A stretch of 64,000 nt of DNA. Origin: Thiohalobacter sp. IOR34. Lineage in GTDB: Bacteria > Pseudomonadota > Gammaproteobacteria > Thiohalobacterales > Thiohalobacteraceae. Positions within the stretch are counted from its first letter, which is position 1. Every line of letters begins with the position of its first letter. Both the position numbers and the translations under genes were made by a program. The notes under the pieces are model-generated. The model made no database searches and was not told the origin of the DNA. It was given only the letters and a program-made list of their open reading frames with translations. Positions 1 to 64,000 of the stretch are shown piece by piece. The stretch lies in assembly GCF_030406045.1 (NCBI RefSeq), contig NZ_CP128988.1, positions 1,833,438-1,897,437 on the forward strand, written 5' to 3'.

Positions 1-642
1 CGACAGGCCGCCGATGGCATAGCCGTCGAAGCCGATCCCGGTCAGGCCGGCCAGGGATTCGGCGCGCAGCTCGGGATACATCCCGCCCTGGACGATGCCG
101 AACAGGGCCGCCGGACTGTCGCCGTGCGCTGCCTTGGAGCGCCGCGCCCAGCGCAGCGAGAGACGCATCGACTCCGCCGCCTCCGCCGCCGTGGCGGGAT
201 AGGGCGTGCACTCGTCGAAGATCATCACCACGTCGGCGCCCAGGGCATGCTGCACGGCAATCGACTCCTCCGGACCGAGGAACACCCGGCTGCCGTCCAC
301 CGGCGAGCGGAACTCGACGCCGCGCTCGCTGATCTTGCGCATCTTGCCCAGGCTGAACACCTGGAAGCCGCCGGAATCGGTGAGGATGGGCCCCTCCCAG
401 TGCATGAAACCATGCAGATCGCCATGCGCGCGGATCACCTCGGTACCCGGCCGCAGCATCAGGTGGAAGGTGTTGCCAAGGATGATCTCGGCACCCGTGT
501 CACGCACCTCCTCCGGGGTCATGGCCTTGACCGTGCCGTAGGTGCCGACCGGCATGAAGGCCGGCGTCTCCACCGTGCCGCGCTCGAAGCTCAGCCGCCC
601 GCGCCGTGCCAGCCCGTCCGTCGCCATCAACTCGAACTTCAT
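1..642 (-). CDS. tgt: Queuine tRNA-guanine transglycosylase, 3' end outside window
   Basis: Exchanges guanine at position 34 of GUN-anticodon tRNAs for the queuosine precursor preQ1. The frame is open from an ATG at 642 to the window edge, giving 214 residues with the N-terminus [10 protein letters not shown]. Visible family motifs are [25 protein letters not shown], the active-site region [13 protein letters not shown] (Asp89) and FGIVQGG. The C-terminal half, with the second catalytic Asp and the zinc site, is beyond the window. It follows queA on the same strand after about 160 bp filled by a palindromic repeat. The queA-tgt order is the usual gammaproteobacterial one. Confidence 0.95.
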
Positions 643-657
643 TACTTCACCTCTCAA

Positions 658-821
658 CCGAGAGGCGTGAGAAGCGAGAGAGGATGGCCACGAAATCCAC
701 GAAACCCCCGAAAAGGATTATTGCGGCGCACGCGCTCTGCGCGGCGCCGTAAACACAAGACTTTCTTTCGCGGGTTTCGTGGATTTCGTGGCCATCATCC
801 CCCTCACACCTCACGCCTCGG
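658..821. repeat. Long inverted repeat of the GGCCACGAAA family
   Basis: The left arm (CCGAGAGGCGTGAG, then GATGGCCACGAAATCCACG) is mirrored by a right arm ending CTCACGCCTCGG, with a GC-rich centre around 722-750. The right arm overlaps the last codons of queA. The same GGCCACGAAA core occurs four to five times at about 42340-42740, so this is a dispersed family. In a queA-tgt transcript it would fold into a long hairpin. Confidence 0.7.
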
Positions 822-1829
822 CAAAAACATCGCATCGCCATAGCTGAAGAAGCGGTAGCCCTTGGCCACGGCGTGGCGGTAGGCGGCCATGACCTCCTCA
901 TAGCCGCCGAAGGCGCAGACCAGCATCAGCAGGGTGGACTGCGGCAGATGGAAATTGGTCAGCAGCGCATCCACCACCCGGAACTCATAGCCGGGGGTGA
1001 TGAACAGGCGGGTGTCGCCGCGGAACTCGGCCAGCTCGCCGCCGGCGGCAGCCGTCTCCAGGCTGCGCACCACCGTGGTGCCGACCGCTACCACCCGGCC
1101 GCCGGCGGCCCGGGTGCGGCGCACCGCCTCCACCGTGGCCGTCGGCACCTCCAGCCACTCGGCGTGCATGCGGTGCGCTTCCAGCCGTTCGACGCGCACC
1201 GGCTGGAAGGTGCCGGCGCCGACGTGCAGGGTGACCCGGGCACTCTCCACCCCTTGAGCCGCCAGCCGCTGCAGCATCTCGGCATCGAAATGCAGGCCGG
1301 CGGTGGGGGCGGCCACCGCACCAGGCCGGGCCGCGAATACCGTCTGATAGCGTTCACGGTCCTGGGGATCGTCGGCCCGCTCGATGTAGGGTGGCAGGGG
1401 CATGTGGCCGTGCGCGTCCAGCAGCTCGGGGAGCGGACGCGGGTCGAGGAAGCGCAGCCGGAACAGATCGTCCTCGCGGCCCAGCACCTCGACCTCCAGG
1501 CCGCCATCCAGCTCCAGCCGGGTCCCGGCACGCGGTGACTTGCTGGCCCTGAGCTGGGCCAGCGCCTGGTGGTCGTCGAGCAGGCGTTCGAGCAGCACCT
1601 CGACCCGCCCGCCGCTGGCCTTGCGGCCGTGCAGCCGGGCCGGGATCACCCGGGTGTCGTTCAGCACCAGCAGGTCACCGGGGGCCAGCAGGTCGAGCAG
1701 ATCGGGAAAGCGGCGGTCGAGGGGCCGATCACCGTCCAGCACCAGCAGCCGGCTGTCGCTGCGCCGCACCGGCGGCTGCTGGGCGATCAGGCCGGGCGGC
1801 AGGCTGTAGTCGAAATCGCTGCGTCGCAT
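804..1829 (-). CDS. queA: S-adenosylmethionine:tRNA ribosyltransferase-isomerase
   Basis: Transfers and isomerises the ribosyl part of SAM onto preQ1-tRNA, giving epoxyqueuosine. The protein has 341 residues, normal for QueA. The start at 1829 ([19 protein letters not shown]) fits the family N-terminus; an upstream in-frame start at 1982 would add 51 unrelated residues from a repeat. Recognisable segments are [42 protein letters not shown] and [19 protein letters not shown]. The last codons lie inside the arm of the 658-821 inverted repeat. It is probably cotranscribed with tgt. Confidence 0.96.
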
Positions 1830-1901
1830 GGCGCGGCATGGTAGCACAGCCGCTCTCCCGCCCCCCTGGCCCGCCTGGCGGCGGATACCGTATACTATCG
1901 G

Positions 1902-2097
1902 CCTGGTAACTGAATAAGCCGTGTTCAGCCGCCGTGTGCCTGTCTGCGGCAAGGCACACGGCGGCCGAACCCATTGAATCATGGAATGACCGGGGCTTCA
2001 GGCCTGTCCCGGTCCGGCGTTCCGGCCCTTGCCGGCGGGCCGCGCCTTGTCCCGGAACAGGCCTGAAGCCCTGAACACGGCATATTCAGTTACCGGG
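1902..2097. repeat. Palindromic MITE-like element between queA and tRNA-Leu
   Basis: The ends are inverted copies of CCTGGTAACTGAATAAGCCG and its partner CTGAACACGGCATATTCAGT. Inside are two more nested inverted repeats: CGCCGTGTGCC with GGCACACGGCGG, and GGGCTTCAGGCCTGT with ACAGGCCTGAAGCCC. No coding potential is convincing. Half-copies of the end sequence occur at 12347-12385 and 15680-15710. It occupies most of the gap upstream of queA. Confidence 0.65.
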
Positions 2098-2119
2098 TTA
2101 ATAGCACGCCTATGTCCCG

Positions 2120-2206
2120 GCCGGGATGGCGGAATTGGTAGACGCAGGGGACTCAAAATCCCCCGGTGGCAACACTGTGCGAGTTCGAGTCTCGCTCCCG
2201 GCACCA
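2120..2206 (+). tRNA. tRNA-Leu (anticodon CAA)
   Basis: The acceptor stem GCCGGGA pairs with TCCCGGC, followed by discriminator A and an encoded CCA. The D-arm GGCGGAATTGGTAGACGC is typical of class II tRNA-Leu. The anticodon stem GGGGA/TCCCC holds the loop CTCAAAA, giving anticodon CAA (UUG codons). A long variable arm and the T-loop TTCGAGT follow. Confidence 0.96.
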
Positions 2207-2347
2207 TTCACTCCCGGCCGAGCAGGCGGGATGCAGTCGGCGCTGCAGCAGGCGCCCCCTTTCGCCCTATAATTCAGTTTTGCCCGGTACTTCCGCCGGC
2301 AACCACCCTGCACCCCGCGGGCAGGCTTCAACCGAGGTACGCACGAC

Positions 2348-4909
2348 ATGGCTGGTACGCGATATTCACTCGAGGTCCAACCCCGGCTGCCCGAGCGGCT
2401 GGTCCGGCTGCGGGAGCTTGCCGACGACCTGTTCTACAGCTGGGACCGCCAGGTGCGCGGCCTGTTCTACCGGCTGGACCCCGAACTCTGGGCGCAGTGC
2501 GGCCACAGCCCCAAGCTGTTCCTGCGCCGGGTCGCCCAGGAACGGCTGGACCGGGCGGCGGAAGACCGCATCTTTCTCGAGGACTACAACCGCACCCTCT
2601 CCGCCTACGACACCTATCTGGAGAAGCAGCTGCGCAAGGGCATCGAGGAATACCTCGACCCCGAGCAGGATCTGATCGCCTACTTCTGCGCCGAGTTCGG
2701 GCTGCACGAGAGCCTGCCCATCTACTCCGGTGGCCTCGGCATCCTGGCCGGCGATCACTGCAAGGCGGCCAGCGATCTGGGCATCCCCTTCGTCGCCGTG
2801 GGCATGCTCTACCGCCAGGGCTATTTCACCCAGACCATCGACGGCCATGGCAACCAGATCGCCCACTACACCCCCACCCATTTCGAGGATCTGGCGATCC
2901 ATCCGGCGACGGTCGAGGGCGGCCAGGAGCTGCATGTCTTCATCGACCTGCCCGGCCGCCGGGTGATGCTCAAGGTATGGGAGGCCAAGGCCGGTCACAT
3001 CCGCCTCTACCTGCTCGATTCCGATCTGCCGGAGAACCAGGAGGCCGACCGCGCCATCACCTACCAGCTCTACGGGGGTGACATCACCACCCGCATCCAG
3101 CAGGAGATCGTGCTCGGCATCGGCGGGGTACGCGCGCTGCGCGCCCTGGGCCTGAAGCCCAGCGTCTGGCACATCAACGAGGGGCATGCCGCCTTCATGG
3201 TGCTGGAACGCTGCCGGGAGTGGGTCAAGCAGTCCGACCTGGATTTCGCCAGCGCCCTGGAACTGGTCGCCGCCGGCACCGTGTTCACCACCCACACCCC
3301 GGTGGCCGCCGGTCACGACATCTTCGACCATGACCTGATCAGCACCTATTTCAGCGACTACATCAAGGAACTCGGTATCGAGATGGACGAGTTCCTGGCC
3401 CTCGGCGCCAGCCCCAACAACCAGGGAGGCTTCAACCAGACCACCCTGGCTCTGCACGGTTCACGCTTCCACAACGGGGTGAGCCGCATCCACGGTGGCG
3501 TCGCCTCGCAGATGGAGGCCTACGTCTGGCCACAGATCCCCCCGGAGGAGAACCCCATCCGCCACGTCACCAACGGTGTGCACGTGCCGACCTTCCTGGC
3601 CCGGGACTGGGCCAACCTCTACGACATCCGCTTCGGCCGCGAATGGCGCAACGAGCTGTTCAACCCCGATTACTGGTCGCGCATCGACGAAATCCCCGAC
3701 CACAGTTTCTGGTCCCTGCGCCAGAGCCTGAAGGCCGATCTGCTGGAAGAAGTGCGGCGCCGCGTCACCCTGCAGCACCAGCGCAATGGCTGTTCCGACG
3801 CCCTGGTGGAGCGCCTGACCCGCTATCTGACCCCGCACGAGACCGACGTGCTGATCGTCGGCTTCGCGCGCCGCTTCGCCACCTACAAGCGCGCCACCCT
3901 GCTGTTCTCCGATCCCGACCGCCTGGCACGGCTGGTCAACGATGCCGAGCGGCCGATCATCTTCATGTTCGCCGGCAAGGCCCACCCCAGCGACATGCCC
4001 GGCCAGCACCTGATCCAGGTGATTCACGACTTCTCGCGGCGCCCCGAGTTCGCCGGGCGGATCATCCTCATCGAGGGCTACGACATGGCCCTGGCGCGCA
4101 AGCTGGTGACCGGCGTCGACGTCTGGCTCAACACCCCCGAATACCCGATGGAGGCCAGCGGCACCTCGGGCGAGAAGGCCGGCATCAACGGCGTGCTCAA
4201 CCTGAGCGTGCTCGACGGCTGGTGGGGCGAGGGCTACAACGGCGAGAACGGCTGGGCGATCACCCCGCACGGCCCGCAGTACGACGCCGCCTACCGCGAC
4301 CAGGAGGAATCGACCGAGCTGCTCGACATCCTGGAGAACCAGCTCATCCCGCTGTATTACGAGCGCAACGGCCACGGTTATCCCGAGGGCTGGGTGCGCA
4401 TGTCCAAGGCCTCGATCCGTTCCATCCTGCCGCAGTTCAACTCGGAACGGATGGTGATGGACTATATCCGCGACTTCTATTCGCCGGCCGCCCGCCAGCA
4501 GCGCGCCCTGGCCGACAACGGCCATGCCGGCGCCCGCGATCTGGCCGCCTGGAAGCGCAAGGTCTGGGCCACCTGGCCGCAGGTCTCGCTGCGCCGGCTC
4601 GACCCGCCCGTGGCCGAGGTGACGGCCGGCTCGCCGCTGGAGATCCGCGTCGCCGCCCGGCTGCACGGCCTGTCGGCGAAGGATGTCACCCTGGAATGCG
4701 TGGTCGGCGTGGAGGACAGCCACGGGGAATTCCAGGTCCGCGAGTGCTTCTCCTTCGAGGCGGACGGCACCGGCAGGGACGGCGAGACGCTGTTCTGCCT
4801 GCAGCTGCTGCCGCCGCTGCCCGGCCTGCAGTACTACAAGCTGCGCATGTACCCCAGCCACCCGCTGCTCAGTCATCCCTTCGAGACCGGCTGCATGCTC
4901 TGGCTGTAG
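2348..4909 (+). CDS. glgP: Alpha-glucan (glycogen/maltodextrin) phosphorylase, GT35
   Basis: Cytoplasmic enzyme that phosphorolyses alpha-1,4-glucan to glucose-1-phosphate using pyridoxal phosphate. The 853-residue protein is the short TIGR02094-like form. It starts with a DUF3417-type region (MAGTRYSLEVQPRLPERLVR, then LADDLFYSWD) before the phosphorylase fold. The segment SGGLGILAGDHCKAASDLG and the PLP-lysine region EASGTSGEKAGINGVLN (Lys near residue 610) are clear. The start ATG follows a GAGG about 10 nt upstream. It converges on malQ with 13 bp between stops, so no intrinsic terminator fits there. It belongs with the glg genes to the right. Confidence 0.94.
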   Translation: MAGTRYSLEVQPRLPERLVRLRELADDLFYSWDRQVRGLFYRLDPELWAQCGHSPKLFLRRVAQERLDRAAEDRIFLEDYNRTLSAYDTYLEKQLRKGIEEYLDPEQDLIAYFCAEFGLHESLPIYSGGLGILAGDHCKAASDLGIPFVAVGMLYRQGYFTQTIDGHGNQIAHYTPTHFEDLAIHPATVEGGQELHVFIDLPGRRVMLKVWEAKAGHIRLYLLDSDLPENQEADRAITYQLYGGDITTRIQQEIVLGIGGVRALRALGLKPSVWHINEGHAAFMVLERCREWVKQSDLDFASALELVAAGTVFTTHTPVAAGHDIFDHDLISTYFSDYIKELGIEMDEFLALGASPNNQGGFNQTTLALHGSRFHNGVSRIHGGVASQMEAYVWPQIPPEENPIRHVTNGVHVPTFLARDWANLYDIRFGREWRNELFNPDYWSRIDEIPDHSFWSLRQSLKADLLEEVRRRVTLQHQRNGCSDALVERLTRYLTPHETDVLIVGFARRFATYKRATLLFSDPDRLARLVNDAERPIIFMFAGKAHPSDMPGQHLIQVIHDFSRRPEFAGRIILIEGYDMALARKLVTGVDVWLNTPEYPMEASGTSGEKAGINGVLNLSVLDGWWGEGYNGENGWAITPHGPQYDAAYRDQEESTELLDILENQLIPLYYERNGHGYPEGWVRMSKASIRSILPQFNSERMVMDYIRDFYSPAARQQRALADNGHAGARDLAAWKRKVWATWPQVSLRRLDPPVAEVTAGSPLEIRVAARLHGLSAKDVTLECVVGVEDSHGEFQVRECFSFEADGTGRDGETLFCLQLLPPLPGLQYYKLRMYPSHPLLSHPFETGCMLWL

Positions 4910-4922
4910 AACGCCGGGAGAT

Positions 4923-6353
4923 TCAGCGGCCGTAGAGCGCGGCCAGCGCCCGCAGCCGCGGCGCCCGGTCCTCGCCGACCATCGACCAGTCGAAGCGCCA
5001 GCCCCAGTTGCCCTCTGTGACCCCGGGGGTGTTCATGCGGTGCTCGCTGCCCAGCTCCAGCACGTCCTGCAGCGGCACCACCGCAAGGGTCGCCACCGAA
5101 GCATAGGCGGCACGGATCAGTGCCCAGGGCATGTCGGCATCCCCGATCGCCAGATAGTCGCGCACATGGGCGCGCAGCGCCTCGTCGGCACTGCGGTACC
5201 AGCCGAGGCTGGTATCGTTGTCGTGGGTGCCGGTGTAGACCACGCTGAGCCGTTCGTGGTTGTGCGGTAGATAGGGGTTGTCGGCCCCGCCGCCAAAGGC
5301 GAACTGGAGGATCTTCATGCCCGGCAGGCCGAACTGCCGGCGCAGGGCCACGACCTCCGGGGTGATGGTGCCCAGATCCTCGGCCACCAGCGGCAGTTCA
5401 CCGAACACTTCCTGCAGTCGGCTGAAGAAACGCGCCCCCGGGGCCGGCTCCCAGTGGCCATCGACGGCGGTCTCCGCGTCGCCCGGTATCTCCCAGTAGG
5501 CCTCGAAGCCGCGGAAATGATCGAGCCGGATCAGGTCGAACAGCTCGCGCTGGGTCCGCAGCCGCTCGATCCACCAGGCGAAGTCATGCGCCGCCAGCGC
5601 CTCCCAGTCGTACACCGGGTTGCCCCAGCGCTGGCCGGTCTCCGAGAAATAGTCGGGCGGCACCCCGGCCACCACCCGTGGCCGACCGGCCGGGTCGAGC
5701 TTGAAGTACTCACGATGGGCCCAGACCTCGGCGCTGTCGTGGGCAACGAAGATCGGGATGTCGCCGAACAGCAGGATACCGTGGCGGTTGGCGTGCTCGC
5801 GCAGCTCACGCCACTGGCGGAAGAACACGAACTGTTCGAAGCGGGCCTGCTCGATGCTCTCCGCCAGGCGCTCGCCGGCCGCCGCCAGCGCCGCCGGCTC
5901 CCGGTCGCGCAGCGGTTCCGGCCAGTCCACCCAGGAGCGGTTCTGCTGCTCTTCGTGCAGTGCCCGGTAGAGCGCAAAGTCCTCCAGCCAGCCGGCATGC
6001 TCGCGGCGGAAGGCGGCGAAAGCGGCACGCTGGTCGGCATCGGCGTGCTGCCGGAAACCGGCCAGCGCCGCCGTCAGAACCTGGCGCCGCCCGCCGGCCG
6101 GCGGCGCATCCAGCCAGCCCCAGCGCCGCAGCCGCTCCAGGCAGATCAGCTGCGGATCGCCGGCATGCACCGACATGCACTGGTAAGGGGATCGGTCCTC
6201 GTGGGTGGGACCGAGCGGCAACACCTGCCAGACACGCTGGCCGCCAGCGACCAGGAAATCCACGAAACGAAAGGCCTCGTCCCCCAGCTCGCCGCCCGGC
6301 AGCGAGGTGGGGTGCAGCAGGATACCGGCCCGCCGTTCGCTGAAACGATCCAT
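4923..6353 (-). CDS. malQ: 4-alpha-glucanotransferase (amylomaltase)
   Basis: GH77 enzyme that disproportionates maltodextrins by moving glucan segments between chains. The 476 residues open with RRAGILLHPTSLPG, the family hallmark. Active-site segments are FDLIRLDHFRGFEAYWEIP (nucleophile Asp), PLVAEDLGTITPEV (acid/base Glu) and VYTGTHDNDT (third Asp). It is last in the minus-strand glgC-GH57-malQ operon, 20 bp after the GH57 stop. It likely recycles the short dextrins left by glycogen phosphorylase. Confidence 0.96.
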   Translation of the reverse strand: MDRFSERRAGILLHPTSLPGGELGDEAFRFVDFLVAGGQRVWQVLPLGPTHEDRSPYQCMSVHAGDPQLICLERLRRWGWLDAPPAGGRRQVLTAALAGFRQHADADQRAAFAAFRREHAGWLEDFALYRALHEEQQNRSWVDWPEPLRDREPAALAAAGERLAESIEQARFEQFVFFRQWRELREHANRHGILLFGDIPIFVAHDSAEVWAHREYFKLDPAGRPRVVAGVPPDYFSETGQRWGNPVYDWEALAAHDFAWWIERLRTQRELFDLIRLDHFRGFEAYWEIPGDAETAVDGHWEPAPGARFFSRLQEVFGELPLVAEDLGTITPEVVALRRQFGLPGMKILQFAFGGGADNPYLPHNHERLSVVYTGTHDNDTSLGWYRSADEALRAHVRDYLAIGDADMPWALIRAAYASVATLAVVPLQDVLELGSEHRMNTPGVTEGNWGWRFDWSMVGEDRAPRLRALAALYGR

Positions 6354-6373
6354 CCTGGAATCTCCCCCGCGGC

Positions 6374-8101
6374 TCAGTCGCCGCCCGGCTGGCCATGGCG
6401 CATCACCCCGCCATGCGCCACGGCAGCCGTCGTGCCGCCGAAGGAGAAGGCATGGGCGAGATACTCGGGGGCGCTGCGGCCGAGGCGTTGATAGAGATTG
6501 GCCAGCTGCAAGCGGAACAGGCGGTCGAAGTCCTGCACCGTGCCCGAAGGGTTGTAGTCACCGAACCACCAGAACCAGTCGGAACCCTCGCAGATGGCCA
6601 GTTGCTCCTCGGCGGCACGCAGGGTCTCGGCATCCAGCCGCCCCTCGGCAACGGTCTCGTCGAAGACCCGCTTGGCCTCGGCCAGCATCTCCCAGCCACG
6701 GTTCTTGTCGGCATCGCCGATCCAGGTGGAGAAGGTGCCATAGACCCAGCTCCCCGCCACCAGCCGGCTCAGTGGCGCGGCCTCCACCCCGACATCCAGG
6801 CAGGCGCTGAAGGTGGTGAGATTGAGCCGCGGGTGCTCCACCAGCTTCTGGTAGAGGGTACTGAGGAAGTAGTAGCCGTTCTCCGGGTAGTATTCCCAGG
6901 CGTTCTCGCCATCGAGGATGATCGACACCACCCGTCGCTCCACGGGCAGGCTGCCCTCGGCGGCAGCGATGTTCTCCAGATGATGAATCAGATTGGCAAC
7001 GGCATCGTCCGCATGCCAGTCGGAATAGGTGAAGCCGATGGCATCGGACAGGCCGTCGTCACGGAAGAAACAGGCCAGTTGTCTGCCTTGCAGATGATAG
7101 GGCCGGAACAGGCTGTCTTCCCGGCGCTGCTCCTGCTGGTGCGGGTCGCAGCGCAGGCTGTTGAACAGCACGCTCTCGCCGCTGGCCGCCCACTGGAAGC
7201 CGTGCTCCTCCAGCAGTTCCAAGGTCGCCTCGCTGACGCCCCCCTCCGAGGGCCAGCAGCCGCGGGCCTCGAAACCGAAATGGCGCCGGAAACAGCGCTG
7301 CGCCTCGCGCAGATGCCACTCGGCCCGTTGCCGACCACCGGGATAGGCCTCGATGCTGGGCAGACTGACCTCCGGCATGGCCTCGCGTGCCGCGTGCAGG
7401 TCGAGGAGCAGGGGCACGATGGGATGGGCATAGGGCGAGACCGAGAGCTCGATGCGGCCAGCTTCGGCCAGCCGACGGTAGCGTTCCACCAGGCCACCCA
7501 GCAACTCGCCGATGATGCCGAGCAGTTCGCGCCGTTCCTGCAAGCTGTAGCCGCGCGCCCTGTCCTGCAGGGCCTGGATGCGCCGGTCGCTGCGGCGCAC
7601 CGTCTCGCCCAGCCAGGCCAGGTGGTACCAGACCAGGATATCGGTGAAGAACTGCTCGTCGAGATAGCCCAGGGTCTGCGGATGTTCGATACACCAGCGC
7701 GCCATGTCCGCCAGCGCACGGTAGGCGGGGAAGCGGTCGATGAACCGTTTCTCGTTGGCGCGCAGGCAGGCGCGCAGCAGATGCAGCCGCGATTCGTCGT
7801 CGACCGGCGGCGCCGGGTGGGCCAGGCTGTTCAACAGGCTGTCGTGGATCACCCCGCCGCCATGCAGGAAACCCTGCACCTGGGCGGCATAGTCGTCCAG
7901 CTGATCGAGCAGCACCGGGGCGAAGTTGACCACCGCGCGCGCCTGCGGATTGGCCTCCAGATGGGCGGCCATGTCGACATAGTCCTTGATGGCGTGCAGA
8001 TAGGTCCAGGGCTGTTCGTACTGGCCGTTGTTGGTATCGCGGTACTGCGGCTGATGCATGTGCCACATCAGCACCACGTTGAGACGCCCCTCAGCGGACA
8101 T
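6374..8101 (-). CDS. Glycoside hydrolase family 57 protein
   Basis: A 575-residue GH57 enzyme, cytoplasmic by lack of a signal peptide. Region 1 is [10 protein letters not shown] near residues 13-22 (HxHQP motif). The nucleophile region is [16 protein letters not shown] (Glu) and the acid/base region is [16 protein letters not shown] (Asp). GH57 covers alpha-amylases, 4-alpha-glucanotransferases, amylopullulanases and branching enzymes, so exact activity cannot be fixed. A glgB of the GH13 type is also present nearby, which argues against branching enzyme. The start overlaps the last 11 nt of glgC, implying translational coupling. Family assignment is firm; substrate is inference. Confidence 0.9.
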
Positions 8102-9359
8102 GGTGCAGTTCCTGTCCCAGCATCTCCGGCGTGACCAGCACCACGCCCTGGGGCGTCAGGTGGAAACGCCTGGCGTCCTCTTCGGCATTCTCGCCGATGA
8201 CCGTGCCGGGAGGGATATGGCAGCCCTTGTCGACCACGGCGCGCCGCAGCCGCGCCCCTTCGCCGATCTGCACGTTGGGCAGCACCACGCTGTCCCGCAC
8301 CTGGGCATAGGAGTGCACCTTGACGTTGGAGAACAGCAGCGAATGGTGCACCGCGGCGCCGGAGATGATGCAGCCGCCGGAGACCATGGAGTCCACCGCC
8401 ATGCCGCGCCGGTCGTCGTCGTCGAACACGAACTTGGCCGGCGGCAGCTGTTCCTGGTAGGTCCAGATCGGCCACTTCTCGTCATACAGGTTCAGCTCCG
8501 GGGTCACACCGATCAGCTCCAGATTGGCGGCCCAGAAAGCATCCACGGTACCCACGTCGCGCCAGTAGGCCTGCTGCCCGGTGCTGGGATCGCGGAACGG
8601 ATAGGCCAGCACCTGATGCTTGCGGATCACCCGCGGAATGATGTCCTTGCCGAAATCATGGCTGGAGATGTCGTCATCGGCATCACGGATCAACTGTTCG
8701 AAGAGGAACTTGGTGTTGAACACGTAGATCCCCATCGATGCCAGTGCAACATCCGGCCGTCCGGGTATAGCCTCCGGCTCATCCGGCTTCTCGGTGAAAC
8801 GCATCACCCGTTTGTCCGCATCCACCGACATCACACCATAGGCCCTGGCCTGTTCCAGGCCGACCTCGATGCAACCGACGGTCATGTCGGCATTGTGCTG
8901 CACGTGCTCGGCGATCATCGGCCCGTAGTCCATCTTGTAGATATGGTCACCGGCCAGGATCAGCACGAAGTCCGGATTGTGCAGACGGATGATGTCCAGG
9001 TTCTGGTAGACGGCATCGGCCGTGCCCTGGTACCAGGATGTCTCGATGCGCTGCTGCGCCGGCAGCAGTTCGACGAACTCGCCGAACTCGCCACGCAGGA
9101 AGTTCCAGCCGCGATGGATGTGCTGGATCAGCGAATGGGCCTTGTACTGGGTGATGACGCCGATGCTGCGGATGCCGGAATTGAGGCAGTTGGAAAGAGG
9201 AAAGTCGATGATCCGGAACTTGCCGCCGAAGGGCACCGCCGGCTTGGCGCGCCACAGGGTCAGCTGCTTGAGCCGGGAGCCGCGCCCGCCGGCGAGGATC
9301 AGGGCCAGGGTGCTGCGGGTCAAGCGGCTGACGAAACGTTGGGTTTGTCCGCTGTTCAT
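8091..9359 (-). CDS. glgC: Glucose-1-phosphate adenylyltransferase
   Basis: Makes ADP-glucose, the glycogen precursor and usual control point. The 422 residues match the E. coli length. The start at 9359 ([16 protein letters not shown]) has a strong CCAGGAGGAACC ribosome site; the frame extends upstream to 9587 without family similarity. Motifs are [51 protein letters not shown] and [17 protein letters not shown]. The C-terminal left-handed beta-helix repeats are visible ([20 protein letters not shown]). It is first gene of the operon and divergent from glgB across a 172-bp spacer. Confidence 0.97.
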
Positions 9360-9531
9360 GGTTCCTCCTGGAAGATCCGCCCTATCGGGTCTGGCTGCCG
9401 CCGCACCCTGCCCTGCAGCGAACCACCCCCTTCGTGGCACTATGGTAACATTGAGCCATGGGGTTTTCGTGACCCCGATCAAGCTGCCGCCTCTTGCCTC
9501 GGCCGGCCTCGACCCAGCGACCCAGACCGCC

Positions 9532-11715
9532 ATGAGTTCAACGCTAGCACATTCCGATGACATCCTGCCCGTCGAACTCGAGCGCATCGCCGAGGCCCGT
9601 CACCATGACCCCTTCGCCATACTCGGCCGGCATCCCTGGGAGGACGGCGAGCAGGTGCTGGTCTACCTGCCGGGCGCGGACCGGGTGCGGCTGCTCGACA
9701 TCGATGCCCCGCTGAGCCGTCTGGGAGATTCCGATTTCTTCCGCTGGCAGGGGCCGGCGGGGCGCCTGCCGGAACGCTATCGGCTGGAATGGCAGGACGC
9801 CCAGGGCAGCCATCAGGGCTACGACCCCTACTGCTTCCCGCCCCAGCTGGCGGACTTCGACCTGCACCTGTTCGGCGAGGGCCGCCACTGGCATGCCTAC
9901 CGCTTCCTGGGCGCCCACCTGACGCGGGTCGACGGCATCTCCGGGGTCTGCTTCGCGGTCTGGGCGCCGAATGCCGAGCGGGTGAGTGTGATCGGCGACT
10001 TCAACCAGTGGGACGGGCGGCGCCATCCGATGCGGGTGCGCGGCGGCAGCGGCGTCTGGGAACTGTTCCTGCCCGGGATGCCGGCCGGCCAGTTCTACAA
10101 GTTCGAGATCCGCCACCGCAACAGCGGCGCCATCCTGGTCAAGAGCGACCCCTACGGCCAGCAGTTCGAGCTGCGCCCCGGTACCGCCGCCCTGGTACCC
10201 GCCCCCACCCAGCACCGCTGGGCCGACGAGGGGTGGATGCTGCAGCGCCGCGACGCGGACTGGCAGCAGCGGCCGATGTCGATCTACGAGGTGCATCTAG
10301 GCTCCTGGCAGCGGGGACCGGACGGCGGTTTCCTCAGCTACCGGGAGCTGGCCGAACGGCTGATCCCCTATGCCGCCGAGCAGGGCTTCACCCATGTCGA
10401 GCTGCTGCCAGTCACCGAGCATCCACTGGATGCTTCCTGGGGCTACCAGACCACCGGCTATTTCGCACCGACCAGCCGCTTCGGCAGTCCTGACGACTTC
10501 CGCTTTTTCGTCGACCAGTGTCACCAGCACGGGCTCGGCGTGATCCTCGACTGGGCACCGGCGCATTTCCCACGCGATGCCTTCGCCCTGGCCGCCTTCG
10601 ACGGCGAGCCACTGTACGAACACGCCGACCCGCGACGCGGCGAACACCGCGACTGGGGCACGCTGATCTTCAACTACGGCCGCAAGGAGGTGAAGAACTT
10701 CCTGCTCGCCAGCGCCGTCTACTGGCTGGAGGAATTCCACATCGACGGCCTGCGTGTCGATGCCGTGGCCTCGATGATCTACCTCGACTACTCCCGCGAG
10801 GAAGGCGACTGGCTGCCCAACCAGTACGGCGGCAACGAGAACCTGGAAGCCATCGACTTCCTGCGCGAACTCAACCAGGTCACCCACGGCCAGCACCCTG
10901 GCTCGGTGATGATCGCCGAGGAATCCACCGCCTGGCCACAGGTCACCCGGCCGCCCTGGGTCGGCGGCCTGGGCTTCTCCATGAAATGGAACATGGGCTG
11001 GATGCACGACACCCTGGACTACCTGAGCAAGGACCCGGTGTTCCGCCATTTCCACCACGACCAGCTCACCTTCGGCCTGCTCTATGCCTTCACCGAGAAC
11101 TTCGTGCTGCCCTTCTCGCATGACGAGGTGGTGCACGGCAAGGCCTCCATGCTGCACAAGATGCCCGGTGACGAGTGGCAGCAGTTCGCCAACCTGCGCC
11201 TGCTGTACAGCTACCAGTGGACCTACCCCGGCAAGAAACTGCTGTTCATGGGCTCGGAATTCGGCCAGCGCCCGGAATGGAACTTCGACGCCAGCCTGGA
11301 ATGGCCGGCGCTGGACTACCCGCCGCATGCCGGGGTACAGGCCCTGGTCCGCGACCTGAACCGCATCTACCGGGAACAGCCGGCGCTGCACCGCCACGAC
11401 TTCAGCGCCGAGGGCTTCGAGTGGATCGACTGCCACGACGCCGCCCAGTCGGTGATCAGCTACCAGCGCCGGGATGGCGAGGAACGGATCCTGGTGGTAC
11501 TCAACTTCACCCCGGTGGTCCGCCACGACTATCGCCTAGGCGTCCCCCGATCCGGCTACTACCGGGTGCTGCTGAACTCGGATTCGGAATACTACGGTGG
11601 CAGCAACATCGGCGAGGCCGGCGCCCACAGCGAGGACATCCCCTGGATGGGCCATCCCCAATCCATCCGTCTCACCCTGCCGCCGCTCGGTGCCCTGCTG
11701 CTGCGCCTCGACTGA
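9532..11715 (+). CDS. glgB: 1,4-alpha-glucan branching enzyme (GH13)
   Basis: Forms alpha-1,6 branches in glycogen. Starting at the ATG at 9532 the protein has 727 residues, the length of E. coli GlgB; in-frame starts at 9442 and further upstream exist but would add non-conserved residues. It has N1 and CBM48 modules, then a GH13 barrel. Catalytic segments are [18 protein letters not shown] (nucleophile Asp410), [12 protein letters not shown] (Glu463) and [13 protein letters not shown]. The upstream ribosome site is weak. It is divergent from glgC and convergent with mog. Confidence 0.96.
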
Positions 11716-11786
11716 ACGCCGGCCACAGGTTCAGGCGGCAGGTATCCGCCCCGGGTTCCGACTGAAACCGGAAATCAACAGGCACC

Positions 11787-12326
11787 CTATTTCTTCTTCG
11801 GCCGGAAGGCCTTGATCAACGCCTCGTCGGTCTCCAGAAAAGGGCCTTCCAGCAGGTCGATGCAGTAGGGGACGGCCGGGAACACCGCTTCCAGACAGTC
11901 ACCGATGGCCGAGGGCTTGCCGGGCAGATTGATGAGCAGCGTCTGGCCGCGGATGCCAGCCGTCTGCCGGGAGAGGATGGCGGTGGGCACGTACTGCAGC
12001 GACACCGAGCGCATCAGCTCGCCGAAACCCGGCATCATCTTCTCGCACACCGCCTCGGTCGCCTCGGGGGTGATGTCGCGCGCCGCCGGTCCGGTGCCAC
12101 CGGTGGTCACCACCAGGCAACAGCCCTGCTCGTCGCACAGCTCGCGCAACACGGCCTCCACCTGCGGCTGCTCGTCGGGCACCAGTCGGGCGACCGGCTC
12201 CCAGGGGCTCTGCAACACCCGCTCCAGCCACTCGCGGATGGCCGGACCGCCGAGATCCTCGTATTCGCCGCGGCTGGCGCGGTCGGAGACGGTGACGATG
12301 CCGATGCGGGCGACGGGGCTGTTCAT
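11787..12326 (-). CDS. mog: Molybdopterin adenylyltransferase
   Basis: Adenylates molybdopterin before molybdate insertion. The 179 residues show the MogA motifs GIVTVSDRASRGEYEDLGGP, VVTTGGTGPAARDITPEAT and LLINLPGKPSAIGDCLEAVF. The C-terminus is basic (KAFRPKKK). It lies apart from any other moa/moe genes except the MoaD-like gene transcribed away from it. A half-copy of a palindromic repeat sits in the spacer between them. Confidence 0.94.
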   Translation of the reverse strand: MNSPVARIGIVTVSDRASRGEYEDLGGPAIREWLERVLQSPWEPVARLVPDEQPQVEAVLRELCDEQGCCLVVTTGGTGPAARDITPEATEAVCEKMMPGFGELMRSVSLQYVPTAILSRQTAGIRGQTLLINLPGKPSAIGDCLEAVFPAVPYCIDLLEGPFLETDEALIKAFRPKKK

Positions 12327-12346
12327 CTCTGCGCTTCTCCCAGGCT

Positions 12347-12385
12347 GTGTTATGAACCCGGCATATTGGGTGGCCGGGTGGGTTA
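12347..12385. repeat. Solo half-copy of the 1902-2097 palindromic end
   Basis: The stretch TGAACCCGGCATATTGGGTG followed by GCCGGGTGGGTTAA resembles the right end of the 1902-2097 element (ACGGCATATTCAGTTACCGGGTTAA). It lies in the 152-bp divergent spacer between mog and the MoaD-like gene. No second arm is seen. Confidence 0.45.
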
Positions 12386-12478
12386 AGACCGCCAGTATAG
12401 CAAAGCCCCTCCCCTGCCAGTCGCCAGTCCAGTATCATCTTCCCCCATTCCGCTCTCATTCCCGAGGACAGCGAAACC

Positions 12479-12733
12479 ATGATCAAGATTCTCTATTTCG
12501 GCTCCCTGCCCGACCTGCTCGGCCGCGGCAGGGAGGAGATGTTCCTGCCCAAGACGGTGAAGACCAGCCGTGATCTGCTGCACTACCTGGCCCAGCGCGG
12601 TGAGGAGTGGCAGCAGGGGCTGGACGAAGCGCGCATCACCCTTACCGTGAACCGCGAGTTCAGGGAGCTGGATGCCCCGCTGGAAGACGGCGACGAGGTC
12701 GCCATCGTCTCCAAGGGCCTGGGCCGGCTCTGA
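12479..12733 (+). CDS. MoaD/ThiS-family beta-grasp protein without C-terminal Gly-Gly
   Basis: The 84 residues align along their full length with MoaD, the sulfur-carrier subunit of molybdopterin synthase: MIKILYFGSLPDLLGRG at the start, TVNREFRELDAPLEDGDEVA near the end. True MoaD ends in ...FFPPVTGG, whose last glycine is thiocarboxylated. Here the chain ends VAIVSKGLGRL, so the reactive tail is absent. Neither other frame restores a GG end, so a simple frameshift does not explain it. It may be a non-carrier paralogue or a degenerate MoaD. DUF3108 follows after 8 nt, suggesting one transcript. Confidence 0.8.
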   Translation: MIKILYFGSLPDLLGRGREEMFLPKTVKTSRDLLHYLAQRGEEWQQGLDEARITLTVNREFRELDAPLEDGDEVAIVSKGLGRL

Positions 12734-12741
12734 GAGACCCG

Positions 12742-13575
12742 ATGCGCCCCCTGCACGCCCCGGCCGCCCTGCTCCTTGCGCTGCTGCTCAGCGGCCCGCT
12801 GGCGGCCGCCGGCTGGGACGGCCGTCTGGAACGGTTGCGCTTCGATATCCGCTGGCTGTTCATCCCGGCCGGCACGGCCATCATCCAGACCCGGACCGGG
12901 GCAGCGCCGGACGAGGTGCGGCTGCGCATCGAGGCCTGCTCCAACCGGCTGCTGGACACCTTCTACCCGGTGCGCGACCAGGTGCTGGCCGAGGCGCGAC
13001 TGACGCCGGCCGGCCTGCAGCCACGGCGCTATCGCTACCGGCAGCGGGAAGGCAGCCATCACAGCGATCTGCAGATCGACTTCGAGGCAGGGGGGCGACT
13101 CGTCTACCGGGACCTGGAGAACAACGAGACGCTGGCCTTCGAGGTGCCGGCCGGCACCCTGGACATGGCCAGCGCCCTGTTTGCGACCCGCCGTCTGCCG
13201 CTGCAGGTGGGTGATCGCTATCGACTCCCGGTATTCGACCGCAAGCAGGCCTATTCGCTGGAGATCGAGGTGCTGCGCCGTGAGGCGCTCGACACCATGC
13301 TGGGAGACGCCACCCCGACCCTGGTCATCCACCCGCGCCTGCAGAGCGAAGGGATCTTCAAGCGCACCGGTGAAATCTTCATCTGGCTGACGGACGATGC
13401 CGCGCACATCCCGGTGCGCATGCAGTCCAAGGTCCGCATCGGCAGTGTGATCAGCGAACTGCGGGCCATCGAACGCCAGTCGGCCGAAGCGGCGGGGGAC
13501 AGCGGTCTGCTTTGCGAGCGGCCGGGCAAGGGCCACTCGCCCAAGAGACGGGAGGCCCCAGACCATGCTGGATGA
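12742..13575 (+). CDS. DUF3108 domain protein, exported
   Basis: A 277-residue protein of unknown function. The first 23 residues form a signal peptide (MRPLHAPAALLLALLLSG, cleavage after LAAA). The rest matches the DUF3108 pattern: RLRFDIRWLFIPAGTAII, YPVRDQVLAEARLTP, YRQREGSHHSDLQIDF, and a C-terminal EIFIWLTDDAAHIPVRMQSK ending in GSVISEL. Such proteins are predicted periplasmic or outer-membrane-associated beta-rich proteins. The gene overlaps the next small membrane-protein gene by 11 nt. Confidence 0.82.
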   Translation: MRPLHAPAALLLALLLSGPLAAAGWDGRLERLRFDIRWLFIPAGTAIIQTRTGAAPDEVRLRIEACSNRLLDTFYPVRDQVLAEARLTPAGLQPRRYRYRQREGSHHSDLQIDFEAGGRLVYRDLENNETLAFEVPAGTLDMASALFATRRLPLQVGDRYRLPVFDRKQAYSLEIEVLRREALDTMLGDATPTLVIHPRLQSEGIFKRTGEIFIWLTDDAAHIPVRMQSKVRIGSVISELRAIERQSAEAAGDSGLLCERPGKGHSPKRREAPDHAG

Positions 13576-13744
13576 ACTCCTCAGCCGCGTAGCCGAAAGC
13601 GAGGTCAGGCTTTGGCCGCTGGCGATCGGCTGGACCCTGGTATCACTGCTACACCTCTATGGCTGGCGGCGCCCCGCCTGGTTTGCCACGGCCGGCATGC
13701 TGATCGTCAGCTATGCCGTACTCTCGGTGGCACTACGCGGCTAG
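13565..13744 (+). CDS. 59-residue two-helix membrane protein
   Basis: Not a recognised family. The frame starts with an ATG at 13565, overlapping the end of the DUF3108 gene by 11 nt, and a GGGAGG ribosome site lies just upstream within that gene. The product begins MLDELLSRVAESEVRLWPL, then has two hydrophobic spans (LAIGWTLVSLLHLYGW and WFATAGMLIVSYAVLSVAL). The TAG stop is followed by TAGCCCGGATAGCTCTCCGG, which resembles the dispersed element end only in its first ten bases. Overlap and ribosome site support it being real. Confidence 0.6.
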   Translation: MLDELLSRVAESEVRLWPLAIGWTLVSLLHLYGWRRPAWFATAGMLIVSYAVLSVALRG

Positions 13745-13833
13745 CCCGGATAGCTCTCCGGATGAAGGCAGGCACCGCGCCCCCTAATTCACTGGCGCGG
13801 CAGCGTGACGGGCGATGCACACCACCTATCTCG

Positions 13834-14403
13834 ATCGCGGCCTGGAGGCCGCTCCTACAGGCACATTGGACCGCCATGCCCCGCAGGAGCGGCGGCCACG
13901 CCGCGATTGTGGCGGTCAAGCCCATCGCGGCCTGGAGGCCGCTCCTACAGGCATGTTGGGCCGCCAGCCCCCGCAGGCGCGGCGGCCACGCCGCGATTGT
14001 GGCGGTCAAGCCCATCGCGGCCTGGAGGCCGCTCCTACAGGCATGTTGGACCGCCAGCCCCCGCAGGCGCGGCGGCCACGCCGCGATTGTGGCGGTCAAG
14101 CCCATCGCGGCCTGGAGGCCGCTCCTACAGGCACGTTGGGCCGCCATGCCCCGCAGGAGCGGCGGCCACGCCGCGATTGTGGCGGTCAAGCCCATCGCGG
14201 CCTGGAGGCCGCTCCTACAGGCATGTTGGACCGCCAGCCCCCGCAGGAGCGGCGGCCACGCCGCGATTTGGCGGTCAAATCCATCGCGGCCTGGAGGCCG
14301 CTCCTACAGGCATGTTGGACCGCCATGCCCCGCAGGAGCGGCGGCCACGCCGCGATTGTGGCGGTCAAGCCCATCGCGGCCTGGAGGCCGCTCCTACAGG
14401 CAC
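13834..14403. repeat. Tandem array of REP pairs, about 90-bp unit, seven copies
   Basis: The REP motif GCGGCCTGGAGGCCGCTCC begins near 13834, 13924, 14014, 14104, 14194, 14283 and 14373, a period of 90 bp (once 89). Each unit also contains an opposite-facing REP, CAGGAGCGGCGGCCACGCC, so a unit is a BIME-like inverted pair. Units differ at a few positions (GCATGTTGGACC versus GCACGTTGGGCC; GCAGGCGC versus GCAGGAGC). Because 90 is divisible by 3, several frames stay open through it, but no gene is indicated. It fills the gap between the small membrane-protein gene and the amrS stop. Confidence 0.92.
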
Positions 14404-14406
14404 GTT

Positions 14407-15507
14407 TTATACCTCAGGAAAATCCACCAACCGGACCGGCAGGCGCCGCGCCCCCCAGTCGCCGGGCCGCTCCTCGAACACGCCGGCCACCGGTGTGCCA
14501 CAGTCGGCGCACTTGCCGTCGTGAATGTTCCATTCGCTGAGCACGTACCAGTCACGACCGATCAGGACCTTGCCGCAGTTGTGGCAATAGGTGCTCTCCC
14601 CGGCCTTGTCGTGGACATTGCCGGTGTAGGCATAGCGCACGCCGTTCTCGAGGGCGATCTCGCGCGCGCGGACCAGGGTCTGCTGCGGGGTCGAGGGGTA
14701 GTCCAGCATCTTGTAGTCGGGATGGAAGGCGGTGAAGTGCATGGGCACGTCCGGCCCCAGATGCTCGACCACCCACTGGGTCATCTCGTTCAGCTCCTTG
14801 TCCGAATCGTTCTCCCCCGGGATCAACAGGGTGGTGGTCTCGACCCAGACATCGGTCTCCTGCTTGAGGTACTGCAGGGTGTCCAGCACCGGCTGCAGAT
14901 GGCCGCCGGTGATCTTCCAGTAGAAACGTTCGGTGAAGGCCTTGAGGTCGACATTGGCCGCATCCATATGGGCGAAGAATTCCTTGCGCGGCTCCTCGCA
15001 GATGTAGCCGGCGGTCACGGCCACCGACTTGATGCCGCGTTCATGGCAGGCATCCGCCACGTCGATGGCATATTCATGGAAGATCACCGGGTCGTTGTAG
15101 GTATAGGCCACGCTACGACAGCCGAGCTGTTCGGCGACCCGGGCGATCTTCTCCGGTGATGCCTGGTCGGCCAGGGTGTCGGTCTCGCGTGACTTGCTGA
15201 TGTCCCAGTTCTGGCAGAACTTGCAGGCCAGATTGCAACCGGCGGTACCGAAGGACAACACCGGAGTTCCCGGCAGGAAATGGTTGAGCGGTTTCTTCTC
15301 GATGGGATCGACACAGAAGCCGCTGGAACGGCCGTAGGTGGTGAGTACGATCTTGCCGCCCTGGTTGGCGCGTACGAAACAGAGTCCGCGTTGGCCCTCG
15401 TGCAGCTTGCAATAGCGGGGGCAGAGGTCGCACTGCACCCGCTTCTCGTCCAGTCGATGCCAGTAACGGGTCTCGACCGTGTTCTCGGCGATCAGTTCTC
15501 TGCTCAT
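14407..15507 (-). CDS. amrS: AmmeMemoRadiSam system radical SAM enzyme
   Basis: A 366-residue radical SAM protein of the PflA-like group. The cluster motif is CNLACKFC (Cys91, Cys95, Cys98). Extra cysteine pairs flank it: CDLCPRYC at residues 26-33 and a C-terminal CHNCGK...CADCGTP ribbon. The start at 15507 has a GGAGGG site six bases upstream; an in-frame ATG at 15528 is less well placed. It is divergent from the genes for the Memo-like and AMMECR1-like proteins, which complete the conserved three-gene set. The reaction is unknown. The gene ends immediately beside the 90-bp REP array. Confidence 0.93.
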   Translation of the reverse strand: MSRELIAENTVETRYWHRLDEKRVQCDLCPRYCKLHEGQRGLCFVRANQGGKIVLTTYGRSSGFCVDPIEKKPLNHFLPGTPVLSFGTAGCNLACKFCQNWDISKSRETDTLADQASPEKIARVAEQLGCRSVAYTYNDPVIFHEYAIDVADACHERGIKSVAVTAGYICEEPRKEFFAHMDAANVDLKAFTERFYWKITGGHLQPVLDTLQYLKQETDVWVETTTLLIPGENDSDKELNEMTQWVVEHLGPDVPMHFTAFHPDYKMLDYPSTPQQTLVRAREIALENGVRYAYTGNVHDKAGESTYCHNCGKVLIGRDWYVLSEWNIHDGKCADCGTPVAGVFEERPGDWGARRLPVRLVDFPEV

Positions 15508-15679
15508 GACAGCCCTCCCCTCCGGCATCGCGCATGGCAGCACAGCCGTGCCGACCATACCATTATCGGGAAGTTGAGGGCGGCAACGGGATTTCTCAAG
15601 CCTGGGGACTTGCCCGAGTCACCTGCATGAAGCCCCCTCGGCCTTGAAAGCGGACGCCGGCACTCCGATATTCTCAATT

Positions 15680-15710
15680 ATTAACCCGGCAACTAAATAT
15701 GCCGTGTTAA
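15680..15710. repeat. Solo half-copy of the 1902-2097 palindromic end
   Basis: TTAACCCGGCAACTAAATAT followed by GCCGTGTTAA matches the end of the 1902-2097 element with few changes. It directly abuts the dispersed element that starts at 15713, so two repeat families are nested or adjacent here. Confidence 0.5.
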
Positions 15711-15712
15711 GA

Positions 15713-15888
15713 ACCCGGATATTGCACCAAGGATTCGATGCTCAGGGCGAGGCTGCCTTGCCAGCCTCGGCCTGACATCGAACAGGCACAAACTGTAACA
15801 GGGCGCAATTGCTCGCAGAAGGAATCACTGCCTTGATAACTACCGGAAAAATTACGCATTCAAGGCCGCCTTCGTGCAATATGCGGGC
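15713..15888. repeat. Dispersed palindromic element, copy 1
   Basis: It runs from ACCCGGATATTGCACCAAGG to an inverted end CCTTCGTGCAATATGCGGGC. It contains the family core (GCCTGACATCGAACAGGCAC then AAACTGTAAC). Its right arm (AATTACGCATTCAAGGCCGC) is almost the same as the arm of copy 5 at 53774 in reverse. It fills the divergent spacer between amrS and the Memo-like gene, which otherwise shows nothing notable in 15508-15680. Confidence 0.8.
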
Positions 15889-15921
15889 GAGCACCGGCCC
15901 GACCCGCAGGGAGCCATTGCC

Positions 15922-16707
15922 ATGACCATCCGCCCCCCCGCCGTTGCCGGGGCCTTCTACCCCGATGACCCGCAGGAACTGCACCAGATGCTCCTCGGTT
16001 TCCTCGCCGAGGTGCCACGCGCCGCGAGCGAGGCGCCGAAGGCGATCATCGTGCCCCATGCCGGCTACATCTACTCCGGACCGATCGCGGCCCAGGCCTA
16101 TGTCCGCCTGCTGCCCGCCCGCGAGCGCATCCGCCGGGTGGTGCTGCTTGGGCCCGCCCACCGGGTGCCGATCCGCGGCCTGGCGGCGAGCAGCGCCGAC
16201 GCCTTCCGCACGCCGCTCGGCGACGTGCCCCTGGACAGGGCCGCCATCGACACCCTGCTCGACCTGCCGCAGGTCCAGCTGCGCGACGACGCCCACGCCC
16301 TGGAACACAGCCTGGAGGTACAACTGCCCTTCCTGCAGGAGGTACTGGACGATTTCGCGCTGGTACCGCTGGTGGTCGGCGACGCCAGCGACGCCGAAGT
16401 GGCCGAGGTGCTGGAACGGCTCTGGGATGGCCCCGAGACCCTGATCGTGATCAGCTCCGATCTCAGCCACTATCACGACTACGCCACGGCCCAGGCCATG
16501 GACCGCGCCACTTCCCAGGCCATCGAGGCCCTGGCGCCGGAACAGATCGCCCAGGAACAGGCCTGTGGCCGCATCCCCGTGGCCGGACTGCTGCAAGCGG
16601 CCCGCCATCACGGCCTGCAGGCACACACCGTCGACCTGCGCAACTCCGGCGACACTGCAGGTCCCCGCGACCAGGTAGTGGGTTATGGTGCCTATGCCCT
16701 CCAGTGA
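15922..16707 (+). CDS. amrB: AmmeMemoRadiSam system protein B (Memo-like)
   Basis: A 261-residue member of the MEMO1 family, related in fold to non-haem-iron dioxygenases. Family signatures are PAVAGAFYPDDPQELHQML, VPHAGYIYSGPIAAQAY, VVLLGPAHRVP, EHSLEVQLPFLQEVL and ISSDLSHYH, carrying the conserved histidines. I chose the ATG at 15922 because it precedes the conserved start and has an AGGGAG site; a start at 15874 would lie inside a dispersed repeat. It overlaps the next gene by 23 nt, indicating coupling. Function in bacteria is not established. Confidence 0.93.
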   Translation: MTIRPPAVAGAFYPDDPQELHQMLLGFLAEVPRAASEAPKAIIVPHAGYIYSGPIAAQAYVRLLPARERIRRVVLLGPAHRVPIRGLAASSADAFRTPLGDVPLDRAAIDTLLDLPQVQLRDDAHALEHSLEVQLPFLQEVLDDFALVPLVVGDASDAEVAEVLERLWDGPETLIVISSDLSHYHDYATAQAMDRATSQAIEALAPEQIAQEQACGRIPVAGLLQAARHHGLQAHTVDLRNSGDTAGPRDQVVGYGAYALQ

Positions 16708-17263
16708 GCGGCGCCTCTCCGACGCCCAGCGCGCGGTGTTGCTGGCCGTCGCCCGGGACGCCATCCGCCACGGGCTGGAGACCGGCCAGCCATTGCAGCT
16801 GCGGCCGGAGGACTTCGATCCGCTGCTCCAGCAACCGGGGGCAGCCTTCGTCACCCTGCAGTCGCGGGGCCAGCTGCGCGGCTGCATCGGCAGCCTGGAG
16901 GCCCACCGGCCGCTGGTCGTCGACGTCGCCGAGAACGCCTTTGCCGCCGCCTTCCGAGACCCGCGCTTCCCGCCGCTGTCGCCGGCTGAATTCGACGACC
17001 TGGAGATCCACATCTCGGTGCTTTCGCCACCGACGCCGGTCGAGTTCTCCAGCGAGGCCGATCTGCTGTCCCGGTTGCGGCCGGGCATCGACGGCCTGAT
17101 CCTGGAGGACAGGGGCCGGCGCGGTACCTTCCTGCCGTCGGTCTGGGACCAGCTGCCGGACCGCGAACAGTTCTTGCAACACCTGAAGCTGAAGGCCGGT
17201 CTGCCACCCGACCACTGGTCCGACAGCCTGCGTGTCTGGCGCTACACCACCGAATCCTTCTAG
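16685..17263 (+). CDS. amrA: AmmeMemoRadiSam system protein A (AMMECR1-like)
   Basis: A 192-residue AMMECR1-domain protein. The invariant LRGCIGS motif is present (QLRGCIGSLEAHRPLVVDV), followed by AAFRDPRFPPLSPAEFDDLEI and GRRGTFLPSVWDQLPDR. The start overlaps the Memo-like gene; an internal ATG at 16694 is an alternative. The stop codon TAG at 17261-17263 is itself the first three bases of dispersed element copy 2. Gene fusions and neighbourhoods in other genomes link this family to Memo and the radical SAM enzyme, but no reaction is known. Confidence 0.93.
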   Translation: MVPMPSSERRLSDAQRAVLLAVARDAIRHGLETGQPLQLRPEDFDPLLQQPGAAFVTLQSRGQLRGCIGSLEAHRPLVVDVAENAFAAAFRDPRFPPLSPAEFDDLEIHISVLSPPTPVEFSSEADLLSRLRPGIDGLILEDRGRRGTFLPSVWDQLPDREQFLQHLKLKAGLPPDHWSDSLRVWRYTTESF

Positions 17264-17420
17264 CCCGGATATTGCACCAAGGCGGCGTGCATGAAGGGGG
17301 TTCGTGCTGTAATACAGGGACGATATGGCCAGGAAAAGCCCCCTGGGCGGGTTACGGTTTGTGCCTATTCGAATGCCAGGCCGACTCTGGCTGCGCGTCC
17401 TGGGTGCAATATCCGGGCTA
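17261..17420. repeat. Dispersed palindromic element, copy 2
   Basis: The ends are TAGCCCGGATATTGCACCAA and, inverted, GGGTGCAATATCCGGGCTA. Internal arm AAGGGGGTTCGTGCTGTAAT and core GGTTTGTGCCTATTCGAATG are shared (reverse-complemented) with copy 3. The remaining 17421-17529 shows no gene. Confidence 0.82.
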
Positions 17421-17529
17421 AAGGCGACCCGCATGATCGCAGGGCAGGCTGGTATATGGATCGGGAACTCGTAAGCCGGCAATGTGCCTGTTCGATTGAC
17501 TCCGGGCATTGCCCGTGGGGGGGCGCCCG

Positions 17530-17605
17530 ATCGCGGCCTGGAGGCCGCTCCTACGACAACACATTGTACCGCCATGCCCCGTAGGAGCGGCCTCCAGGCC
17601 GCGAT
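17530..17605. repeat. REP pair (BIME-like)
   Basis: Two facing copies of the REP motif, ATCGCGGCCTGGAGGCCGCT at 17530 and its reverse complement ending GCCGCGAT at 17605, separated by 26 bp. It lies just downstream of the GYF-like gene stop. Confidence 0.85.
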
Positions 17606-17622
17606 GCGGCGCGAAGTGCCGC

Positions 17623-18102
17623 CTAGCCCGGCAGCAGCCAGCCCAGCGCCCCCAGGGTGAGGACCGCCAGCAACAACGGCCGCCACAGTCGCTGCCCGGT
17701 TGGCGCCTGCAGCAGCCGGTAGAGACGGCGGTAACGGACCAGGGCCGGTGACTCCGGCCGGCGACGGTCCCGCCCTCGGCGCTCCACGCCGCCGGCCACG
17801 ACCATGCGCCGGGCAGGGAGACGTCGCTCCCGGCCGCTGCGCTCATCGACCCGGGCGCGCGCCGCGAGCAGGCGCTGGCGGCCGAGCGGGCCCGCGGCCG
17901 TCCTCATCACCGCCGGCAGCAACTCGGGGCGCAGCCGCAGCGGCCGCCAGCAGCGTTGATCCGAACTCAGTTCATCCTCCTCCCGCAGCCGGCCAAGCAG
18001 CATGTGCCGCTGCAGCTCCTCCAGGACAAAGGGTCCACGCACCTGGCCCTGACGCCGCGTGTACCACAGCACCTCACCCCTCGCCTCGATCCGTTCCGAC
18101 AT
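17623..18102 (-). CDS. GYF_2-like (DUF4339) protein with C-terminal membrane helix
   Basis: A 159-residue protein. The N-terminal 50 residues resemble a GYF_2 domain: GEVLWYTRRQGQVRGPFVLE, then LLGRLREEDELSSDQRCWRP. A very basic linker rich in Arg (DERSGRERRLPARR, GRDRRRPESP) follows, and the C-terminus is one hydrophobic helix (RPLLLAVLTLGALGWLLPG). I take the start at 18102 because of the GGGGGGC tract upstream; 18129 is an alternative. It is divergent from the second FliK-like gene across about 150 bp. Function is unknown; tail-anchored topology is inference. Confidence 0.7.
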   Translation of the reverse strand: MSERIEARGEVLWYTRRQGQVRGPFVLEELQRHMLLGRLREEDELSSDQRCWRPLRLRPELLPAVMRTAAGPLGRQRLLAARARVDERSGRERRLPARRMVVAGGVERRGRDRRRPESPALVRYRRLYRLLQAPTGQRLWRPLLLAVLTLGALGWLLPG

Positions 18103-18249
18103 TCCGTTCGCCCCCCATTTGCTGCACACTGGAGATCACACTAGCTGCGCGAGAGACACTGCCCGATGTCCAGCTACCCTGGATACACCTGTGCTGGCGG
18201 CACTGCCCTTACCGCTTTAGCGGACCGACGGCGGGGATATTGACCCCCC

Positions 18250-19545
18250 ATGCAACCTACCGGTCCCCGATTGCCGCCACTGCCGACCAGCCCCGGTTCA
18301 ACCGGCCCCTCGCCGGGATTGCGCCTGCGGATCGGCCAGACACTGAACGCCGTGGTGCTCACCAGCCCGCGTGACGGCCGCACCCTGCTGCGGATCGGCG
18401 CCAACCAGGTCCAGGCCCGCACCGGCGCGCTGCAGCTGTCACCGGGCCAGGCCCTGAAACTGCAGGTGGTCCGCCTCGGCGAACAGCCGCTGCTGCGCCT
18501 GATCACTGCCCTGCGCCAGGATGCTGTCAGCGAGGCCCTGCGCCAGGTCCTGCCCCGGCAACGGCCGCTCGGCCCCATCCTCAGCGGCCTGGCCCAACTG
18601 GCTGCCAGACCCGCTGTCAGCCCCCTGCCGCCAGCGGTCCTGGCACGGTTGCGCGAACTCATCGACCGCCTGCCACGTCCCGGCGAACTGAGCAACCCGC
18701 GCGGCCTGCAACAGGCCCTGCGCGACAGCGGCACCTTTCTGGAGGCTAGGCTGGCCGCCGGCGCCCCCCCGGCCGACCCGGGCCTGGGCCGCGACCTCAA
18801 GGCCAATCTGCTGCGTCTGGCCGCTGCCTTGCGGCAGGCATCGGCCAGCGCCGCCCGGGCGGCCCCGAGCACAGCCTCACGTCCAGGCGCTGCCGCCCAG
18901 CCTCCCACCCCGGCCGCCGCCAGCGAGCCGGCCAGCGCAGCCGGCAAGCCACCGTCCCAGGCGGCCGGGGAAGCACAGCGGCCCGGCGCCAACCCCCTGC
19001 CGGCATCCTCCCGCCCCCCCCAGCCGCAGAGCACCCAGGGCAACCCGGCGGATCGGGCGGGACGCGTCGCACCCCCGCCCCCGCTGCTGGAGCAGGTCGA
19101 GGCGGCGTTGTCACGGGTCCGCCTGCATCAGCTCAAACCCCTCTCGGCAGAGCGGCCGCATGGGCTGGAATGGCTGTTCGAGCTGCCGGTGCGCCGAGAC
19201 AGCGAGCACATCGACCTGTGGCAGTTGTACTTCCGGCGCGAGGATCGGCCTGGTGGCCAGGAAAAGGAGCAGACGGCCCGCTGGACGGTCCTGCTGAGCT
19301 TCGACCTGCCCGGTCTCGGTCCACTGCAGGCGCGCATCACCCTGCAGGGTGAAAGCCGTCTCAGCACCCTCTTCCTCGGCAGCGAGGAGGCTGCGCTGCC
19401 CCTGGTGGAGCGACACCTGCCCCGGCTCCGCGCCCGTCTGGAGCAGGCCGGACTGGAGGTCGAGACCCTCGGCTGCCGCCGTGGCCGGCTGCCCCAGCCC
19501 AAGCCGGCCACTGGCAGCGGGCCGGTAGTGGACGAAAAGGCATGA
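18250..19545 (+). CDS. Second FliK-like flagellar hook-length control family protein
   Basis: A 431-residue protein with a FliK organisation: an OB-like N-terminal part (GLRLRIGQTLNAVVLTSP), a Pro/Ala-rich middle (about residues 190-285, e.g. AAAQPPTPAAASEPASAAG) and a folded C-terminal Flg_hook-like domain with LHQLKPLSAERPHGLEWLFE and LGPLQARITLQGESRLSTLF. It is separate from the canonical fliK at 40860-41996. Its stop overlaps the FlhX start by 4 nt (ATGA). The pairing with a soluble FlhB tail suggests a role in secretion-substrate specificity, by inference. Confidence 0.8.
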   Translation: MQPTGPRLPPLPTSPGSTGPSPGLRLRIGQTLNAVVLTSPRDGRTLLRIGANQVQARTGALQLSPGQALKLQVVRLGEQPLLRLITALRQDAVSEALRQVLPRQRPLGPILSGLAQLAARPAVSPLPPAVLARLRELIDRLPRPGELSNPRGLQQALRDSGTFLEARLAAGAPPADPGLGRDLKANLLRLAAALRQASASAARAAPSTASRPGAAAQPPTPAAASEPASAAGKPPSQAAGEAQRPGANPLPASSRPPQPQSTQGNPADRAGRVAPPPPLLEQVEAALSRVRLHQLKPLSAERPHGLEWLFELPVRRDSEHIDLWQLYFRREDRPGGQEKEQTARWTVLLSFDLPGLGPLQARITLQGESRLSTLFLGSEEAALPLVERHLPRLRARLEQAGLEVETLGCRRGRLPQPKPATGSGPVVDEKA

Positions 19546-19841
19546 GTGGCCAGAACGACAACCCGTCCCCGGCACAGATCGAGCTGGCCATCGCATTGCA
19601 GTACAGCGGCGAAGGCGCACCACGGGTCACCGCCCGCGGCCAGGGCGCCCTCGCCGAGCGCATCATCGAGCTGGCGCGGGAACACGACATCCCGCTGCAG
19701 GAGAATCCTCCGCTGGTGCAGGCCCTGGCGCACCTGGAACCGGGAGAAGAGATCCCGCCGGCGCTCTATCTGGCCGTGGCGGAAATCCTGGCCTTCGCCT
19801 ATCACCTGTCGGGCAGAGCGCCCGGGACGGTCGAGGACTGA
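19542..19841 (+). CDS. flhX: FlhX: soluble FlhB C-terminal-domain protein
   Basis: The 99 residues correspond to the part of FlhB after the NPTH cleavage site. IELAIALQYSGEGAPRVTAR and IPPALYLAVAEILAFAYHL align with FAVALKYDERAMGAPRVVAK and IPAGLYFAVAQVLAYVYQL of the FlhB in this window. There are no membrane helices and no NPTH motif. Such EscU/YscU/FlhB-tail proteins can stand in for the FlhB cytoplasmic fragment in the export gate. It is coupled to the second FliK-like gene by an ATGA overlap. Confidence 0.87.
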   Translation: MSGQNDNPSPAQIELAIALQYSGEGAPRVTARGQGALAERIIELAREHDIPLQENPPLVQALAHLEPGEEIPPALYLAVAEILAFAYHLSGRAPGTVED

Positions 19842-19913
19842 GCCACCAGAGGCAAGAGCGGGGAATACGGGGGGTCAATGGGTGGCGGGCGGCAACCGCC
19901 CAAAGGTGTCAGC

Positions 19914-20162
19914 TAGCCCGGATATTGCACCAAGGATTCGATGCTCAGGGCAAGGCTGGCAAAGCAGCTTGGGTGATCGTCCGAAAAGTCATAGCCGTTG
20001 CTATGGCTTGAGGAGGATCACCCAAGATGCGAAGCCAGAGTCGGCCTGACATCGAATAGGCACAAACCGTAACCCGCCCAGGGGGCCTTTCATGGCCATA
20101 TCGTCACTGGATTACAGCACGCCCCCTTTCATGCGCGCCGCCTTGGTGCAATATCCGGGCTA
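19914..20162. repeat. Dispersed palindromic element, copy 3
   Basis: It runs from TAGCCCGGATATTGCACCAA to GGTGCAATATCCGGGCTA. It has an internal stem (CTTGGGTGATCGTCC with GAGGATCACCCAAG) and the core GCACAAACCGTAACCCGCC. Its right arm, CAGGGGGCCTTTCATGGCCA to CGCCCCCTTTCATG, matches the arm of copy 2. The last 34 bp encode the tail of the DUF2802 protein. Confidence 0.85.
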
Positions 20163-20551
20163 GCCTCGGCCAGGCCGCCATGGAGCATGAGGATCAACTC
20201 GGCCTCACCACGGGTCAGGCCACATTCCTCGATCAGGGTCTCGGCCGAGGCACCCTGCTGGACGCGCTGGATGGCATGTGAATAGGGGCGATCACCCGCG
20301 CCGCGCAACTCGGCCTGGTCCTGCCGCTCGGTGAGGCGGCGTACCCGGTATTCGAGCTGCATCAGATGGTCACCGGCACCGACCGAGGACTTGCAGAGAC
20401 CGGCCAGATCCTGCCCCACACGCTCCAGTTCCCCTTCCAGGCGCTGGCAGTCGACGGCCAGGCGGCGGTGGCTCCGCAGCAACAGGCCGAGTCCGGTCGC
20501 CAGCGCCAGCACGGTACCGCCGAGTATCAGTGTCACCAGATCCAGTTCCAT
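20129..20551 (-). CDS. DUF2802 domain membrane protein of the chemotaxis operon
   Basis: A 140-residue protein. It starts MELDLVTLILGGTVLALATG, a single N-terminal membrane helix, followed by a coiled coil (CQRLEGELERVGQDLAGL, YRVRRLTERQDQAELR). The DUF2802 end is SHAIQRVQQGASAETLIEEC and LTRGEAELILMLHGG. This gene commonly closes flagellar/chemotaxis operons after cheW, as here. The last 11 residues (ASPDIAPRRRA) are encoded by the end of repeat copy 3, so the natural C-terminus has probably been replaced. Confidence 0.82.
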   Translation of the reverse strand: MELDLVTLILGGTVLALATGLGLLLRSHRRLAVDCQRLEGELERVGQDLAGLCKSSVGAGDHLMQLEYRVRRLTERQDQAELRGAGDRPYSHAIQRVQQGASAETLIEECGLTRGEAELILMLHGGLAEASPDIAPRRRA

Positions 20552-20572
20552 GTCGTCCGTCCTACCCCGCCC

Positions 20573-20743
20573 TCAGGCATAGTCGTCGATGTGCGGCCGG
20601 CCGTCGTCAGGCGGCGGACGGCGTTCCGGCTGCCGTGGCTGGCGCCGCTTCTCCCCGGTGGGCCGGCGCTTCTCCTTCACCCCGGGGTTCGAGCGCACCG
20701 GTGTCACGGGGGGCGGCACACCAATCTCGTGGAAATCCGCCAC
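20573..20743 (-). CDS. 56-residue basic, proline-rich protein after cheW
   Basis: The frame begins with GTG at 20743 and ends with TGA at 20573, filling the gap between cheW and the DUF2802 gene. The product starts VADFHEIGVPPPVTPVR, has a strongly basic middle (VKEKRRPTGEKRRQPRQP) and an acidic end (DDGRPHIDDYA). A GAAGGGG site lies about 10 nt upstream of the GTG. Short proteins with a PHID(E/D)YA-like tail occur at this position in related flagellar clusters, as far as I recall. A competing ATG frame at 20753 gives a low-complexity product and is less convincing. Confidence 0.62.
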   Translation of the reverse strand: MADFHEIGVPPPVTPVRSNPGVKEKRRPTGEKRRQPRQPERRPPPDDGRPHIDDYA

Positions 20744-20758
20744 CGCCTGGCATCCCCT

Positions 20759-21244
20759 TCAGAACCCTTCCAGCTCCTGCCATTCCTCGTCGCTGAGCAG
20801 CTTGTTCAGGTCGACGAGGATCAGCAGATTGTCGTTGCAGCTGGCCACACCCTGGATGTACTTGGCGCTCTCGTCATTGCCCACGCTGGGCGCCGACTCG
20901 ATCTCAGAAGTGTTCAGATCGACCACCTCGGCCACGGCGTCGACCTGGATGCCGATCACATGGCGGTCGGTCTCGATGATCACGATACGGGTCGAATCGT
21001 CCCGCTCCTTGGGCGGCAACCCCAGACGCATGCGGGTATCGATCACCGTCACCACGTTGCCGCGCAGGTTGATGATGCCCATCACGTAATCCGGCGCCCC
21101 GGGCACCGGCGCGATCTCGGAGACACGCAGCACCTCCTGCACCTGCATCACGTTGATGCCGTAGGTCTCGTCCTCCAGGCGAAAGGTGACGCACTGGAGC
21201 ACGGCGTCGTTGCTGCTGTTGCTGGCCTGAGCAGTTTGATTCAT
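20759..21244 (-). CDS. cheW: Chemotaxis coupling protein CheW
   Basis: Couples chemoreceptors to CheA. The 161 residues carry the CheW fold: VLQCVTFRLEDETYGINVMQ, VPGAPDYVMGIINLRGNVV and VDAVAEVVDLNTSEIE. The extension before residue 15 is Gln/Asn/Ser-rich. A 124-bp non-coding gap separates it from parP upstream, with no clear promoter seen. Confidence 0.95.
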   Translation of the reverse strand: MNQTAQASNSSNDAVLQCVTFRLEDETYGINVMQVQEVLRVSEIAPVPGAPDYVMGIINLRGNVVTVIDTRMRLGLPPKERDDSTRIVIIETDRHVIGIQVDAVAEVVDLNTSEIESAPSVGNDESAKYIQGVASCNDNLLILVDLNKLLSDEEWQELEGF

Positions 21245-21368
21245 GGTTTGCCTCTGTCTGTTGAGTGCACCGCCAGGGGTGCGACCCGCGGATCGTCAAA
21301 CATCGGACATCCGCACCCTTTGCACGCATAACAAGCATTAAACATGCCATTCCCCTCGCCGCAGGGCG

Positions 21369-22079
21369 TCATGCGGACAGCCCTTCCAGCAGCCCCACCA
21401 GGGCCTCCACATCCAGCAGGGCACAGCTCCGGTCGATGGCCGTGCCGGCCAGCCAGGGGCGCGTCCCGGCGTGGCTGCGCCACTTGACCGAGGCCGGCGA
21501 CAGGCTGATCACCTCGACGATGGCCTCGCAGGCCAGCCCCCAGCGACGGCCGCCGACCAGCAGCAGCTTGCCGAGACGGCGGCCGTCGGCCGGCCCGAGG
21601 GCGGCATGACGCTCGGCGGGCAACACCACCGCGGCCAGGTCGACCAGCCGCAGCTCCCCGCCGCGGTGCTCGCGCAGCCCGATGAGCGCGGCACCCTGCC
21701 CCGCCACGGCGCGGCAACGGGCGTCCTGCCAGGGAAGCACGTCGTCCAGCAGCGCCAGCGGCACGGCCAGATTCAGACCGGCCACGCGAAACATCAGGCA
21801 GCGGAATTCCTCCGCCGCCCAGGCGGGCCGCGGCCGGGACTCCTCTGCAGCGGCGTCCTCACGAGCAGCTGCCCTATCGGCGTGGGACGTGCCGCAGGGC
21901 CCGTCCTCGCTGGCCGCGCCATCCTCCGCCGCGCGGTTCACTGGCACGGCACTGTCGCCCGGCTCGGCCGGGGCCGTCTCGGGCACGGCCGGCTGCAACA
22001 GGGCATCGAGATAGGCCCCCAGCGCCTGTTGCGGATCCAGCATCTGCACGGAGGCCGGCTGATCGGGGGCGTGATTCAT
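21369..22079 (-). CDS. parP: ParP-like CheW-domain protein
   Basis: A 236-residue protein. The first 110 residues are disordered, rich in Ala, Glu and Pro, and start LDPQQALGAYLDALLQP. The C-terminal half is a CheW-like domain: FRCLMFRVAGLNLAVPLALL, IGLREHRGGELRLVDLAAVV, WGLACEAIVEVISLSPASVK. In Vibrio, ParP of this layout binds ParC and CheA and keeps arrays at the pole. It overlaps parC by 4 nt (ATGA). The assignment rests on domain order and neighbours. Confidence 0.8.
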   Translation of the reverse strand: MNHAPDQPASVQMLDPQQALGAYLDALLQPAVPETAPAEPGDSAVPVNRAAEDGAASEDGPCGTSHADRAAAREDAAAEESRPRPAWAAEEFRCLMFRVAGLNLAVPLALLDDVLPWQDARCRAVAGQGAALIGLREHRGGELRLVDLAAVVLPAERHAALGPADGRRLGKLLLVGGRRWGLACEAIVEVISLSPASVKWRSHAGTRPWLAGTAIDRSCALLDVEALVGLLEGLSA

Positions 22080-22930
22080 GCCACGCCTCCCAGTGGTTGC
22101 GGGTCGGCCGCCGGCCGCTCCAGCAGGGTGTCGAGCAGCGCCCGATAGGCCCGGGCACCGCGGGCGGCCGGCTGCCAGAGGGTCAGCGGGCGACCCACCC
22201 GGCTGGCCTCCCGGAACTGGGTATCGACCGGGATCAGGCCATCCCAGAGGCGGGCGGGATAACGCTCCTGCAAGGCACGCAGGGCGTCGGTGGAGGCACG
22301 GGTACGGCGGTCGAAGAGGGTCGGCAGGATCAGATACGGCAGTTCACCGCCGCGTGAGCGGCTGATCATCTGCAGGGTATGCAGCATGCGCTCCAGCCCC
22401 TTGAGGGCAAGGAACTCGGTCTGTACCGGGATCAGCAGCTGCTGGCAGGCAGCCAGGGCATTGACCATCAGCACGCCAAGCATCGGCGGACAATCCATGA
22501 ACACATAGTCGAAACGGCCGGCCAGGTCGGCCAGGGTGCGCTGGATGACCAGGCCCATGCCCGGCTCGGCACCGAGCTGGCGGTCGAGGGTGGCCTGTGC
22601 CGTGGATGCCGGCAGCAGCCAGAGCCCTTCGAAGTCGGTGGCCCGGAGGATGGCATCGTAGCGCCTCTCCGGCCGCTTCTCGGCCTGATCCTTGAACAGG
22701 GTATAGACCGAATGCTCGATCGCGTCCGGATCCAGGCCGAAATAGGTGGTCAGCGAACCGTGCGGATCGAGATCGATCAGCAGCACGCGCTGCCCCTCGC
22801 TCAGCAGCGCGCCGCCCAGGGAGACGGCCGTGGTGGTCTTGCCCACGCCGCCCTTCTGATTGGCTACTGCCCAGATCTTCTTCACGCTGCCGCTGTCACT
22901 CCGCCGTATCAGGCCAACCTGCTGCCGCAT
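22076..22930 (-). CDS. parC: ParA/MinD-family ATPase (ParC) for polar chemotaxis arrays
   Basis: A 284-residue ATPase with a deviant Walker A (VANQKGGVGKTTTAVSLGGA), LLIDLDPHGSLTTYFG and VFMDCPPMLGVLMVNALAAC. It is not topoisomerase IV. Its place between cheB and a ParP-like gene matches the polar ParC of Vibrio and Pseudomonas, which positions chemosensory arrays. I chose the ATG at 22930 (MRQQVGLIRRSDSGSVKKIW); the frame extends upstream to 23041 without similarity, and a start nearer VKKIW is also possible. A 209-bp spacer without clear features separates it from cheB. Confidence 0.85.
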   Translation of the reverse strand: MRQQVGLIRRSDSGSVKKIWAVANQKGGVGKTTTAVSLGGALLSEGQRVLLIDLDPHGSLTTYFGLDPDAIEHSVYTLFKDQAEKRPERRYDAILRATDFEGLWLLPASTAQATLDRQLGAEPGMGLVIQRTLADLAGRFDYVFMDCPPMLGVLMVNALAACQQLLIPVQTEFLALKGLERMLHTLQMISRSRGGELPYLILPTLFDRRTRASTDALRALQERYPARLWDGLIPVDTQFREASRVGRPLTLWQPAARGARAYRALLDTLLERPAADPQPLGGVA

Positions 22931-23139
22931 CGTTCTCCCTTCCACCCGTCGTGAGGTTCCAGGCCACCGTCGTTTCGGCCCCCTCGGATCGATGCAGGAT
23001 CGATGCCAGACGGAAACGCCGGGGGCAGCGAAGTCCTGCAAGCTCGTCGGAGCACGAAAAAGTCGATGCCGCAGGCGGCTTGGCGGCCTGTTGGCGACGG
23101 CCGATGCGGCAAGGGATCTGGCTGCCCCGGGCTACGATG

Positions 23140-24234
23140 TCAGTTTTTTGTCGCCAGAGCCCCGGCCACACCCGGCCGGCCGGCAACGGCCCTGGCCAGT
23201 GCCGGCCCGATCTCGGACAACGGCAGAACCTGGTCTGCCAGACCGGCCTCGACGATGGCGCCCGGCATGCCGAAGATCACGCAGCTCGCCTCGTCCTGCG
23301 CCCAGATCTCGGCCCCACGCGCCTTCAGGGCCCGCGCGCCCTCGCGGCCGTCGGCACCCATGCCGGTGAGCACCAGGGCCAGGACCCGGCCACTGAAATC
23401 GCGAGCCAGGGACTGGAAGGTGATATCGACGCTGGGACGGTAGTGCAGAGCGGGATCACCGTCCGCCACTCGCAGGCCGTAGCGTCCACCCCGTCCGCTG
23501 AGCGTGAGCTGGCGGCCTCCCGGGGCCAGATAGGCCGTCCCCGCTTCCAGTGGCTCCCCGTCCTCGGCCTCCTTGACGCGGATCGCACACTGCTGGTCGA
23601 GCCGCTGGGCGAAGGCCGGGGTGAAGCTGGCGGGCATGTGCTGGATCAGCAGCAGCGGCACAGGCCAGTCGCCGGGCAGGGCCTTGAGCACCTGCAACAG
23701 GGCAACCGGCCCGCCGGTGGAACAGCCGATCGCCACCAGCTGCGGAACACGGCCCCGGCCGGCCGGCGCGGCCAGAGGCGCGGGGCCGGAAAGCGGATGA
23801 CGCACGGCAGAGGGGGCGGCCGGCACCTCCCCCCGTCCGCGGCGGCCGACGACGAGCACCCGTGAACAGAGCAGGCGCTTGGCGGCCTCCCGGTCCTGGG
23901 CGAACTCGTCGAAACGTTTGGGAAGGAAATCGACCGCCCCCGCCTCCAGGGCATCCAGCGTGGCCTTGGCCCCCTCGTAGCTCAGCGAGGAGAACATCAG
24001 GACCGGCGTGGGCCTTACAGCCATGATGCGACGCACCGCGGTGATGCCGTCCATGACCGGCATCTCGATGTCCATGGTCACCACGTCCGGCTTCAGCTCC
24101 AGCACCTTCTGCACGGCCTGCAGGCCGTCGGCCGCGGTGCCGACCACCTCGATGGCGGGATCGGCATCGAGGATCTCCACGATGCGCCGGCGGAAGAAGC
24201 CGGAATCGTCGACCACCAGGACACGGACTGCCAT
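23140..24234 (-). CDS. cheB: Protein-glutamate methylesterase/deamidase CheB
   Basis: Removes methyl groups from chemoreceptors when phosphorylated. The 364 residues have a receiver domain with phospho-acceptor Asp55 (DVVTMDIEMPVMDG) and a methylesterase domain. The catalytic triad segments are VAIGCSTGGPVALLQ (Ser), LLLIQHMPASFTPAFAQRLD (His) and LTGMGADGREGARAL (Asp). The linker is short and proline-poor (VGRRGRGEVPAAPSAV). It follows cheA after 68 bp. Confidence 0.97.
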   Translation of the reverse strand: MAVRVLVVDDSGFFRRRIVEILDADPAIEVVGTAADGLQAVQKVLELKPDVVTMDIEMPVMDGITAVRRIMAVRPTPVLMFSSLSYEGAKATLDALEAGAVDFLPKRFDEFAQDREAAKRLLCSRVLVVGRRGRGEVPAAPSAVRHPLSGPAPLAAPAGRGRVPQLVAIGCSTGGPVALLQVLKALPGDWPVPLLLIQHMPASFTPAFAQRLDQQCAIRVKEAEDGEPLEAGTAYLAPGGRQLTLSGRGGRYGLRVADGDPALHYRPSVDITFQSLARDFSGRVLALVLTGMGADGREGARALKARGAEIWAQDEASCVIFGMPGAIVEAGLADQVLPLSEIGPALARAVAGRPGVAGALATKN

Positions 24235-24302
24235 CAGGGCCTCCCGGCCGAGAAATCAAACAGCAAAGGCAGCAAGACAGGCGCGGCAGACATCAGCCGC
24301 CC

Positions 24303-26390
24303 TCAATAGCGCCGGGCGTATTTCTTCATCAGGCTCGGCACGTCGAGGATCAGCGCGATGTGGCCGTCACCGGTGATGGTCGCGCCGGCAAAGCCCGGCA
24401 TGCCCTGCAGCATGGCACCCAGCGGCTTGATCACCACCTCTTCCTGGCCGATCAACTGGTCGACCACGAAACCGACCCGCTGGCTGCCGACATTGACCAT
24501 CACCACATGGCCGTTGGTCTGGTCCTCGGCGACCACCTGGCCACCGCGCACCAGCCATTTGCGCAGATAGAACAGCGGCACCGCCTTGTCGCGCACCCGC
24601 ACCACCAGCTGGCCGTCGACGACATTGGTCTGGGATTCGTCGAGGTCGAAGATCTCGACCACGCTGGCCAGCGGCAGGGCGAAGGGCTGATCACCCAGCA
24701 CCACCATCAGGGTCGGCATGATGGCCAGGGTCAGCGGCACGCGAATGCTGAGCCGGGAACCCTTGCCCAGTGTCGAGTCAATCTCCACGCTGCCATTGAG
24801 CTGGCTGATGCGGGTCTTGACCACATCCATGCCCACCCCGCGGCCGGAGACATCGGAGATCTCCTCCTTGGTGGAGAAACCGGGCGCAAAGATCAGATTG
24901 AAGGCCTCGCGGTCGTCGAGGCGGGCCGCCGCCTCGCTGTCCATCAGTCCCTTCTCCACGGCGCTGCGGCGCAGCTTGTCCGGATCCATGCCCCGACCGT
25001 CGTCCTCGATCGACAGCAGGATGTGGTCACCCTCCTGTTCGGCCGCCAGCACCACGGTTCCGGTACGCGGCTTGCCGGCCGCCTCGCGTTCCTCGGGACT
25101 CTCGATGCCGTGGTCCACGGCGTTGCGCACCAGGTGCACCAGAGGGTCGGCCAGGGCCTCGACCAGGTTCTTGTCCAGATCGGTGTCCTCGCCCTGCATC
25201 TCCAGGTGGACCTCCTTGTTCAGGGTCCGGGCCAGGTCGCGCACCACGCGCGGAAAGCGGCCAAACACCTTCTTGATGGGCTGCATCCGGGTCTTCATCA
25301 CCGAGGCCTGCAGGTCGGAGGTGACCACGTCCAGGTTGCCGACCGCCTTGCTGATCTCCTCGTTGCCCATGGTCGCCTTGAGGGTGGCCAGGCGGTTGCG
25401 CACCAGCACCAGCTCGCCGACCAGGTTCATGATGTCGTCCAGACGCTTGGTATCGACCCGCACCGTGGTCTCCGCCTGGGGGGCGGCCGGCTTGGGTGCC
25501 GCCTTGGGCGCAGGGGCCGGGCTGGGTGCCGCCGCCGGCTCGGCCGGGGTCGGCCTGGCCTCCGCCGGCGGCTGGCCGGCCGGCGTGGCGCCGGCCGCCT
25601 TGCCCTTGCCGTGCAACTCGTCCAGCAGGGCCTCGAATTCCTCATCGGTAATCAGGTCGCCCGAACCGGAGGTCTCGTCATCTGCAGTGGCGGGCTTGGC
25701 CACCTCCGCCCCAGGCGCCGGCTCGGCGGCCGCTGCGGCCTCCTCGACAGCCGGCTGCCCGGTCGGGGCACCGCCCGCGCCATGCAGCTGGTCGAGCAGG
25801 GCCTCGAATTCGTCGTCGGTGATCTCGTCGCCACCGACCGGTTCGTCCCCGGTCGCGCCGTCCGCTGTCGCCGGGGCCGCCTCCTGCGCGGCACCGGCCG
25901 CCTCCAGCAGGCTCTCGAACTCGGCGTCGGTGGCATCGGCATCCGCCTCGGCAGGCGCGGCTTCCGGGGATGCAACCTCGCCGGCAGCCGGCTCGGCACC
26001 GGCGGGGGTGGCATAACGCTCCAGCTCGGTGAGCAGTCCCGCCTCGGCGGGGCTCGGTTCCTGACCGGCATGGATCTCGCCGAACATGGCATTGACCACG
26101 TCCAGCACCCGCAGCACCACGTCCATCAGTTCGACATCGGCGATCCGTTCACCGTTGCGCAGCACGTTGAAGACGTCCTCCGCGCGATGACAGACCTCGA
26201 CCAGATGGGTCAGGCCGAGAAAGCTGGCCCCACCCTTGATGGTATGGAAGCTGCGGAACACCGCGTTGAGCAGGTCGTTGTCCTGCGGCGACTGTTCCAG
26301 CTCGACCAGCTGCTCATTCAGCTGTTCCAGCAGTTCACCTGCCTCGACCAGGAAGTCCTGAAGTATTTCGTCGTTGGGATCTAGACTCAT
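24303..26390 (-). CDS. cheA: Chemotaxis histidine kinase CheA with repeated acidic linker motif
   Basis: The 695-residue kinase has an HPt domain with phospho-His49 (FRSFHTIKGGASFLGL), dimerisation helices (DDIMNLVGELVLVRNRL), an ATPase domain with HLVRNAVDHGIESPEER, DDGRGMDPDKL and GFSTKEEISDVSGRGVGMD, and a C-terminal CheW-like domain. No obvious P2 domain is seen. Instead residues about 150-305 are a Pro/Ala/Glu linker holding three related motifs: ATDAEFESLLE (153), ITDDEFEALLDQLHG (190) and ITDEEFEALLDELHG (248). These may be the docking site for ParP, by analogy with the LID segment of Vibrio CheA. Confidence 0.96.
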   Translation of the reverse strand: MSLDPNDEILQDFLVEAGELLEQLNEQLVELEQSPQDNDLLNAVFRSFHTIKGGASFLGLTHLVEVCHRAEDVFNVLRNGERIADVELMDVVLRVLDVVNAMFGEIHAGQEPSPAEAGLLTELERYATPAGAEPAAGEVASPEAAPAEADADATDAEFESLLEAAGAAQEAAPATADGATGDEPVGGDEITDDEFEALLDQLHGAGGAPTGQPAVEEAAAAAEPAPGAEVAKPATADDETSGSGDLITDEEFEALLDELHGKGKAAGATPAGQPPAEARPTPAEPAAAPSPAPAPKAAPKPAAPQAETTVRVDTKRLDDIMNLVGELVLVRNRLATLKATMGNEEISKAVGNLDVVTSDLQASVMKTRMQPIKKVFGRFPRVVRDLARTLNKEVHLEMQGEDTDLDKNLVEALADPLVHLVRNAVDHGIESPEEREAAGKPRTGTVVLAAEQEGDHILLSIEDDGRGMDPDKLRRSAVEKGLMDSEAAARLDDREAFNLIFAPGFSTKEEISDVSGRGVGMDVVKTRISQLNGSVEIDSTLGKGSRLSIRVPLTLAIMPTLMVVLGDQPFALPLASVVEIFDLDESQTNVVDGQLVVRVRDKAVPLFYLRKWLVRGGQVVAEDQTNGHVVMVNVGSQRVGFVVDQLIGQEEVVIKPLGAMLQGMPGFAGATITGDGHIALILDVPSLMKKYARRY

Positions 26391-26429
26391 GGATGTTTTC
26401 CTTTCGGTCGTTCTGCCCTGTCCGTCCGT

Positions 26430-27179
26430 TCAGAAACCCAGACTGGAAAGCAGCTCGTCCACATCGTCCTGATCGTTCATCACCTCGCCCTGTTCCAGAC
26501 CGGGCACCTGGGGACCGAAGCCCCTGGACGCTTCGTCCTTCTGTTCCAGGCCGGTACCGTCCTTGTTCACCTGCTGGCCCGAGATGCGGATCAGGCCGAC
26601 CAGTTTCTCCTCGACCTCCTGCACCAGGGTGATCACCTGGCGGATGATCTGGCCGGTGAGATCCTGGAAACCCTGGGCCATGAGTACCGCGGACAGATTG
26701 GTACTCAGGGCATCGGCATGGCTGCTGGTCATGTCCAGGAAGCGGTCGATCTCCGGAATCAGCGAGCGGAATTCCTCGGCGATCATGTCCCGGCGGCGGA
26801 AGCGCTGCCACTTGTCGTGCAGCTCGCGGGCACCCTGTTGCAGCTCCTCGGCGATGGGCAGACTGTCCTCCACCGCACTGAGGGTCTTGTTGGCGGCCTC
26901 CTCGGTCATGCTGATGACATGGTTGAGGCGCGCCTTGGCATCCGGGATATCCGATTCGGTAAGCGAGGCCAGACGCGCATCGATGTGGAAATTGCTCAGC
27001 GCCTCGTGCAGCTCGCGGGTCAGTTTGCCCAGTTCGCGGAACAGGCCTTGCTCACGCTGACGGGACAATTCGTCGAGCAGCTGGGCGACACGGGTCTCGT
27101 TGCCCGACTCCATCTCGGTCACCAGTTCGCGGGCCGTGGCCAGGGCGGTATCATCTAGCATGGTTGCTGGCTCAGACAT
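26430..27179 (-). CDS. cheZ: CheY-P phosphatase CheZ
   Basis: Speeds dephosphorylation of CheY. The 249 residues are helical; the catalytic region QGFQDLTGQIIRQVITLVQE contains the conserved DxTGQ. The C-terminus NDQDDVDELLSSLGF is the CheY-binding tail. The ATG at 27179 (MSEPATMLDD) is placed 7 nt after GAGGGG. A GTG at 27194 overlapping the cheY stop and an ATG at 27185 are alternatives. Confidence 0.94.
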   Translation of the reverse strand: MSEPATMLDDTALATARELVTEMESGNETRVAQLLDELSRQREQGLFRELGKLTRELHEALSNFHIDARLASLTESDIPDAKARLNHVISMTEEAANKTLSAVEDSLPIAEELQQGARELHDKWQRFRRRDMIAEEFRSLIPEIDRFLDMTSSHADALSTNLSAVLMAQGFQDLTGQIIRQVITLVQEVEEKLVGLIRISGQQVNKDGTGLEQKDEASRGFGPQVPGLEQGEVMNDQDDVDELLSSLGF

Positions 27180-27190
27180 CGACATTCCCC

Positions 27191-27583
27191 TCACCCGGTG
27201 GCCTGCAGTCGTTCGAAGATCTTGTCGATCTTCTCCTTCAGGGTCACGGCGGTGAACGGCTTGACGATATAGCCGTTGACGCCGGCCTGGGCAGCGGTGA
27301 CGATCTGGTCCTTCTTGGCCTCGGCCGTGACCATCAGCACCGGCATCGAGGCCAGCTTGGGATCCGCGCGCACCGCCTTCAGCAGGTCGATACCGGTCAT
27401 GCCGGGCATGTTCCAGTCGGTGACCAGAAAATCGAAGTCCCCGGACTGCAGCATGGGCAGCGCCGTGGTCCCGTCATCGGCTTCCTGGGTGTTGTTGAAC
27501 CCCAGATCGCGGAGCAGGTTCTTGATAATGCGCCGCATCGTGGAAAAATCGTCCACGATAAGGATCTTCATATTCTTGTCCAA
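27191..27583 (-). CDS. cheY: Chemotaxis response regulator CheY
   Basis: Phosphorylated CheY binds FliM/FliN and alters flagellar rotation. The 130 residues are a lone receiver: acidic pocket Asp11-Asp12 ([13 protein letters not shown]), phospho-acceptor Asp56 ([12 protein letters not shown]), Thr in MVTAEAKKD and Lys in YIVKPFTA. It is first gene of the cheYZAB-parCP-cheW group, behind a sigma-28-like promoter. Confidence 0.97.
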
Positions 27584-27726
27584 AGCGACCTCCCGATCAG
27601 CATGCTTTGAATGGCCTTGGTCAACCCGCTCAGGGTCCGTCTGCAGGCACCTGCCCGGCTCATCCTGTCGCTGTCCACGGATGGTCCGGCCCGGTGCCCT
27701 GGCGCGTCAGATCCACGCTGTTAGCA

Positions 27727-27753
27727 GTATCGGCACCGCCCCCGATTGCTTGA
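27727..27753 (-). promoter_or_regulatory. Sigma-28 (FliA)-like promoter for cheY
   Basis: On the minus strand the sequence reads TCAA, 15 bp, GCCGATAC, against the FliA consensus TAAA-N15-GCCGATAA. It lies between the fliA stop and cheY, leaving a leader of about 135 nt. Read by eye only. Confidence 0.6.
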
Positions 27754-27784
27754 CCCCGGAAGGCCGCAGGCGGCAGTGTCTTTT

Positions 27785-28513
27785 TCAACCGCCGGTCCAC
27801 TCGCCCATCCGCGCCCGCAGGCGGATCAGGGCCTGGCCGTGGATCTGACAGATCCGGGATTCCGAGACCCCCAGCACCTCGCCGATCTCGCGCAGATTCA
27901 GCTCCTCGTCGTAGTACAGCGCCATGACCAGCCGTTCCCGTTCCGGCAGGCCGGCGATGGCCTCGCTGAGCGCCTTCTGGAAGTCCTCGTTCTGCAGGTT
28001 GTCCAGCGGCTCGTTGCTCTGCTCGCGGCCGCGCGCCTCGCGGTCCTCACCCATCGATCCCGGGTCGTCGAAGCTGAACATGCGCGCCCCGGTGGCGTCC
28101 TGCAGGATGCGGTGGTATTCGTTGATATCGATGCCCAGCAGCTCGGCCACTTCGTGGTCGCGGGCATCGCGCCCCTTGCTGTTCTCGATCTCGCGCACCG
28201 CCTCGGCCACCTGGCGCGCCTTGCGGTGCACCGAACGCGGCGTCCAGTCGGTACGGCGGATCTCGTCCAGCATGGAACCGCGGATGCGGATCCCGGCATA
28301 GGTCTCGAAGCTGGCCCCCTGACTGGGGTCGTAATTGCGGGCCGCTTCCAGCAGGCCGATCATGCCGGCCTGAATCAGGTCATCGGCCTGCACGCTCGGC
28401 GGCAGGCGGCTCATCAGATGATAGGCGATGCGCTTGACCAGCGGCGCATGCCGGGTGACCAGCTCGTCCTGGCCACGGTCCTGGGTTGCAGCGTACATGG
28501 CAGCTCCATTCAT
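27785..28513 (-). CDS. fliA: Flagellar sigma factor FliA (sigma-28)
   Basis: Directs RNA polymerase to late flagellar and chemotaxis genes. The 242 residues have region 2 (VKRIAYHLMSRLPPSVQADD, IQAGMIGLLEAARNYDPSQG), region 3 (DWTPRSVHRKARQVAEAVRE) and region 4 (ALYYDEELNLREIGEVLGVS then ESRICQIHGQA). The ATG at 28513 overlaps the flhG stop (ATGA) and has a GGAGA site; an ATG at 28498 is possible. The promoter of cheY just downstream matches its own consensus. Confidence 0.96.
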   Translation of the reverse strand: MNGAAMYAATQDRGQDELVTRHAPLVKRIAYHLMSRLPPSVQADDLIQAGMIGLLEAARNYDPSQGASFETYAGIRIRGSMLDEIRRTDWTPRSVHRKARQVAEAVREIENSKGRDARDHEVAELLGIDINEYHRILQDATGARMFSFDDPGSMGEDREARGREQSNEPLDNLQNEDFQKALSEAIAGLPERERLVMALYYDEELNLREIGEVLGVSESRICQIHGQALIRLRARMGEWTGG

Positions 28514-29391
28514 GGCTGAATCTCCATCTGTCCATTGGTCGACTGGATCAGCCGTTCGACAAAGAATTCCAGATGCCCTGCCGCCCCGCTGGGGATCGGC
28601 CAGTTGCCGGCCTTCTGGCTCAGGTTCCTGAAGGCCATGGCGGCACGCGAGCGCGGATAGGCATCGACCACCGCCTTCTGGCGCTTCACCGCCTTGCGCA
28701 GGTAATCGTCGTAGGGCACGGCGCCCATGAAATCCAGGGTCACATCCAGGTAACGTTCGGTGACCCGCGAGATCTTGCTGAACAGCTCGCGGCCCTCCTG
28801 GGCGCTGTGCGCCATGTTGGCCAGCACCCGGAAGCGCTGCACGCCGTATTCGCGGCTCAGCACCTTGATCAGGGCATAGGCATCGGTGATCGATGCCGGT
28901 TCGTCACAGACCACGACCACGACTTCCTGGGCGGCGCGGGTGAAACTGACCACGCTGTCGGCGATGCCGGCAGCGGTATCCACGATCAGCACGTCCAGCT
29001 GCTGGCTCAGCTCGCTGAAGGCGCGGATCACGCCGGCATGCTGCATCGGCCCCAGCTCGGCCATCGCCTTGGTGCCGCTGGAGGCCGGCACGATCTGCAG
29101 GCCGGCCGGTCCGTCGACGATGATCTCCTCCAGGGTGCGTTCTCCATCGATGACGTGGGAGAGGTCATATTCCGGATGCAGGCCAAGCATGACGTCGACG
29201 TTGGCCAGACCGAGGTCGGCATCCATCAGCATCACCTGCTTGCCGCTTTCGGCCAGGGATACGGCCAGGTTCACCGAGACATTGGTCTTGCCCACCCCGC
29301 CCTTGCCGCTGGTTACGGCGATCACCCGGGTCGGCGTGGGTTGGTTCATGTTGCGCAGACCGGCTGCCTGGTCGATATGCGGCCTAGGCAT
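28510..29391 (-). CDS. flhG: Flagellar number regulator FlhG/FleN (MinD-like ATPase)
   Basis: Limits the number of polar flagella by antagonising FleQ and FlhF. The 293 residues carry VIAVTSGKGGVGKTNVSVNL, LMDADLGLANVDVMLGL and VLIVDTAAGIADSVVSFTRA. I chose the start at 29391 because it keeps the N-terminal DQAAGLR motif (residues 7-13), the segment known in FlhG to stimulate FlhF GTPase; the ATG at 29349 would lose it. The start overlaps the end of flhF by 8 nt. Confidence 0.94.
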   Translation of the reverse strand: MPRPHIDQAAGLRNMNQPTPTRVIAVTSGKGGVGKTNVSVNLAVSLAESGKQVMLMDADLGLANVDVMLGLHPEYDLSHVIDGERTLEEIIVDGPAGLQIVPASSGTKAMAELGPMQHAGVIRAFSELSQQLDVLIVDTAAGIADSVVSFTRAAQEVVVVVCDEPASITDAYALIKVLSREYGVQRFRVLANMAHSAQEGRELFSKISRVTERYLDVTLDFMGAVPYDDYLRKAVKRQKAVVDAYPRSRAAMAFRNLSQKAGNWPIPSGAAGHLEFFVERLIQSTNGQMEIQP

Positions 29392-30658
29392 GGGCATGTG
29401 TGGCCAATCCGCCGAAGCGTTCTGCAAGGGTGTCGTCATCGGTTTCCTGCTCGACTTGTTGCATGAGGGAGGCGGCCAGAGCCACCAGTTTATGGGGTCG
29501 TGCCGGATGGAGGTCTTCCGGGACACGTTGCCCGTCGCCGACATAGGCCAGCGGCAGCTGCTGCTGCGCCGCCACCGCCAGGGCACCGCCGAGGCTGGCG
29601 GCCTCGTCCAGCTTGGTGAGGATGCAGCCGTCCAGGCGGCTGGCGCCGAAGGCACGCACCGCCTCCTCCAGCACCGGGGTCTGGGTGCTGGCGGCCATCA
29701 CCAGGTAGCTGCGGATCGGGATGCCGGCCTCGCGCAGGGTTGCAAACTGCTCGCTCAGGCGCAGGTCGCGCTGGCTCATGCCGGCGGTGTCGATCAGCAC
29801 CAGCCGCTTGTCCAGCAGGCTCTTCAGCGCAGTGGCCAGTTCCTCATGGTTGGCGGCGACCTGCACCGGCATGCCGAGGATGCGACCATAGGTGAGCAGC
29901 TGCTCGTGGGCGCCGATGCGATAGCTGTCGGTGGTGATCAGGGCCACGTTGCGCTGACCATGCCGCAAGGCATAGCGGGCCGCCAGCTTGGCCACGGTGG
30001 TGGTCTTGCCCACCCCGGTGGAACCGACCAGGGCCACCACGCCCCCCTCGGAGAGGATGTCGTCATTGGTGACCGGGATCTGCTCGGCGAACAGCGCCAG
30101 CACCTGGCGCCAGGCCTGCTCCGGTTCCAGATCGCCGGCGATGCGCCCGGCCAGCGCCTGGCACAGGGCCTGCGGCAGGCCAAGGGCGGAGAGCCGGCGC
30201 AGCAGGCCGGCGCGCAGCGGCTGGCTGCGGTTGAGTTCCCCCCAGGCAAGGTGGGCCAGCTGGTTCTCGAGCAGGCCGCGCAGTTCGTGGATCTCGTTCC
30301 GCATGGCGACGATGGCCGGATCCTGGGACCACTGGATGTCGGCGACCCTGGGCCCGGGAGAAGCTGCGGCCGGGGCCGGCCCGGGGTCCGCCTGCGCCTC
30401 CGCCCGAGAAGCGGCGCTCCCGGCCTCCACCTGCTGGTAGCGCGCCGCCCCAGCGGCATCCGCCGCCGGCTGCGGTTCGGCGACCTGCGGGGTGGCAGCC
30501 TGGCGCACGGCGGCCTCGTCGTAGTCCACGGCGGCGATGATCTCCACCCCGCCCTCGACCTTGCGGTTGGAAAGGATCACCGCATCGGGCCCCAGCGTGT
30601 CGCGCACCTTGCCGAGGGCCTGGCGCATGTCCGCGGCGAAGAACCTTTTTATCTTCAT
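29384..30658 (-). CDS. flhF: Flagellar placement GTPase FlhF (SRP-type)
   Basis: Marks the pole where the flagellum is built. The 424 residues start MKIKRFFAADMRQALGKVRD, the family B-domain. A Pro/Ala-rich stretch follows, then the GTPase: ALVGSTGVGKTTTVAKLAAR, ALITTDSYRIGAHEQLLTYG, LIDTAAGMSQRD-like LVLIDTAGMSQRDLRL and GCILTKLDEAASLGGAL. It sits 22 bp after flhA and overlaps flhG. Confidence 0.96.
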   Translation of the reverse strand: MKIKRFFAADMRQALGKVRDTLGPDAVILSNRKVEGGVEIIAAVDYDEAAVRQAATPQVAEPQPAADAAGAARYQQVEAGSAASRAEAQADPGPAPAAASPGPRVADIQWSQDPAIVAMRNEIHELRGLLENQLAHLAWGELNRSQPLRAGLLRRLSALGLPQALCQALAGRIAGDLEPEQAWRQVLALFAEQIPVTNDDILSEGGVVALVGSTGVGKTTTVAKLAARYALRHGQRNVALITTDSYRIGAHEQLLTYGRILGMPVQVAANHEELATALKSLLDKRLVLIDTAGMSQRDLRLSEQFATLREAGIPIRSYLVMAASTQTPVLEEAVRAFGASRLDGCILTKLDEAASLGGALAVAAQQQLPLAYVGDGQRVPEDLHPARPHKLVALAASLMQQVEQETDDDTLAERFGGLATHAHA

Positions 30659-30680
30659 CGTTTCAAACCCCGTGCTTCAC

Positions 30681-32798
30681 TCATGCCGTCGCCACCTGAC
30701 CCAGACCGGCCGGCGCCTGGCCGACGGTGGCCACCACCTTGATCTGCTTGTTGTCCGGCACCTCGCTGTAGGCCAGCACATGCAGGCTGGGGATGCTGTG
30801 ACGCACCAGCCGCGCCAGCCAGGCGCGGATCGGCGGAGCCACCAGCAGCACCGCCGGCTGTCCCCCCATCTCCTGCTGCTGCGCCTTTTCCGCCAGTGCC
30901 TGATGCATCTGTTCTGCCAGCCCCGGTTCGAGGCCGGCGCCTCCTTCCTGTGTACCCTGAATCGACTGAAGCAATATCTGTTCCAGCGCCGGATCGAGCG
31001 TAATTACTGGAAGTTCATTCGACAAACCATTGATATGCTGAACGATGGAGCGGCCCAATGCGGCCCGCACCGCGGCTGTCAAATTACCGGCATCCTGGCT
31101 GCGACCCGCATGCTCCGCCAGGGTCTCGGCAATGGTGCGGATATCGCGGATCGGCACCCGCTCCTCGAGCAGGTTCTGCAGCACCTTGACCACCACGCCC
31201 AGCGGCAAGGCCTTGGGTACCAGATCCTCGACCAGCTTGGGCGCGCTCCTGGCCAGGCCGTCGAGCAGGTGCTGGACCTCCTCATGGCCGAGCAGCTCGT
31301 GGGCATTCTCCTGCAGGATGTTGCTGAGATGGGTGGCGACCACGGTGCTGGCGTCGACCACGGTGTAGCCCATGGTCTGGGCGTTGTCGTGCTGCTCCGG
31401 CTCGATCCACACCGCCTCCAGACCGAAGGCCGGATCGCGGGTGGGGATGCCGGGCAGGCTGCCGAACACCTGGCCGGGGTTGATGGCCAGTTCGCGGTCG
31501 GGGTGGATCTCGGCCTCGCCCATCGGCACGCCGTTGAGGGTGATACGGTAGGCGTTGGGCGCCAGATCCAGGTTGTCGCGGATGTGCACCGGCTGGATCA
31601 GGAAGCCGAGCTCCTGCGACAGTTTCTTGCGCACCCCCTTGATGCGGTCCATCAGCGGCCCGCCCTGCTGACGGTCGACCAGCGGGATCAGGCGATAACC
31701 GACCTCCAGGCCGATGATGTCCACCGGCGCCACGTCGTCCCAGCTCAGATCGCGCGTCTCCGTCGGCTGCTCCTCATCCGGCTCAGGCGCGATCTCCTCC
31801 TCCGCCTTGCGTTCACGCTGCGACAGCCACCAGGCCCCCCAGCCACCGGCAGCGGCCAGGGTGAGAAAGGGCAGGTTGGGCATCCCCGGCACCAGACCCA
31901 GCATGCCGAGCACCCCCGAGGTCACGCCCAGGGCGGCCGGCTTCTCGAACAGCTGGGAAATCACCTGCCCGCCCATGTCCTGGGCACTGGAGACGCGGGT
32001 GACGATGATGGCCGTGGCGGTGGACAGCACCAGCGAGGGGATCTGCGCCACCAGGCCGTCACCGATGGTCAGCAGGGTATAGTTGTGCAGCGCGGTATTG
32101 AGATCCAGGCCGTGCTGCGCCATGCCGATCGAGAGGCCACCGATGATGTTGATGAACAGGATGAGGATGCCGGCCACGGCGTCACCGCGCACGAACTTGC
32201 TGGCACCGTCCATGGCGCCGTAGAAATCCGCCTCCCGGGCGATGTCCTCGCGCCGCTTGCGCGCCTCCTCCTGGGTGATGAGCCCGGCGTTGAGATCGGC
32301 GTCGATGGCCATCTGTTTGCCGGGCATGGCATCCAGGGTGAAACGGGCGCTGACCTCGGAGACACGGCCGGCACCCTTGGTGACCACCACGAAGTTGATG
32401 ATCACCAGGATGGCGAACACCACCAGGCCCACGGCGTAGTTGCCACCGGCGACGAACTCGCCAAAGGCCTCGATCACCTTGCCCGCTGCACCGGTTCCGG
32501 TATGCCCCTCCAGCAGTACCACCCGGGTGGAGGCCACGTTGAGCGCCAGCCGCAGCAGGGTGGCGACCAGCAGCACCGTGGGGAACACCCCGAAGTCCAG
32601 CGGACGCAGCGCATAGACGGTCACCATCAGCACCACCAGCGCGAGGGCGATGTTGAAGGTGAACAGCATGTCCAGGGCAAACGGCGGCAGCGGCACCACC
32701 ATCATCGCCAGCATCATGACCAGCAGGATGGGGGCGCCGAGGCCATTGCGGCTCAGTTCGCGAAGGTTCACTAGCAGGGTATTCTCATTCATGGACAT
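30681..32798 (-). CDS. flhA: Flagellar export apparatus protein FlhA
   Basis: Largest membrane component of the flagellar type III export gate. The 705 residues have N-terminal membrane helices (GAPILLVMMLAMMVVPLPPF, MLFTFNIALALVVLMVTVYA), the FHIPEP-type loop region (ISARFTLDAMPGKQMAIDAD-like VSARFTLDAMPGKQMAID) and a large cytoplasmic domain (RDNLDLAPNAYRITLNGVPM, PGLQVF-like NPGQVFGSLPGIPTRD). ATGs at 32798 and 32792 are both possible starts. Confidence 0.96.
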   Translation of the reverse strand: MSMNENTLLVNLRELSRNGLGAPILLVMMLAMMVVPLPPFALDMLFTFNIALALVVLMVTVYALRPLDFGVFPTVLLVATLLRLALNVASTRVVLLEGHTGTGAAGKVIEAFGEFVAGGNYAVGLVVFAILVIINFVVVTKGAGRVSEVSARFTLDAMPGKQMAIDADLNAGLITQEEARKRREDIAREADFYGAMDGASKFVRGDAVAGILILFINIIGGLSIGMAQHGLDLNTALHNYTLLTIGDGLVAQIPSLVLSTATAIIVTRVSSAQDMGGQVISQLFEKPAALGVTSGVLGMLGLVPGMPNLPFLTLAAAGGWGAWWLSQRERKAEEEIAPEPDEEQPTETRDLSWDDVAPVDIIGLEVGYRLIPLVDRQQGGPLMDRIKGVRKKLSQELGFLIQPVHIRDNLDLAPNAYRITLNGVPMGEAEIHPDRELAINPGQVFGSLPGIPTRDPAFGLEAVWIEPEQHDNAQTMGYTVVDASTVVATHLSNILQENAHELLGHEEVQHLLDGLARSAPKLVEDLVPKALPLGVVVKVLQNLLEERVPIRDIRTIAETLAEHAGRSQDAGNLTAAVRAALGRSIVQHINGLSNELPVITLDPALEQILLQSIQGTQEGGAGLEPGLAEQMHQALAEKAQQQEMGGQPAVLLVAPPIRAWLARLVRHSIPSLHVLAYSEVPDNKQIKVVATVGQAPAGLGQVATA

Positions 32799-32839
32799 GG
32801 TCTCTGCCGCGCCGGTTTGCCGACGCCTGGGGATAGGGA

Positions 32840-32855
32840 TTCAAGAACCTTGCCA
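32840..32855 (-). promoter_or_regulatory. Weak sigma-54-like element before flhA
   Basis: TGGCAAGGTTCTTGAA on the minus strand matches the -24 box well, but the -12 GC is replaced by GA. It overlaps no gene and is 42 bp before flhA. It could be a degraded or non-functional site. Confidence 0.3.
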
Positions 32856-32867
32856 GCCCCTGTGGGC

Positions 32868-34025
32868 TCAGTCATCGGCGGTGTCGTCGACCGGCGGCCG
32901 GTAGTATTCGTCCGGAATCTGCAGATCGCCCGGCGCCTCCGGCACGCCTCCGCCATGGACACCGGCGGTCTTCAGCTGATAGACATAGGCCAGCACCTGG
33001 GCGACGGCGAAATAGAGGCCGGCCGGGATCTCCTGATCGAGCTTGGTGCTGTAATAGATGGCACGGGCCAGGGGCGGCGCGGAGAACAGGGGTACATTGC
33101 TGGCCAGGGCCCGTTCGCGGATCTGCGCCGCCACCAGGTCGCTGCCCTTGGCCACCACCCGCGGCGCACCCATCGCCCGCTCGTCGTATTTCAGCGCCAC
33201 GGCAAAGTGGGTCGGGTTGGTGATCACCACATCAGCCTCGGGCACCGCCTCCATCATCCGCCGCTGGGCGGCCTCGCGCTGCAACTGACGGATGCGGCTC
33301 TTCACCTCGGGCTTGCCCTCGCTGTCCTTGGCCTCGTCCCGCACCTCCTGCTTGGTCATCTTCAGGTTGCGCCCATGGTCCCAGAGCTGGTAAGGCACAT
33401 CGACCAGGGCAATGACGATCAGGGTCGAACTCAACACCAGGAAGGACCAGGCGAGTATGTGTCCGGCATGGCGCAGGGCCGAAGCCGTCGACTCATAGGC
33501 CAGCCCCAACAGTTCTCCCTCGAAGTGCTTCAGCAGGACGATGCCCACCGTGCCAACCAGACAGAACTTGGCCACTGACTTGACCAACTCCACCAGGCCA
33601 CGCTGGGAGAACATGCGTTTCATGCCCTTCAGCGGATTGAGCTTGCTGAACTTGGGCTCAAGGCTCTCCAGGCTGAAGCTCAGCCCACCAAGCATCACCG
33701 AGGACAGCAGGGCGGTGATGACATTGATGGCGAAGAAGGGCAGCAACAGCAGCAGACCGGTGCCCAGCGCCGAGCCCATCGCCTCGATCATCCCCCTGCG
33801 GTCGAAGATGGCCCGGCGGTCGAGACTCAGGCCTTCTCCCAGCAGCTCCATGAAATAGCTCATGGTGTCGTCACCGAGGGCGATCAAGGCCGCTGCGCTG
33901 AACAGCGTCATCAAGGTGGTGTTGAGTTCCCGGGAACGGGGGATCTGACCCTTTCTTCGCGCCTCCTCGAGGCGCTTGGGAGTGGGCTCTTCACTACGTT
34001 CCTGACCGTCGTTGTTCTCCGCCAT
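32868..34025 (-). CDS. flhB: Flagellar export switch protein FlhB
   Basis: Membrane protein that switches export from hook to filament proteins after self-cleavage. The 385 residues start MAENNDGQERSEEPTPKRLE, a family hallmark. Four membrane helices follow, and the cleavage motif is Asn270-Pro-Thr-His (VITNPTHFAVALKY). The start at 34025 lies 1 nt after the fliR stop; an upstream in-frame ATG is within fliR. Confidence 0.96.
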   Translation of the reverse strand: MAENNDGQERSEEPTPKRLEEARRKGQIPRSRELNTTLMTLFSAAALIALGDDTMSYFMELLGEGLSLDRRAIFDRRGMIEAMGSALGTGLLLLLPFFAINVITALLSSVMLGGLSFSLESLEPKFSKLNPLKGMKRMFSQRGLVELVKSVAKFCLVGTVGIVLLKHFEGELLGLAYESTASALRHAGHILAWSFLVLSSTLIVIALVDVPYQLWDHGRNLKMTKQEVRDEAKDSEGKPEVKSRIRQLQREAAQRRMMEAVPEADVVITNPTHFAVALKYDERAMGAPRVVAKGSDLVAAQIRERALASNVPLFSAPPLARAIYYSTKLDQEIPAGLYFAVAQVLAYVYQLKTAGVHGGGVPEAPGDLQIPDEYYRPPVDDTADD

Positions 34026-34026
34026 C

Positions 34027-34809
34027 TCAGCCTCCAGCGGCACTGCCGAGGCTGCCGAGCAGCCCCAGGGCATCCTCCAGCAGACCGGTAAACTGCGGCA
34101 GCAGGCCGGGCAGTGCGAAATTGAGCAGCACGAAGCCCAGGGTCAGGGTGATGGGAAAACCGACACCGAAGATGTTCAACTGCGGTGCGGCACGGGTGAT
34201 GACACCGAAGGCGATATTGGTCAACAGCAGGGCGGTGACCACCGGCATGGCAATCAGCACACCGCCGGCGAACATCCTGCCAGCCCATGCAACCACCTCC
34301 CACAGGTCATTCCGTTGCAGCCCCTCGCCCCCCACCGGAAGACTGTGGAAGCTGTCGGCAACCACCTGGATCAGCGCCAGATGGCCATTCAGAACCAGAA
34401 ACAGCAGGGTGGCGATGGTGATGAAATAATGACCGATGACTGGCACCGAGATACCGTTCTGGGGGTCGACCATGGACGAGAAACCCAGACCCATGCCCAT
34501 GGCGATCAGATGGCCGCCGACGACCAGGGTGGCGAACACCAGTTGCAGCATGAACCCCATCACCAGCCCGATCAGCAACTGCTGGACGCTGATCAACAGG
34601 CCGGCTCCGCTCAGCGGATCCACCGCCGGTGTCTGCGGGATCACCGGCACCACCACCGCCGTCAACACCAGGGCGATGATCAGCCGCAACCGTTTGGGCA
34701 CCAGACGCCCACCGAATACCGGTGCCACCATCAGCATCATCGCGATGCGCATGAAGGGCCAGAAGAAGTCGCCGACCCAGCCGACGATCTGTGCCGTGGT
34801 GAACACCAT
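34027..34809 (-). CDS. fliR: Flagellar export protein FliR
   Basis: Polytopic export-gate subunit, 260 residues with about six hydrophobic spans. It starts MVFTTAQIVGWVGDFFWPFM, with the family segments RIAMMLMVAPVFGGRLVPKR and GHLIAMGMGLGFSSMVDPQN. It follows fliQ by 16 bp and abuts flhB. Confidence 0.95.
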   Translation of the reverse strand: MVFTTAQIVGWVGDFFWPFMRIAMMLMVAPVFGGRLVPKRLRLIIALVLTAVVVPVIPQTPAVDPLSGAGLLISVQQLLIGLVMGFMLQLVFATLVVGGHLIAMGMGLGFSSMVDPQNGISVPVIGHYFITIATLLFLVLNGHLALIQVVADSFHSLPVGGEGLQRNDLWEVVAWAGRMFAGGVLIAMPVVTALLLTNIAFGVITRAAPQLNIFGVGFPITLTLGFVLLNFALPGLLPQFTGLLEDALGLLGSLGSAAGG

Positions 34810-34825
34810 GGTCGCGCCGCCTGCC

Positions 34826-35095
34826 TCAGCCGATCATGCTGGGAATGTTCTGGATCAGCCGAACCGTAAAGGTCATCAGGCTCTTCAACAACCAGGGACC
34901 GGCCACCATCAGGACCACGGCGATGGTCGCCACCTTGGGGATGAAGGTCAGGGTCATCTCGTTGATCTGGGTGGCCGCCTGGAACATGGCGATGATCAGC
35001 CCCACCACCAGTGAGGAAATCAGCAGCGGCCCGGCCAGCAGGGTGGTGATCTCCAGGGCCTGGCGGCCCACGGTCATTACGGTCTCGGGTGTCAT
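34826..35095 (-). CDS. fliQ: Flagellar export protein FliQ
   Basis: An 89-residue two-helix export-gate subunit, normal length. MTPETVMTVGRQALEITTLL and VGLIIAMFQAATQINEMTLT are typical, with FIPKVATIAVVLMVAGPWLL as second helix. Confidence 0.95.
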   Translation of the reverse strand: MTPETVMTVGRQALEITTLLAGPLLISSLVVGLIIAMFQAATQINEMTLTFIPKVATIAVVLMVAGPWLLKSLMTFTVRLIQNIPSMIG

Positions 35096-35132
35096 GCCCT
35101 CACTCCTCCGCGCAGGCCCTGGCCTGCCTGCA

Positions 35133-35876
35133 TCAGGTAAAGAAACTCTGGGCCAGGGTGCCCATGATCAGCGACCAGCCGTCGATCAGCACGAACAGCA
35201 TGATCTTGAACGGCAGCGAGATGATCATCGGCGACAGCATCATCATGCCCATGGACATCAGCAGGCAGGCGATCACCAGGTCGATGACCAGGAAGGGGAT
35301 CAGGATCAGGAAACCGATCTGGAAGGCGGTCTTCAACTCGCTGGTGACGAAGGCCGGCAGCAGCAGCGAGAAGGGCACCTTGTCCACCGACTCCACCTGA
35401 TCGACCTGACCGATCTCGGCAAACATGTCGAGATCGCTGCTGCGCGTCTGTCCGAGCATGAATTCCCGGAACGGCTCGGCCGCTCGCTGCAGGGCTTCCT
35501 GGGGCGCGATCTCCTCGTCCAGATAGGGTTGCAGCGCCTGGTCGTATACCTGGTCGAAGACCGGCACCATGATGAAGAAGCTGAGCAGCAGCGCCAGGCC
35601 GATGAGAATCTGGTTGGAGGGCGACTGCATGGTGCCCAGGGCCTGGCGGAGAATGGCCAGCACGATGATGATCCGGGTAAAGGAGGTCATCATCATCAAC
35701 GCTGCCGGCAGAAAGCCGAGGGCAGTCATCAGCGCCAGCACCTGGATGCTGACCGAATAGGTCTGACCACCGTCGGCCCGGTTCTCGACGGTGATCGCGG
35801 TCAGCCCGGTGTCGGCCATGGCACCCAGCGGCAGCAGCAGCAACAACAGGGGCAGCAGACTGCAAAGGCGCTTCAT
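35133..35876 (-). CDS. fliP: Flagellar export protein FliP
   Basis: Core of the export gate, 247 residues. A cleavable signal peptide ([20 protein letters not shown]) is followed by helices with [40 protein letters not shown] and the C-terminal [20 protein letters not shown]. The start overlaps the fliO stop by 4 nt (ATGA). Confidence 0.96.
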
Positions 35877-36298
35877 GGCGTCCCGTCCTTGCCCAGTGCC
35901 GCCTTGAGACTGGCCGCGAAACCCGCCATCTCCTTGCCCGGCGCCGCATCCAGCGGCAATGCCCTGTCGAGCACATGCAGGGTCTGCACCCGCCCGGGGG
36001 CGACGCCGAGCAGCAACTGGGTGTCACCGACCTGAATCAGCACCACCCGTTCGCGGGTACCCATCGACAGTCCGCCCAGCACCCGCAGCGAACCATTGGC
36101 CACCGACTGCATGCGGGTCAGCCGCTTGAACAGCCAGCCGAAGCCGACGATCAGCAGCACCACCAGCGCCAGCCCCAGCAACATCTGCAGCAGGCTGCCC
36201 GCAGCCACGGGTTCCACCAGGGGCGCCGTCTCATCGGCCGCGACCAGTGTCTGCAGGGGCAGGAAAAGCAGCGCCAGGCCTGATATCCGGATACGCAT
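35873..36298 (-). CDS. fliO: Flagellar assembly protein FliO
   Basis: Assists FliP assembly. The 141 residues have an N-terminal hydrophobic segment ([19 protein letters not shown]), one membrane helix ([20 protein letters not shown]) and the cytoplasmic FliO domain ([20 protein letters not shown]). It lies 6 bp after fliN and overlaps fliP. Confidence 0.92.
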
Positions 36299-36304
36299 GG
36301 CGAC

Positions 36305-36745
36305 CTACTTCAGCTTTTTGACGCGTTCCGAGGGACTGACCACGTCGGTCAGGCGGATGCCGAATTTCTCGTTCACCACCACCACCTCGCCATGCGCCAC
36401 CAGGGTACCGTTGACCAACACGTCCATCGGTTCACCGGCCAGCCGGTCCAGCTCCACCACCGAGCCCTGATTGAGCTGCAGCAGATTGCGGATGCTGATC
36501 CGCGTGCGGCCGATCTCCATGGCGATGGTCACCGGAATGTCGAGGATCAGATCGAGATTGACGTCCTCGTCCTGCACCACCGGCAAGCCCTCACTCTGCA
36601 GCTCGTCCAGCTCCGCCGGCTGAACCGCCGGGTCGCCGCCACCAGCCGCCTCACCACCGCTCTCGGCATCGGCCTGCTCGGCCATCGCCGCGGCCCAGTC
36701 GTCGGCCATGGCTTCCTGATCTACATTCTGTTCTTCGTCTGTCAT
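36305..36745 (-). CDS. fliN: Flagellar motor switch protein FliN
   Basis: C-ring component. The 146 residues have a variable acidic N-terminal half (AAMAEQADAESGGEAAGGGD) and the SpoA domain LILDIPVTIAMEIGRTRISI, LNQGSVVELDRLAGEPMDVL and GEVVVVNEKFGIRLTDVVSP. Confidence 0.96.
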   Translation of the reverse strand: MTDEEQNVDQEAMADDWAAAMAEQADAESGGEAAGGGDPAVQPAELDELQSEGLPVVQDEDVNLDLILDIPVTIAMEIGRTRISIRNLLQLNQGSVVELDRLAGEPMDVLVNGTLVAHGEVVVVNEKFGIRLTDVVSPSERVKKLK

Positions 36746-36764
36746 GTCTGTCTCCGGGAACCCT

Positions 36765-37778
36765 TCAATGCTTCGGTACCAGATCGGTCACCTGACCCAG
36801 CGAGAGATCGGTCTTCTGGATGGCTTCGGTGATCTTGATTGCCCGGCTGCCATTGGATATGCCGAGTTTGCCGCGGAACAGCGGAACCTCCTCCGCCTCC
36901 AGCACCACCGTCTCCGGCAGGTCGATGGGGATGACATCGCCGGGCTTGAGCGCCATCAGCTCGCGCATGCTCAGGCTGACCTCGGTGAGGGTGCTGCCCA
37001 TCTCGATGGTGGCATCCTTCATCTCCTCGCGGATGGCGATGCGCCAGCGCTCGTCCACCTCGGAGCGGTCGCTCTGCACGCCGGCATCGAGCAGATCGCG
37101 GATCGGCTCGACCATGGAGTAGGGCATGGTCACGTGCAGCGCCCCACCGCCTCCCTCCAGCTCGATGTGGAAGGTGGATACCACCACCACCTCGGTCGGG
37201 CTGACGATATTGGCGAACTGGGGGTTGACCTCCGAGTTCATGAATTCGAAATCGATGTCCAGCACCGGCTTCCAGGCCTGCTTGAGGTCGATGAAGGCCT
37301 TGTCCAGCATGCGCTGGATGACACGCTGCTCGGTGGGCGTGAACTCGCGGCCCTCGATCTTGGCGTGAAAGCGGCCGTCGCCGCCGAAATAGTTGTCCAC
37401 CGCGCTGAACACCAGCTTGGGGTCGAACACGAACAGCGCCGTACCGCGCAGGGGGGAGATTCTGACCAGGTTCAGACTGGTGGGCACGAACAGGCTGTGC
37501 ACGTATTCGCCGAACTTGAGCATCTGCACGCCGCCAACCGAGATCTCGCCCTGGCGGCGCAGCATGTTGAACAGGGTGATGCGGAAATGGCGGGCAAAGC
37601 GCTCGTTGATCATCTCCAGGGTCGGCATGCGACCGCGGACGATACGGTCCTGGCTGGTGAAGTCATAGGCCTGCGCCGTACCGTCACCCGGCCCCTCGTC
37701 GGTCTCGGTCTCTACATCGCCGCTGCCGACACCATGCAGCAGGGCATCGATTTCTTCCTGGGAAAGAAGATCGTTCAC
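36765..37778 (-). CDS. fliM: Flagellar motor switch protein FliM
   Basis: C-ring component that binds CheY-P through its N-terminal peptide, here MNDLLSQEEIDALLHGVG. The 337 residues continue with the CheC-like middle domain (RHFRITLFNMLRRQGEISVG) and the C-terminal SpoA domain (LMALKPGDVIPIDLPETVVL). It follows fliL by 11 bp. Confidence 0.97.
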   Translation of the reverse strand: MNDLLSQEEIDALLHGVGSGDVETETDEGPGDGTAQAYDFTSQDRIVRGRMPTLEMINERFARHFRITLFNMLRRQGEISVGGVQMLKFGEYVHSLFVPTSLNLVRISPLRGTALFVFDPKLVFSAVDNYFGGDGRFHAKIEGREFTPTEQRVIQRMLDKAFIDLKQAWKPVLDIDFEFMNSEVNPQFANIVSPTEVVVVSTFHIELEGGGGALHVTMPYSMVEPIRDLLDAGVQSDRSEVDERWRIAIREEMKDATIEMGSTLTEVSLSMRELMALKPGDVIPIDLPETVVLEAEEVPLFRGKLGISNGSRAIKITEAIQKTDLSLGQVTDLVPKH

Positions 37779-37789
37779 CGCGTCACCCC

Positions 37790-38329
37790 CTACTGCATCA
37801 CGAAACTGGTGAAGTAGATGTTCTCGAGCTTCGCCTGACCGGTCAGCTCACCGAGCACCCGGCGGACCTCCTTCAGCGCCTCCTGTCGCAGCTTCTCCTT
37901 GCCCTCCCGGGTATTGAGCGCCTCCGGCGACTGACTGCTGAACAGCATCACCAGGCTGTTGCGGATCGCTGGCGCATGTTCCTTGACCCGTTCCAGAACG
38001 GCAGGGTCGTGGTCGGCGGCCTGCAGGGTGAGTTGCATGAAGCGCATGTCGGCATCGGCGCCGAAATTGACCACGAAGGGTGGATCCATCGGCAGGTAGA
38101 GCATCGGTCCCTTGGGAGCCGCAGTGGTCTTTTCCACCGCCTTCCCGTCGCCCTTCTCCGCTACCGGCGGTTCCTCACCGCCACCGAGTATGCCGGCGAA
38201 ATACAGGGTGCCCAGGATCGCGCCGACCAGCAGGACCACACCGAGCACGCCGATGATGATCCATTTCAGCGACCCGCCCTTGTCGGGTTCTTCCTCGCCA
38301 GCGGTATCCAGATCCAGATCGTCAGCCAT
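37790..38329 (-). CDS. fliL: Flagellar basal-body protein FliL
   Basis: Single-pass inner-membrane protein around the stator. The 179 residues have one helix (LKWIIIGVLGVVLLVGAILG) and a periplasmic FliL domain (MDPPFVVNFGADADMRFMQL) ending LENIYFTSFVMQ. It is first gene of the fliLMNOPQR-flhB block, preceded by a sigma-54-like promoter. Confidence 0.95.
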   Translation of the reverse strand: MADDLDLDTAGEEEPDKGGSLKWIIIGVLGVVLLVGAILGTLYFAGILGGGEEPPVAEKGDGKAVEKTTAAPKGPMLYLPMDPPFVVNFGADADMRFMQLTLQAADHDPAVLERVKEHAPAIRNSLVMLFSSQSPEALNTREGKEKLRQEALKEVRRVLGELTGQAKLENIYFTSFVMQ

Positions 38330-38365
38330 GTCACGCTATCCCTCTATGAGTCTCACTCCAGGGGT

Positions 38366-38381
38366 AGCAAGAGCTATGCCA
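38366..38381 (-). promoter_or_regulatory. Sigma-54 promoter before fliL
   Basis: Minus-strand TGGCATAGCTCTTGCT matches TGGCACG-N4-TTGCW at all but two non-critical positions, with GG and GC correctly spaced. It lies 37 bp before the fliL ATG. Confidence 0.72.
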
Positions 38382-38503
38382 CGCGACGGGGATTTTTTTT
38401 ATCTTGCCAGATCAGGCGGATAGAGAAGGAAAAGAAAACGCTGACGGGGAATTGGCGGCTGGATCACACCTCGCAGCCGGTTCTTTGGCGACTTCGGACG
38501 GCC

Positions 38504-40759
38504 TCAATGCTGCGGCAGTTCCCAGGAGGTCTCGTTCAGCCAGGCAGTGAAATGCTGACGCGACAGCGGCCCGCTGATGTGGAAACCCTGGGCCGCATCA
38601 CAGCCCAGTACCTGGAGCAGCTCCCAGGCACCGTCGTCCTCGACACCCTCGGCCATCACCCGGAAACCGAGATTGTGGCCGATATCGATGATGGAGCGGA
38701 CGATCACCGCATCGTTCTCGCTGTGGCTGATGCCGCCCAGGAAGGAGCGATCGATCTTCAGGGTGCCGATCGGCAGACGCTTCAGGGAGGGCAGCGAGGA
38801 ATAGCCGGTGCCGAAATCGTCCACCGCGACGCCGATACCGAGATCGGCCAGCCGCTGCAGCACCTCGATGCCATGATCGAGATCGGCCATCAGGGTGTCC
38901 TCGGTGATCTCGATCTCCAGACAGTCACCGTCGACGCCGGCCTCGCGCAGGGCCCACTGGATGCGCTCCAGCAGGCGTGGCGAACGGAAGGAACGCGCCG
39001 ATACATTGATCGAAACCGGCAGCTCGAGCCCGGCCTGGCGCCATTCGTTGCACTGGCGCAGGGCGGTGACCAGCACCCAGTTGGTGATGGGCGACATCAG
39101 TCCCATCTGCTCGGCAGTATCGAGGAAGCGCGCCGGCGCCACCAGCCCGTCCCGCGGATGTTTCCAGCGCAGCAGCGCCTCGGCGCCGCACAGGCGCCGG
39201 CTGTGCATGTCGACCTTGGGCTGGTAGTGGAGTTCGAATTCGTTGCGTTCCAGGGCATGACGCAACTGGGCGGAGACATGCAGCGGCCGGGAACCGCCCT
39301 CCTCCTCGCTGCCCTGGGTGTAGAACTGGTAGCCCGCCTCGTCGGCCTTGGCACGCATCATGGCGATCTCGGCCCGGTTCAGCAGGGTATCCGCATCGGC
39401 ACCGTGTTCCGGATAGACGGCGATCCCGATGGCGGTGGTGAAGAACAGCTCCTCGTCGGCGAAGTGATAGGGTTCGCGGAAACATTCCAGCACCTTCTTC
39501 GCCACCCGCTCACCGGCGGTGTGCGCATCGCCCACCGCCGGCATGAGGATGGCGAACTCGTCGCCACCGAGACGGGCCAGGGTATCGGAGTCGCGCAGTG
39601 CGGCCTGCAGGCGGCTGGCCACCTGGCGCAGCAATTCGTCGCCGGCGGCCCGACCCAGGGTGTCGTTGACCATCTTGAAGTGGTCGATATCGAGCAGCAG
39701 CAGCACAACCTTGTGCAGCTCGTCGCGGCGGCAGCGGCTGATCGCCTGGTTGACGCGGTCGTACCAGAGGGTGCGGTTGGCCAGCCGGGTGAGCTCGTCG
39801 GTGGTGGCCTGTTGCTGGAGCTGGACCAGCGCCTGTTGCTGTTCGGTGACATCCTCCAGCAGGCAGTCGATGCGCACCACCTGACGCCGCGAGCGCGCCG
39901 GATGGAAGCAGGCACGGTAGCAGCCCTCGGGGCGGTCGTCCCCGGCGGTCAGACGGATCCGGGCGCTGGACGTCTCGCCCTCCAGGGCCCGCTGCCAGGC
40001 GGCCTGCAGGGATTCGCGGTCGTCCTCATGGGTCTCTTCGAGGCAAGGGATGGCATCACAGGCGGGGGCCAGGCCCAACAGGCGCTGCGCGGCGGGACTG
40101 GCATAGAGCAGCTCGTTGCCGCGCACATCGACCGACCAGAGGATCTGCGGCACGTTGTCGAGCAGCTGCTCGATCGTCCGCTGCGCCTGCTGAGCCGTCT
40201 CCCGGGCCTCGCGCAGCTCGCTACAGCGCTGTTCCCAGTAGCCCTGCAACATCAGGCCCATGTCGTGGAACACCCGCTTGACCAGGGTGTTCTCCAGCGC
40301 CAGCCGTTCCGCGTCGCCGATATCGGGAATGTCCTGAACCAGTTTCAGCAGATGGTCGAGATACAAGCGATAACCGCCCATCACCCAGAGCGGTTCGATA
40401 CCATGCAGGCCATGGCGTTCCCCGGCACCGAAGGCACTAAGCTCCGGCTCCGGCGCCAGCAGGCCAAGCAACTGATTGAGATGGGCGCGCACCAGATCGC
40501 CGATGTTGCCACCACGCTGTTCCAGGGCGTAGAGCACATCGGCCATGGCCGGATTGTCGAACAGGTAGTTGTAGTAGACCTCAGCGAAGCGTGCCGCTCC
40601 CTGGCTCAGAAAGTCGTGATAGCGACGGATGATCTCGGCATCGGCGCTGCCCAGTTGCAGCACGTAACCGAAATTCTTCCGGTGCTCGCTCAAACGCTGC
40701 TCAGCGGCCGAATCGCTCGCTGCAGCCCCTCTCTGCCTCGATCTCGTGTCTCCGCTCAT
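38504..40759 (-). CDS. Globin-coupled GGDEF-EAL cyclic-di-GMP enzyme
   Basis: A 751-residue sensor. Residues 20-185 form a globin-coupled sensor domain with the proximal haem ligand at His116 in RHGLHGIEPLWVMGGY. A PAS-like segment follows (about 195-310, LLDNVPQILWSVDVRGNELL). The GGDEF domain has an intact active site (RLGGDEF, 398-402) and an inhibitory RxxD site (RDSD, 389-392). The EAL domain is also intact: EALLRW at 527 and DDFGTGYSSL. It could make or degrade cyclic-di-GMP, probably under oxygen control. It lies between fliK and fliL, with a 100-bp AT-rich leader of its own. Confidence 0.92.
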   Translation of the reverse strand: MSGDTRSRQRGAAASDSAAEQRLSEHRKNFGYVLQLGSADAEIIRRYHDFLSQGAARFAEVYYNYLFDNPAMADVLYALEQRGGNIGDLVRAHLNQLLGLLAPEPELSAFGAGERHGLHGIEPLWVMGGYRLYLDHLLKLVQDIPDIGDAERLALENTLVKRVFHDMGLMLQGYWEQRCSELREARETAQQAQRTIEQLLDNVPQILWSVDVRGNELLYASPAAQRLLGLAPACDAIPCLEETHEDDRESLQAAWQRALEGETSSARIRLTAGDDRPEGCYRACFHPARSRRQVVRIDCLLEDVTEQQQALVQLQQQATTDELTRLANRTLWYDRVNQAISRCRRDELHKVVLLLLDIDHFKMVNDTLGRAAGDELLRQVASRLQAALRDSDTLARLGGDEFAILMPAVGDAHTAGERVAKKVLECFREPYHFADEELFFTTAIGIAVYPEHGADADTLLNRAEIAMMRAKADEAGYQFYTQGSEEEGGSRPLHVSAQLRHALERNEFELHYQPKVDMHSRRLCGAEALLRWKHPRDGLVAPARFLDTAEQMGLMSPITNWVLVTALRQCNEWRQAGLELPVSINVSARSFRSPRLLERIQWALREAGVDGDCLEIEITEDTLMADLDHGIEVLQRLADLGIGVAVDDFGTGYSSLPSLKRLPIGTLKIDRSFLGGISHSENDAVIVRSIIDIGHNLGFRVMAEGVEDDGAWELLQVLGCDAAQGFHISGPLSRQHFTAWLNETSWELPQH

Positions 40760-40859
40760 CTCTTATTGTTTTAAGTTGTTATTATCGATAATGGCGGACC
40801 GTAACATATTTATTACGGCCTGCCTACAACCCTGGCGGATATCGGCGGAAGGAAGGCGC

Positions 40860-41996
40860 TCAGGCGAACAGATCCACCCGGCCGGCGGCACCTGCATGCC
40901 TGGGCAGGAGGGTTTCCTGCGCACTGTCCACCTCCTCCGCAGCCTCCCCCGCCCAGCCAGCGCTGGACTCCCCGTCGGTATCGCCGGCCGCCTGGCGCTG
41001 CTCGGCGAAGGAGTGTTCGGAGATGTTCACGTCGAGCAGTTGCAGGCCGCTGTCGCCCAGCATCTCACGCAGCCGCGGGATGGCCGCCTCCAGGGCATCG
41101 CGGACCACGGCATGGTGGGCGGTAAAGCTGACCTGGGCCTGGTCCTGATGCATCTGGATGCGCACCTCGATGGGACCGAGCTGGGGCGGATTGAGCTTGA
41201 TCTCGGCTGCCTGCAGCTTCTGACCGGTCATCCACAGCACCCGTTCGCCCAGCGCCTCGTCCCAGCCCGGCTGCTGCAGCGGCACGGCAAGGGTGGCAGA
41301 CGGCGGCGACTGCAGCGGCGCAGATGCCGTCGGGGCGGGAGCGGCGGGCTGCGCCGAGGGCAGCGCCACGGCCAGCAGATCCGGCGTCTGCGGCCGGTCG
41401 GCCGGCAGCGGCGTCTGGCGAAGCCCCTCCTGCGGCGTACCGCGGCTGGCATGCAGAACCTCCTGGAGACGCTGCTGCAGGACATCCAGCGGCGGCCGGG
41501 GAAGATGCTCGGCGCTCGCCAGGGGACGGCTGTCGGCCGCTTCCGCCGCCTGGGCAGCCAAGGGCAACAGGCCATCCGCCGGCCGCGCAGCGCGAGACTG
41601 GCGCGCCGCGGCCTGTCGCCCCGTCTTCTCCGCGTCGGCCAGGGTCTCGTTCACCGCCAACGGCAGGGAGGGCACGCCCGGTGGCAAACCATCGACGGGC
41701 AGGGTCTCCGTCTCTGCCTGGGCCGCCTCGGCCAGTTCCAGCAGGCGCTGCTCGCCAGCTTCCAGTACCTCCGGCAAGTCCTTGCCGTCCTCCGGCAAGG
41801 TCGTCCCCTCCGCTGCGTTGGAGGGCTCCTCCCGCAACTGACCATCCAGTACCTGGGAGAAACTGTCCTTGGCCGGGGTAGCTGTTCCCTCGGCCACCTC
41901 GCCAGGCAGCGCCTCGGCTGCGGCATCCGGCCGGCTCTGGGCCGACGAAGCGGGAACGGATTGGGGCGGCGTCTGCGGCAACATCATGTCAGGCAT
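40860..41996 (-). CDS. fliK: Flagellar hook-length control protein FliK
   Basis: Exported ruler that ends hook growth by acting on FlhB. The 378 residues are Pro/Ala/Glu-rich up to about residue 260, then a Flg_hook domain: LQAAEIKLNPPQLGPIEVRI, QAQVSFTAHHAVVRDALEAA and LREMLGDSGLQLLDVNISEH. The start at 41996 (MPDMMLPQTPP) has an AAGGAG site. It is separated from fliJ by 1 kb of repeats and has its own sigma-54-like promoter. Confidence 0.93.
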   Translation of the reverse strand: MPDMMLPQTPPQSVPASSAQSRPDAAAEALPGEVAEGTATPAKDSFSQVLDGQLREEPSNAAEGTTLPEDGKDLPEVLEAGEQRLLELAEAAQAETETLPVDGLPPGVPSLPLAVNETLADAEKTGRQAAARQSRAARPADGLLPLAAQAAEAADSRPLASAEHLPRPPLDVLQQRLQEVLHASRGTPQEGLRQTPLPADRPQTPDLLAVALPSAQPAAPAPTASAPLQSPPSATLAVPLQQPGWDEALGERVLWMTGQKLQAAEIKLNPPQLGPIEVRIQMHQDQAQVSFTAHHAVVRDALEAAIPRLREMLGDSGLQLLDVNISEHSFAEQRQAAGDTDGESSAGWAGEAAEEVDSAQETLLPRHAGAAGRVDLFA

Positions 41997-42038
41997 GGCG
42001 GTCTCCTTGCAGGGGTTGGCTGCTCGACCTGAGGAATT

Positions 42039-42054
42039 TGCAAGCTCTGTGCCA
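42039..42054 (-). promoter_or_regulatory. Sigma-54 promoter before fliK
   Basis: Minus-strand TGGCACAGAGCTTGCA matches the -24/-12 consensus at all but one position, 43 bp before the fliK ATG. It lets fliK be transcribed despite the repeat block between it and fliJ. Confidence 0.78.
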
Positions 42055-42094
42055 GGCTGCATGCCCGGGCGACATCCAGTAAGCATCCCCCGGC

Positions 42095-42208
42095 TTACAT
42101 GGCCATCACCAACCGGTGCAGGCGCCTGCAATTGCAGGCCAGACAGACCAGGTTCCATTCGCACCGCACCTCTTCCAGGCCCCGCAGCAGAAACCGCTGG
42201 AAGCCCAT
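42095..42208 (-). pseudogene. C-terminal remnant of an IS1182-type transposase
   Basis: The frame reads MGFQRFLLRGLEEVRCEWNL then VCLACNCRRLHRLVMAM and a stop. This resembles the FRRFLLRGLEKVxxEWTLVCxAYNLRRL end of IS1182-family transposases as I remember them. Upstream, the frame runs straight into REP repeats, so only about 37 residues remain. Confidence 0.55.
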
Positions 42209-42245
42209 CGGACCCCGGATGATGGCATGCCTGGACCTGCCGGGT

Positions 42246-42738
42246 ATCGCGGCCTGGAGGCCGCTCCTACGGGGCATGGCGGCACCCTGGCAGGAGCGGC
42301 CTCCTGGCCGCGATCGAGGTGGCATCACCCGCCGTTGACGGAAACGGCGATGGCCACGAAACCCGCGAAACCCGCGAAAATCGATGGCCACGGAAGGCAT
42401 TGTAGGAGCGGCCTCCAGGCCGCGATCGAGGTGGCATCGCCCGCCATTGACGGAAACGGCGATGGCCACGAAACCCGCGAAACCCACGAAAATCGATGGC
42501 CACGGAAGGCATTGTAGGAGCGGCCTCCTGGCCGCGATCAAGGTGGCATCACCCGCCATTGACGGAAACGGCGATGGCCACGAAACCCGCGAAACCCGCG
42601 AAAATCGATGGCCACGGAAGGCATTGTAGGAGCGGCCTCCTGGCCGCGATCGAGGTGGCATCGCCCGCCATTGACGGAAACGGCGATGGCCACGAAACCC
42701 GCGAAACCCACAAAAAAGATTGATGGCCACGGAATCCA
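42246..42738. repeat. Composite tandem array: REP plus GGCCACGAAA repeats, 112-bp unit
   Basis: After a REP pair at 42246-42314, four units follow, with REP starts near 42290, 42402, 42514 and 42626, giving a 112-bp period. Each unit has one REP (GTAGGAGCGGCCTCCAGGCC or the CTGG variant), a spacer GATCGAGGTGGCATCGCCCG, and a GGCCACGAAACCCGCGAAAC segment of the family seen at 658-821. It includes no gene. With copy 4 it occupies the whole fliK-fliJ gap. Confidence 0.9.
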
Positions 42739-42775
42739 CGGAAAAAAACACGGACGCTTCCTGGCTGCTGCGGAC

Positions 42776-43018
42776 TAGCCCGGATATTGCACCAAGGATT
42801 CGATGCTCAGGGCGAGGCTGGCAAAGCAGCTTGGGTGATCGTCCGAAACCGTTGCTATGGCTTGAGGAGGATCACCCAGGATGCGAAGACAGAGTCGGCC
42901 TGACATCGAACAGGCACAACCTGTACCCCGCCGGGAGGAGCCATTTGCGAGCCTCCCGGCCTTGTATGTCAGCCTGCACGCCGATCACGCGCGCCGCCTT
43001 GGTGCAATATCCGGGGCA
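42776..43018. repeat. Dispersed palindromic element, copy 4
   Basis: It runs from TAGCCCGGATATTGCACCAA to GGTGCAATATCCGGGG. The left arm has the GGGTGATCGTCC/GGAGGATCACCC stem of copy 3, and the core is GACATCGAACAGGCACAACC. The right arm (GGAGGAGCCATTTGCGAGCC, then TTGTATGTCAGCCTGCACGC) matches copy 6. It ends 8 bp before the fliJ stop codon. Confidence 0.85.
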
Positions 43019-43025
43019 GGACGGC

Positions 43026-43472
43026 TCAGCGCGGCTTGCGGCGCCGGCTGCCGTGCTGCGCCTGCTCGTCGCTTTCGCGCTGTTCCCGGCGCGCCGCGGC
43101 CTTTTGCTCCTCGCGCTGATAGCGTTCCACCACCTTGTCCAGCGCCTGGCTGCGGCTGCGCGTCGCCAGCCAGGCCAGACGCTTTTCCTCGCAGTCGAGA
43201 CGCTGCCGTTCGATCCGCTCACGCTGCTGGCGGATCGCCTGGGCCAGACGGTCGAGGAAGAGGCGGAAGTCCTGCAACCGCGCGGCGCTGAGGCTGGCGC
43301 CGCTGCCGGCCTCGAGACGGCGGGCATAGTCCGCGTGGTACTCGATCAGCTGGGCCAGCTTGGCTTCCTCCTCCTGCAGCCGCCGCCGGGCCTCGCCGAG
43401 GATGCGTGCCGCCTGCTGTTCACGCCGGTCGGCCACCTCGACCACCGGGCGCATGCGCCGCGAGCGGCTCAT
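43026..43472 (-). CDS. fliJ: Flagellar export chaperone FliJ
   Basis: A 148-residue coiled-coil protein linked to the FliI ATPase. Heptad-rich segments are EEEAKLAQLIEYHADYARRL, RLAQAIRQQRERIERQRLDC and EKRLAWLATRSRSQALDKVV. The C-terminus is basic (QHGSRRRKPR). Identification rests on length, coiled coil and position after fliI. Confidence 0.88.
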   Translation of the reverse strand: MSRSRRMRPVVEVADRREQQAARILGEARRRLQEEEAKLAQLIEYHADYARRLEAGSGASLSAARLQDFRLFLDRLAQAIRQQRERIERQRLDCEEKRLAWLATRSRSQALDKVVERYQREEQKAAARREQRESDEQAQHGSRRRKPR

Positions 43473-43509
43473 TGCCCGCCCCCCCCCGCCGGCCGTGGGG
43501 CAGCTTCAT

Positions 43510-44892
43510 TCATGACTGAAGCTGCAGCTGCTGGCCACCGAGCAGCTGTTCCAGTTCAGCAAGGCTGTCGGCCAGCGACACCGACTGCCCCATGTCCTGC
43601 TGCAGGAAGGCCATCAGTCGGGGATGGCATTCGATGGCCTCGTCGATGCGCGGGTCGCTGCCCGGCTGGTAGGCACCGACGCTGATCAGGTCGCGATTCT
43701 GGCGGTAGGTCGAATAGAGCTGCTTGAAGCGCCGCGCCGCGGCCAGGTGCGCCTCGTCGGTGATCTCGGTCATGGCCCGGCTGATCGAGGCCTCGATGTC
43801 GATCGCCGGGTAGTGCCCGGCCTCGGCCAGCTCGCGCGACAGCACCACATGGCCATCGAGGATGGCGCGCGCCGCATCGGCGATCGGATCCTGCTGGTCA
43901 TCACCCTCCGTGAGCACGGTGTAGAAGGCGGTGATCGCCCCCCCGCCGACATCGCCGTTGCCGGCCCGCTCCACCAGTTGCGGCAATTTGGCGAACACCG
44001 AGGGCGGATACCCCTTGGTCGCCGGCGGCTCACCGATGGCCAGCGCGATCTCGCGCTGCGCCTGGGCGAAGCGGGTCAGCGAGTCCATCAGCAGCAACAC
44101 GTTCAACCCCTGGTCCCGGTAGTACTCGGCGATGGAGGTCGCCAGCATGGCGCCGTGCAAGCGCATCAGCGGCGAGGTGTCGGCCGGGGTGGCGACCACC
44201 ACCGAACGCGCCAGTCCCGCCTCGCCGAGGTTGTTCTGCACGAACTCCACCACCTCCCGGCCACGTTCACCGATCAGTCCGACCACGGTGACATCGGCAT
44301 TGGTATAGCGGGTCATCATGCTGAGCAGCACGCTCTTGCCGACACCGGAACCGGCGAACAGGCCCATGCGCTGGCCACGGCCGACGCTGAGCAGGGCGTT
44401 GATGGCACGCACCCCGACGTCCAGCGGCTCGCGGATCGGCCGCCGCGACAGGGGATTGATCGAACGACCGCTGAGCGGCATGCGGCCAGTGGCCTGCAGC
44501 GGCCCCTTGCCGTCCAGCGGCCGACCGGCACCATCCAGCACCCGGCCAAGCAGGCAATCGCCGACCGGCACCTCGCAGCTGCGCTGGGTCGGGATCACCC
44601 GGGCATTGGGTGCCAGCCCCTGGATGTCGGCGGTTGGCATCAGGTACAGGCTCTCACCCGAGAAACCGACCACCTCGGCCTCGATATGCGACTCATCGGG
44701 ATTGACGATCAGGCAACGGCCACCGATCGAGGCCTGGCAGCCGACCGCCTCCAGGGTCAGGCCGACCATGCGGGTCAGGCGTCCCTCCACCACCAGGGGC
44801 ACGGGCTCGGCAATGCGCTCCCGGTAGCTGGCAAGGCGTCCGGCCCAGCGGCCGCTGCGCTCGACCTCCGGTATCCGCCCCACCTCAGGCAT
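43510..44892 (-). CDS. fliI: Flagellar export ATPase FliI
   Basis: Hexameric ATPase of the export apparatus. The 460 residues have Walker A ([20 protein letters not shown]), [17 protein letters not shown], Walker B ([20 protein letters not shown]) and [20 protein letters not shown]. It overlaps fliH by 8 nt. Confidence 0.97.
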
Positions 44893-45508
44893 CCCCCTGG
44901 CGCTCCCCGCCCAGCACCCGGGCGATCACCGCGTTGAGCCGGTTCTCCACCGTGGCATCGATCTGCGAGCTGTCGCTGCTCAGCTTGCAGCCGCCACGGC
45001 TGAGCACCGGGTCCTCGACGATCTTCCACTCCTGCTCGGCCTCGTTCACCGACAGGGTCTCGCGCACCAGCGCGGCGTCCTCCGGATGCAGGTGCAGGCG
45101 CACGTTGCGCGCCGCCACCGGCAGCAGCGCCAGGGCCTCGCGCACCACCGCCAGAATCTCGCCTGGATCGGTCTTCAGCTCGCGCCGCACCAGCTGACGG
45201 GCGACCAGCATCGCCAGGGAGACCAGTTCCTCCTCCACCTGCCGGTCGAGATCCTCCAGCGGCCGGGCCAGCAGCCGCATCAGCGCCTCCAGCTCGCGCA
45301 CCCGGCTGGCGATCTCCCGCTGCCCCGCCTGGAGTCCGGCCTGACGGCCCTGTTCCAGACCCTCGGCATAGGCCTGCTGCTGGATCTCCTCCAGCTGGCG
45401 GGCGGTGACCGGCCGGCAGGCGTCGGCCGGGGCGCCGTCGTCCACCTCCGGCAGCTGCCAGTTCTCCACATCCGCCAGGGTATCGGCGGAGATGATCTTG
45501 CCGTTCAT
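44885..45508 (-). CDS. fliH: Flagellar export regulator FliH
   Basis: Binds and holds FliI. The 207 residues have an N-terminal motif ([20 protein letters not shown]), a coiled coil with Gly/Ala-x-x-x repeats ([20 protein letters not shown]) and a C-terminal domain ([20 protein letters not shown]). An in-frame ATG at 45529 would add seven residues; neither start has a strong ribosome site. Confidence 0.92.
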
Positions 45509-45572
45509 GCCGCCACCCGCGATGGCCATTCAGTCCAGCGGCTTCCCCGGGCCGCTCCGGTACAGCAGCTCA

Positions 45573-46586
45573 TCAGAGGAATTCCTCGGCACCCTTGCCA
45601 CCGAGCACGATGTCGCCGGCGTCGGCCATGCGGCGGGCAATGGAGAGGATCTCCTTCTGCGCCGCCTCCACTTCGCTGACCCGCACCGGTCCCTTGGCTT
45701 CCAGGTCGTCGCGCAGCATCTCCGAGGCACGCTTGGACATGTTGCTGAAGATCTTCTCCTTGACCGCATCGTCGGCCCCCTTGAGGGCGATGATCAGGGT
45801 GTCGGACGAGACCTCGCGCAGCAGCGCCTGGATGCCCTGGTCGTCGACATCGGCCAGGTTGTCGAAGACGAACATCAGGTCCTGGATCTGCTGTCCCAGA
45901 TCGGCGTCGGTGTCCTTGATCATCTCCATCACCTCGGCCTCGATCGAGCTGTCGACGAAGTTGAGGATGTTGGCAGCGGACTTGATGCCGCCGACGCCGG
46001 TGGACTTGACGCTGTCCTTGCCGCCGGAGAACTGGCGTTCCATGATCTCGTCCAGCTCCGCCAGGGCCGAGGGCTGGATGCCGTCCAGGGTGGCGATGCG
46101 CAGCAGCACGTCGACCCGCACCCGCTCCGGCAGGAAGGTGAGCACCTCGGCGGCATGGTCACTGTCCAGATAGGAGAGCACGATGGCCATGATCTGCGGA
46201 TGCTCCAGGCGGATGATCTCGGCCACCGCGCGGGCATCCATCCACTTCAGCTGCTCCAGGCCCTTGGTGTTGCGGCCGAGCATGATGCGGTCGATGATGT
46301 TGCTGGCCTTGTCCTCGCCCAGGGCATCGACCATCACCTTGCGGATGTACTCCTCGGAACCGACGCCGAGTGCCGTCTGCCTGCCGACCGCCTCGACGAA
46401 TTCCTCCATCACCTGACCGACCTGGTCACTGGTGACGTTGCTCAGCGAGGCCATGGCGGCGCCGACCTTCTGCACCTCCTTGGGCCCCATGTGCTTCAGC
46501 ACCTCGGCGGCCTTGTCCTCACCCAGGGACAGCAGAAAGATGGCCGCCCGGTCGGTGCCGGAGATCTTGCCGCTGTGCTCATCCAT
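45573..46586 (-). CDS. fliG: Flagellar motor switch protein FliG
   Basis: Rotor protein contacting the stator. The 337 residues include LSGTDRAAIFLLSLGEDKAA-like KISGTDRAAIFLLSLGEDKA, the EHPQ motif (RLEHPQIMAIVLSYLDSDHA) and the charged C-terminal torque helix region (LKGADDAVKEKIFSNMSKRA). It overlaps fliF by 8 nt. Confidence 0.97.
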   Translation of the reverse strand: MDEHSGKISGTDRAAIFLLSLGEDKAAEVLKHMGPKEVQKVGAAMASLSNVTSDQVGQVMEEFVEAVGRQTALGVGSEEYIRKVMVDALGEDKASNIIDRIMLGRNTKGLEQLKWMDARAVAEIIRLEHPQIMAIVLSYLDSDHAAEVLTFLPERVRVDVLLRIATLDGIQPSALAELDEIMERQFSGGKDSVKSTGVGGIKSAANILNFVDSSIEAEVMEMIKDTDADLGQQIQDLMFVFDNLADVDDQGIQALLREVSSDTLIIALKGADDAVKEKIFSNMSKRASEMLRDDLEAKGPVRVSEVEAAQKEILSIARRMADAGDIVLGGKGAEEFL

Positions 46587-48207
46587 CTTCGCTCACCCAG
46601 TTCTTCATCAATTGTGCGACCCGCTTTGGATCATCCTTGACCATCTCCTGGGCCGTGCCCAGCTTGTCCTCGTAACCCGGCGAGGGCAGACCATCCTGTG
46701 GCTGGGGACCACCGAGGGTCACCTGGTCCTCGGCCATGCCGCCCCCCTCGCCGACGGTGGCCGTAGCCAGTGCCGCCTGTGACTGCTGCTGCAGACGCCC
46801 GTGCTCGGCCAGGTTGCGCATCACCGGCTTGATGACACCGAAGATCAGCAGCAGCACACCGAGACCACCCAGCACCTGCTTGGCCAGCCGCCACACCCAG
46901 GGCTGCTCCAGCAGCGAGGGTTCGGGCAGCGGCTCGGGTGCCGGCGCCGGCTGGAAGGACTGGTTGATGATCTGCACGCTGTCGCCACGCTCGGGATCGA
47001 AGCCTACCGCCTCCTTGACCAGGGTGGTGAACTTGGCGATCTCCTCGTCGCTCCATTTGCTGCTCACCGGGTTGCCGGCATCGTCCAGCGTCCGCTTGTC
47101 GTCGAGCACCACGGCGATGGACAGGCGGCGGATGGTGCCGCTGGCCAGCCGGGTGTGGCTGATGGTCTTGTCCAGCTCGTAGTTGCGGGTGCTGCGGCGC
47201 ATGCTGTTGCCATTGGGCGAGGGCGGCTCGCTGCCATTGCCCTGATCCTGGGGCTGGGTGCTGCCGCCGCCTGGCGGCTGGTTGGACAGGGTACCGGGCA
47301 CGCCCATGGCCATGCCGTTGCCGCCGTTGTGTTCCTCCACCACCTGTTCGCTGCGCAGGGCGGACAGTTCCGGGTTGTAGCTCTCCTGGGTCTTCTCCAC
47401 CTCGGTGAAGTCCAGTTCCGCCGCCACCTGGGCCCGCACCCCACCGTTGCCGACCAGCGGGCCGAGCAGGTCCTCGATACGCTTGACGAAGGTATCCTCC
47501 AGCTTGCGGGTATAGGCGAACTGGCTGGAATTGACGCCGACGGCGGAATCGCTGCGGCTGGTGAGCAGGTTGCCGGACTGATCGACCACGGTGACATCGT
47601 TCGGCGACAGATGGGGCACGCTGCCGGCCACCAGGTTGACGATGGAGGCGACCTGGCCGTCATTCAGGCTGCGGCCGGCATAGAGCTCGACCACCACCGA
47701 GGCGGTCGGTGTCTCCTTCTTGCGCAGGAACACCGAACGCTTGGGCAGGGCCAGATGGACCCGCGCATGCTTGATGCCACGCAGGGTGCCGATGGTCTGG
47801 CTCAGCTCGATCTCCAGGGCATGCTGGTGGCGCGCCATCTCCACGAACTGGCTGGTGCCGAAGCCCTGATCACCGTTCAGCATCTCGAAGCCGTCATTGC
47901 CCTTGGGCAGGCCGTTGGCGGCCAGTTTGAGCCGCGCCTCGTGGATCTTGTCGGCCGGCACCAGCAGGGCACCGCTGCCGGCATCGATCTTGTAGGGGAT
48001 GCCGGCCTGCTGCAGGGCATCTGCCACCTGGCTGGCATCACGCTCCGGCAGATTGGCATAGAGCAGACTGTAGTTCGGGGTCTGCGACCAGAGCACCACG
48101 GCCACGCCCAGCGCCACGCTGGCCGCCAGTCCGATCATCAGCCCGACCTGCCGCACCGCCGGCAGGGCCGCAAATCCGTGTACCGCTTCCGCTTCTACCA
48201 GTGCCAT
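46579..48207 (-). CDS. fliF: Flagellar MS-ring protein FliF
   Basis: Forms the MS ring in the inner membrane. The 542 residues have an N-terminal helix (LMIGLAASVALGVAVVLWSQ), ring-building motifs (YSLLYANLPERDASQVADAL, GIKHARVHLALPKRSVFLRK), a Gly/Asn/Pro-rich loop (NQPPGGGSTQPQDQGNGSEP), a second helix (VLGGLGVLLLIFGVIKPVMR) and a FliG-binding tail ending VAQLMKNWVSEDG. Confidence 0.97.
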   Translation of the reverse strand: MALVEAEAVHGFAALPAVRQVGLMIGLAASVALGVAVVLWSQTPNYSLLYANLPERDASQVADALQQAGIPYKIDAGSGALLVPADKIHEARLKLAANGLPKGNDGFEMLNGDQGFGTSQFVEMARHQHALEIELSQTIGTLRGIKHARVHLALPKRSVFLRKKETPTASVVVELYAGRSLNDGQVASIVNLVAGSVPHLSPNDVTVVDQSGNLLTSRSDSAVGVNSSQFAYTRKLEDTFVKRIEDLLGPLVGNGGVRAQVAAELDFTEVEKTQESYNPELSALRSEQVVEEHNGGNGMAMGVPGTLSNQPPGGGSTQPQDQGNGSEPPSPNGNSMRRSTRNYELDKTISHTRLASGTIRRLSIAVVLDDKRTLDDAGNPVSSKWSDEEIAKFTTLVKEAVGFDPERGDSVQIINQSFQPAPAPEPLPEPSLLEQPWVWRLAKQVLGGLGVLLLIFGVIKPVMRNLAEHGRLQQQSQAALATATVGEGGGMAEDQVTLGGPQPQDGLPSPGYEDKLGTAQEMVKDDPKRVAQLMKNWVSEDG

Positions 48208-48225
48208 CGTCTCGATTCACCCGTC

Positions 48226-48549
48226 TCAGAGATTCATGTTCATCACTTGCTGATAGGCCTCGACCAGCTTGTTGCGCACCTGGGTCATGGCCTGGAAAGA
48301 GACGCTGGCCTTCTGCAGCGCCACCATCACCTCGGTCAGGTCGACATTGGGGTCGCCCTTGGCAAAGGCGTTGGCCATCGCGCCGGCGGTCCGCTGGGCG
48401 TCGCTGACCTGGTCGACGGACTGCTTGAGCAGGGCGGCAAAACCCGGCCCCCCGGCCTCCTCCGCCGCCGGCGCCCGCTCGGCACCCTGGGCGGCACCGG
48501 CCATGGCGCGCATCTGGTTAAGGAGCTGATTGACGTCGATCTCACTCAT
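48226..48549 (-). CDS. fliE: Flagellar hook-basal body protein FliE
   Basis: Joins the MS ring to the rod. The 107 residues end with the conserved VALQKASVSFQAMTQVRNKL then VEAYQQVMNMNL. It is first gene of the fliEFGHIJ operon, behind a sigma-54-like promoter. Confidence 0.95.
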   Translation of the reverse strand: MSEIDVNQLLNQMRAMAGAAQGAERAPAAEEAGGPGFAALLKQSVDQVSDAQRTAGAMANAFAKGDPNVDLTEVMVALQKASVSFQAMTQVRNKLVEAYQQVMNMNL

Positions 48550-48619
48550 TGCGGTTCTCCCGATCCTTGTCCTGGGCCGTCAAACGACCGGCTGTCTAGG
48601 GTGCAATACCCTGAATGGA

Positions 48620-48635
48620 TGCAGTTTGCGGGCCA
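48620..48635 (-). promoter_or_regulatory. Sigma-54 promoter before fliE
   Basis: Minus-strand TGGCCCGCAAACTGCA keeps GG-N10-GC spacing and 14 of 16 consensus positions. It lies directly after the fleR stop and 71 bp before fliE. A small palindrome (GGGTGCAATACCC) lies between it and fliE. Confidence 0.6.
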
Positions 48636-48641
48636 GCCCGC

Positions 48642-49970
<1,329 letters not shown>

Positions 49971-49980
49971 CGTCTGCTCC

Positions 49981-51174
49981 TCAATTGCTTCCACACGCCA
50001 GCCGGTTCAGTCGCCGGCTGTCCTCGCCGGACAGCACATCGGCCAGCAGTACCGGCGGAAAACGCAGCATGAAACTCGCACCCTGCGTCTCGTCGTCTTC
50101 GAGTTCGATCGCCCCGCCGTGGCTGCGCACCAGGCTCTGCACCAGGGCCAGCCCCAGCCCGGTGCCGTTCGGGCGGGTGGTGAAGAAAGGCTGGAAGATC
50201 CGCTCCCGCAGTGCCGGCGGAATGCCCGGGCCGTCGTCGCTGACCCGGATCCAGACGCCGCCGTCCGTGCCACTCCCGGCCTCGATGCGGATCCTCGTGG
50301 TGCCGTCCGCCTGCAGGCTGTTGCTCACCAGGTTGGCCAGCGCCCCGGCCAGCAGCTCGGGGTTGCCCTGCAACAGGCAGCCGCCACTGCGGTCCTCGAC
50401 CTGCAGCCGGGCGCCGCCAGCGGCCAGCTCGGCCTGCATCGCCGCCTCGACCGAGGCGAACAGGGCCGCGCAGTCGAAGCACTGGTCACCGGCCTCGCCG
50501 CCGCGGGCGAACAGCAGCATGTCGTCGACCAGGCGTTCCAGATGATGCAGGCGCTCCACCAGCCGGCCGGCGAAGCGCTCACGCGCCGCCGCATCCGGCA
50601 TCGGCCCGGCCAGCTGCGAGGCATAGAGCAGCGCCGTGGACAGGGGGGTGCGGATCTGGTGGGCCAGGCCGGCGACCATCTCGCCCATCGCCGAGAGGCG
50701 CTGCTGGCGGCTCATGGCGGCCTGCAGCTGGCGGGTCTCGGTGACATCGTTGAGCAGCAGGATGCGGCCGTGGCCGGCCTCCAGCTCACGGCTGGCGATG
50801 TTCACCCAGCGGCCGTCGGCCAGGCGCAGCTCGGCCCCGTGGATCCGGCGGCTGTTGAAGGCCCGTTCGCTGACCTCCGCCCAGAGACGCCCGCTCAGCG
50901 GCACCCCAAGCAGGGATTCGGCGGCGCGGTTGCACTCCCGGATCCGCCCCTCGCCGTCGACCACCAGTACCCCACCCGGCAGGGCGTCGACCAGCGTCTC
51001 CAGCCGCTCGGCCAGCTGCAGCCGCTCCGAGCGGCTGGCCGCCAGTTCCACGTTCAGCTCCGCCACCCGCTGCTCCAGCTCGCGATAAGAGGCCTCCAGG
51101 GCCTCCGACATGCGGCTGAAGGCCAGGAAGGCATCCTGCAACTGTTGCGGATTCTGGGGGAGGGTCTGGTTCAT
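49981..51174 (-). CDS. fleS: Flagellar sensor histidine kinase FleS (FlrB)
   Basis: Cytoplasmic partner of FleR. The 397 residues have an N-terminal coiled coil (ALEASYRELEQRVAELNVEL), a PAS domain (LVDALPGGVLVVDGEGRIRE), the H-box LAHQIRTPLSTALLYASQLA, and ATPase boxes NLVSNSLQADGT, SDDGPGIPPALRERIFQPFF and NGTGLGLALVQSL. No membrane helices are seen. A TTG upstream of the ATG at 51174 is an alternative start. Confidence 0.95.
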   Translation of the reverse strand: MNQTLPQNPQQLQDAFLAFSRMSEALEASYRELEQRVAELNVELAASRSERLQLAERLETLVDALPGGVLVVDGEGRIRECNRAAESLLGVPLSGRLWAEVSERAFNSRRIHGAELRLADGRWVNIASRELEAGHGRILLLNDVTETRQLQAAMSRQQRLSAMGEMVAGLAHQIRTPLSTALLYASQLAGPMPDAAARERFAGRLVERLHHLERLVDDMLLFARGGEAGDQCFDCAALFASVEAAMQAELAAGGARLQVEDRSGGCLLQGNPELLAGALANLVSNSLQADGTTRIRIEAGSGTDGGVWIRVSDDGPGIPPALRERIFQPFFTTRPNGTGLGLALVQSLVRSHGGAIELEDDETQGASFMLRFPPVLLADVLSGEDSRRLNRLACGSN

Positions 51175-51218
51175 CAACTGGCGCAATCCCGGCTCTGTTC
51201 GCTACGTGGCCAGAACAA

Positions 51219-51234
51219 AGCAACAACCGTGCCC
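51219..51234 (-). promoter_or_regulatory. Sigma-54 promoter before fleSR
   Basis: Minus-strand GGGCACGGTTGTTGCT matches 15 of 16 positions of TGGCACG-N4-TTGCW. It is 45 bp before the fleS start and downstream of the fleQ terminator, fitting FleQ control of fleSR. Confidence 0.82.
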
Positions 51235-51365
51235 GAGAACATGAATCTTTTCAAAACAACGAGTTGCGAGTGATAGCCGGACGAGGCGTCAAAACGGCGA
51301 CGGTCAGACGACGCGCGCAGCTGGCGGTCAGGGCGCATGCCGCGGGCAAGCGGTCGGCCGCGGGC

Positions 51366-51392
51366 AAAAAAATCCCGGGCCATGGCCCGGGA
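51366..51392 (-). terminator. Intrinsic terminator after fleQ
   Basis: On the minus strand the perfect palindrome TCCCGGGCCATGGCCCGGGA is followed by seven T residues. It lies 56 bp after the fleQ stop and separates fleQ from fleSR. Confidence 0.9.
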
Positions 51393-51448
51393 CTGGGAGA
51401 GGAACAATAGGGTGAATCAGGTACTTGCAGCAGCCATGCCGCTGGGCG

Positions 51449-52891
<1,443 letters not shown>

Positions 52892-52999
52892 CTGCGATTT
52901 CCTCCTGGAGCGCTCCACCTTGCGAAGAGCCGTTCGCAATGGCCCCTCTTGCGGCCCGCCTCGGCCGTCAATTCTGCATTTACTTATGATGTTTCCTTT

Positions 53000-53028
53000 A
53001 GTTAATCACCGTTTATCCGGAATGTCAA
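53000..53028 (-). promoter_or_regulatory. Sigma-70-like promoter before fleQ
   Basis: Minus strand: a perfect TTGACA -35 box, 17 bp, then TTAACT, a poor -10. The -35 lies within an inverted repeat ATGTC/GACAT that could be an operator. It is 109 bp before the fleQ start, in an AT-rich patch that contrasts with its surroundings. Confidence 0.45.
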
Positions 53029-53087
53029 AATTCCGACATGCGGCAAGGACGCGGTGTGGCGCACAGGGGAATGGAGGGGGGCGATGC

Positions 53088-53262
53088 TAGCCCGCATATT
53101 GCATCAGGCCCCCGGCTGATGGCGTGGCCGGACCCGCCGGGGATCGCGGCCTGGAGGCCGCTCCTACGGGGCATGGCGGCACAATGTGGTAGGAGCGGCC
53201 TCCAGGCCGCGATTGGCGTAGTGCCGACAGGCTGCTAGCCCGGATATTGCACGAAGGCGGCC
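53088..53262. repeat. REP pair flanked by two solo ends of the dispersed element
   Basis: A facing REP pair (GCGGCCTGGAGGCCGCTCC at about 53146 and its reverse complement up to 53213) lies between two same-direction element ends: TAGCCCGCATATTGCATCAG at 53088 and TAGCCCGGATATTGCACGAA at 53236. The second arms are missing. The rest of the fleQ-fliT spacer shows no gene. Confidence 0.75.
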
Positions 53263-53311
53263 TTTCAATTGGTTCGGAAATCGGCCCTGCAGTCGGCGGA
53301 AGGCGCGACCT

Positions 53312-53614
53312 TCAGCCGCCGCCGTTGGTCCGATAGGCAGAAACCGCGGAACGTCCTCGGGCGATCGTCTGCAGCTGCTCGCCGAGCCACTGGCGTCGGG
53401 CCTGGGCCAGGCGCATGACCTCCTGATCACTGGACTGTATCTCGAGAATCGCCTGCCGCAACTGTGGCTCATTTCCAGCCGGGAGTTCGGCGAACAGCCG
53501 TTCGATGCATAGTCCCCTTTCGGCCTCGAGCGTCACGACCCTCTCCCAGTCACCCGCTTCGGCAGCGGCACGGAGATCACGAGTCAGGACCAGAAGGCTG
53601 TCGAGTTCGGCCAT
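53312..53614 (-). CDS. fliT: FliT-like flagellar chaperone
   Basis: A 100-residue helical protein. LDSLLVLTRDLRAAAEAGDW and ERVVTLEAERGLCIERLFAE fit the FliT pattern, followed by QEVMRLAQARRQWLGEQLQT. FliT binds FliD and is usually encoded after fliS, as here. Sequence conservation in this family is low, so the call leans on position and length. Confidence 0.72.
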   Translation of the reverse strand: MAELDSLLVLTRDLRAAAEAGDWERVVTLEAERGLCIERLFAELPAGNEPQLRQAILEIQSSDQEVMRLAQARRQWLGEQLQTIARGRSAVSAYRTNGGG

Positions 53615-53773
53615 CCTAGGAACCTGTCCGAATCACGGGCGCCGTCGCGTGAGCGAGCCACGACGCGGCATCTTTTGGGGTCAATTGAGACGCATGGTGG
53701 GCACTGTGCAATGACAGGGATCGGGGAGAAGGGCCACGGTAGCACACTCGGAGTAGGCGAATCATGACTCGGC

Positions 53774-54024
53774 TAGCCCGCATATTGCACGAAGGCGGCC
53801 TTGAATGCGTAATTTTTCCGGTATTCATCAAGGCAGTGATTCCCTATGCGAACAATTGTGCCCAGTTACAGTTTGTGCCTATCCGAGTTCAGACCAAATC
53901 TGGCGTCGCATTCTGCCCGATCCCCCTTGAACCCTAGCTACGGCTATGCTTCGGCGGACGATCGAACAGACTGCTTGGCCAGATTCGCCCTGAAATTCGA
54001 ATCCTTCGTGCAATATCCGGGCTA
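53774..54024. repeat. Dispersed palindromic element, copy 5
   Basis: It runs from TAGCCCGCATATTGCACGAA to CCTTCGTGCAATATCCGGGC and TA. The left arm (GGCCTTGAATGCGTAATTTT, then CAAGGCAGTGATTCCC) is nearly identical to the arm of copy 1 in reverse. The core is GTTACAGTTTGTGCCTATCC. Read on the minus strand, its terminal TAG is the fliS stop codon. The preceding 53615-53773 holds only an imperfect inverted repeat (GTCGCGTG with CACGACGC). Confidence 0.82.
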
Positions 54025-54447
54025 GCCCACCGCAGCCTGGCTGGCACGCGGATCGGGCTGGTCGGCAATCGCATCCCAGGCCGTCTTGATCTGACGCAGC
54101 AGGTCGACCACCTCATCGAGGATCGAGGGATCATTGTGCACATTGGCCTCCAGCAGACGCCGCTCCATGTAGTCATACAACTGGTCGAGATTGGCTGCGA
54201 TCTCCCCACCCGCCTCCTTGTCGAGGCTGGCATGGAGGGCGTTGACGATGGAAATGGCGACACTGATCTGCTGTCCCTTGTCGGCGATCTGGCGACGCTG
54301 CATGCATCCCTTGGCCGCCACGATACGATCCAGGGCCCCCTCCATCAGCATCTGTACCAGGCGATGTGGGCTGGCCCCTTCTACATTGGTGTGAACCGCG
54401 ACCTGTGCATAGGCGCCGGCACCCTGGGCATTGCGTTTTGGATTCAT
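54022..54447 (-). CDS. fliS: Flagellin export chaperone FliS
   Basis: Binds newly made flagellin. The 141 residues show AYAQVAVHTNVEGASPHRLV, QMLMEGALDRIVAAKGCMQR and IAANLDQLYDYMERRLLEAN. The ATG at 54447 is six bases after GAGG; the ATG at 54453 is too close to it. The stop TAG at 54022-54024 is the end of element copy 5, so the C-terminus (RASQAAVG) may have been reset by that insertion. Confidence 0.94.
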   Translation of the reverse strand: MNPKRNAQGAGAYAQVAVHTNVEGASPHRLVQMLMEGALDRIVAAKGCMQRRQIADKGQQISVAISIVNALHASLDKEAGGEIAANLDQLYDYMERRLLEANVHNDPSILDEVVDLLRQIKTAWDAIADQPDPRASQAAVG

Positions 54448-54501
54448 CGTCATCCTCGTTTGTTCGGCAATCACCGGGACTGGAACCCCCCGGCTGGTTG
54501 G

Positions 54502-55839
54502 TTATGTCGGAAGGCTGCTCAATTGCTGGGACAGATAGTTGCTGGTCGTCTGCAACTGCGACAGCAGCGTGTCGAGAGCCGTGAACTGGCTCCGGTAACG
54601 CGCCTCGATACCCTCGAGCCGATACTCCATGTTCGCGATGCGGTCATCCAGGGTGTCGATGCGCGTATCGATGCCATCGGTGCGTGTCTCGATAACACCT
54701 TCGATATCAAGCAGTTCCTTGGCCACCGCCTCGAGACGGAAGGCGTAACCCTGGTCATCGTTGGCCATCAACTCGGCCACCCCATCATAGTCACTGTCCA
54801 GGGCATCACTCAGAACCGAGGTGTCCAGGGTAAGCGAACCGTCACGTTCGGTCTTGATCCCGATCTCGGACAGATATTCAAGGCTGGTCGTGAGCCCAGT
54901 CGGGGTGGTATTGAATTCATCCCGGATCGAGGACTGGATGCTGAGCAGCGTGCTGTCCGCTTCCAAGCTGCCCTCGCGCAGGCTGGAAATGGTGGACTGC
55001 AGGCTGTTATAGGCGGCCACGAAGGTTTCCACCGACGTCTGTACCGCAGACTTGTCATAGGCCACCTCCAGGGTGGCACTGCCCGCCGCCTCGAGTTCGA
55101 GGGTGACGCCCTGAATGGCGCCGGTCACGCTGTTGGAAGAGCTGGTCACGCTGAAGCCGTCCACCGTGAGTACGGCATCCTGGGCATCATAACCTGTGAC
55201 CGTGGCCATCGACAGGGTACTGGCGACATCGCCGCTGGCATCACTCACCGTCAGTGCATTGTCGGTCCCGGTCTCATCGGAGGTCAGCACCAGCCGGCTC
55301 TCGGTCCCGCCGGCGCCGTCGTCGACATTGAGGATGGTCGCCGTCACCCCGGCATTGTCGCTGGCATCGTTGATCGCATCGCGGATACCGGCCAGGGTGT
55401 TGTTGCTGCTGTCGATGACCACCGAGAAACTGCTGCTGCCGACATCGATCTGCAGGGTGCCGGTGGCGCCGATGCTGGTATTTTCGTCAGCGATGCCGGT
55501 CAGCCCCGAGGCCATCTTGTGCGCCTGGGCCAGCTGGGTGATGGTAACCGCATAACTGCCGGGCTCCGCCGCGCTGCTCGCCGAGGCACCGAGCACGCTG
55601 CTGTCGGAGGAGGTGGTGGTGAAGACCTTGAACTTGTCCGTGCTGCCCAGGCCATCCATCGCCGACTGGAAGGTCGACAGGGCGCTCTTGAGCTGGCCAT
55701 AGCCGCTCAACTGGGTCTGGAATTCCTGCTTGCGACTCTCCAGGCGATCCAGCGGCTGGCGCTCGATGGCCATCAGCTGGGTGACGATCCCCTCGATGTC
55801 GAGTCCCGAACCGAGACCGGAAACGGATAGTGTGGCCAT
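54502..55839 (-). CDS. fliD: Flagellar filament cap protein FliD
   Basis: Caps the filament and folds flagellin at the tip. The 445 residues start MATLSVSGLGSGLDIEGIVT then QLMAIERQPLDRLESRKQ, a hallmark. A Ser/Thr/Asp-rich variable middle follows, and the C-terminal coiled coil ends YRSQFTALDTLLSQLQTTSN. A GTAGGGGGA ribosome site precedes the ATG. Confidence 0.96.
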   Translation of the reverse strand: MATLSVSGLGSGLDIEGIVTQLMAIERQPLDRLESRKQEFQTQLSGYGQLKSALSTFQSAMDGLGSTDKFKVFTTTSSDSSVLGASASSAAEPGSYAVTITQLAQAHKMASGLTGIADENTSIGATGTLQIDVGSSSFSVVIDSSNNTLAGIRDAINDASDNAGVTATILNVDDGAGGTESRLVLTSDETGTDNALTVSDASGDVASTLSMATVTGYDAQDAVLTVDGFSVTSSSNSVTGAIQGVTLELEAAGSATLEVAYDKSAVQTSVETFVAAYNSLQSTISSLREGSLEADSTLLSIQSSIRDEFNTTPTGLTTSLEYLSEIGIKTERDGSLTLDTSVLSDALDSDYDGVAELMANDDQGYAFRLEAVAKELLDIEGVIETRTDGIDTRIDTLDDRIANMEYRLEGIEARYRSQFTALDTLLSQLQTTSNYLSQQLSSLPT

Positions 55840-55928
55840 GCTTCCCCCTACAACGTCTCGAAAATTCGTCTTCCACCGGCACAGTCTGTGATTCCGTGCC
55901 CGGGAAACACTTCAGCCGGACTCCGGCA

Positions 55929-56327
55929 TCAGGCAATGACCTTGAGCAGACGCCCAGGGCCTTCGCCTTCAGTAAGCATGTAGCGTGCCAGGGAGAGGAT
56001 TTCCTCCGGAGGGATCTGGCGGATCACTTCCTCGGAATCAGGATCGATCACCCGGATCACGGTACGTCCCGAATCCTCATCGATACTGAAGCGCAGTTCG
56101 CGGTTCATCTGCTGGGCATAGTCGTTGAGACGCCGGACGGCGCCATTGACGTCTTCCGCGGCTACCGCTTCCGCCATGGCCGGCCGGGACTGGCCGCCGG
56201 GCGGCAAGGTCCTGCCACCTGCCACCTCTGCCGACCCATCAACCTCGGACTTGCGAGCCGCTGCCGGATTCGAGACCACAGGTACTTGCCGCATCTGCAC
56301 CACCTGTGTATTCACTTCGTTACTCAT
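55929..56327 (-). CDS. flaG: FlaG family protein
   Basis: A 132-residue protein with a disordered N-terminal half and a conserved C-terminal FlaG domain: VRRLNDYAQQMNRELRFSID, SGRTVIRVIDPDSEEVIRQI and PPEEILSLARYMLTEGEGPG. In other polar flagella FlaG affects filament length. It is placed between fliC1 and fliD as usual. Confidence 0.93.
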   Translation of the reverse strand: MSNEVNTQVVQMRQVPVVSNPAAARKSEVDGSAEVAGGRTLPPGGQSRPAMAEAVAAEDVNGAVRRLNDYAQQMNRELRFSIDEDSGRTVIRVIDPDSEEVIRQIPPEEILSLARYMLTEGEGPGRLLKVIA

Positions 56328-56359
56328 GGCCCCACCTCAAGTTGTCGCTATGGGGTGCA

Positions 56360-56389
56360 GGCAGGGCCGGGCAACCCCGGACCCTGCCC
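56360..56389 (-). other. Strong GC stem-loop between fliC1 and flaG
   Basis: GGCAGGGTCCGGGGTTGCCC followed by GGCCCTGCC on the minus strand forms a near-perfect stem. No T-tract follows, so it may attenuate or stabilise the flagellin mRNA end rather than terminate alone. Confidence 0.45.
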
Positions 56390-56420
56390 ATTTCCTAACC
56401 TTGACCTTGCCTACCCACCT

Positions 56421-57260
56421 TTAACGCAGCAGCGAGAGGACGTTCTGCGGCACGGCGTTGGCCTGGGCCAGCATTGCGGTACCGGCCTGCTGCAGGATCT
56501 GGGCGCGGGTCAGGTTGGCCGTCTCCATCGCGAAATCGGCATCCTGCACGCGGCTGCGCGAGGCACTCAGATTCTCCACCGCGTTCTGCAGGCTGCGCAC
56601 CGTCGACTCGAAGCGGTTCTGCTTGGCGCCCAGATCGGCGCGGATGGCGTTGATCCGGGTCAGGGCGTTGTCGGCCTGGCTGATGGCGCTCAGGGCGCTG
56701 GCCACGGTGGCCACACCGCCGCGGGACAGGAAGGAGCCGATGGTGGAGTTGCTGGCCGAGGTGACATCCACGAACGAAATGGTAATTGCGTTGGTTGCAG
56801 AGCCAGTGCCATTGCCGACCCAGAACTTGGCGGCGGCTGTGGAGCCGATCACCTTGACGCCGTTGAAGGTCACGGCATCGGCGATGCGCGAGATCTCCTG
56901 CCGCAGCTGGGTGACCTCCTTGTTCAGGGCGCTGCGTTCGGTGGAGGTGTAGTTGCCGTTGGCCGCCTGCACCGCCAGCTCGCGCACGCGCTGCACCATG
57001 TTGGTGATCTCGTCCAGCGCGCCCTCGGCGGTCTGCGCCAGTGACACGCCATCGTTGGCGTTGCGGATCGCCTGGTTGAAACCCCGGATCTGCTTGGTCA
57101 GGCCGGTGGCGATCGCCAGGCCGGCCGCGTCGTCCTTGGCGCTGTTGATGCGCAGGCCCGAGGAGAGCCGCTGCAGCGCGGTCTGCAGGCTGCTCTGCGA
57201 ACGGTTCAGGGCCCGCTGCGAGTTGAGTGACATGATATTGGTGTTGATGACTTGTGCCAT
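56421..57260 (-). CDS. fliC: Flagellin, copy 1
   Basis: Filament subunit, 279 residues, a short flagellin with D0/D1 and little outer domain. It starts MAQVINTNIMSLNSQRALNR and ends QILQQAGTAMLAQANAVPQN then VLSLLR. Compared with copy 2, residues 1-160 and the last 85 are nearly identical even in DNA, while the middle (ITISFVDVTSASNSTIGSFL) differs. A sigma-28-like promoter lies upstream. Ser/Thr residues in the variable middle are candidate glycosylation sites for the neighbouring Maf/Leg system, by inference. Confidence 0.97.
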   Translation of the reverse strand: MAQVINTNIMSLNSQRALNRSQSSLQTALQRLSSGLRINSAKDDAAGLAIATGLTKQIRGFNQAIRNANDGVSLAQTAEGALDEITNMVQRVRELAVQAANGNYTSTERSALNKEVTQLRQEISRIADAVTFNGVKVIGSTAAAKFWVGNGTGSATNAITISFVDVTSASNSTIGSFLSRGGVATVASALSAISQADNALTRINAIRADLGAKQNRFESTVRSLQNAVENLSASRSRVQDADFAMETANLTRAQILQQAGTAMLAQANAVPQNVLSLLR

Positions 57261-57369
57261 GATGGGTACTCCGTCTTCCCCGACGGCGGATTCGCCGCAA
57301 TCCGGGGACTCTTGTCTTCAGCGGATATATTTCACCTGAATTCGGAAATATTCACCGCTCCCATGCTTG

Positions 57370-57396
57370 CTAGCGGCCTTCGCCGGCAAGACTTTA
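57370..57396 (-). promoter_or_regulatory. Sigma-28 promoter of flagellin copy 1
   Basis: Minus strand TAAA, 15 bp, GCCGCTAG, close to TAAA-N15-GCCGATAA. The TAAA -35 box shares two bases with the end of dispersed element copy 6, which starts at 57395. The leader (GGGAGCGGTGAATATTTCCG) resembles that of copy 2. Confidence 0.75.
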
Positions 57397-57645
57397 GCCC
57401 GGATATTGCACCAAGGATTCGATTCCCAGGGCGAAGCTGGCAAAGCAGGTTGGTCGATCGCCCGCGGAAGCATAGCCGTAGCCATGGTTCAAGGGCGATC
57501 GGCCAGGATGCGCAGCCAGATGCGTCCTGAGATCGAATAGGCGCAAAGTGTATCCCGCCGTGAGGAGCCATTTGCGGGCCTCCCGGCCTTGTATGTCAGT
57601 CTGCACGCCGATCATACGGGCCGCCTTGGTGCAATATCCGGGTTA
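57395..57645. repeat. Dispersed palindromic element, copy 6
   Basis: It runs from TAGCCCGGATATTGCACCAA to GGTGCAATATCCGGGTTA, between the two flagellin genes. The left arm stem reads TTGGTCGATCGCCCG with CGGGCGATCGGCCA-like AAGGGCGATCGGCCAG. The right arm (GAGGAGCCATTTGCGGGCCT, TTGTATGTCAGTCTGCACGC) matches copy 4. Confidence 0.85.
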
Positions 57646-57668
57646 GACTGGCCTCATCCTTGAGAAGG

Positions 57669-57694
57669 ACGGGATCCGCTCAGGCGGACCCCGT
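57669..57694 (-). terminator. Probable terminator hairpin after flagellin copy 2
   Basis: Minus strand ACGGGGTCCGCCTGAGCGGA followed by TCCCGT forms a stem with a CTGA loop, 12 bp after the stop. It is followed by CCTTCTC, only a weak pyrimidine run. Confidence 0.55.
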
Positions 57695-57705
57695 GTTTCT
57701 CCGCT

Positions 57706-58539
57706 CTACCGCAGCAGCGAGAGGACGTTCTGCGGCACGGCGTTGGCCTGGGCCAGCATTGCTGTACCGGCCTGCTGCAGGATCTGGGCGCGGGTCAGGT
57801 TGGCCGTCTCCATCGCGAAATCGGCATCCTGCACGCGGCTGCGCGAGGCACTCAGATTCTCCACCGCGTTCTGCAGGCTGCGCACCGTCGACTCGAAGCG
57901 GTTCTGCTTGGCGCCCAGATCGGCGCGGATGGCGTTGATCCGGGTCAGCGCCGTATCCGCAACCGTGATGGTCGAGAGCGCATCACTCACGGTGGTGACA
58001 TTGGCATTGGTGATGAAGGAGGTGATGCCGCTGGTCCCCGTGATGTCCTTGAAGGAAATGGCGATGGCATTGGCTGCGGAACCCGTGCCGTTGCCGACCC
58101 AGAACTTGGCCACGGCGGTGGAACCGATCACCTTGACGCCGTTGAAGGTCACGGCATCGGCGATGCGCGAGATCTCCTGCCGCAGCTGGTTGACCTCCTT
58201 GTTCAGGGCACTGCGTTCGGTGGAGGTGTAGTTGCCGTTGGCCGCCTGCACCGCCAGCTCGCGCACGCGCTGCACCATGTTGGTGATCTCGTCCAGCGCG
58301 CCCTCGGCGGTCTGCGCCAGTGACACGCCATCGTTGGCGTTGCGGATCGCCTGGTTGAAACCCCGGATCTGCTTGGTCAGGCCGGTGGCGATCGCCAGGC
58401 CGGCCGCGTCGTCCTTGGCGCTGTTGATGCGCAGGCCCGAGGAGAGCCGCTGCAGCGAGGTCTGCAGGTTGCTCTGCGAACGGTTCAGGGCCCGCTGCGA
58501 GTTGAGTGACATGATATTGGTGTTGATGACTTGCGCCAT
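57706..58539 (-). CDS. fliC: Flagellin, copy 2
   Basis: A 277-residue flagellin, tandem paralogue of copy 1. The start at 58539 (MAQVINTNIMSLNSQ) has an AGGAG site; an upstream in-frame start is spurious. The N- and C-terminal D0/D1 regions match copy 1 almost base for base, and only about 60 residues in the middle (IAISFKDITGTSGITSFITN) diverge. It has a separate sigma-28-like promoter. Confidence 0.97.
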   Translation of the reverse strand: MAQVINTNIMSLNSQRALNRSQSNLQTSLQRLSSGLRINSAKDDAAGLAIATGLTKQIRGFNQAIRNANDGVSLAQTAEGALDEITNMVQRVRELAVQAANGNYTSTERSALNKEVNQLRQEISRIADAVTFNGVKVIGSTAVAKFWVGNGTGSAANAIAISFKDITGTSGITSFITNANVTTVSDALSTITVADTALTRINAIRADLGAKQNRFESTVRSLQNAVENLSASRSRVQDADFAMETANLTRAQILQQAGTAMLAQANAVPQNVLSLLR

Positions 58540-58662
58540 AATGGATGCTCCTGATCTCGTGCCCGGCAGCGGCCCATGGACCACCAGCGGGAACTTTCGT
58601 ATCTAGCGGATATATCGATCACTTAGCAGATAAATGACGGATATTCACCGCTCCCGTTCCTG

Positions 58663-58690
58663 CTAACGGCCAACCCCGCAGTGAACTTGA
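58663..58690 (-). promoter_or_regulatory. Sigma-28-like promoter of flagellin copy 2
   Basis: Minus strand TCAA, 16 bp, GCCGTTAG. Spacing is one longer than the FliA consensus. The transcribed leader has GGGAGCGGTGAATAT in common with copy 1. Confidence 0.6.
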
Positions 58691-58732
58691 GTGGCTGGCA
58701 CACAGAGCTGGGGAGATCGGGCACCAAACCGA

Positions 58733-58748
58733 TGGCATATTCCTTGCT
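58733..58748 (+). promoter_or_regulatory. Sigma-54 promoter before the maf-leg genes
   Basis: TGGCATATTCCTTGCT on the plus strand keeps GG-N10-GC spacing and 14 of 16 consensus positions. It is 41 bp before the TTG start of the maf gene, placing flagellin glycosylation under flagellar control. Confidence 0.72.
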
Positions 58749-58789
58749 TTGGTTCTGAGGCGTCGAGAAACTGACTGCCGGAGAACGCC

Positions 58790-61309
58790 TTGAGCCGCGC
58801 CCACACGGAGACCGGGATCCTTGCCGACCCCTTTGCCCGCAACCCCTTCGGGGAATGCTACCTGCACGCCGTAAACCGCTCGACCTTTGCCAGCGTCGGG
58901 GCCCAGGCGGTGTTCCAGCGCCACTTCGGCGACAGCCTGCGTTCACCGGATACCCTGTATATCATCGTCGGCACCGATTCCGGGCTGCTGATCGACCACC
59001 TCCAGCGCGAGGGCTTGCCCGAGGGCAGTCGCTACCTGTTCGTCGAGCTGCCCGAGGTTCTGCCCCGCATCCAGGACCGGCTGCCCGACGACGAAGATCT
59101 GGATCCGCGCATCACGCTGGTGATGCCCGGCGACTGGCAGACGGCGGCGAAGCGGTTCTCCATCGACAGCTACGTCTACCTCGACCGGGTCCGGCTGTGC
59201 AAATCGGTGGGGGCCGCCGACGCCTTCCTGCCCGCCTACCGGCTGGTGCACCGGGCCCTGGAGGCTGACCTCAACACCTGGATCTGGAGTCTGCGCAGCG
59301 AGCTCGAGACCAGCACCTTCAGCGACTGCCAGCTCGCCAACCTCAGCGAGGCACTGACCCCGGCGATCGTGCTCAAGGACAGCCTGCCCGGCCGCACTGC
59401 CGTGCTCCTCGGCGGTGGCCCCTCGCTGGACGAACTGCTGCCCTGGATCCGCGAACGGCGGGATCATCTGGTTTTGATCGCGGTCTCGCGCATCGCCCGC
59501 CGCCTGCTCCAGGAAGGTATCGAGCCGGACATCGTCTGCACCATCGATCCCACGACCCTCAGCTTCGACGTCAGCCGGGAGATGCTGAAATTCGGCCCCG
59601 AAGTGCTGCTGGTCAGCGCCTACCACGCTCACCCGCCATTGGTCGGGCAATGGCGGGGACGACATGTCTACCTCGGCCCGCGCCTCCCCTGGCAGAGCGA
59701 CCTGAACGAGACCAATATCGTCGTTGCAGGTCCGACGGTCACCAACACGGCCCTGGGTCTGGCCGTCGAGATGGGGGTCAGTCAGGTGATCCTGGCCGGC
59801 GTCGACCTCTGTTTCAGCCGCACGGGCGACAGCCATGCGGGCGGCAGCAACGAACGCAGCGCCGGTCCGCTGCTGGGTCACATGGGTCCCCGCGTGGAAA
59901 CCAATGCCGGCGAACTGGCCGAAACCACCGAGGCCTTCCAGCAGGGCGTGGACAGCATCGGCCGCCAGGCCGCGCTGGCCGCAAAGCGCGGCTGCCGCTT
60001 CATCAATCCAGCAGCGAATGCCGCTCGCGTACCTCATGTCGAGTATCTCCCCCTGGAGCAGATCGAAATCGCCCCCGTGGAGGCACCGGCAAGCCGGCTG
60101 CTGCAGCAACGGGTTCCTGCCTTCGACAGAGCCAGCTACCGCACCTACTGGCGGCGCATCGATGCCGAGCTGGCAGCAACCGAGGACAACCTGCGAGCCA
60201 TCGGCACGCTGGCCAGAGAGGCCCTGCGCTGTAATGAAAGACTGTTCGGCCCCGGTGGCCCGGCTCGCAACTACCGCCACAAGCTGCGCATGGACAAGAT
60301 CGAGAAACGCCTCGATGCCGAATACAGCGACCTGGCACGGCTGGTAAAACAATACGGCATCCGCCAGTTTCTGCGCACGGTGCGCACCGATGATGGCCGG
60401 GAGTGGACGGACACCGAGATCGAGGAAACCGGCCGTATCTATTACGAGGCCTACATCGAGGGTGCCGACCGCCTGCTCGCCAGCCTGGGGCGCACCCGGT
60501 GCAAGATCGACAGCCGGCGGCTGGAAGAGGCGGAACCGGAACCAACCGCGCTCGAGCGCCTGGCCGATATCTGGCTGGAAAACGACGAACCTGGCCGAGC
60601 CGTGATCTGGAAGCACCGACATCCGGAGGCCGTCTCGGCCCTGTCTGCACAGGCCGCGCGGCGGCTGGCCGAGCTGGAGAGCTGCTTCGAGGAACGGCTG
60701 CACAGCAGCGACACCCGGCACATGGCCCGCTGCAAGGCGGAAGCCGACCTGGCAGGCGTCCCCAGCAAGGCCATCTGGCTGTTCCAGCACCGCGACGCCG
60801 ATGCCCTGCAGCGGCTGGTGGCCGGCCTCGAGAGGCATCCGGCCGACGAGGCCCGGCCGATGTACTGGCTGGCCAGCGGCTATCTCGCCGAACTGGAGGC
60901 GCGCACCGACGAGGCGCTGGCCGCCTACCAGCAGATCCAGGAGGGTCCGCTGCTGGAGGAGGCGCTGCGCCGCATCACTGCCCTCAGCCTGGAACAGGGC
61001 GACTATGCCAGCGCCCTGCTGGCCCTGGACTGCCTGGGCCAGATCGCCGCGGCCTACCTTCCCCAACAGGCCGAACTGCTGAAGATCAGCGGTGACGCCT
61101 GCCAGGCCGCCGAGGTCTATGCCCGCTACCTGGAACAGGTGCCGGAAGATCATTCCGCCATGCTCAAACTGGGACAGCTCTATCAGGAGCAGGGCATTCT
61201 CGAGGGGGCGCGCTGGGCCTTTGAACAAGTCCTTGCCCAGGATGCCGGCAACCGTGCGGCCCGCGGCCTGCTGGATGCCCTGACGGGCACCACGGGGGCG
61301 CAGGCATGA
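58790..61309 (+). CDS. maf: Maf-type flagellin glycosyltransferase (DUF115/MptE-like)
   Basis: An 839-residue motility accessory factor. Central DUF115 segments are GRTAVLLGGGPSLDELLPWI, GIEPDIVCTIDPTTLSFDVS and SQVILAGVDLCFSRTGDSHA. The C-terminal 200 residues look like TPR helices (GSNERS region aside: ARTDEALAAYQQIQEGPLLE, QLYQEQGILEGARWAFEQVL). Maf proteins move nonulosonic acids onto flagellin. The start is a TTG with GGAG six bases upstream; no ATG fits. Its stop overlaps the legB start by 4 nt. Confidence 0.9.
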   Translation: MSRAHTETGILADPFARNPFGECYLHAVNRSTFASVGAQAVFQRHFGDSLRSPDTLYIIVGTDSGLLIDHLQREGLPEGSRYLFVELPEVLPRIQDRLPDDEDLDPRITLVMPGDWQTAAKRFSIDSYVYLDRVRLCKSVGAADAFLPAYRLVHRALEADLNTWIWSLRSELETSTFSDCQLANLSEALTPAIVLKDSLPGRTAVLLGGGPSLDELLPWIRERRDHLVLIAVSRIARRLLQEGIEPDIVCTIDPTTLSFDVSREMLKFGPEVLLVSAYHAHPPLVGQWRGRHVYLGPRLPWQSDLNETNIVVAGPTVTNTALGLAVEMGVSQVILAGVDLCFSRTGDSHAGGSNERSAGPLLGHMGPRVETNAGELAETTEAFQQGVDSIGRQAALAAKRGCRFINPAANAARVPHVEYLPLEQIEIAPVEAPASRLLQQRVPAFDRASYRTYWRRIDAELAATEDNLRAIGTLAREALRCNERLFGPGGPARNYRHKLRMDKIEKRLDAEYSDLARLVKQYGIRQFLRTVRTDDGREWTDTEIEETGRIYYEAYIEGADRLLASLGRTRCKIDSRRLEEAEPEPTALERLADIWLENDEPGRAVIWKHRHPEAVSALSAQAARRLAELESCFEERLHSSDTRHMARCKAEADLAGVPSKAIWLFQHRDADALQRLVAGLERHPADEARPMYWLASGYLAELEARTDEALAAYQQIQEGPLLEEALRRITALSLEQGDYASALLALDCLGQIAAAYLPQQAELLKISGDACQAAEVYARYLEQVPEDHSAMLKLGQLYQEQGILEGARWAFEQVLAQDAGNRAARGLLDALTGTTGAQA

Positions 61310-62316
61310 CCTTGGCCGGCAAAAAGATCCTGGTCACCGGCGCCGACGGCTTCATCGGTTCCCATCTGGTCGAGGCCCTGGTCCGGGCCGGTCACCAGGT
61401 GCGGGCCTTCGTGCTCTACAATTCCTTCGGCTCGCACGGCTGGCTGGACCAGTCGCCGGCCGGGATCCGCGACCAGTTCGAGGTCTTCGCCGGCGACATC
61501 CGCGACCCTCACGGAGTGAAGACGGCCATGCAGGGCTGCGACCTGGTCTTCCATCTCGCCGCCCTGATCGGCATTCCCTACTCCTACCATTCGCCCGACA
61601 CCTACGTCGACACCAATATCAAGGGCACCCTGAACGTCTGCCAGGCCGCGCGGGAGCTGGGCACCGAACGAATCGTCCATACCTCGACCAGCGAGGTCTA
61701 CGGCACCGCGCGCTTCGTGCCGATCACCGAGGAGCACCCGCTGCAGGGGCAGTCGCCCTACTCCGCGACCAAGATCGGCGCCGACCAGATCGCGCTGTCG
61801 TTCCAGCGCTCCTTCGGCACGCCGGTGACGGTGGCTCGCCCCTTCAACACCTACGGCCCCCGCCAGTCGGCGCGGGCCGTGATCCCGACCGTGATCACCC
61901 AGATCGCCGCCGGCCAGCAGCGGATCCGCCTCGGCAGCCTGCACCCGACCCGGGACTTCAACCATGTCGCGGACACGGTCGCGGGCTTCATGGCCCTGGC
62001 AGCGACGGAGCGCACCATCGGCGAAGTGGTCAACATCGGCAGCGGTTTCGAGATCAGCATCGGCGACACCGCCCGGCTGATCGCCGAGATCATGGGGGCC
62101 GAGATCGAGATCGAGACCGACCCGCAACGCCTGCGCCCGGCCGACAGCGAGGTGGAACGCCTGTTCGCCTGCAACGAAAAGGCACGCGAACTGGCCGGCT
62201 GGCAGCCGGCCTATGGCGGCCTGGACGGCTTCCGCCGTGGCCTGGCGGAGACGGTGGACTGGTTCACGCAGGGAGACAACCTCCGGTGGTACAGGGCGGA
62301 GCGCTACAGCATCTGA
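61306..62316 (+). CDS. legB: NAD-dependent 4,6-dehydratase, legionaminic acid pathway
   Basis: A 336-residue short-chain dehydrogenase. It has the nucleotide motif GADGFIGSH (GxxGxxG), HLAALIGIPYSYHSPDTYVD, the catalytic TSEVYGTA and PYSATKIGAD (YxxxK), and RPFNTYGPRQSARAVIPTVI. This pattern fits the LegB group, which makes the 4-keto-6-deoxy sugar from GDP-GlcNAc. The legC and legG genes behind it support this. It overlaps both neighbours by a few bases. Confidence 0.88.
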   Translation: MTLAGKKILVTGADGFIGSHLVEALVRAGHQVRAFVLYNSFGSHGWLDQSPAGIRDQFEVFAGDIRDPHGVKTAMQGCDLVFHLAALIGIPYSYHSPDTYVDTNIKGTLNVCQAARELGTERIVHTSTSEVYGTARFVPITEEHPLQGQSPYSATKIGADQIALSFQRSFGTPVTVARPFNTYGPRQSARAVIPTVITQIAAGQQRIRLGSLHPTRDFNHVADTVAGFMALAATERTIGEVVNIGSGFEISIGDTARLIAEIMGAEIEIETDPQRLRPADSEVERLFACNEKARELAGWQPAYGGLDGFRRGLAETVDWFTQGDNLRWYRAERYSI

Positions 62317-63488
62317 TGGCAGACGCCGCTCTCGCGCCCATTCTCGACGCCCTGCAGACGGTGCTCGGCGGCGAGCGGCCGGTGGCCCTGCATGCGCCTC
62401 AATTCGAAGGCCACGAGTGGGACTACCTCAAGGACTGCCTGGACACTGGCTGGGTATCGACTGCCGGCGGCTACGTGGAGCGCTTCGAGCAGGCCTTGTG
62501 CGAGGCCACCGGCATCGGGCAGGCGATCGCCGTGGTCAACGGCACGGCTGCCCTGCACCTGGCCTGCCGGCTGGCCGGCGTGGCGCCGGGGGACGAGGTG
62601 CTGCTGCCCTCGCTGACCTTCGTCGCCACCGCCAATGCCGTCAGCTACTGCGGCGCGATGCCGCACCTGGTCGAGGTCTCGCCAGACACCCTGGGGGTCG
62701 ATCCCGCCGCCCTCGCCGCCCATCTGGAAGACATCGCCGAGATGCGTGATGGCGTCTGTCACAACCGGCGTAGCGGCCGCCCGCTACGCGCCCTGATCGT
62801 GATGCACACCTTCGGCCATCCCGTCGAGCTGGACGCCGTGGCTGCGGTCTGCGAACGCTACCGGATCACCCTGATCGAGGACGCCGCGGAGGCGCTCGGC
62901 TCACGCTACCAGGAGCGGCATGTCGGCCACTGGGGACGCCTCGGCATCCTCAGTTTCAACGGCAACAAGATCCTCACCACCGGCGGTGGCGGCGCCATCC
63001 TCACCAATGACGCGCAGCTCGCCGACCGCGCCCGGCATTTGAGCACCACGGCGCGCCAGCCGCAGGGCTGGAACTTCTTTCACGACGAGCTGGGTTACAA
63101 CTACCGGCTGCCGAACATCAACGCCGCGCTCGGTTGCGCCCAGCTGGAGCAGCTGCCGGAACGGCTCGCTGCCAAGCGGGCACTGGCCGGGCGCTACCAG
63201 GCCGCCTTCCGCGACTGTCCCGGCGCGCGCATGATCGAGGAACCGGCGGACAGCCGCAGCAACTACTGGCTCAATGCCCTGTGCCTGGATAGCGCGGACG
63301 AGGCGCTGCGCGATGCCCTGCTGGCCGCCTGCGAGGCGCGCGGCATCCAGGCACGGCCGCTGTGGACGCCCATGCACCGGCTGCCCATGTACCGCGACTG
63401 CCCGCGCATGGCGCTCGGCGTGACCGAGGATCTGGCGCGGCGCATCGTCTGCCTGCCGAGCAGCGCCCATCTGGGGGTGACCGCATGA
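62316..63488 (+). CDS. legC: LegC-type PLP aminotransferase
   Basis: A 390-residue DegT/DnrJ/EryC1 family aminotransferase. GGYVERFEQALCEATGIGQA, NGTAALHLACRLAGVAPGDE, LIEDAAEALGSRY and the PLP-lysine segment LSFNGNKILTTGGGGAIL are clear. It would add the C4 amino group to the LegB product. The ATG at 62316 overlaps the legB stop (TGATG); an in-frame start at 62286 lies within legB. Confidence 0.9.
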   Translation: MADAALAPILDALQTVLGGERPVALHAPQFEGHEWDYLKDCLDTGWVSTAGGYVERFEQALCEATGIGQAIAVVNGTAALHLACRLAGVAPGDEVLLPSLTFVATANAVSYCGAMPHLVEVSPDTLGVDPAALAAHLEDIAEMRDGVCHNRRSGRPLRALIVMHTFGHPVELDAVAAVCERYRITLIEDAAEALGSRYQERHVGHWGRLGILSFNGNKILTTGGGGAILTNDAQLADRARHLSTTARQPQGWNFFHDELGYNYRLPNINAALGCAQLEQLPERLAAKRALAGRYQAAFRDCPGARMIEEPADSRSNYWLNALCLDSADEALRDALLAACEARGIQARPLWTPMHRLPMYRDCPRMALGVTEDLARRIVCLPSSAHLGVTA

Positions 63489-64000
63489 ACGATGTCCGGC
63501 GCATCTGTGTCGTCACCGGCTCACGGGCGGACTACGGCCTGCTCCGGCCGCTGCTGGCCGCCATTCGCGACGCACCGGACATGCAGCTCCAGGTGGTCGC
63601 CACCGGCATGCACCTGGCGGCGGAATTCGGCTGCACGGTACAGGCAATCGAGGCGGACGGCTTCCCCATCGACGCCCGCGTCGACAGCCTGCTGGCGGGC
63701 GACGGCCCGGCCGCCGTCGCCAAGTCGGTCGGCCTGGGAATCATCGGCTTCGCGGACGCCCTGCAACGGCTGGCGCCCGGCCTGCTGCTGGTGCTCGGCG
63801 ACCGCTTCGAGATCCTGGCCGCGGTGCAGGCCGCCCTCTTCGCCCGCATCCCCGTCGCCCACATCGCCGGTGGCGACCTCACCGAGGGTGCGGTGGACGA
63901 CGCCATCCGTCACAGCATCACCAAGATGTCGCACCTGCACCTGGTCACCCATGCCGAGGCGCGGGCGCGGGTGATCCAGCTCGGCGAAGCTCCACAGCGG
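63485..64000 (+). CDS. legG: NeuC/LegG-type hydrolysing UDP-sugar 2-epimerase, 3' end outside window
   Basis: The ATG overlaps the legC stop (ATGA) and the frame is open to the window edge (172 residues). Motifs are VVTGSRADYGLLRPLLAAI, LLLVLGDRFEILAAVQAALF, HIAGGDLTEGAVDDAIRHSI and TKMSHLHLVTHAEARARVIQ. It would release the 2,4-diacetamido-6-deoxy-mannose precursor for legionaminic acid. The downstream synthase and CMP-transferase genes are expected beyond the window. Confidence 0.92.
   Translation, partial: MNDVRRICVVTGSRADYGLLRPLLAAIRDAPDMQLQVVATGMHLAAEFGCTVQAIEADGFPIDARVDSLLAGDGPAAVAKSVGLGIIGFADALQRLAPGLLLVLGDRFEILAAVQAALFARIPVAHIAGGDLTEGAVDDAIRHSITKMSHLHLVTHAEARARVIQLGEAPQR

Follow-up and report, generated by a model that had tools for sequence, protein, structure and literature searches.

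The genome of Thiohalobacter sp. IOR34 contains a complete and typical AmmeMemoRadiSam set, and the three genes that constitute it are retained in a near all-or-none manner among the sampled relatives of its class, from which it follows that the encoded proteins, a radical SAM enzyme, a Memo-family protein and an AMMECR1-family protein, very probably work together. The AmmeMemoRadiSam system has already been catalogued and the present copy is an ordinary one, one of many equivalents; intact, compact and located in a small genome, it is a further, well-tested example and not a new kind of system. The human proteins MEMO1 and AMMECR1 are conserved and have no assigned reaction; bacteria in which the genes are either all present or all absent offer a simple setting in which the reaction could be found. 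The original prediction that the product of the system is not established agrees with our search of the accessible literature, in which no paper establishing it was seen.

Layout of the module and the repeats around its genes

The module occupies positions 14407-17263 of the window, the whole stretch of 64,000 nucleotides that was analysed, and consists of the following features:

14407..15507, minus strand: radical SAM enzyme of the AmmeMemoRadiSam system (the listed ORF extends to 15558; the ATG at 15507 is preferred)
15508..15921, no strand: intergenic region separating the divergent radical SAM and Memo genes
15713..15888, no strand: short inverted-repeat element (MITE-like), probably a decayed copy, lying in the divergent region
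15922..16707, plus strand: Memo-family protein (AmmeMemoRadiSam protein B), 261 amino acids (the listed ORF opens with a GTG at 15874)
16685..17263, plus strand: AMMECR1-family protein (AmmeMemoRadiSam protein A), 192 amino acids, overlapping the 3' end of the Memo gene

As originally predicted, the set is complete with all three partners intact, and it is arranged divergently: none of the three open reading frames contains an internal stop, and the radical SAM gene on the minus strand faces away from the Memo and AMMECR1 genes on the plus strand. All three proteins score far above their NCBIfam cut-offs and match essentially over the full length of the models, i.e., the radical SAM enzyme to TIGR04337 (665.3 bits, cut-off 220; profile positions 1-349 of 349), Memo to TIGR04336 (277.7 bits, cut-off 26; 1-269 of 270) and AMMECR1 to TIGR04335 (220.4 bits, cut-off 99; 2-175 of 175), and the corresponding Pfam matches are Radical_SAM, Memo and AMMECR1. 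The likely starts, as read from the sequence, are the ATG at 15507 for the radical SAM enzyme (residue 18 of the listed ORF) and the ATG at 15922 for Memo rather than those of the longest ORFs; residues 1-18 of the listed radical SAM ORF have a pLDDT below 50 in the structure model. If its first ATG is the start, the AMMECR1 gene overlaps the Memo gene by 23 bases (16685-16707). The divergent layout is the one commonly seen in the class, and the only difference noticed here is the inverted-repeat element inside the divergent region. Downstream of AMMECR1 the window contains FliK- and FlhB-like genes.

The genes had also been described as lying around a repeat, which is indeed the case. The repeat between the radical SAM and Memo genes (15713-15888) is probably a decayed representative of an inverted-repeat element that occurs throughout the genome, its terminal sequences differing by at most 3 mismatches from element ends that were counted 135 times in forward and 135 times in reverse orientation across the genome with at most 1 mismatch allowed. 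A clean copy of the terminal-inverted-repeat element is found at 17263-17418, and a separate REP-type tandem array extends from 13834 to about 14400, ending a few bases beyond the stop codon of the radical SAM gene. The element in the divergent region has no evident link to the AmmeMemoRadiSam system and is not taken as a functional part of it. No shared operator was found among 49 divergent regions and that of the window, and in the same set FNR-, Fur-, NsrR-, IscR- and LexA-like patterns were no more frequent than in the largest of 20 simple shuffles, while TATAAT occurred in 11 of the 50 regions compared with 10 in the largest of 20 simple shuffles. A promoter and terminator scan of the locus was uninformative.

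Co-conservation and gene order in relatives

The co-conservation on which the original prediction depended holds in relatives of this organism. In an evenly drawn sample of 184 genomes of the class, 90 have a full-length canonical radical SAM gene (at least 500 bits, the threshold of this analysis) together with Memo and AMMECR1, 88 carry none of the three and 6 are mixed; Fisher p-values calculated on this sample overstate independence because relatedness is ignored. In the organism's own family, for which the radical SAM and AMMECR1 genes were searched, full-length copies of both are present in 10 of 11 genomes. The divergent layout was observed in 72 of the 92 class genomes with radical SAM and Memo genes, a count that excludes G026, G076, G099 and G106 with radical SAM fragments or a divergent copy, and in 86 of 94 class genomes the Memo and AMMECR1 matches form a tandem with a spacing below 300 bases.

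Exceptions nevertheless occur. Within the class, Memo and AMMECR1 are present and a radical SAM match is absent in G085, an assembly of 560 contigs; G149 and G160 are without AMMECR1; the radical SAM gene is represented in G026, G076 and G099 only by a fragment, by pieces or by a divergent copy; and G106 has a partner-less radical SAM fragment. A nearer relative of 75% completeness (G224) has AMMECR1 and lacks a radical SAM match, and among 14 control genomes Haloferax volcanii encodes AMMECR1 without Memo and Thermus composti Memo without AMMECR1. For the wider comparison we used 80 bacterial loci, which were the top 80 among at least 591 confirmed relatives and are skewed to close ones. Of these loci, 31 were put into a check beyond the class (28 without a nearby Memo gene, and L060, L084 and L090 with Memo nearby but lacking a nearby AMMECR1 gene; L108 was left out), and in the 30 genomes beyond the class sample Memo was absent in 4 and AMMECR1 in 5, while 23 of 27 genomes without Memo near the radical SAM gene carry it elsewhere. 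The Memo of L084 is probably divergent too, falling 26 bases short of the overlap limit used. Eukaryotes, to our knowledge, retain MEMO1 and AMMECR1 and apparently lack the radical SAM enzyme. Taken together, these exceptions imply that the three genes are not obligate partners everywhere.

The near all-or-none retention also fits a reading in which the radical SAM enzyme acts as a maturase, introducing a post-translational modification into Memo or AMMECR1, and the modified protein performs the chemistry. Such a role is further consistent with the radical SAM enzyme being the most conserved of the three proteins in 43 of 43 complete loci, as expected if several partners are recognised (median identity to the window copy of 73.5% for radical SAM, 61.9% for Memo and 56.7% for AMMECR1 in these 43 loci, which were picked by radical SAM similarity), and with the protein target of its closest fold relative, the pyruvate formate-lyase activating enzyme (PflA). 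However, the occurrence of Memo and AMMECR1 without the radical SAM enzyme in G085 and, as far as we know, in eukaryotes argues against it, and we regard a maturase function as unlikely.

Cysteines and fold of the radical SAM enzyme

In the numbering of the listed ORF, the radical SAM triad (CxxxCxxC) is formed by C108, C112 and C115. The cysteine pairs noticed originally at both ends of the protein can be specified as four N-terminal (C43, C46, C50 and C60) and four C-terminal residues (C325, C328, C350 and C353). None of the eleven cysteines, the triad included, varies across an alignment of 47 homologues chosen from about 110, one of them just 38% identical, and judging from this alignment the cysteine-rich ends are a trait of the family and not a peculiarity of this copy.

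The structure model of the enzyme (pLDDT 89.0, pTM 0.89) finds PflA as the closest solved fold (Z 21.9 over 224 residues, rmsd 2.4; next family Z 16.2), and PflA is the closest sequence relative with a solved structure as well. The two share the radical SAM core, but the match spans only residues 75-312, leaving the cysteine-rich ends as additions. Later fold neighbours include NifB, RlmN, QueE, viperin and others at Z of about 14-16 and, as far as the model can tell, are too mixed to point to a substrate.

The likeness to PflA raises the question whether the protein is an ordinary glycyl-radical-enzyme activase with Memo and AMMECR1 being incidental. In the genome of Thiohalobacter sp. IOR34, neither of the two family models for the glycyl-radical type of partner on which PflA acts, PF01228 and PF13597 (NRDD), found a match, so that an ordinary activase is improbable already on this ground; among the 184 class genomes, PF01228 matched in 3, with two of these matches lying at the cut-off. 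Moreover, the same protein scores 665 bits with TIGR04337 and 65 with the PflA model. Together with the near all-or-none partnership with Memo and AMMECR1, this largely refutes the activase reading, to which we assign a negligible probability.

Memo, iron and the proposed chemistry

Human MEMO1 has been studied in the context of iron and copper binding and of cell motility, and we know of no radical SAM partner for it. It matches the window Memo with an E-value of 9e-27 and resembles it in the Memo domain as well as in the metal ligands. H46, H80, H129, D180, H183 and C215 of Memo are invariant in 52 of 52 sequences (51 of 52 loci with Memo, the shortened L072 being dropped, plus the window), and H46, H80 and C215 align with positions 46, 78 and 241 of the 7kq8 chain, which correspond to H49, H81 and C244 of MEMO1 (offset 3). 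These three residues bind the iron in the human protein (PMC11081632). The window Memo retains these ligands in the alignment and thereby presents a candidate iron site. In AMMECR1, which is matched by the archaeal structures 1wsc, 1vaj and 1zq7, F55, L64, G66, C67 and G69 are invariant in 44 of 44 sequences (43 of 44 loci plus the window). A natural Memo-AMMECR1 fusion is found in 5 of the 43 loci that carry both genes; one of them was modelled (mean pLDDT 95.3, pTM 0.82), and its Memo half is closest to human MEMO1 (Z 34.9), followed, among others, by LigB-type extradiol dioxygenases (Z 13.0-16.7), with which it has the fold in common. The third iron ligand differs, being Glu in the latter and Cys in MEMO1 (PMC11081632).

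Most likely, all three proteins act on one substrate. Co-conservation, layout and fusions suggest a single pathway served by all of them, with a chemistry proposed from fold and motif; we consider this explanation quite possible, if somewhat short of an even chance. The PflA-like enzyme would use a [4Fe-4S] cluster on C108, C112 and C115 together with SAM to form a 5'-deoxyadenosyl radical that abstracts hydrogen from the substrate, and its cysteine-rich ends may carry one or more further metal sites. Memo, having the extradiol-dioxygenase fold with a putative Fe(II) on H46, H80 and C215, could perform a second redox step, acting on the product or on a precursor, and AMMECR1 might bind or pass on the substrate next to Memo, as the gene overlap and the natural fusions suggest. 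A small molecule or a substrate of the nucleobase type is a likelier target than a glycyl-radical enzyme. Several observations weigh against the single pathway: the set is incomplete in some genomes, so that the trio is not obligate everywhere; no neighbour gene pins down the chemistry in the 80 loci; and human MEMO1 was inactive as a dioxygenase on several standard substrates (PMC11081632).

In the 80 bacterial loci, inspected over as much as 10 kb of flank in either direction, Memo and AMMECR1 are the only widely recurring neighbours of the radical SAM gene, the next ORF clusters comprising 19 loci (mixed, at scattered positions) and 6 loci. This speaks against a more specific proposal, reportedly made from genome context by Burroughs et al. 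in 2019 (J Biol Chem 294:10211), that the system modifies a nucleobase, in tRNA or as free nucleotide, or an isoprenoid. A later paper of this group cites the 2019 work for 'Memo-Ammecr1 systems' (PMC7159879). RlmN, QueE and TYW1, enzymes acting on RNA or base precursors, do appear as fold neighbours of the radical SAM model, though together with many other enzymes, and nucleobase or isoprenoid modification seems rather doubtful to us.

In a further reading, the module would serve iron handling: Memo would bind or report iron and the radical SAM enzyme would make or consume an iron ligand or repair an iron site. This is in agreement with iron binding by human MEMO1 and with iron-linked genetic interactions of its yeast homologue (PMC11081632), and with a sister class of radical SAM proteins that has the same N-terminal four-cysteine motif and lies near a yggX-type gene. 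However, the yggX link belongs to the sister class and not to the AmmeMemoRadiSam enzyme, no recurrent iron gene was noticed next to the canonical module in the 80 loci, and Fur-like sites were not enriched in the 49 divergent regions and the window, so that we hold an iron-handling role to be improbable.

The sister class is the one unexpected lead, and it lies outside the window. It comprises 23 genomes defined by score alone (170-243 bits with TIGR04337), 8 of which were inspected. All 8 share the N-terminal C-x2-C-x3-C-x9-C motif with the AmmeMemoRadiSam enzyme and lack the C-terminal CxxC pairs (L116 being a shortened frame), and all 8 have a yggX-type gene within about 2 kb, with an IscA-type Fe-S gene also near in 3. 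In 4 of the 8 loci yggX adjoins mutY, which is a common arrangement, and part of the association may therefore be a chance of position. Both classes might form one lineage that is marked by the shared N-terminal four-cysteine site and produces or repairs a cofactor or ligand related to iron, with Memo as an iron-dependent partner; we consider this a long shot, which, if true, would account for the MEMO1 iron phenotype in human cells. In two of the 23 sister-class genomes (G094 and G160) the match extends further into the model than in the others.

Gene content and co-conservation of the module

The window (G000:C1:1833438-1897437, where G000 is its own genome, one contig of 2.96 Mb) carries the complete AmmeMemoRadiSam set as originally predicted, since all three proteins exceed the NCBIfam cut-offs and are matched by Pfam:

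14407-15558 (open frame; preferred start ATG 15507), minus strand, radical SAM enzyme; TIGR04337, 665 bits (cut-off 220); Pfam Radical_SAM
15922 (ATG) to 16707, plus strand, Memo; TIGR04336, 278 bits (cut-off 26); Pfam Memo
16685-17263, plus strand, AMMECR1; TIGR04335, 220 bits (cut-off 99); Pfam AMMECR1

The frames of Memo and AMMECR1 share 23 bases and TIGR04337 has a single match in the genome. The module is an intact, typical member of an already catalogued system.

Among 184 genomes of the class Gammaproteobacteria, Memo is present in 96, AMMECR1 in 94 and the radical SAM gene, counted only if full-length, canonical and of at least 500 bits (a threshold set by us), in 92. All three genes occur together in 90 genomes and 88 contain none of them, which is the opposite of the missing co-conservation in relatives that had been named as refuting the prediction. 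TIGR04337 itself matches in 110 of the 184 genomes, 97 above its cut-off, with sister classes included in both counts. The exceptions, several of which are fragmented assemblies, contain Memo and, in place of a full-length radical SAM gene, a 32-residue fragment (G026), two pieces (G076), no match (G085) or a divergent copy of 272 bits (G099), or they have Memo without AMMECR1 (G149, G160); G106, with a radical SAM fragment and no partners, is included in the 88. In the family of the window organism, a search for the radical SAM and AMMECR1 genes found both, full-length, in 10 of 11 genomes, the exception being G220 (a 28-residue radical SAM piece, no AMMECR1; 570 contigs, 7% contamination). 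G224 (75% complete), from the same set and outside the family, contains AMMECR1 and no radical SAM match. The partnership is looser beyond the class sample: of 14 controls, four have Memo and AMMECR1 together, and one of the two was found on its own in Thermus composti (Memo) and in Haloferax volcanii (AMMECR1).

As side observations, G149 (99% complete) carries radical SAM and Memo at G149:C30:2657-4591 with no AMMECR1 match, and G042 has two adjoining AMMECR1-type frames, one of them weak (G042:C2:2287-3483).

Gene layout and the surrounding repeats

In 72 of the 92 class genomes having both, the radical SAM and Memo genes are arranged divergently no more than 1.5 kb apart; they lie on different contigs in 15 and elsewhere on one contig in 5. 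Memo and AMMECR1 form a tandem with fewer than 300 bases between the matches in 86 of 94. A set of 80 loci, taken from named genomes in several phyla, shows Memo divergent from the radical SAM gene in 47 cases. For the 51 loci with at least 2.5 kb on either side, a divergent Memo-AMMECR1 pair was counted in 31 (in 5 as a single fused frame), both genes otherwise placed in one, Memo nearby without AMMECR1 in 3, and neither nearby in 16. For the 28 loci lacking a nearby Memo and the 3 in which Memo has no AMMECR1 close by, the search was widened to whole genomes. Across the 30 genomes covered, Memo turned up in 26 (including 23 of the 27 whose locus lacks it) and AMMECR1 in 25; one Memo match is weak (30 bits, cut-off 26), and two AMMECR1 matches are partial and under the cut-off.

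The predicted arrangement around a repeat was confirmed, as a probable decayed copy of a MITE-like, genome-wide element with GCCCGGATATTGCACC ends sits in the divergent region. This 16-base end occurs 135 times per orientation in the genome (at most one mismatch), and paired ends (at most three mismatches) delimit six elements of 156-247 bases in the window, four of which are flanked by TA on both sides; an additional 785-base pairing corresponds to the outer ends of elements. The second repeat is a REP-type palindrome, GTAGGAGCGGCCTCCAGGCCGCGAT, a 22-base part of which occurs 736 times in the genome (at most one mismatch) and seven copies of which form a 90-base tandem array before 14400, its end only a few bases beyond the stop codon of the radical SAM gene.

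15713-15888, MITE-like element in the divergent region; right end degenerate, no TA flank
17263-17418, MITE-like element whose first base is also the final base of the AMMECR1 stop codon
19916-20160, 42778-43016, 53776-54022 and 57397-57643, other MITE-like elements
13834-14400, 17530-17605, 42246-42650 and 53143-53213, REP-type palindrome

Neither the MITE-like element nor the REP-type array indicates the function of the module.

Protein features and possible chemistry

When 47 of about 110 available radical SAM proteins were selected and aligned, one of them sharing just 38% identity, the cysteines C43, C46, C50 and C60 (C-x2-C-x3-C-x9-C), the triad C108, C112 and C115, and C325, C328, C350 and C353 all proved invariant (numbered from the open frame 14407-15558). 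The extra cysteines noticed at both ends are thus present and, because they are invariant in the 47 homologues, a trait of the family and not peculiar to this copy. The structural model (pLDDT 89.0, pTM 0.89) has PflA as best fold match (Z 21.9, rmsd 2.4, 224 residues; next family Z 16.2), and a profile search of solved structures returned PflA, marginally MoaA, and no others. The match covers residues 75-312; both cysteine-rich ends fall outside it as additions.

The window Memo aligns with human MEMO1 (E 9e-27), in which H49, H81 and C244 bind iron and for which several substrates gave no dioxygenase activity (PMC11081632). These iron ligands align with H46, H80 and C215, which, like H129, D180 and H183, do not vary across the 52 Memo sequences compared; all 44 AMMECR1 sequences keep F55, L64, G66, C67 and G69. 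The natural Memo-AMMECR1 fusion of locus L087 was modeled with pLDDT 95.3 and pTM 0.82. The best matches to its two halves are MEMO1 (Z 34.9) and archaeal structures of the AMMECR1 family (Z 18.0-24.5); TK2203 (Z 17.6) and extradiol dioxygenases (Z 13.0-16.7) come next. In each of the 43 loci with all three genes, it is the radical SAM protein that most resembles its window counterpart (median identity 73.5%, Memo 61.9%, AMMECR1 56.7%), a difference that may partly be caused by the selection of these loci by radical SAM similarity.

The three proteins very probably serve one pathway, and a tentative scheme would combine a PflA-like radical step with an iron-dependent Memo step; the literature searched yielded no established product of AmmeMemoRadiSam. 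A role as glycyl-radical activase was rejected, because neither PF01228, in the search of the 184 class genomes, nor NRDD was found in the window genome; PF01228 matches in 3 of the 184, two just at the cut-off.

Apart from this, three genomes with a canonical Memo carry another, divergent frame of Memo type that scores 110-131 bits and lies in an open frame of 418-483 aa (G192:C156:4421, G198:C206:728, G200:C271:25091).

Divergent classes of the radical SAM enzyme

An additional radical SAM gene, with TIGR04337 scores of 170-243 bits, is found in 23 of the 184 class genomes, a list drawn by score alone, and 21 of the 23 exceed the cut-off of 220. This cut-off would automatically annotate most sister-class genes as AmmeMemoRadiSam, even without Memo and AMMECR1 (G052, G173). 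The sister class is commoner where Memo is present (20 of 23, compared with 96 of 184 overall; p 0.0003, a value that ignores relatedness). Eight of the 23 loci were inspected:

L111-L118, sister-class loci, regions of G115, G069, G120, G107, G052, G031, G041 and G166

All eight contain one cluster of small proteins within about 2 kb, yggX-type Fe(2+) trafficking proteins according to two scanned members, and three also contain ATP-grasp and IscA-type genes (one member each scanned). The eight proteins share the N-terminal four-cysteine motif with the AmmeMemoRadiSam enzyme but lack its C-terminal CxxC pairs.

A third group, of about 314-350 bits with TIGR04337, occurs in genomes that also carry a canonical copy (G001:C36:16224, G109:C2:117621, G048:C80:7149, G218:C1:297999, G221:C42:9291). 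In locus L046 (Gemmatimonadota), two TIGR04337-like radical SAM genes lie back to back at 8100-9119 (minus strand) and 10004-11077 (plus strand), one canonical and the other sharing 38% identity with the window protein; Memo and AMMECR1 are encoded at other places in that genome.
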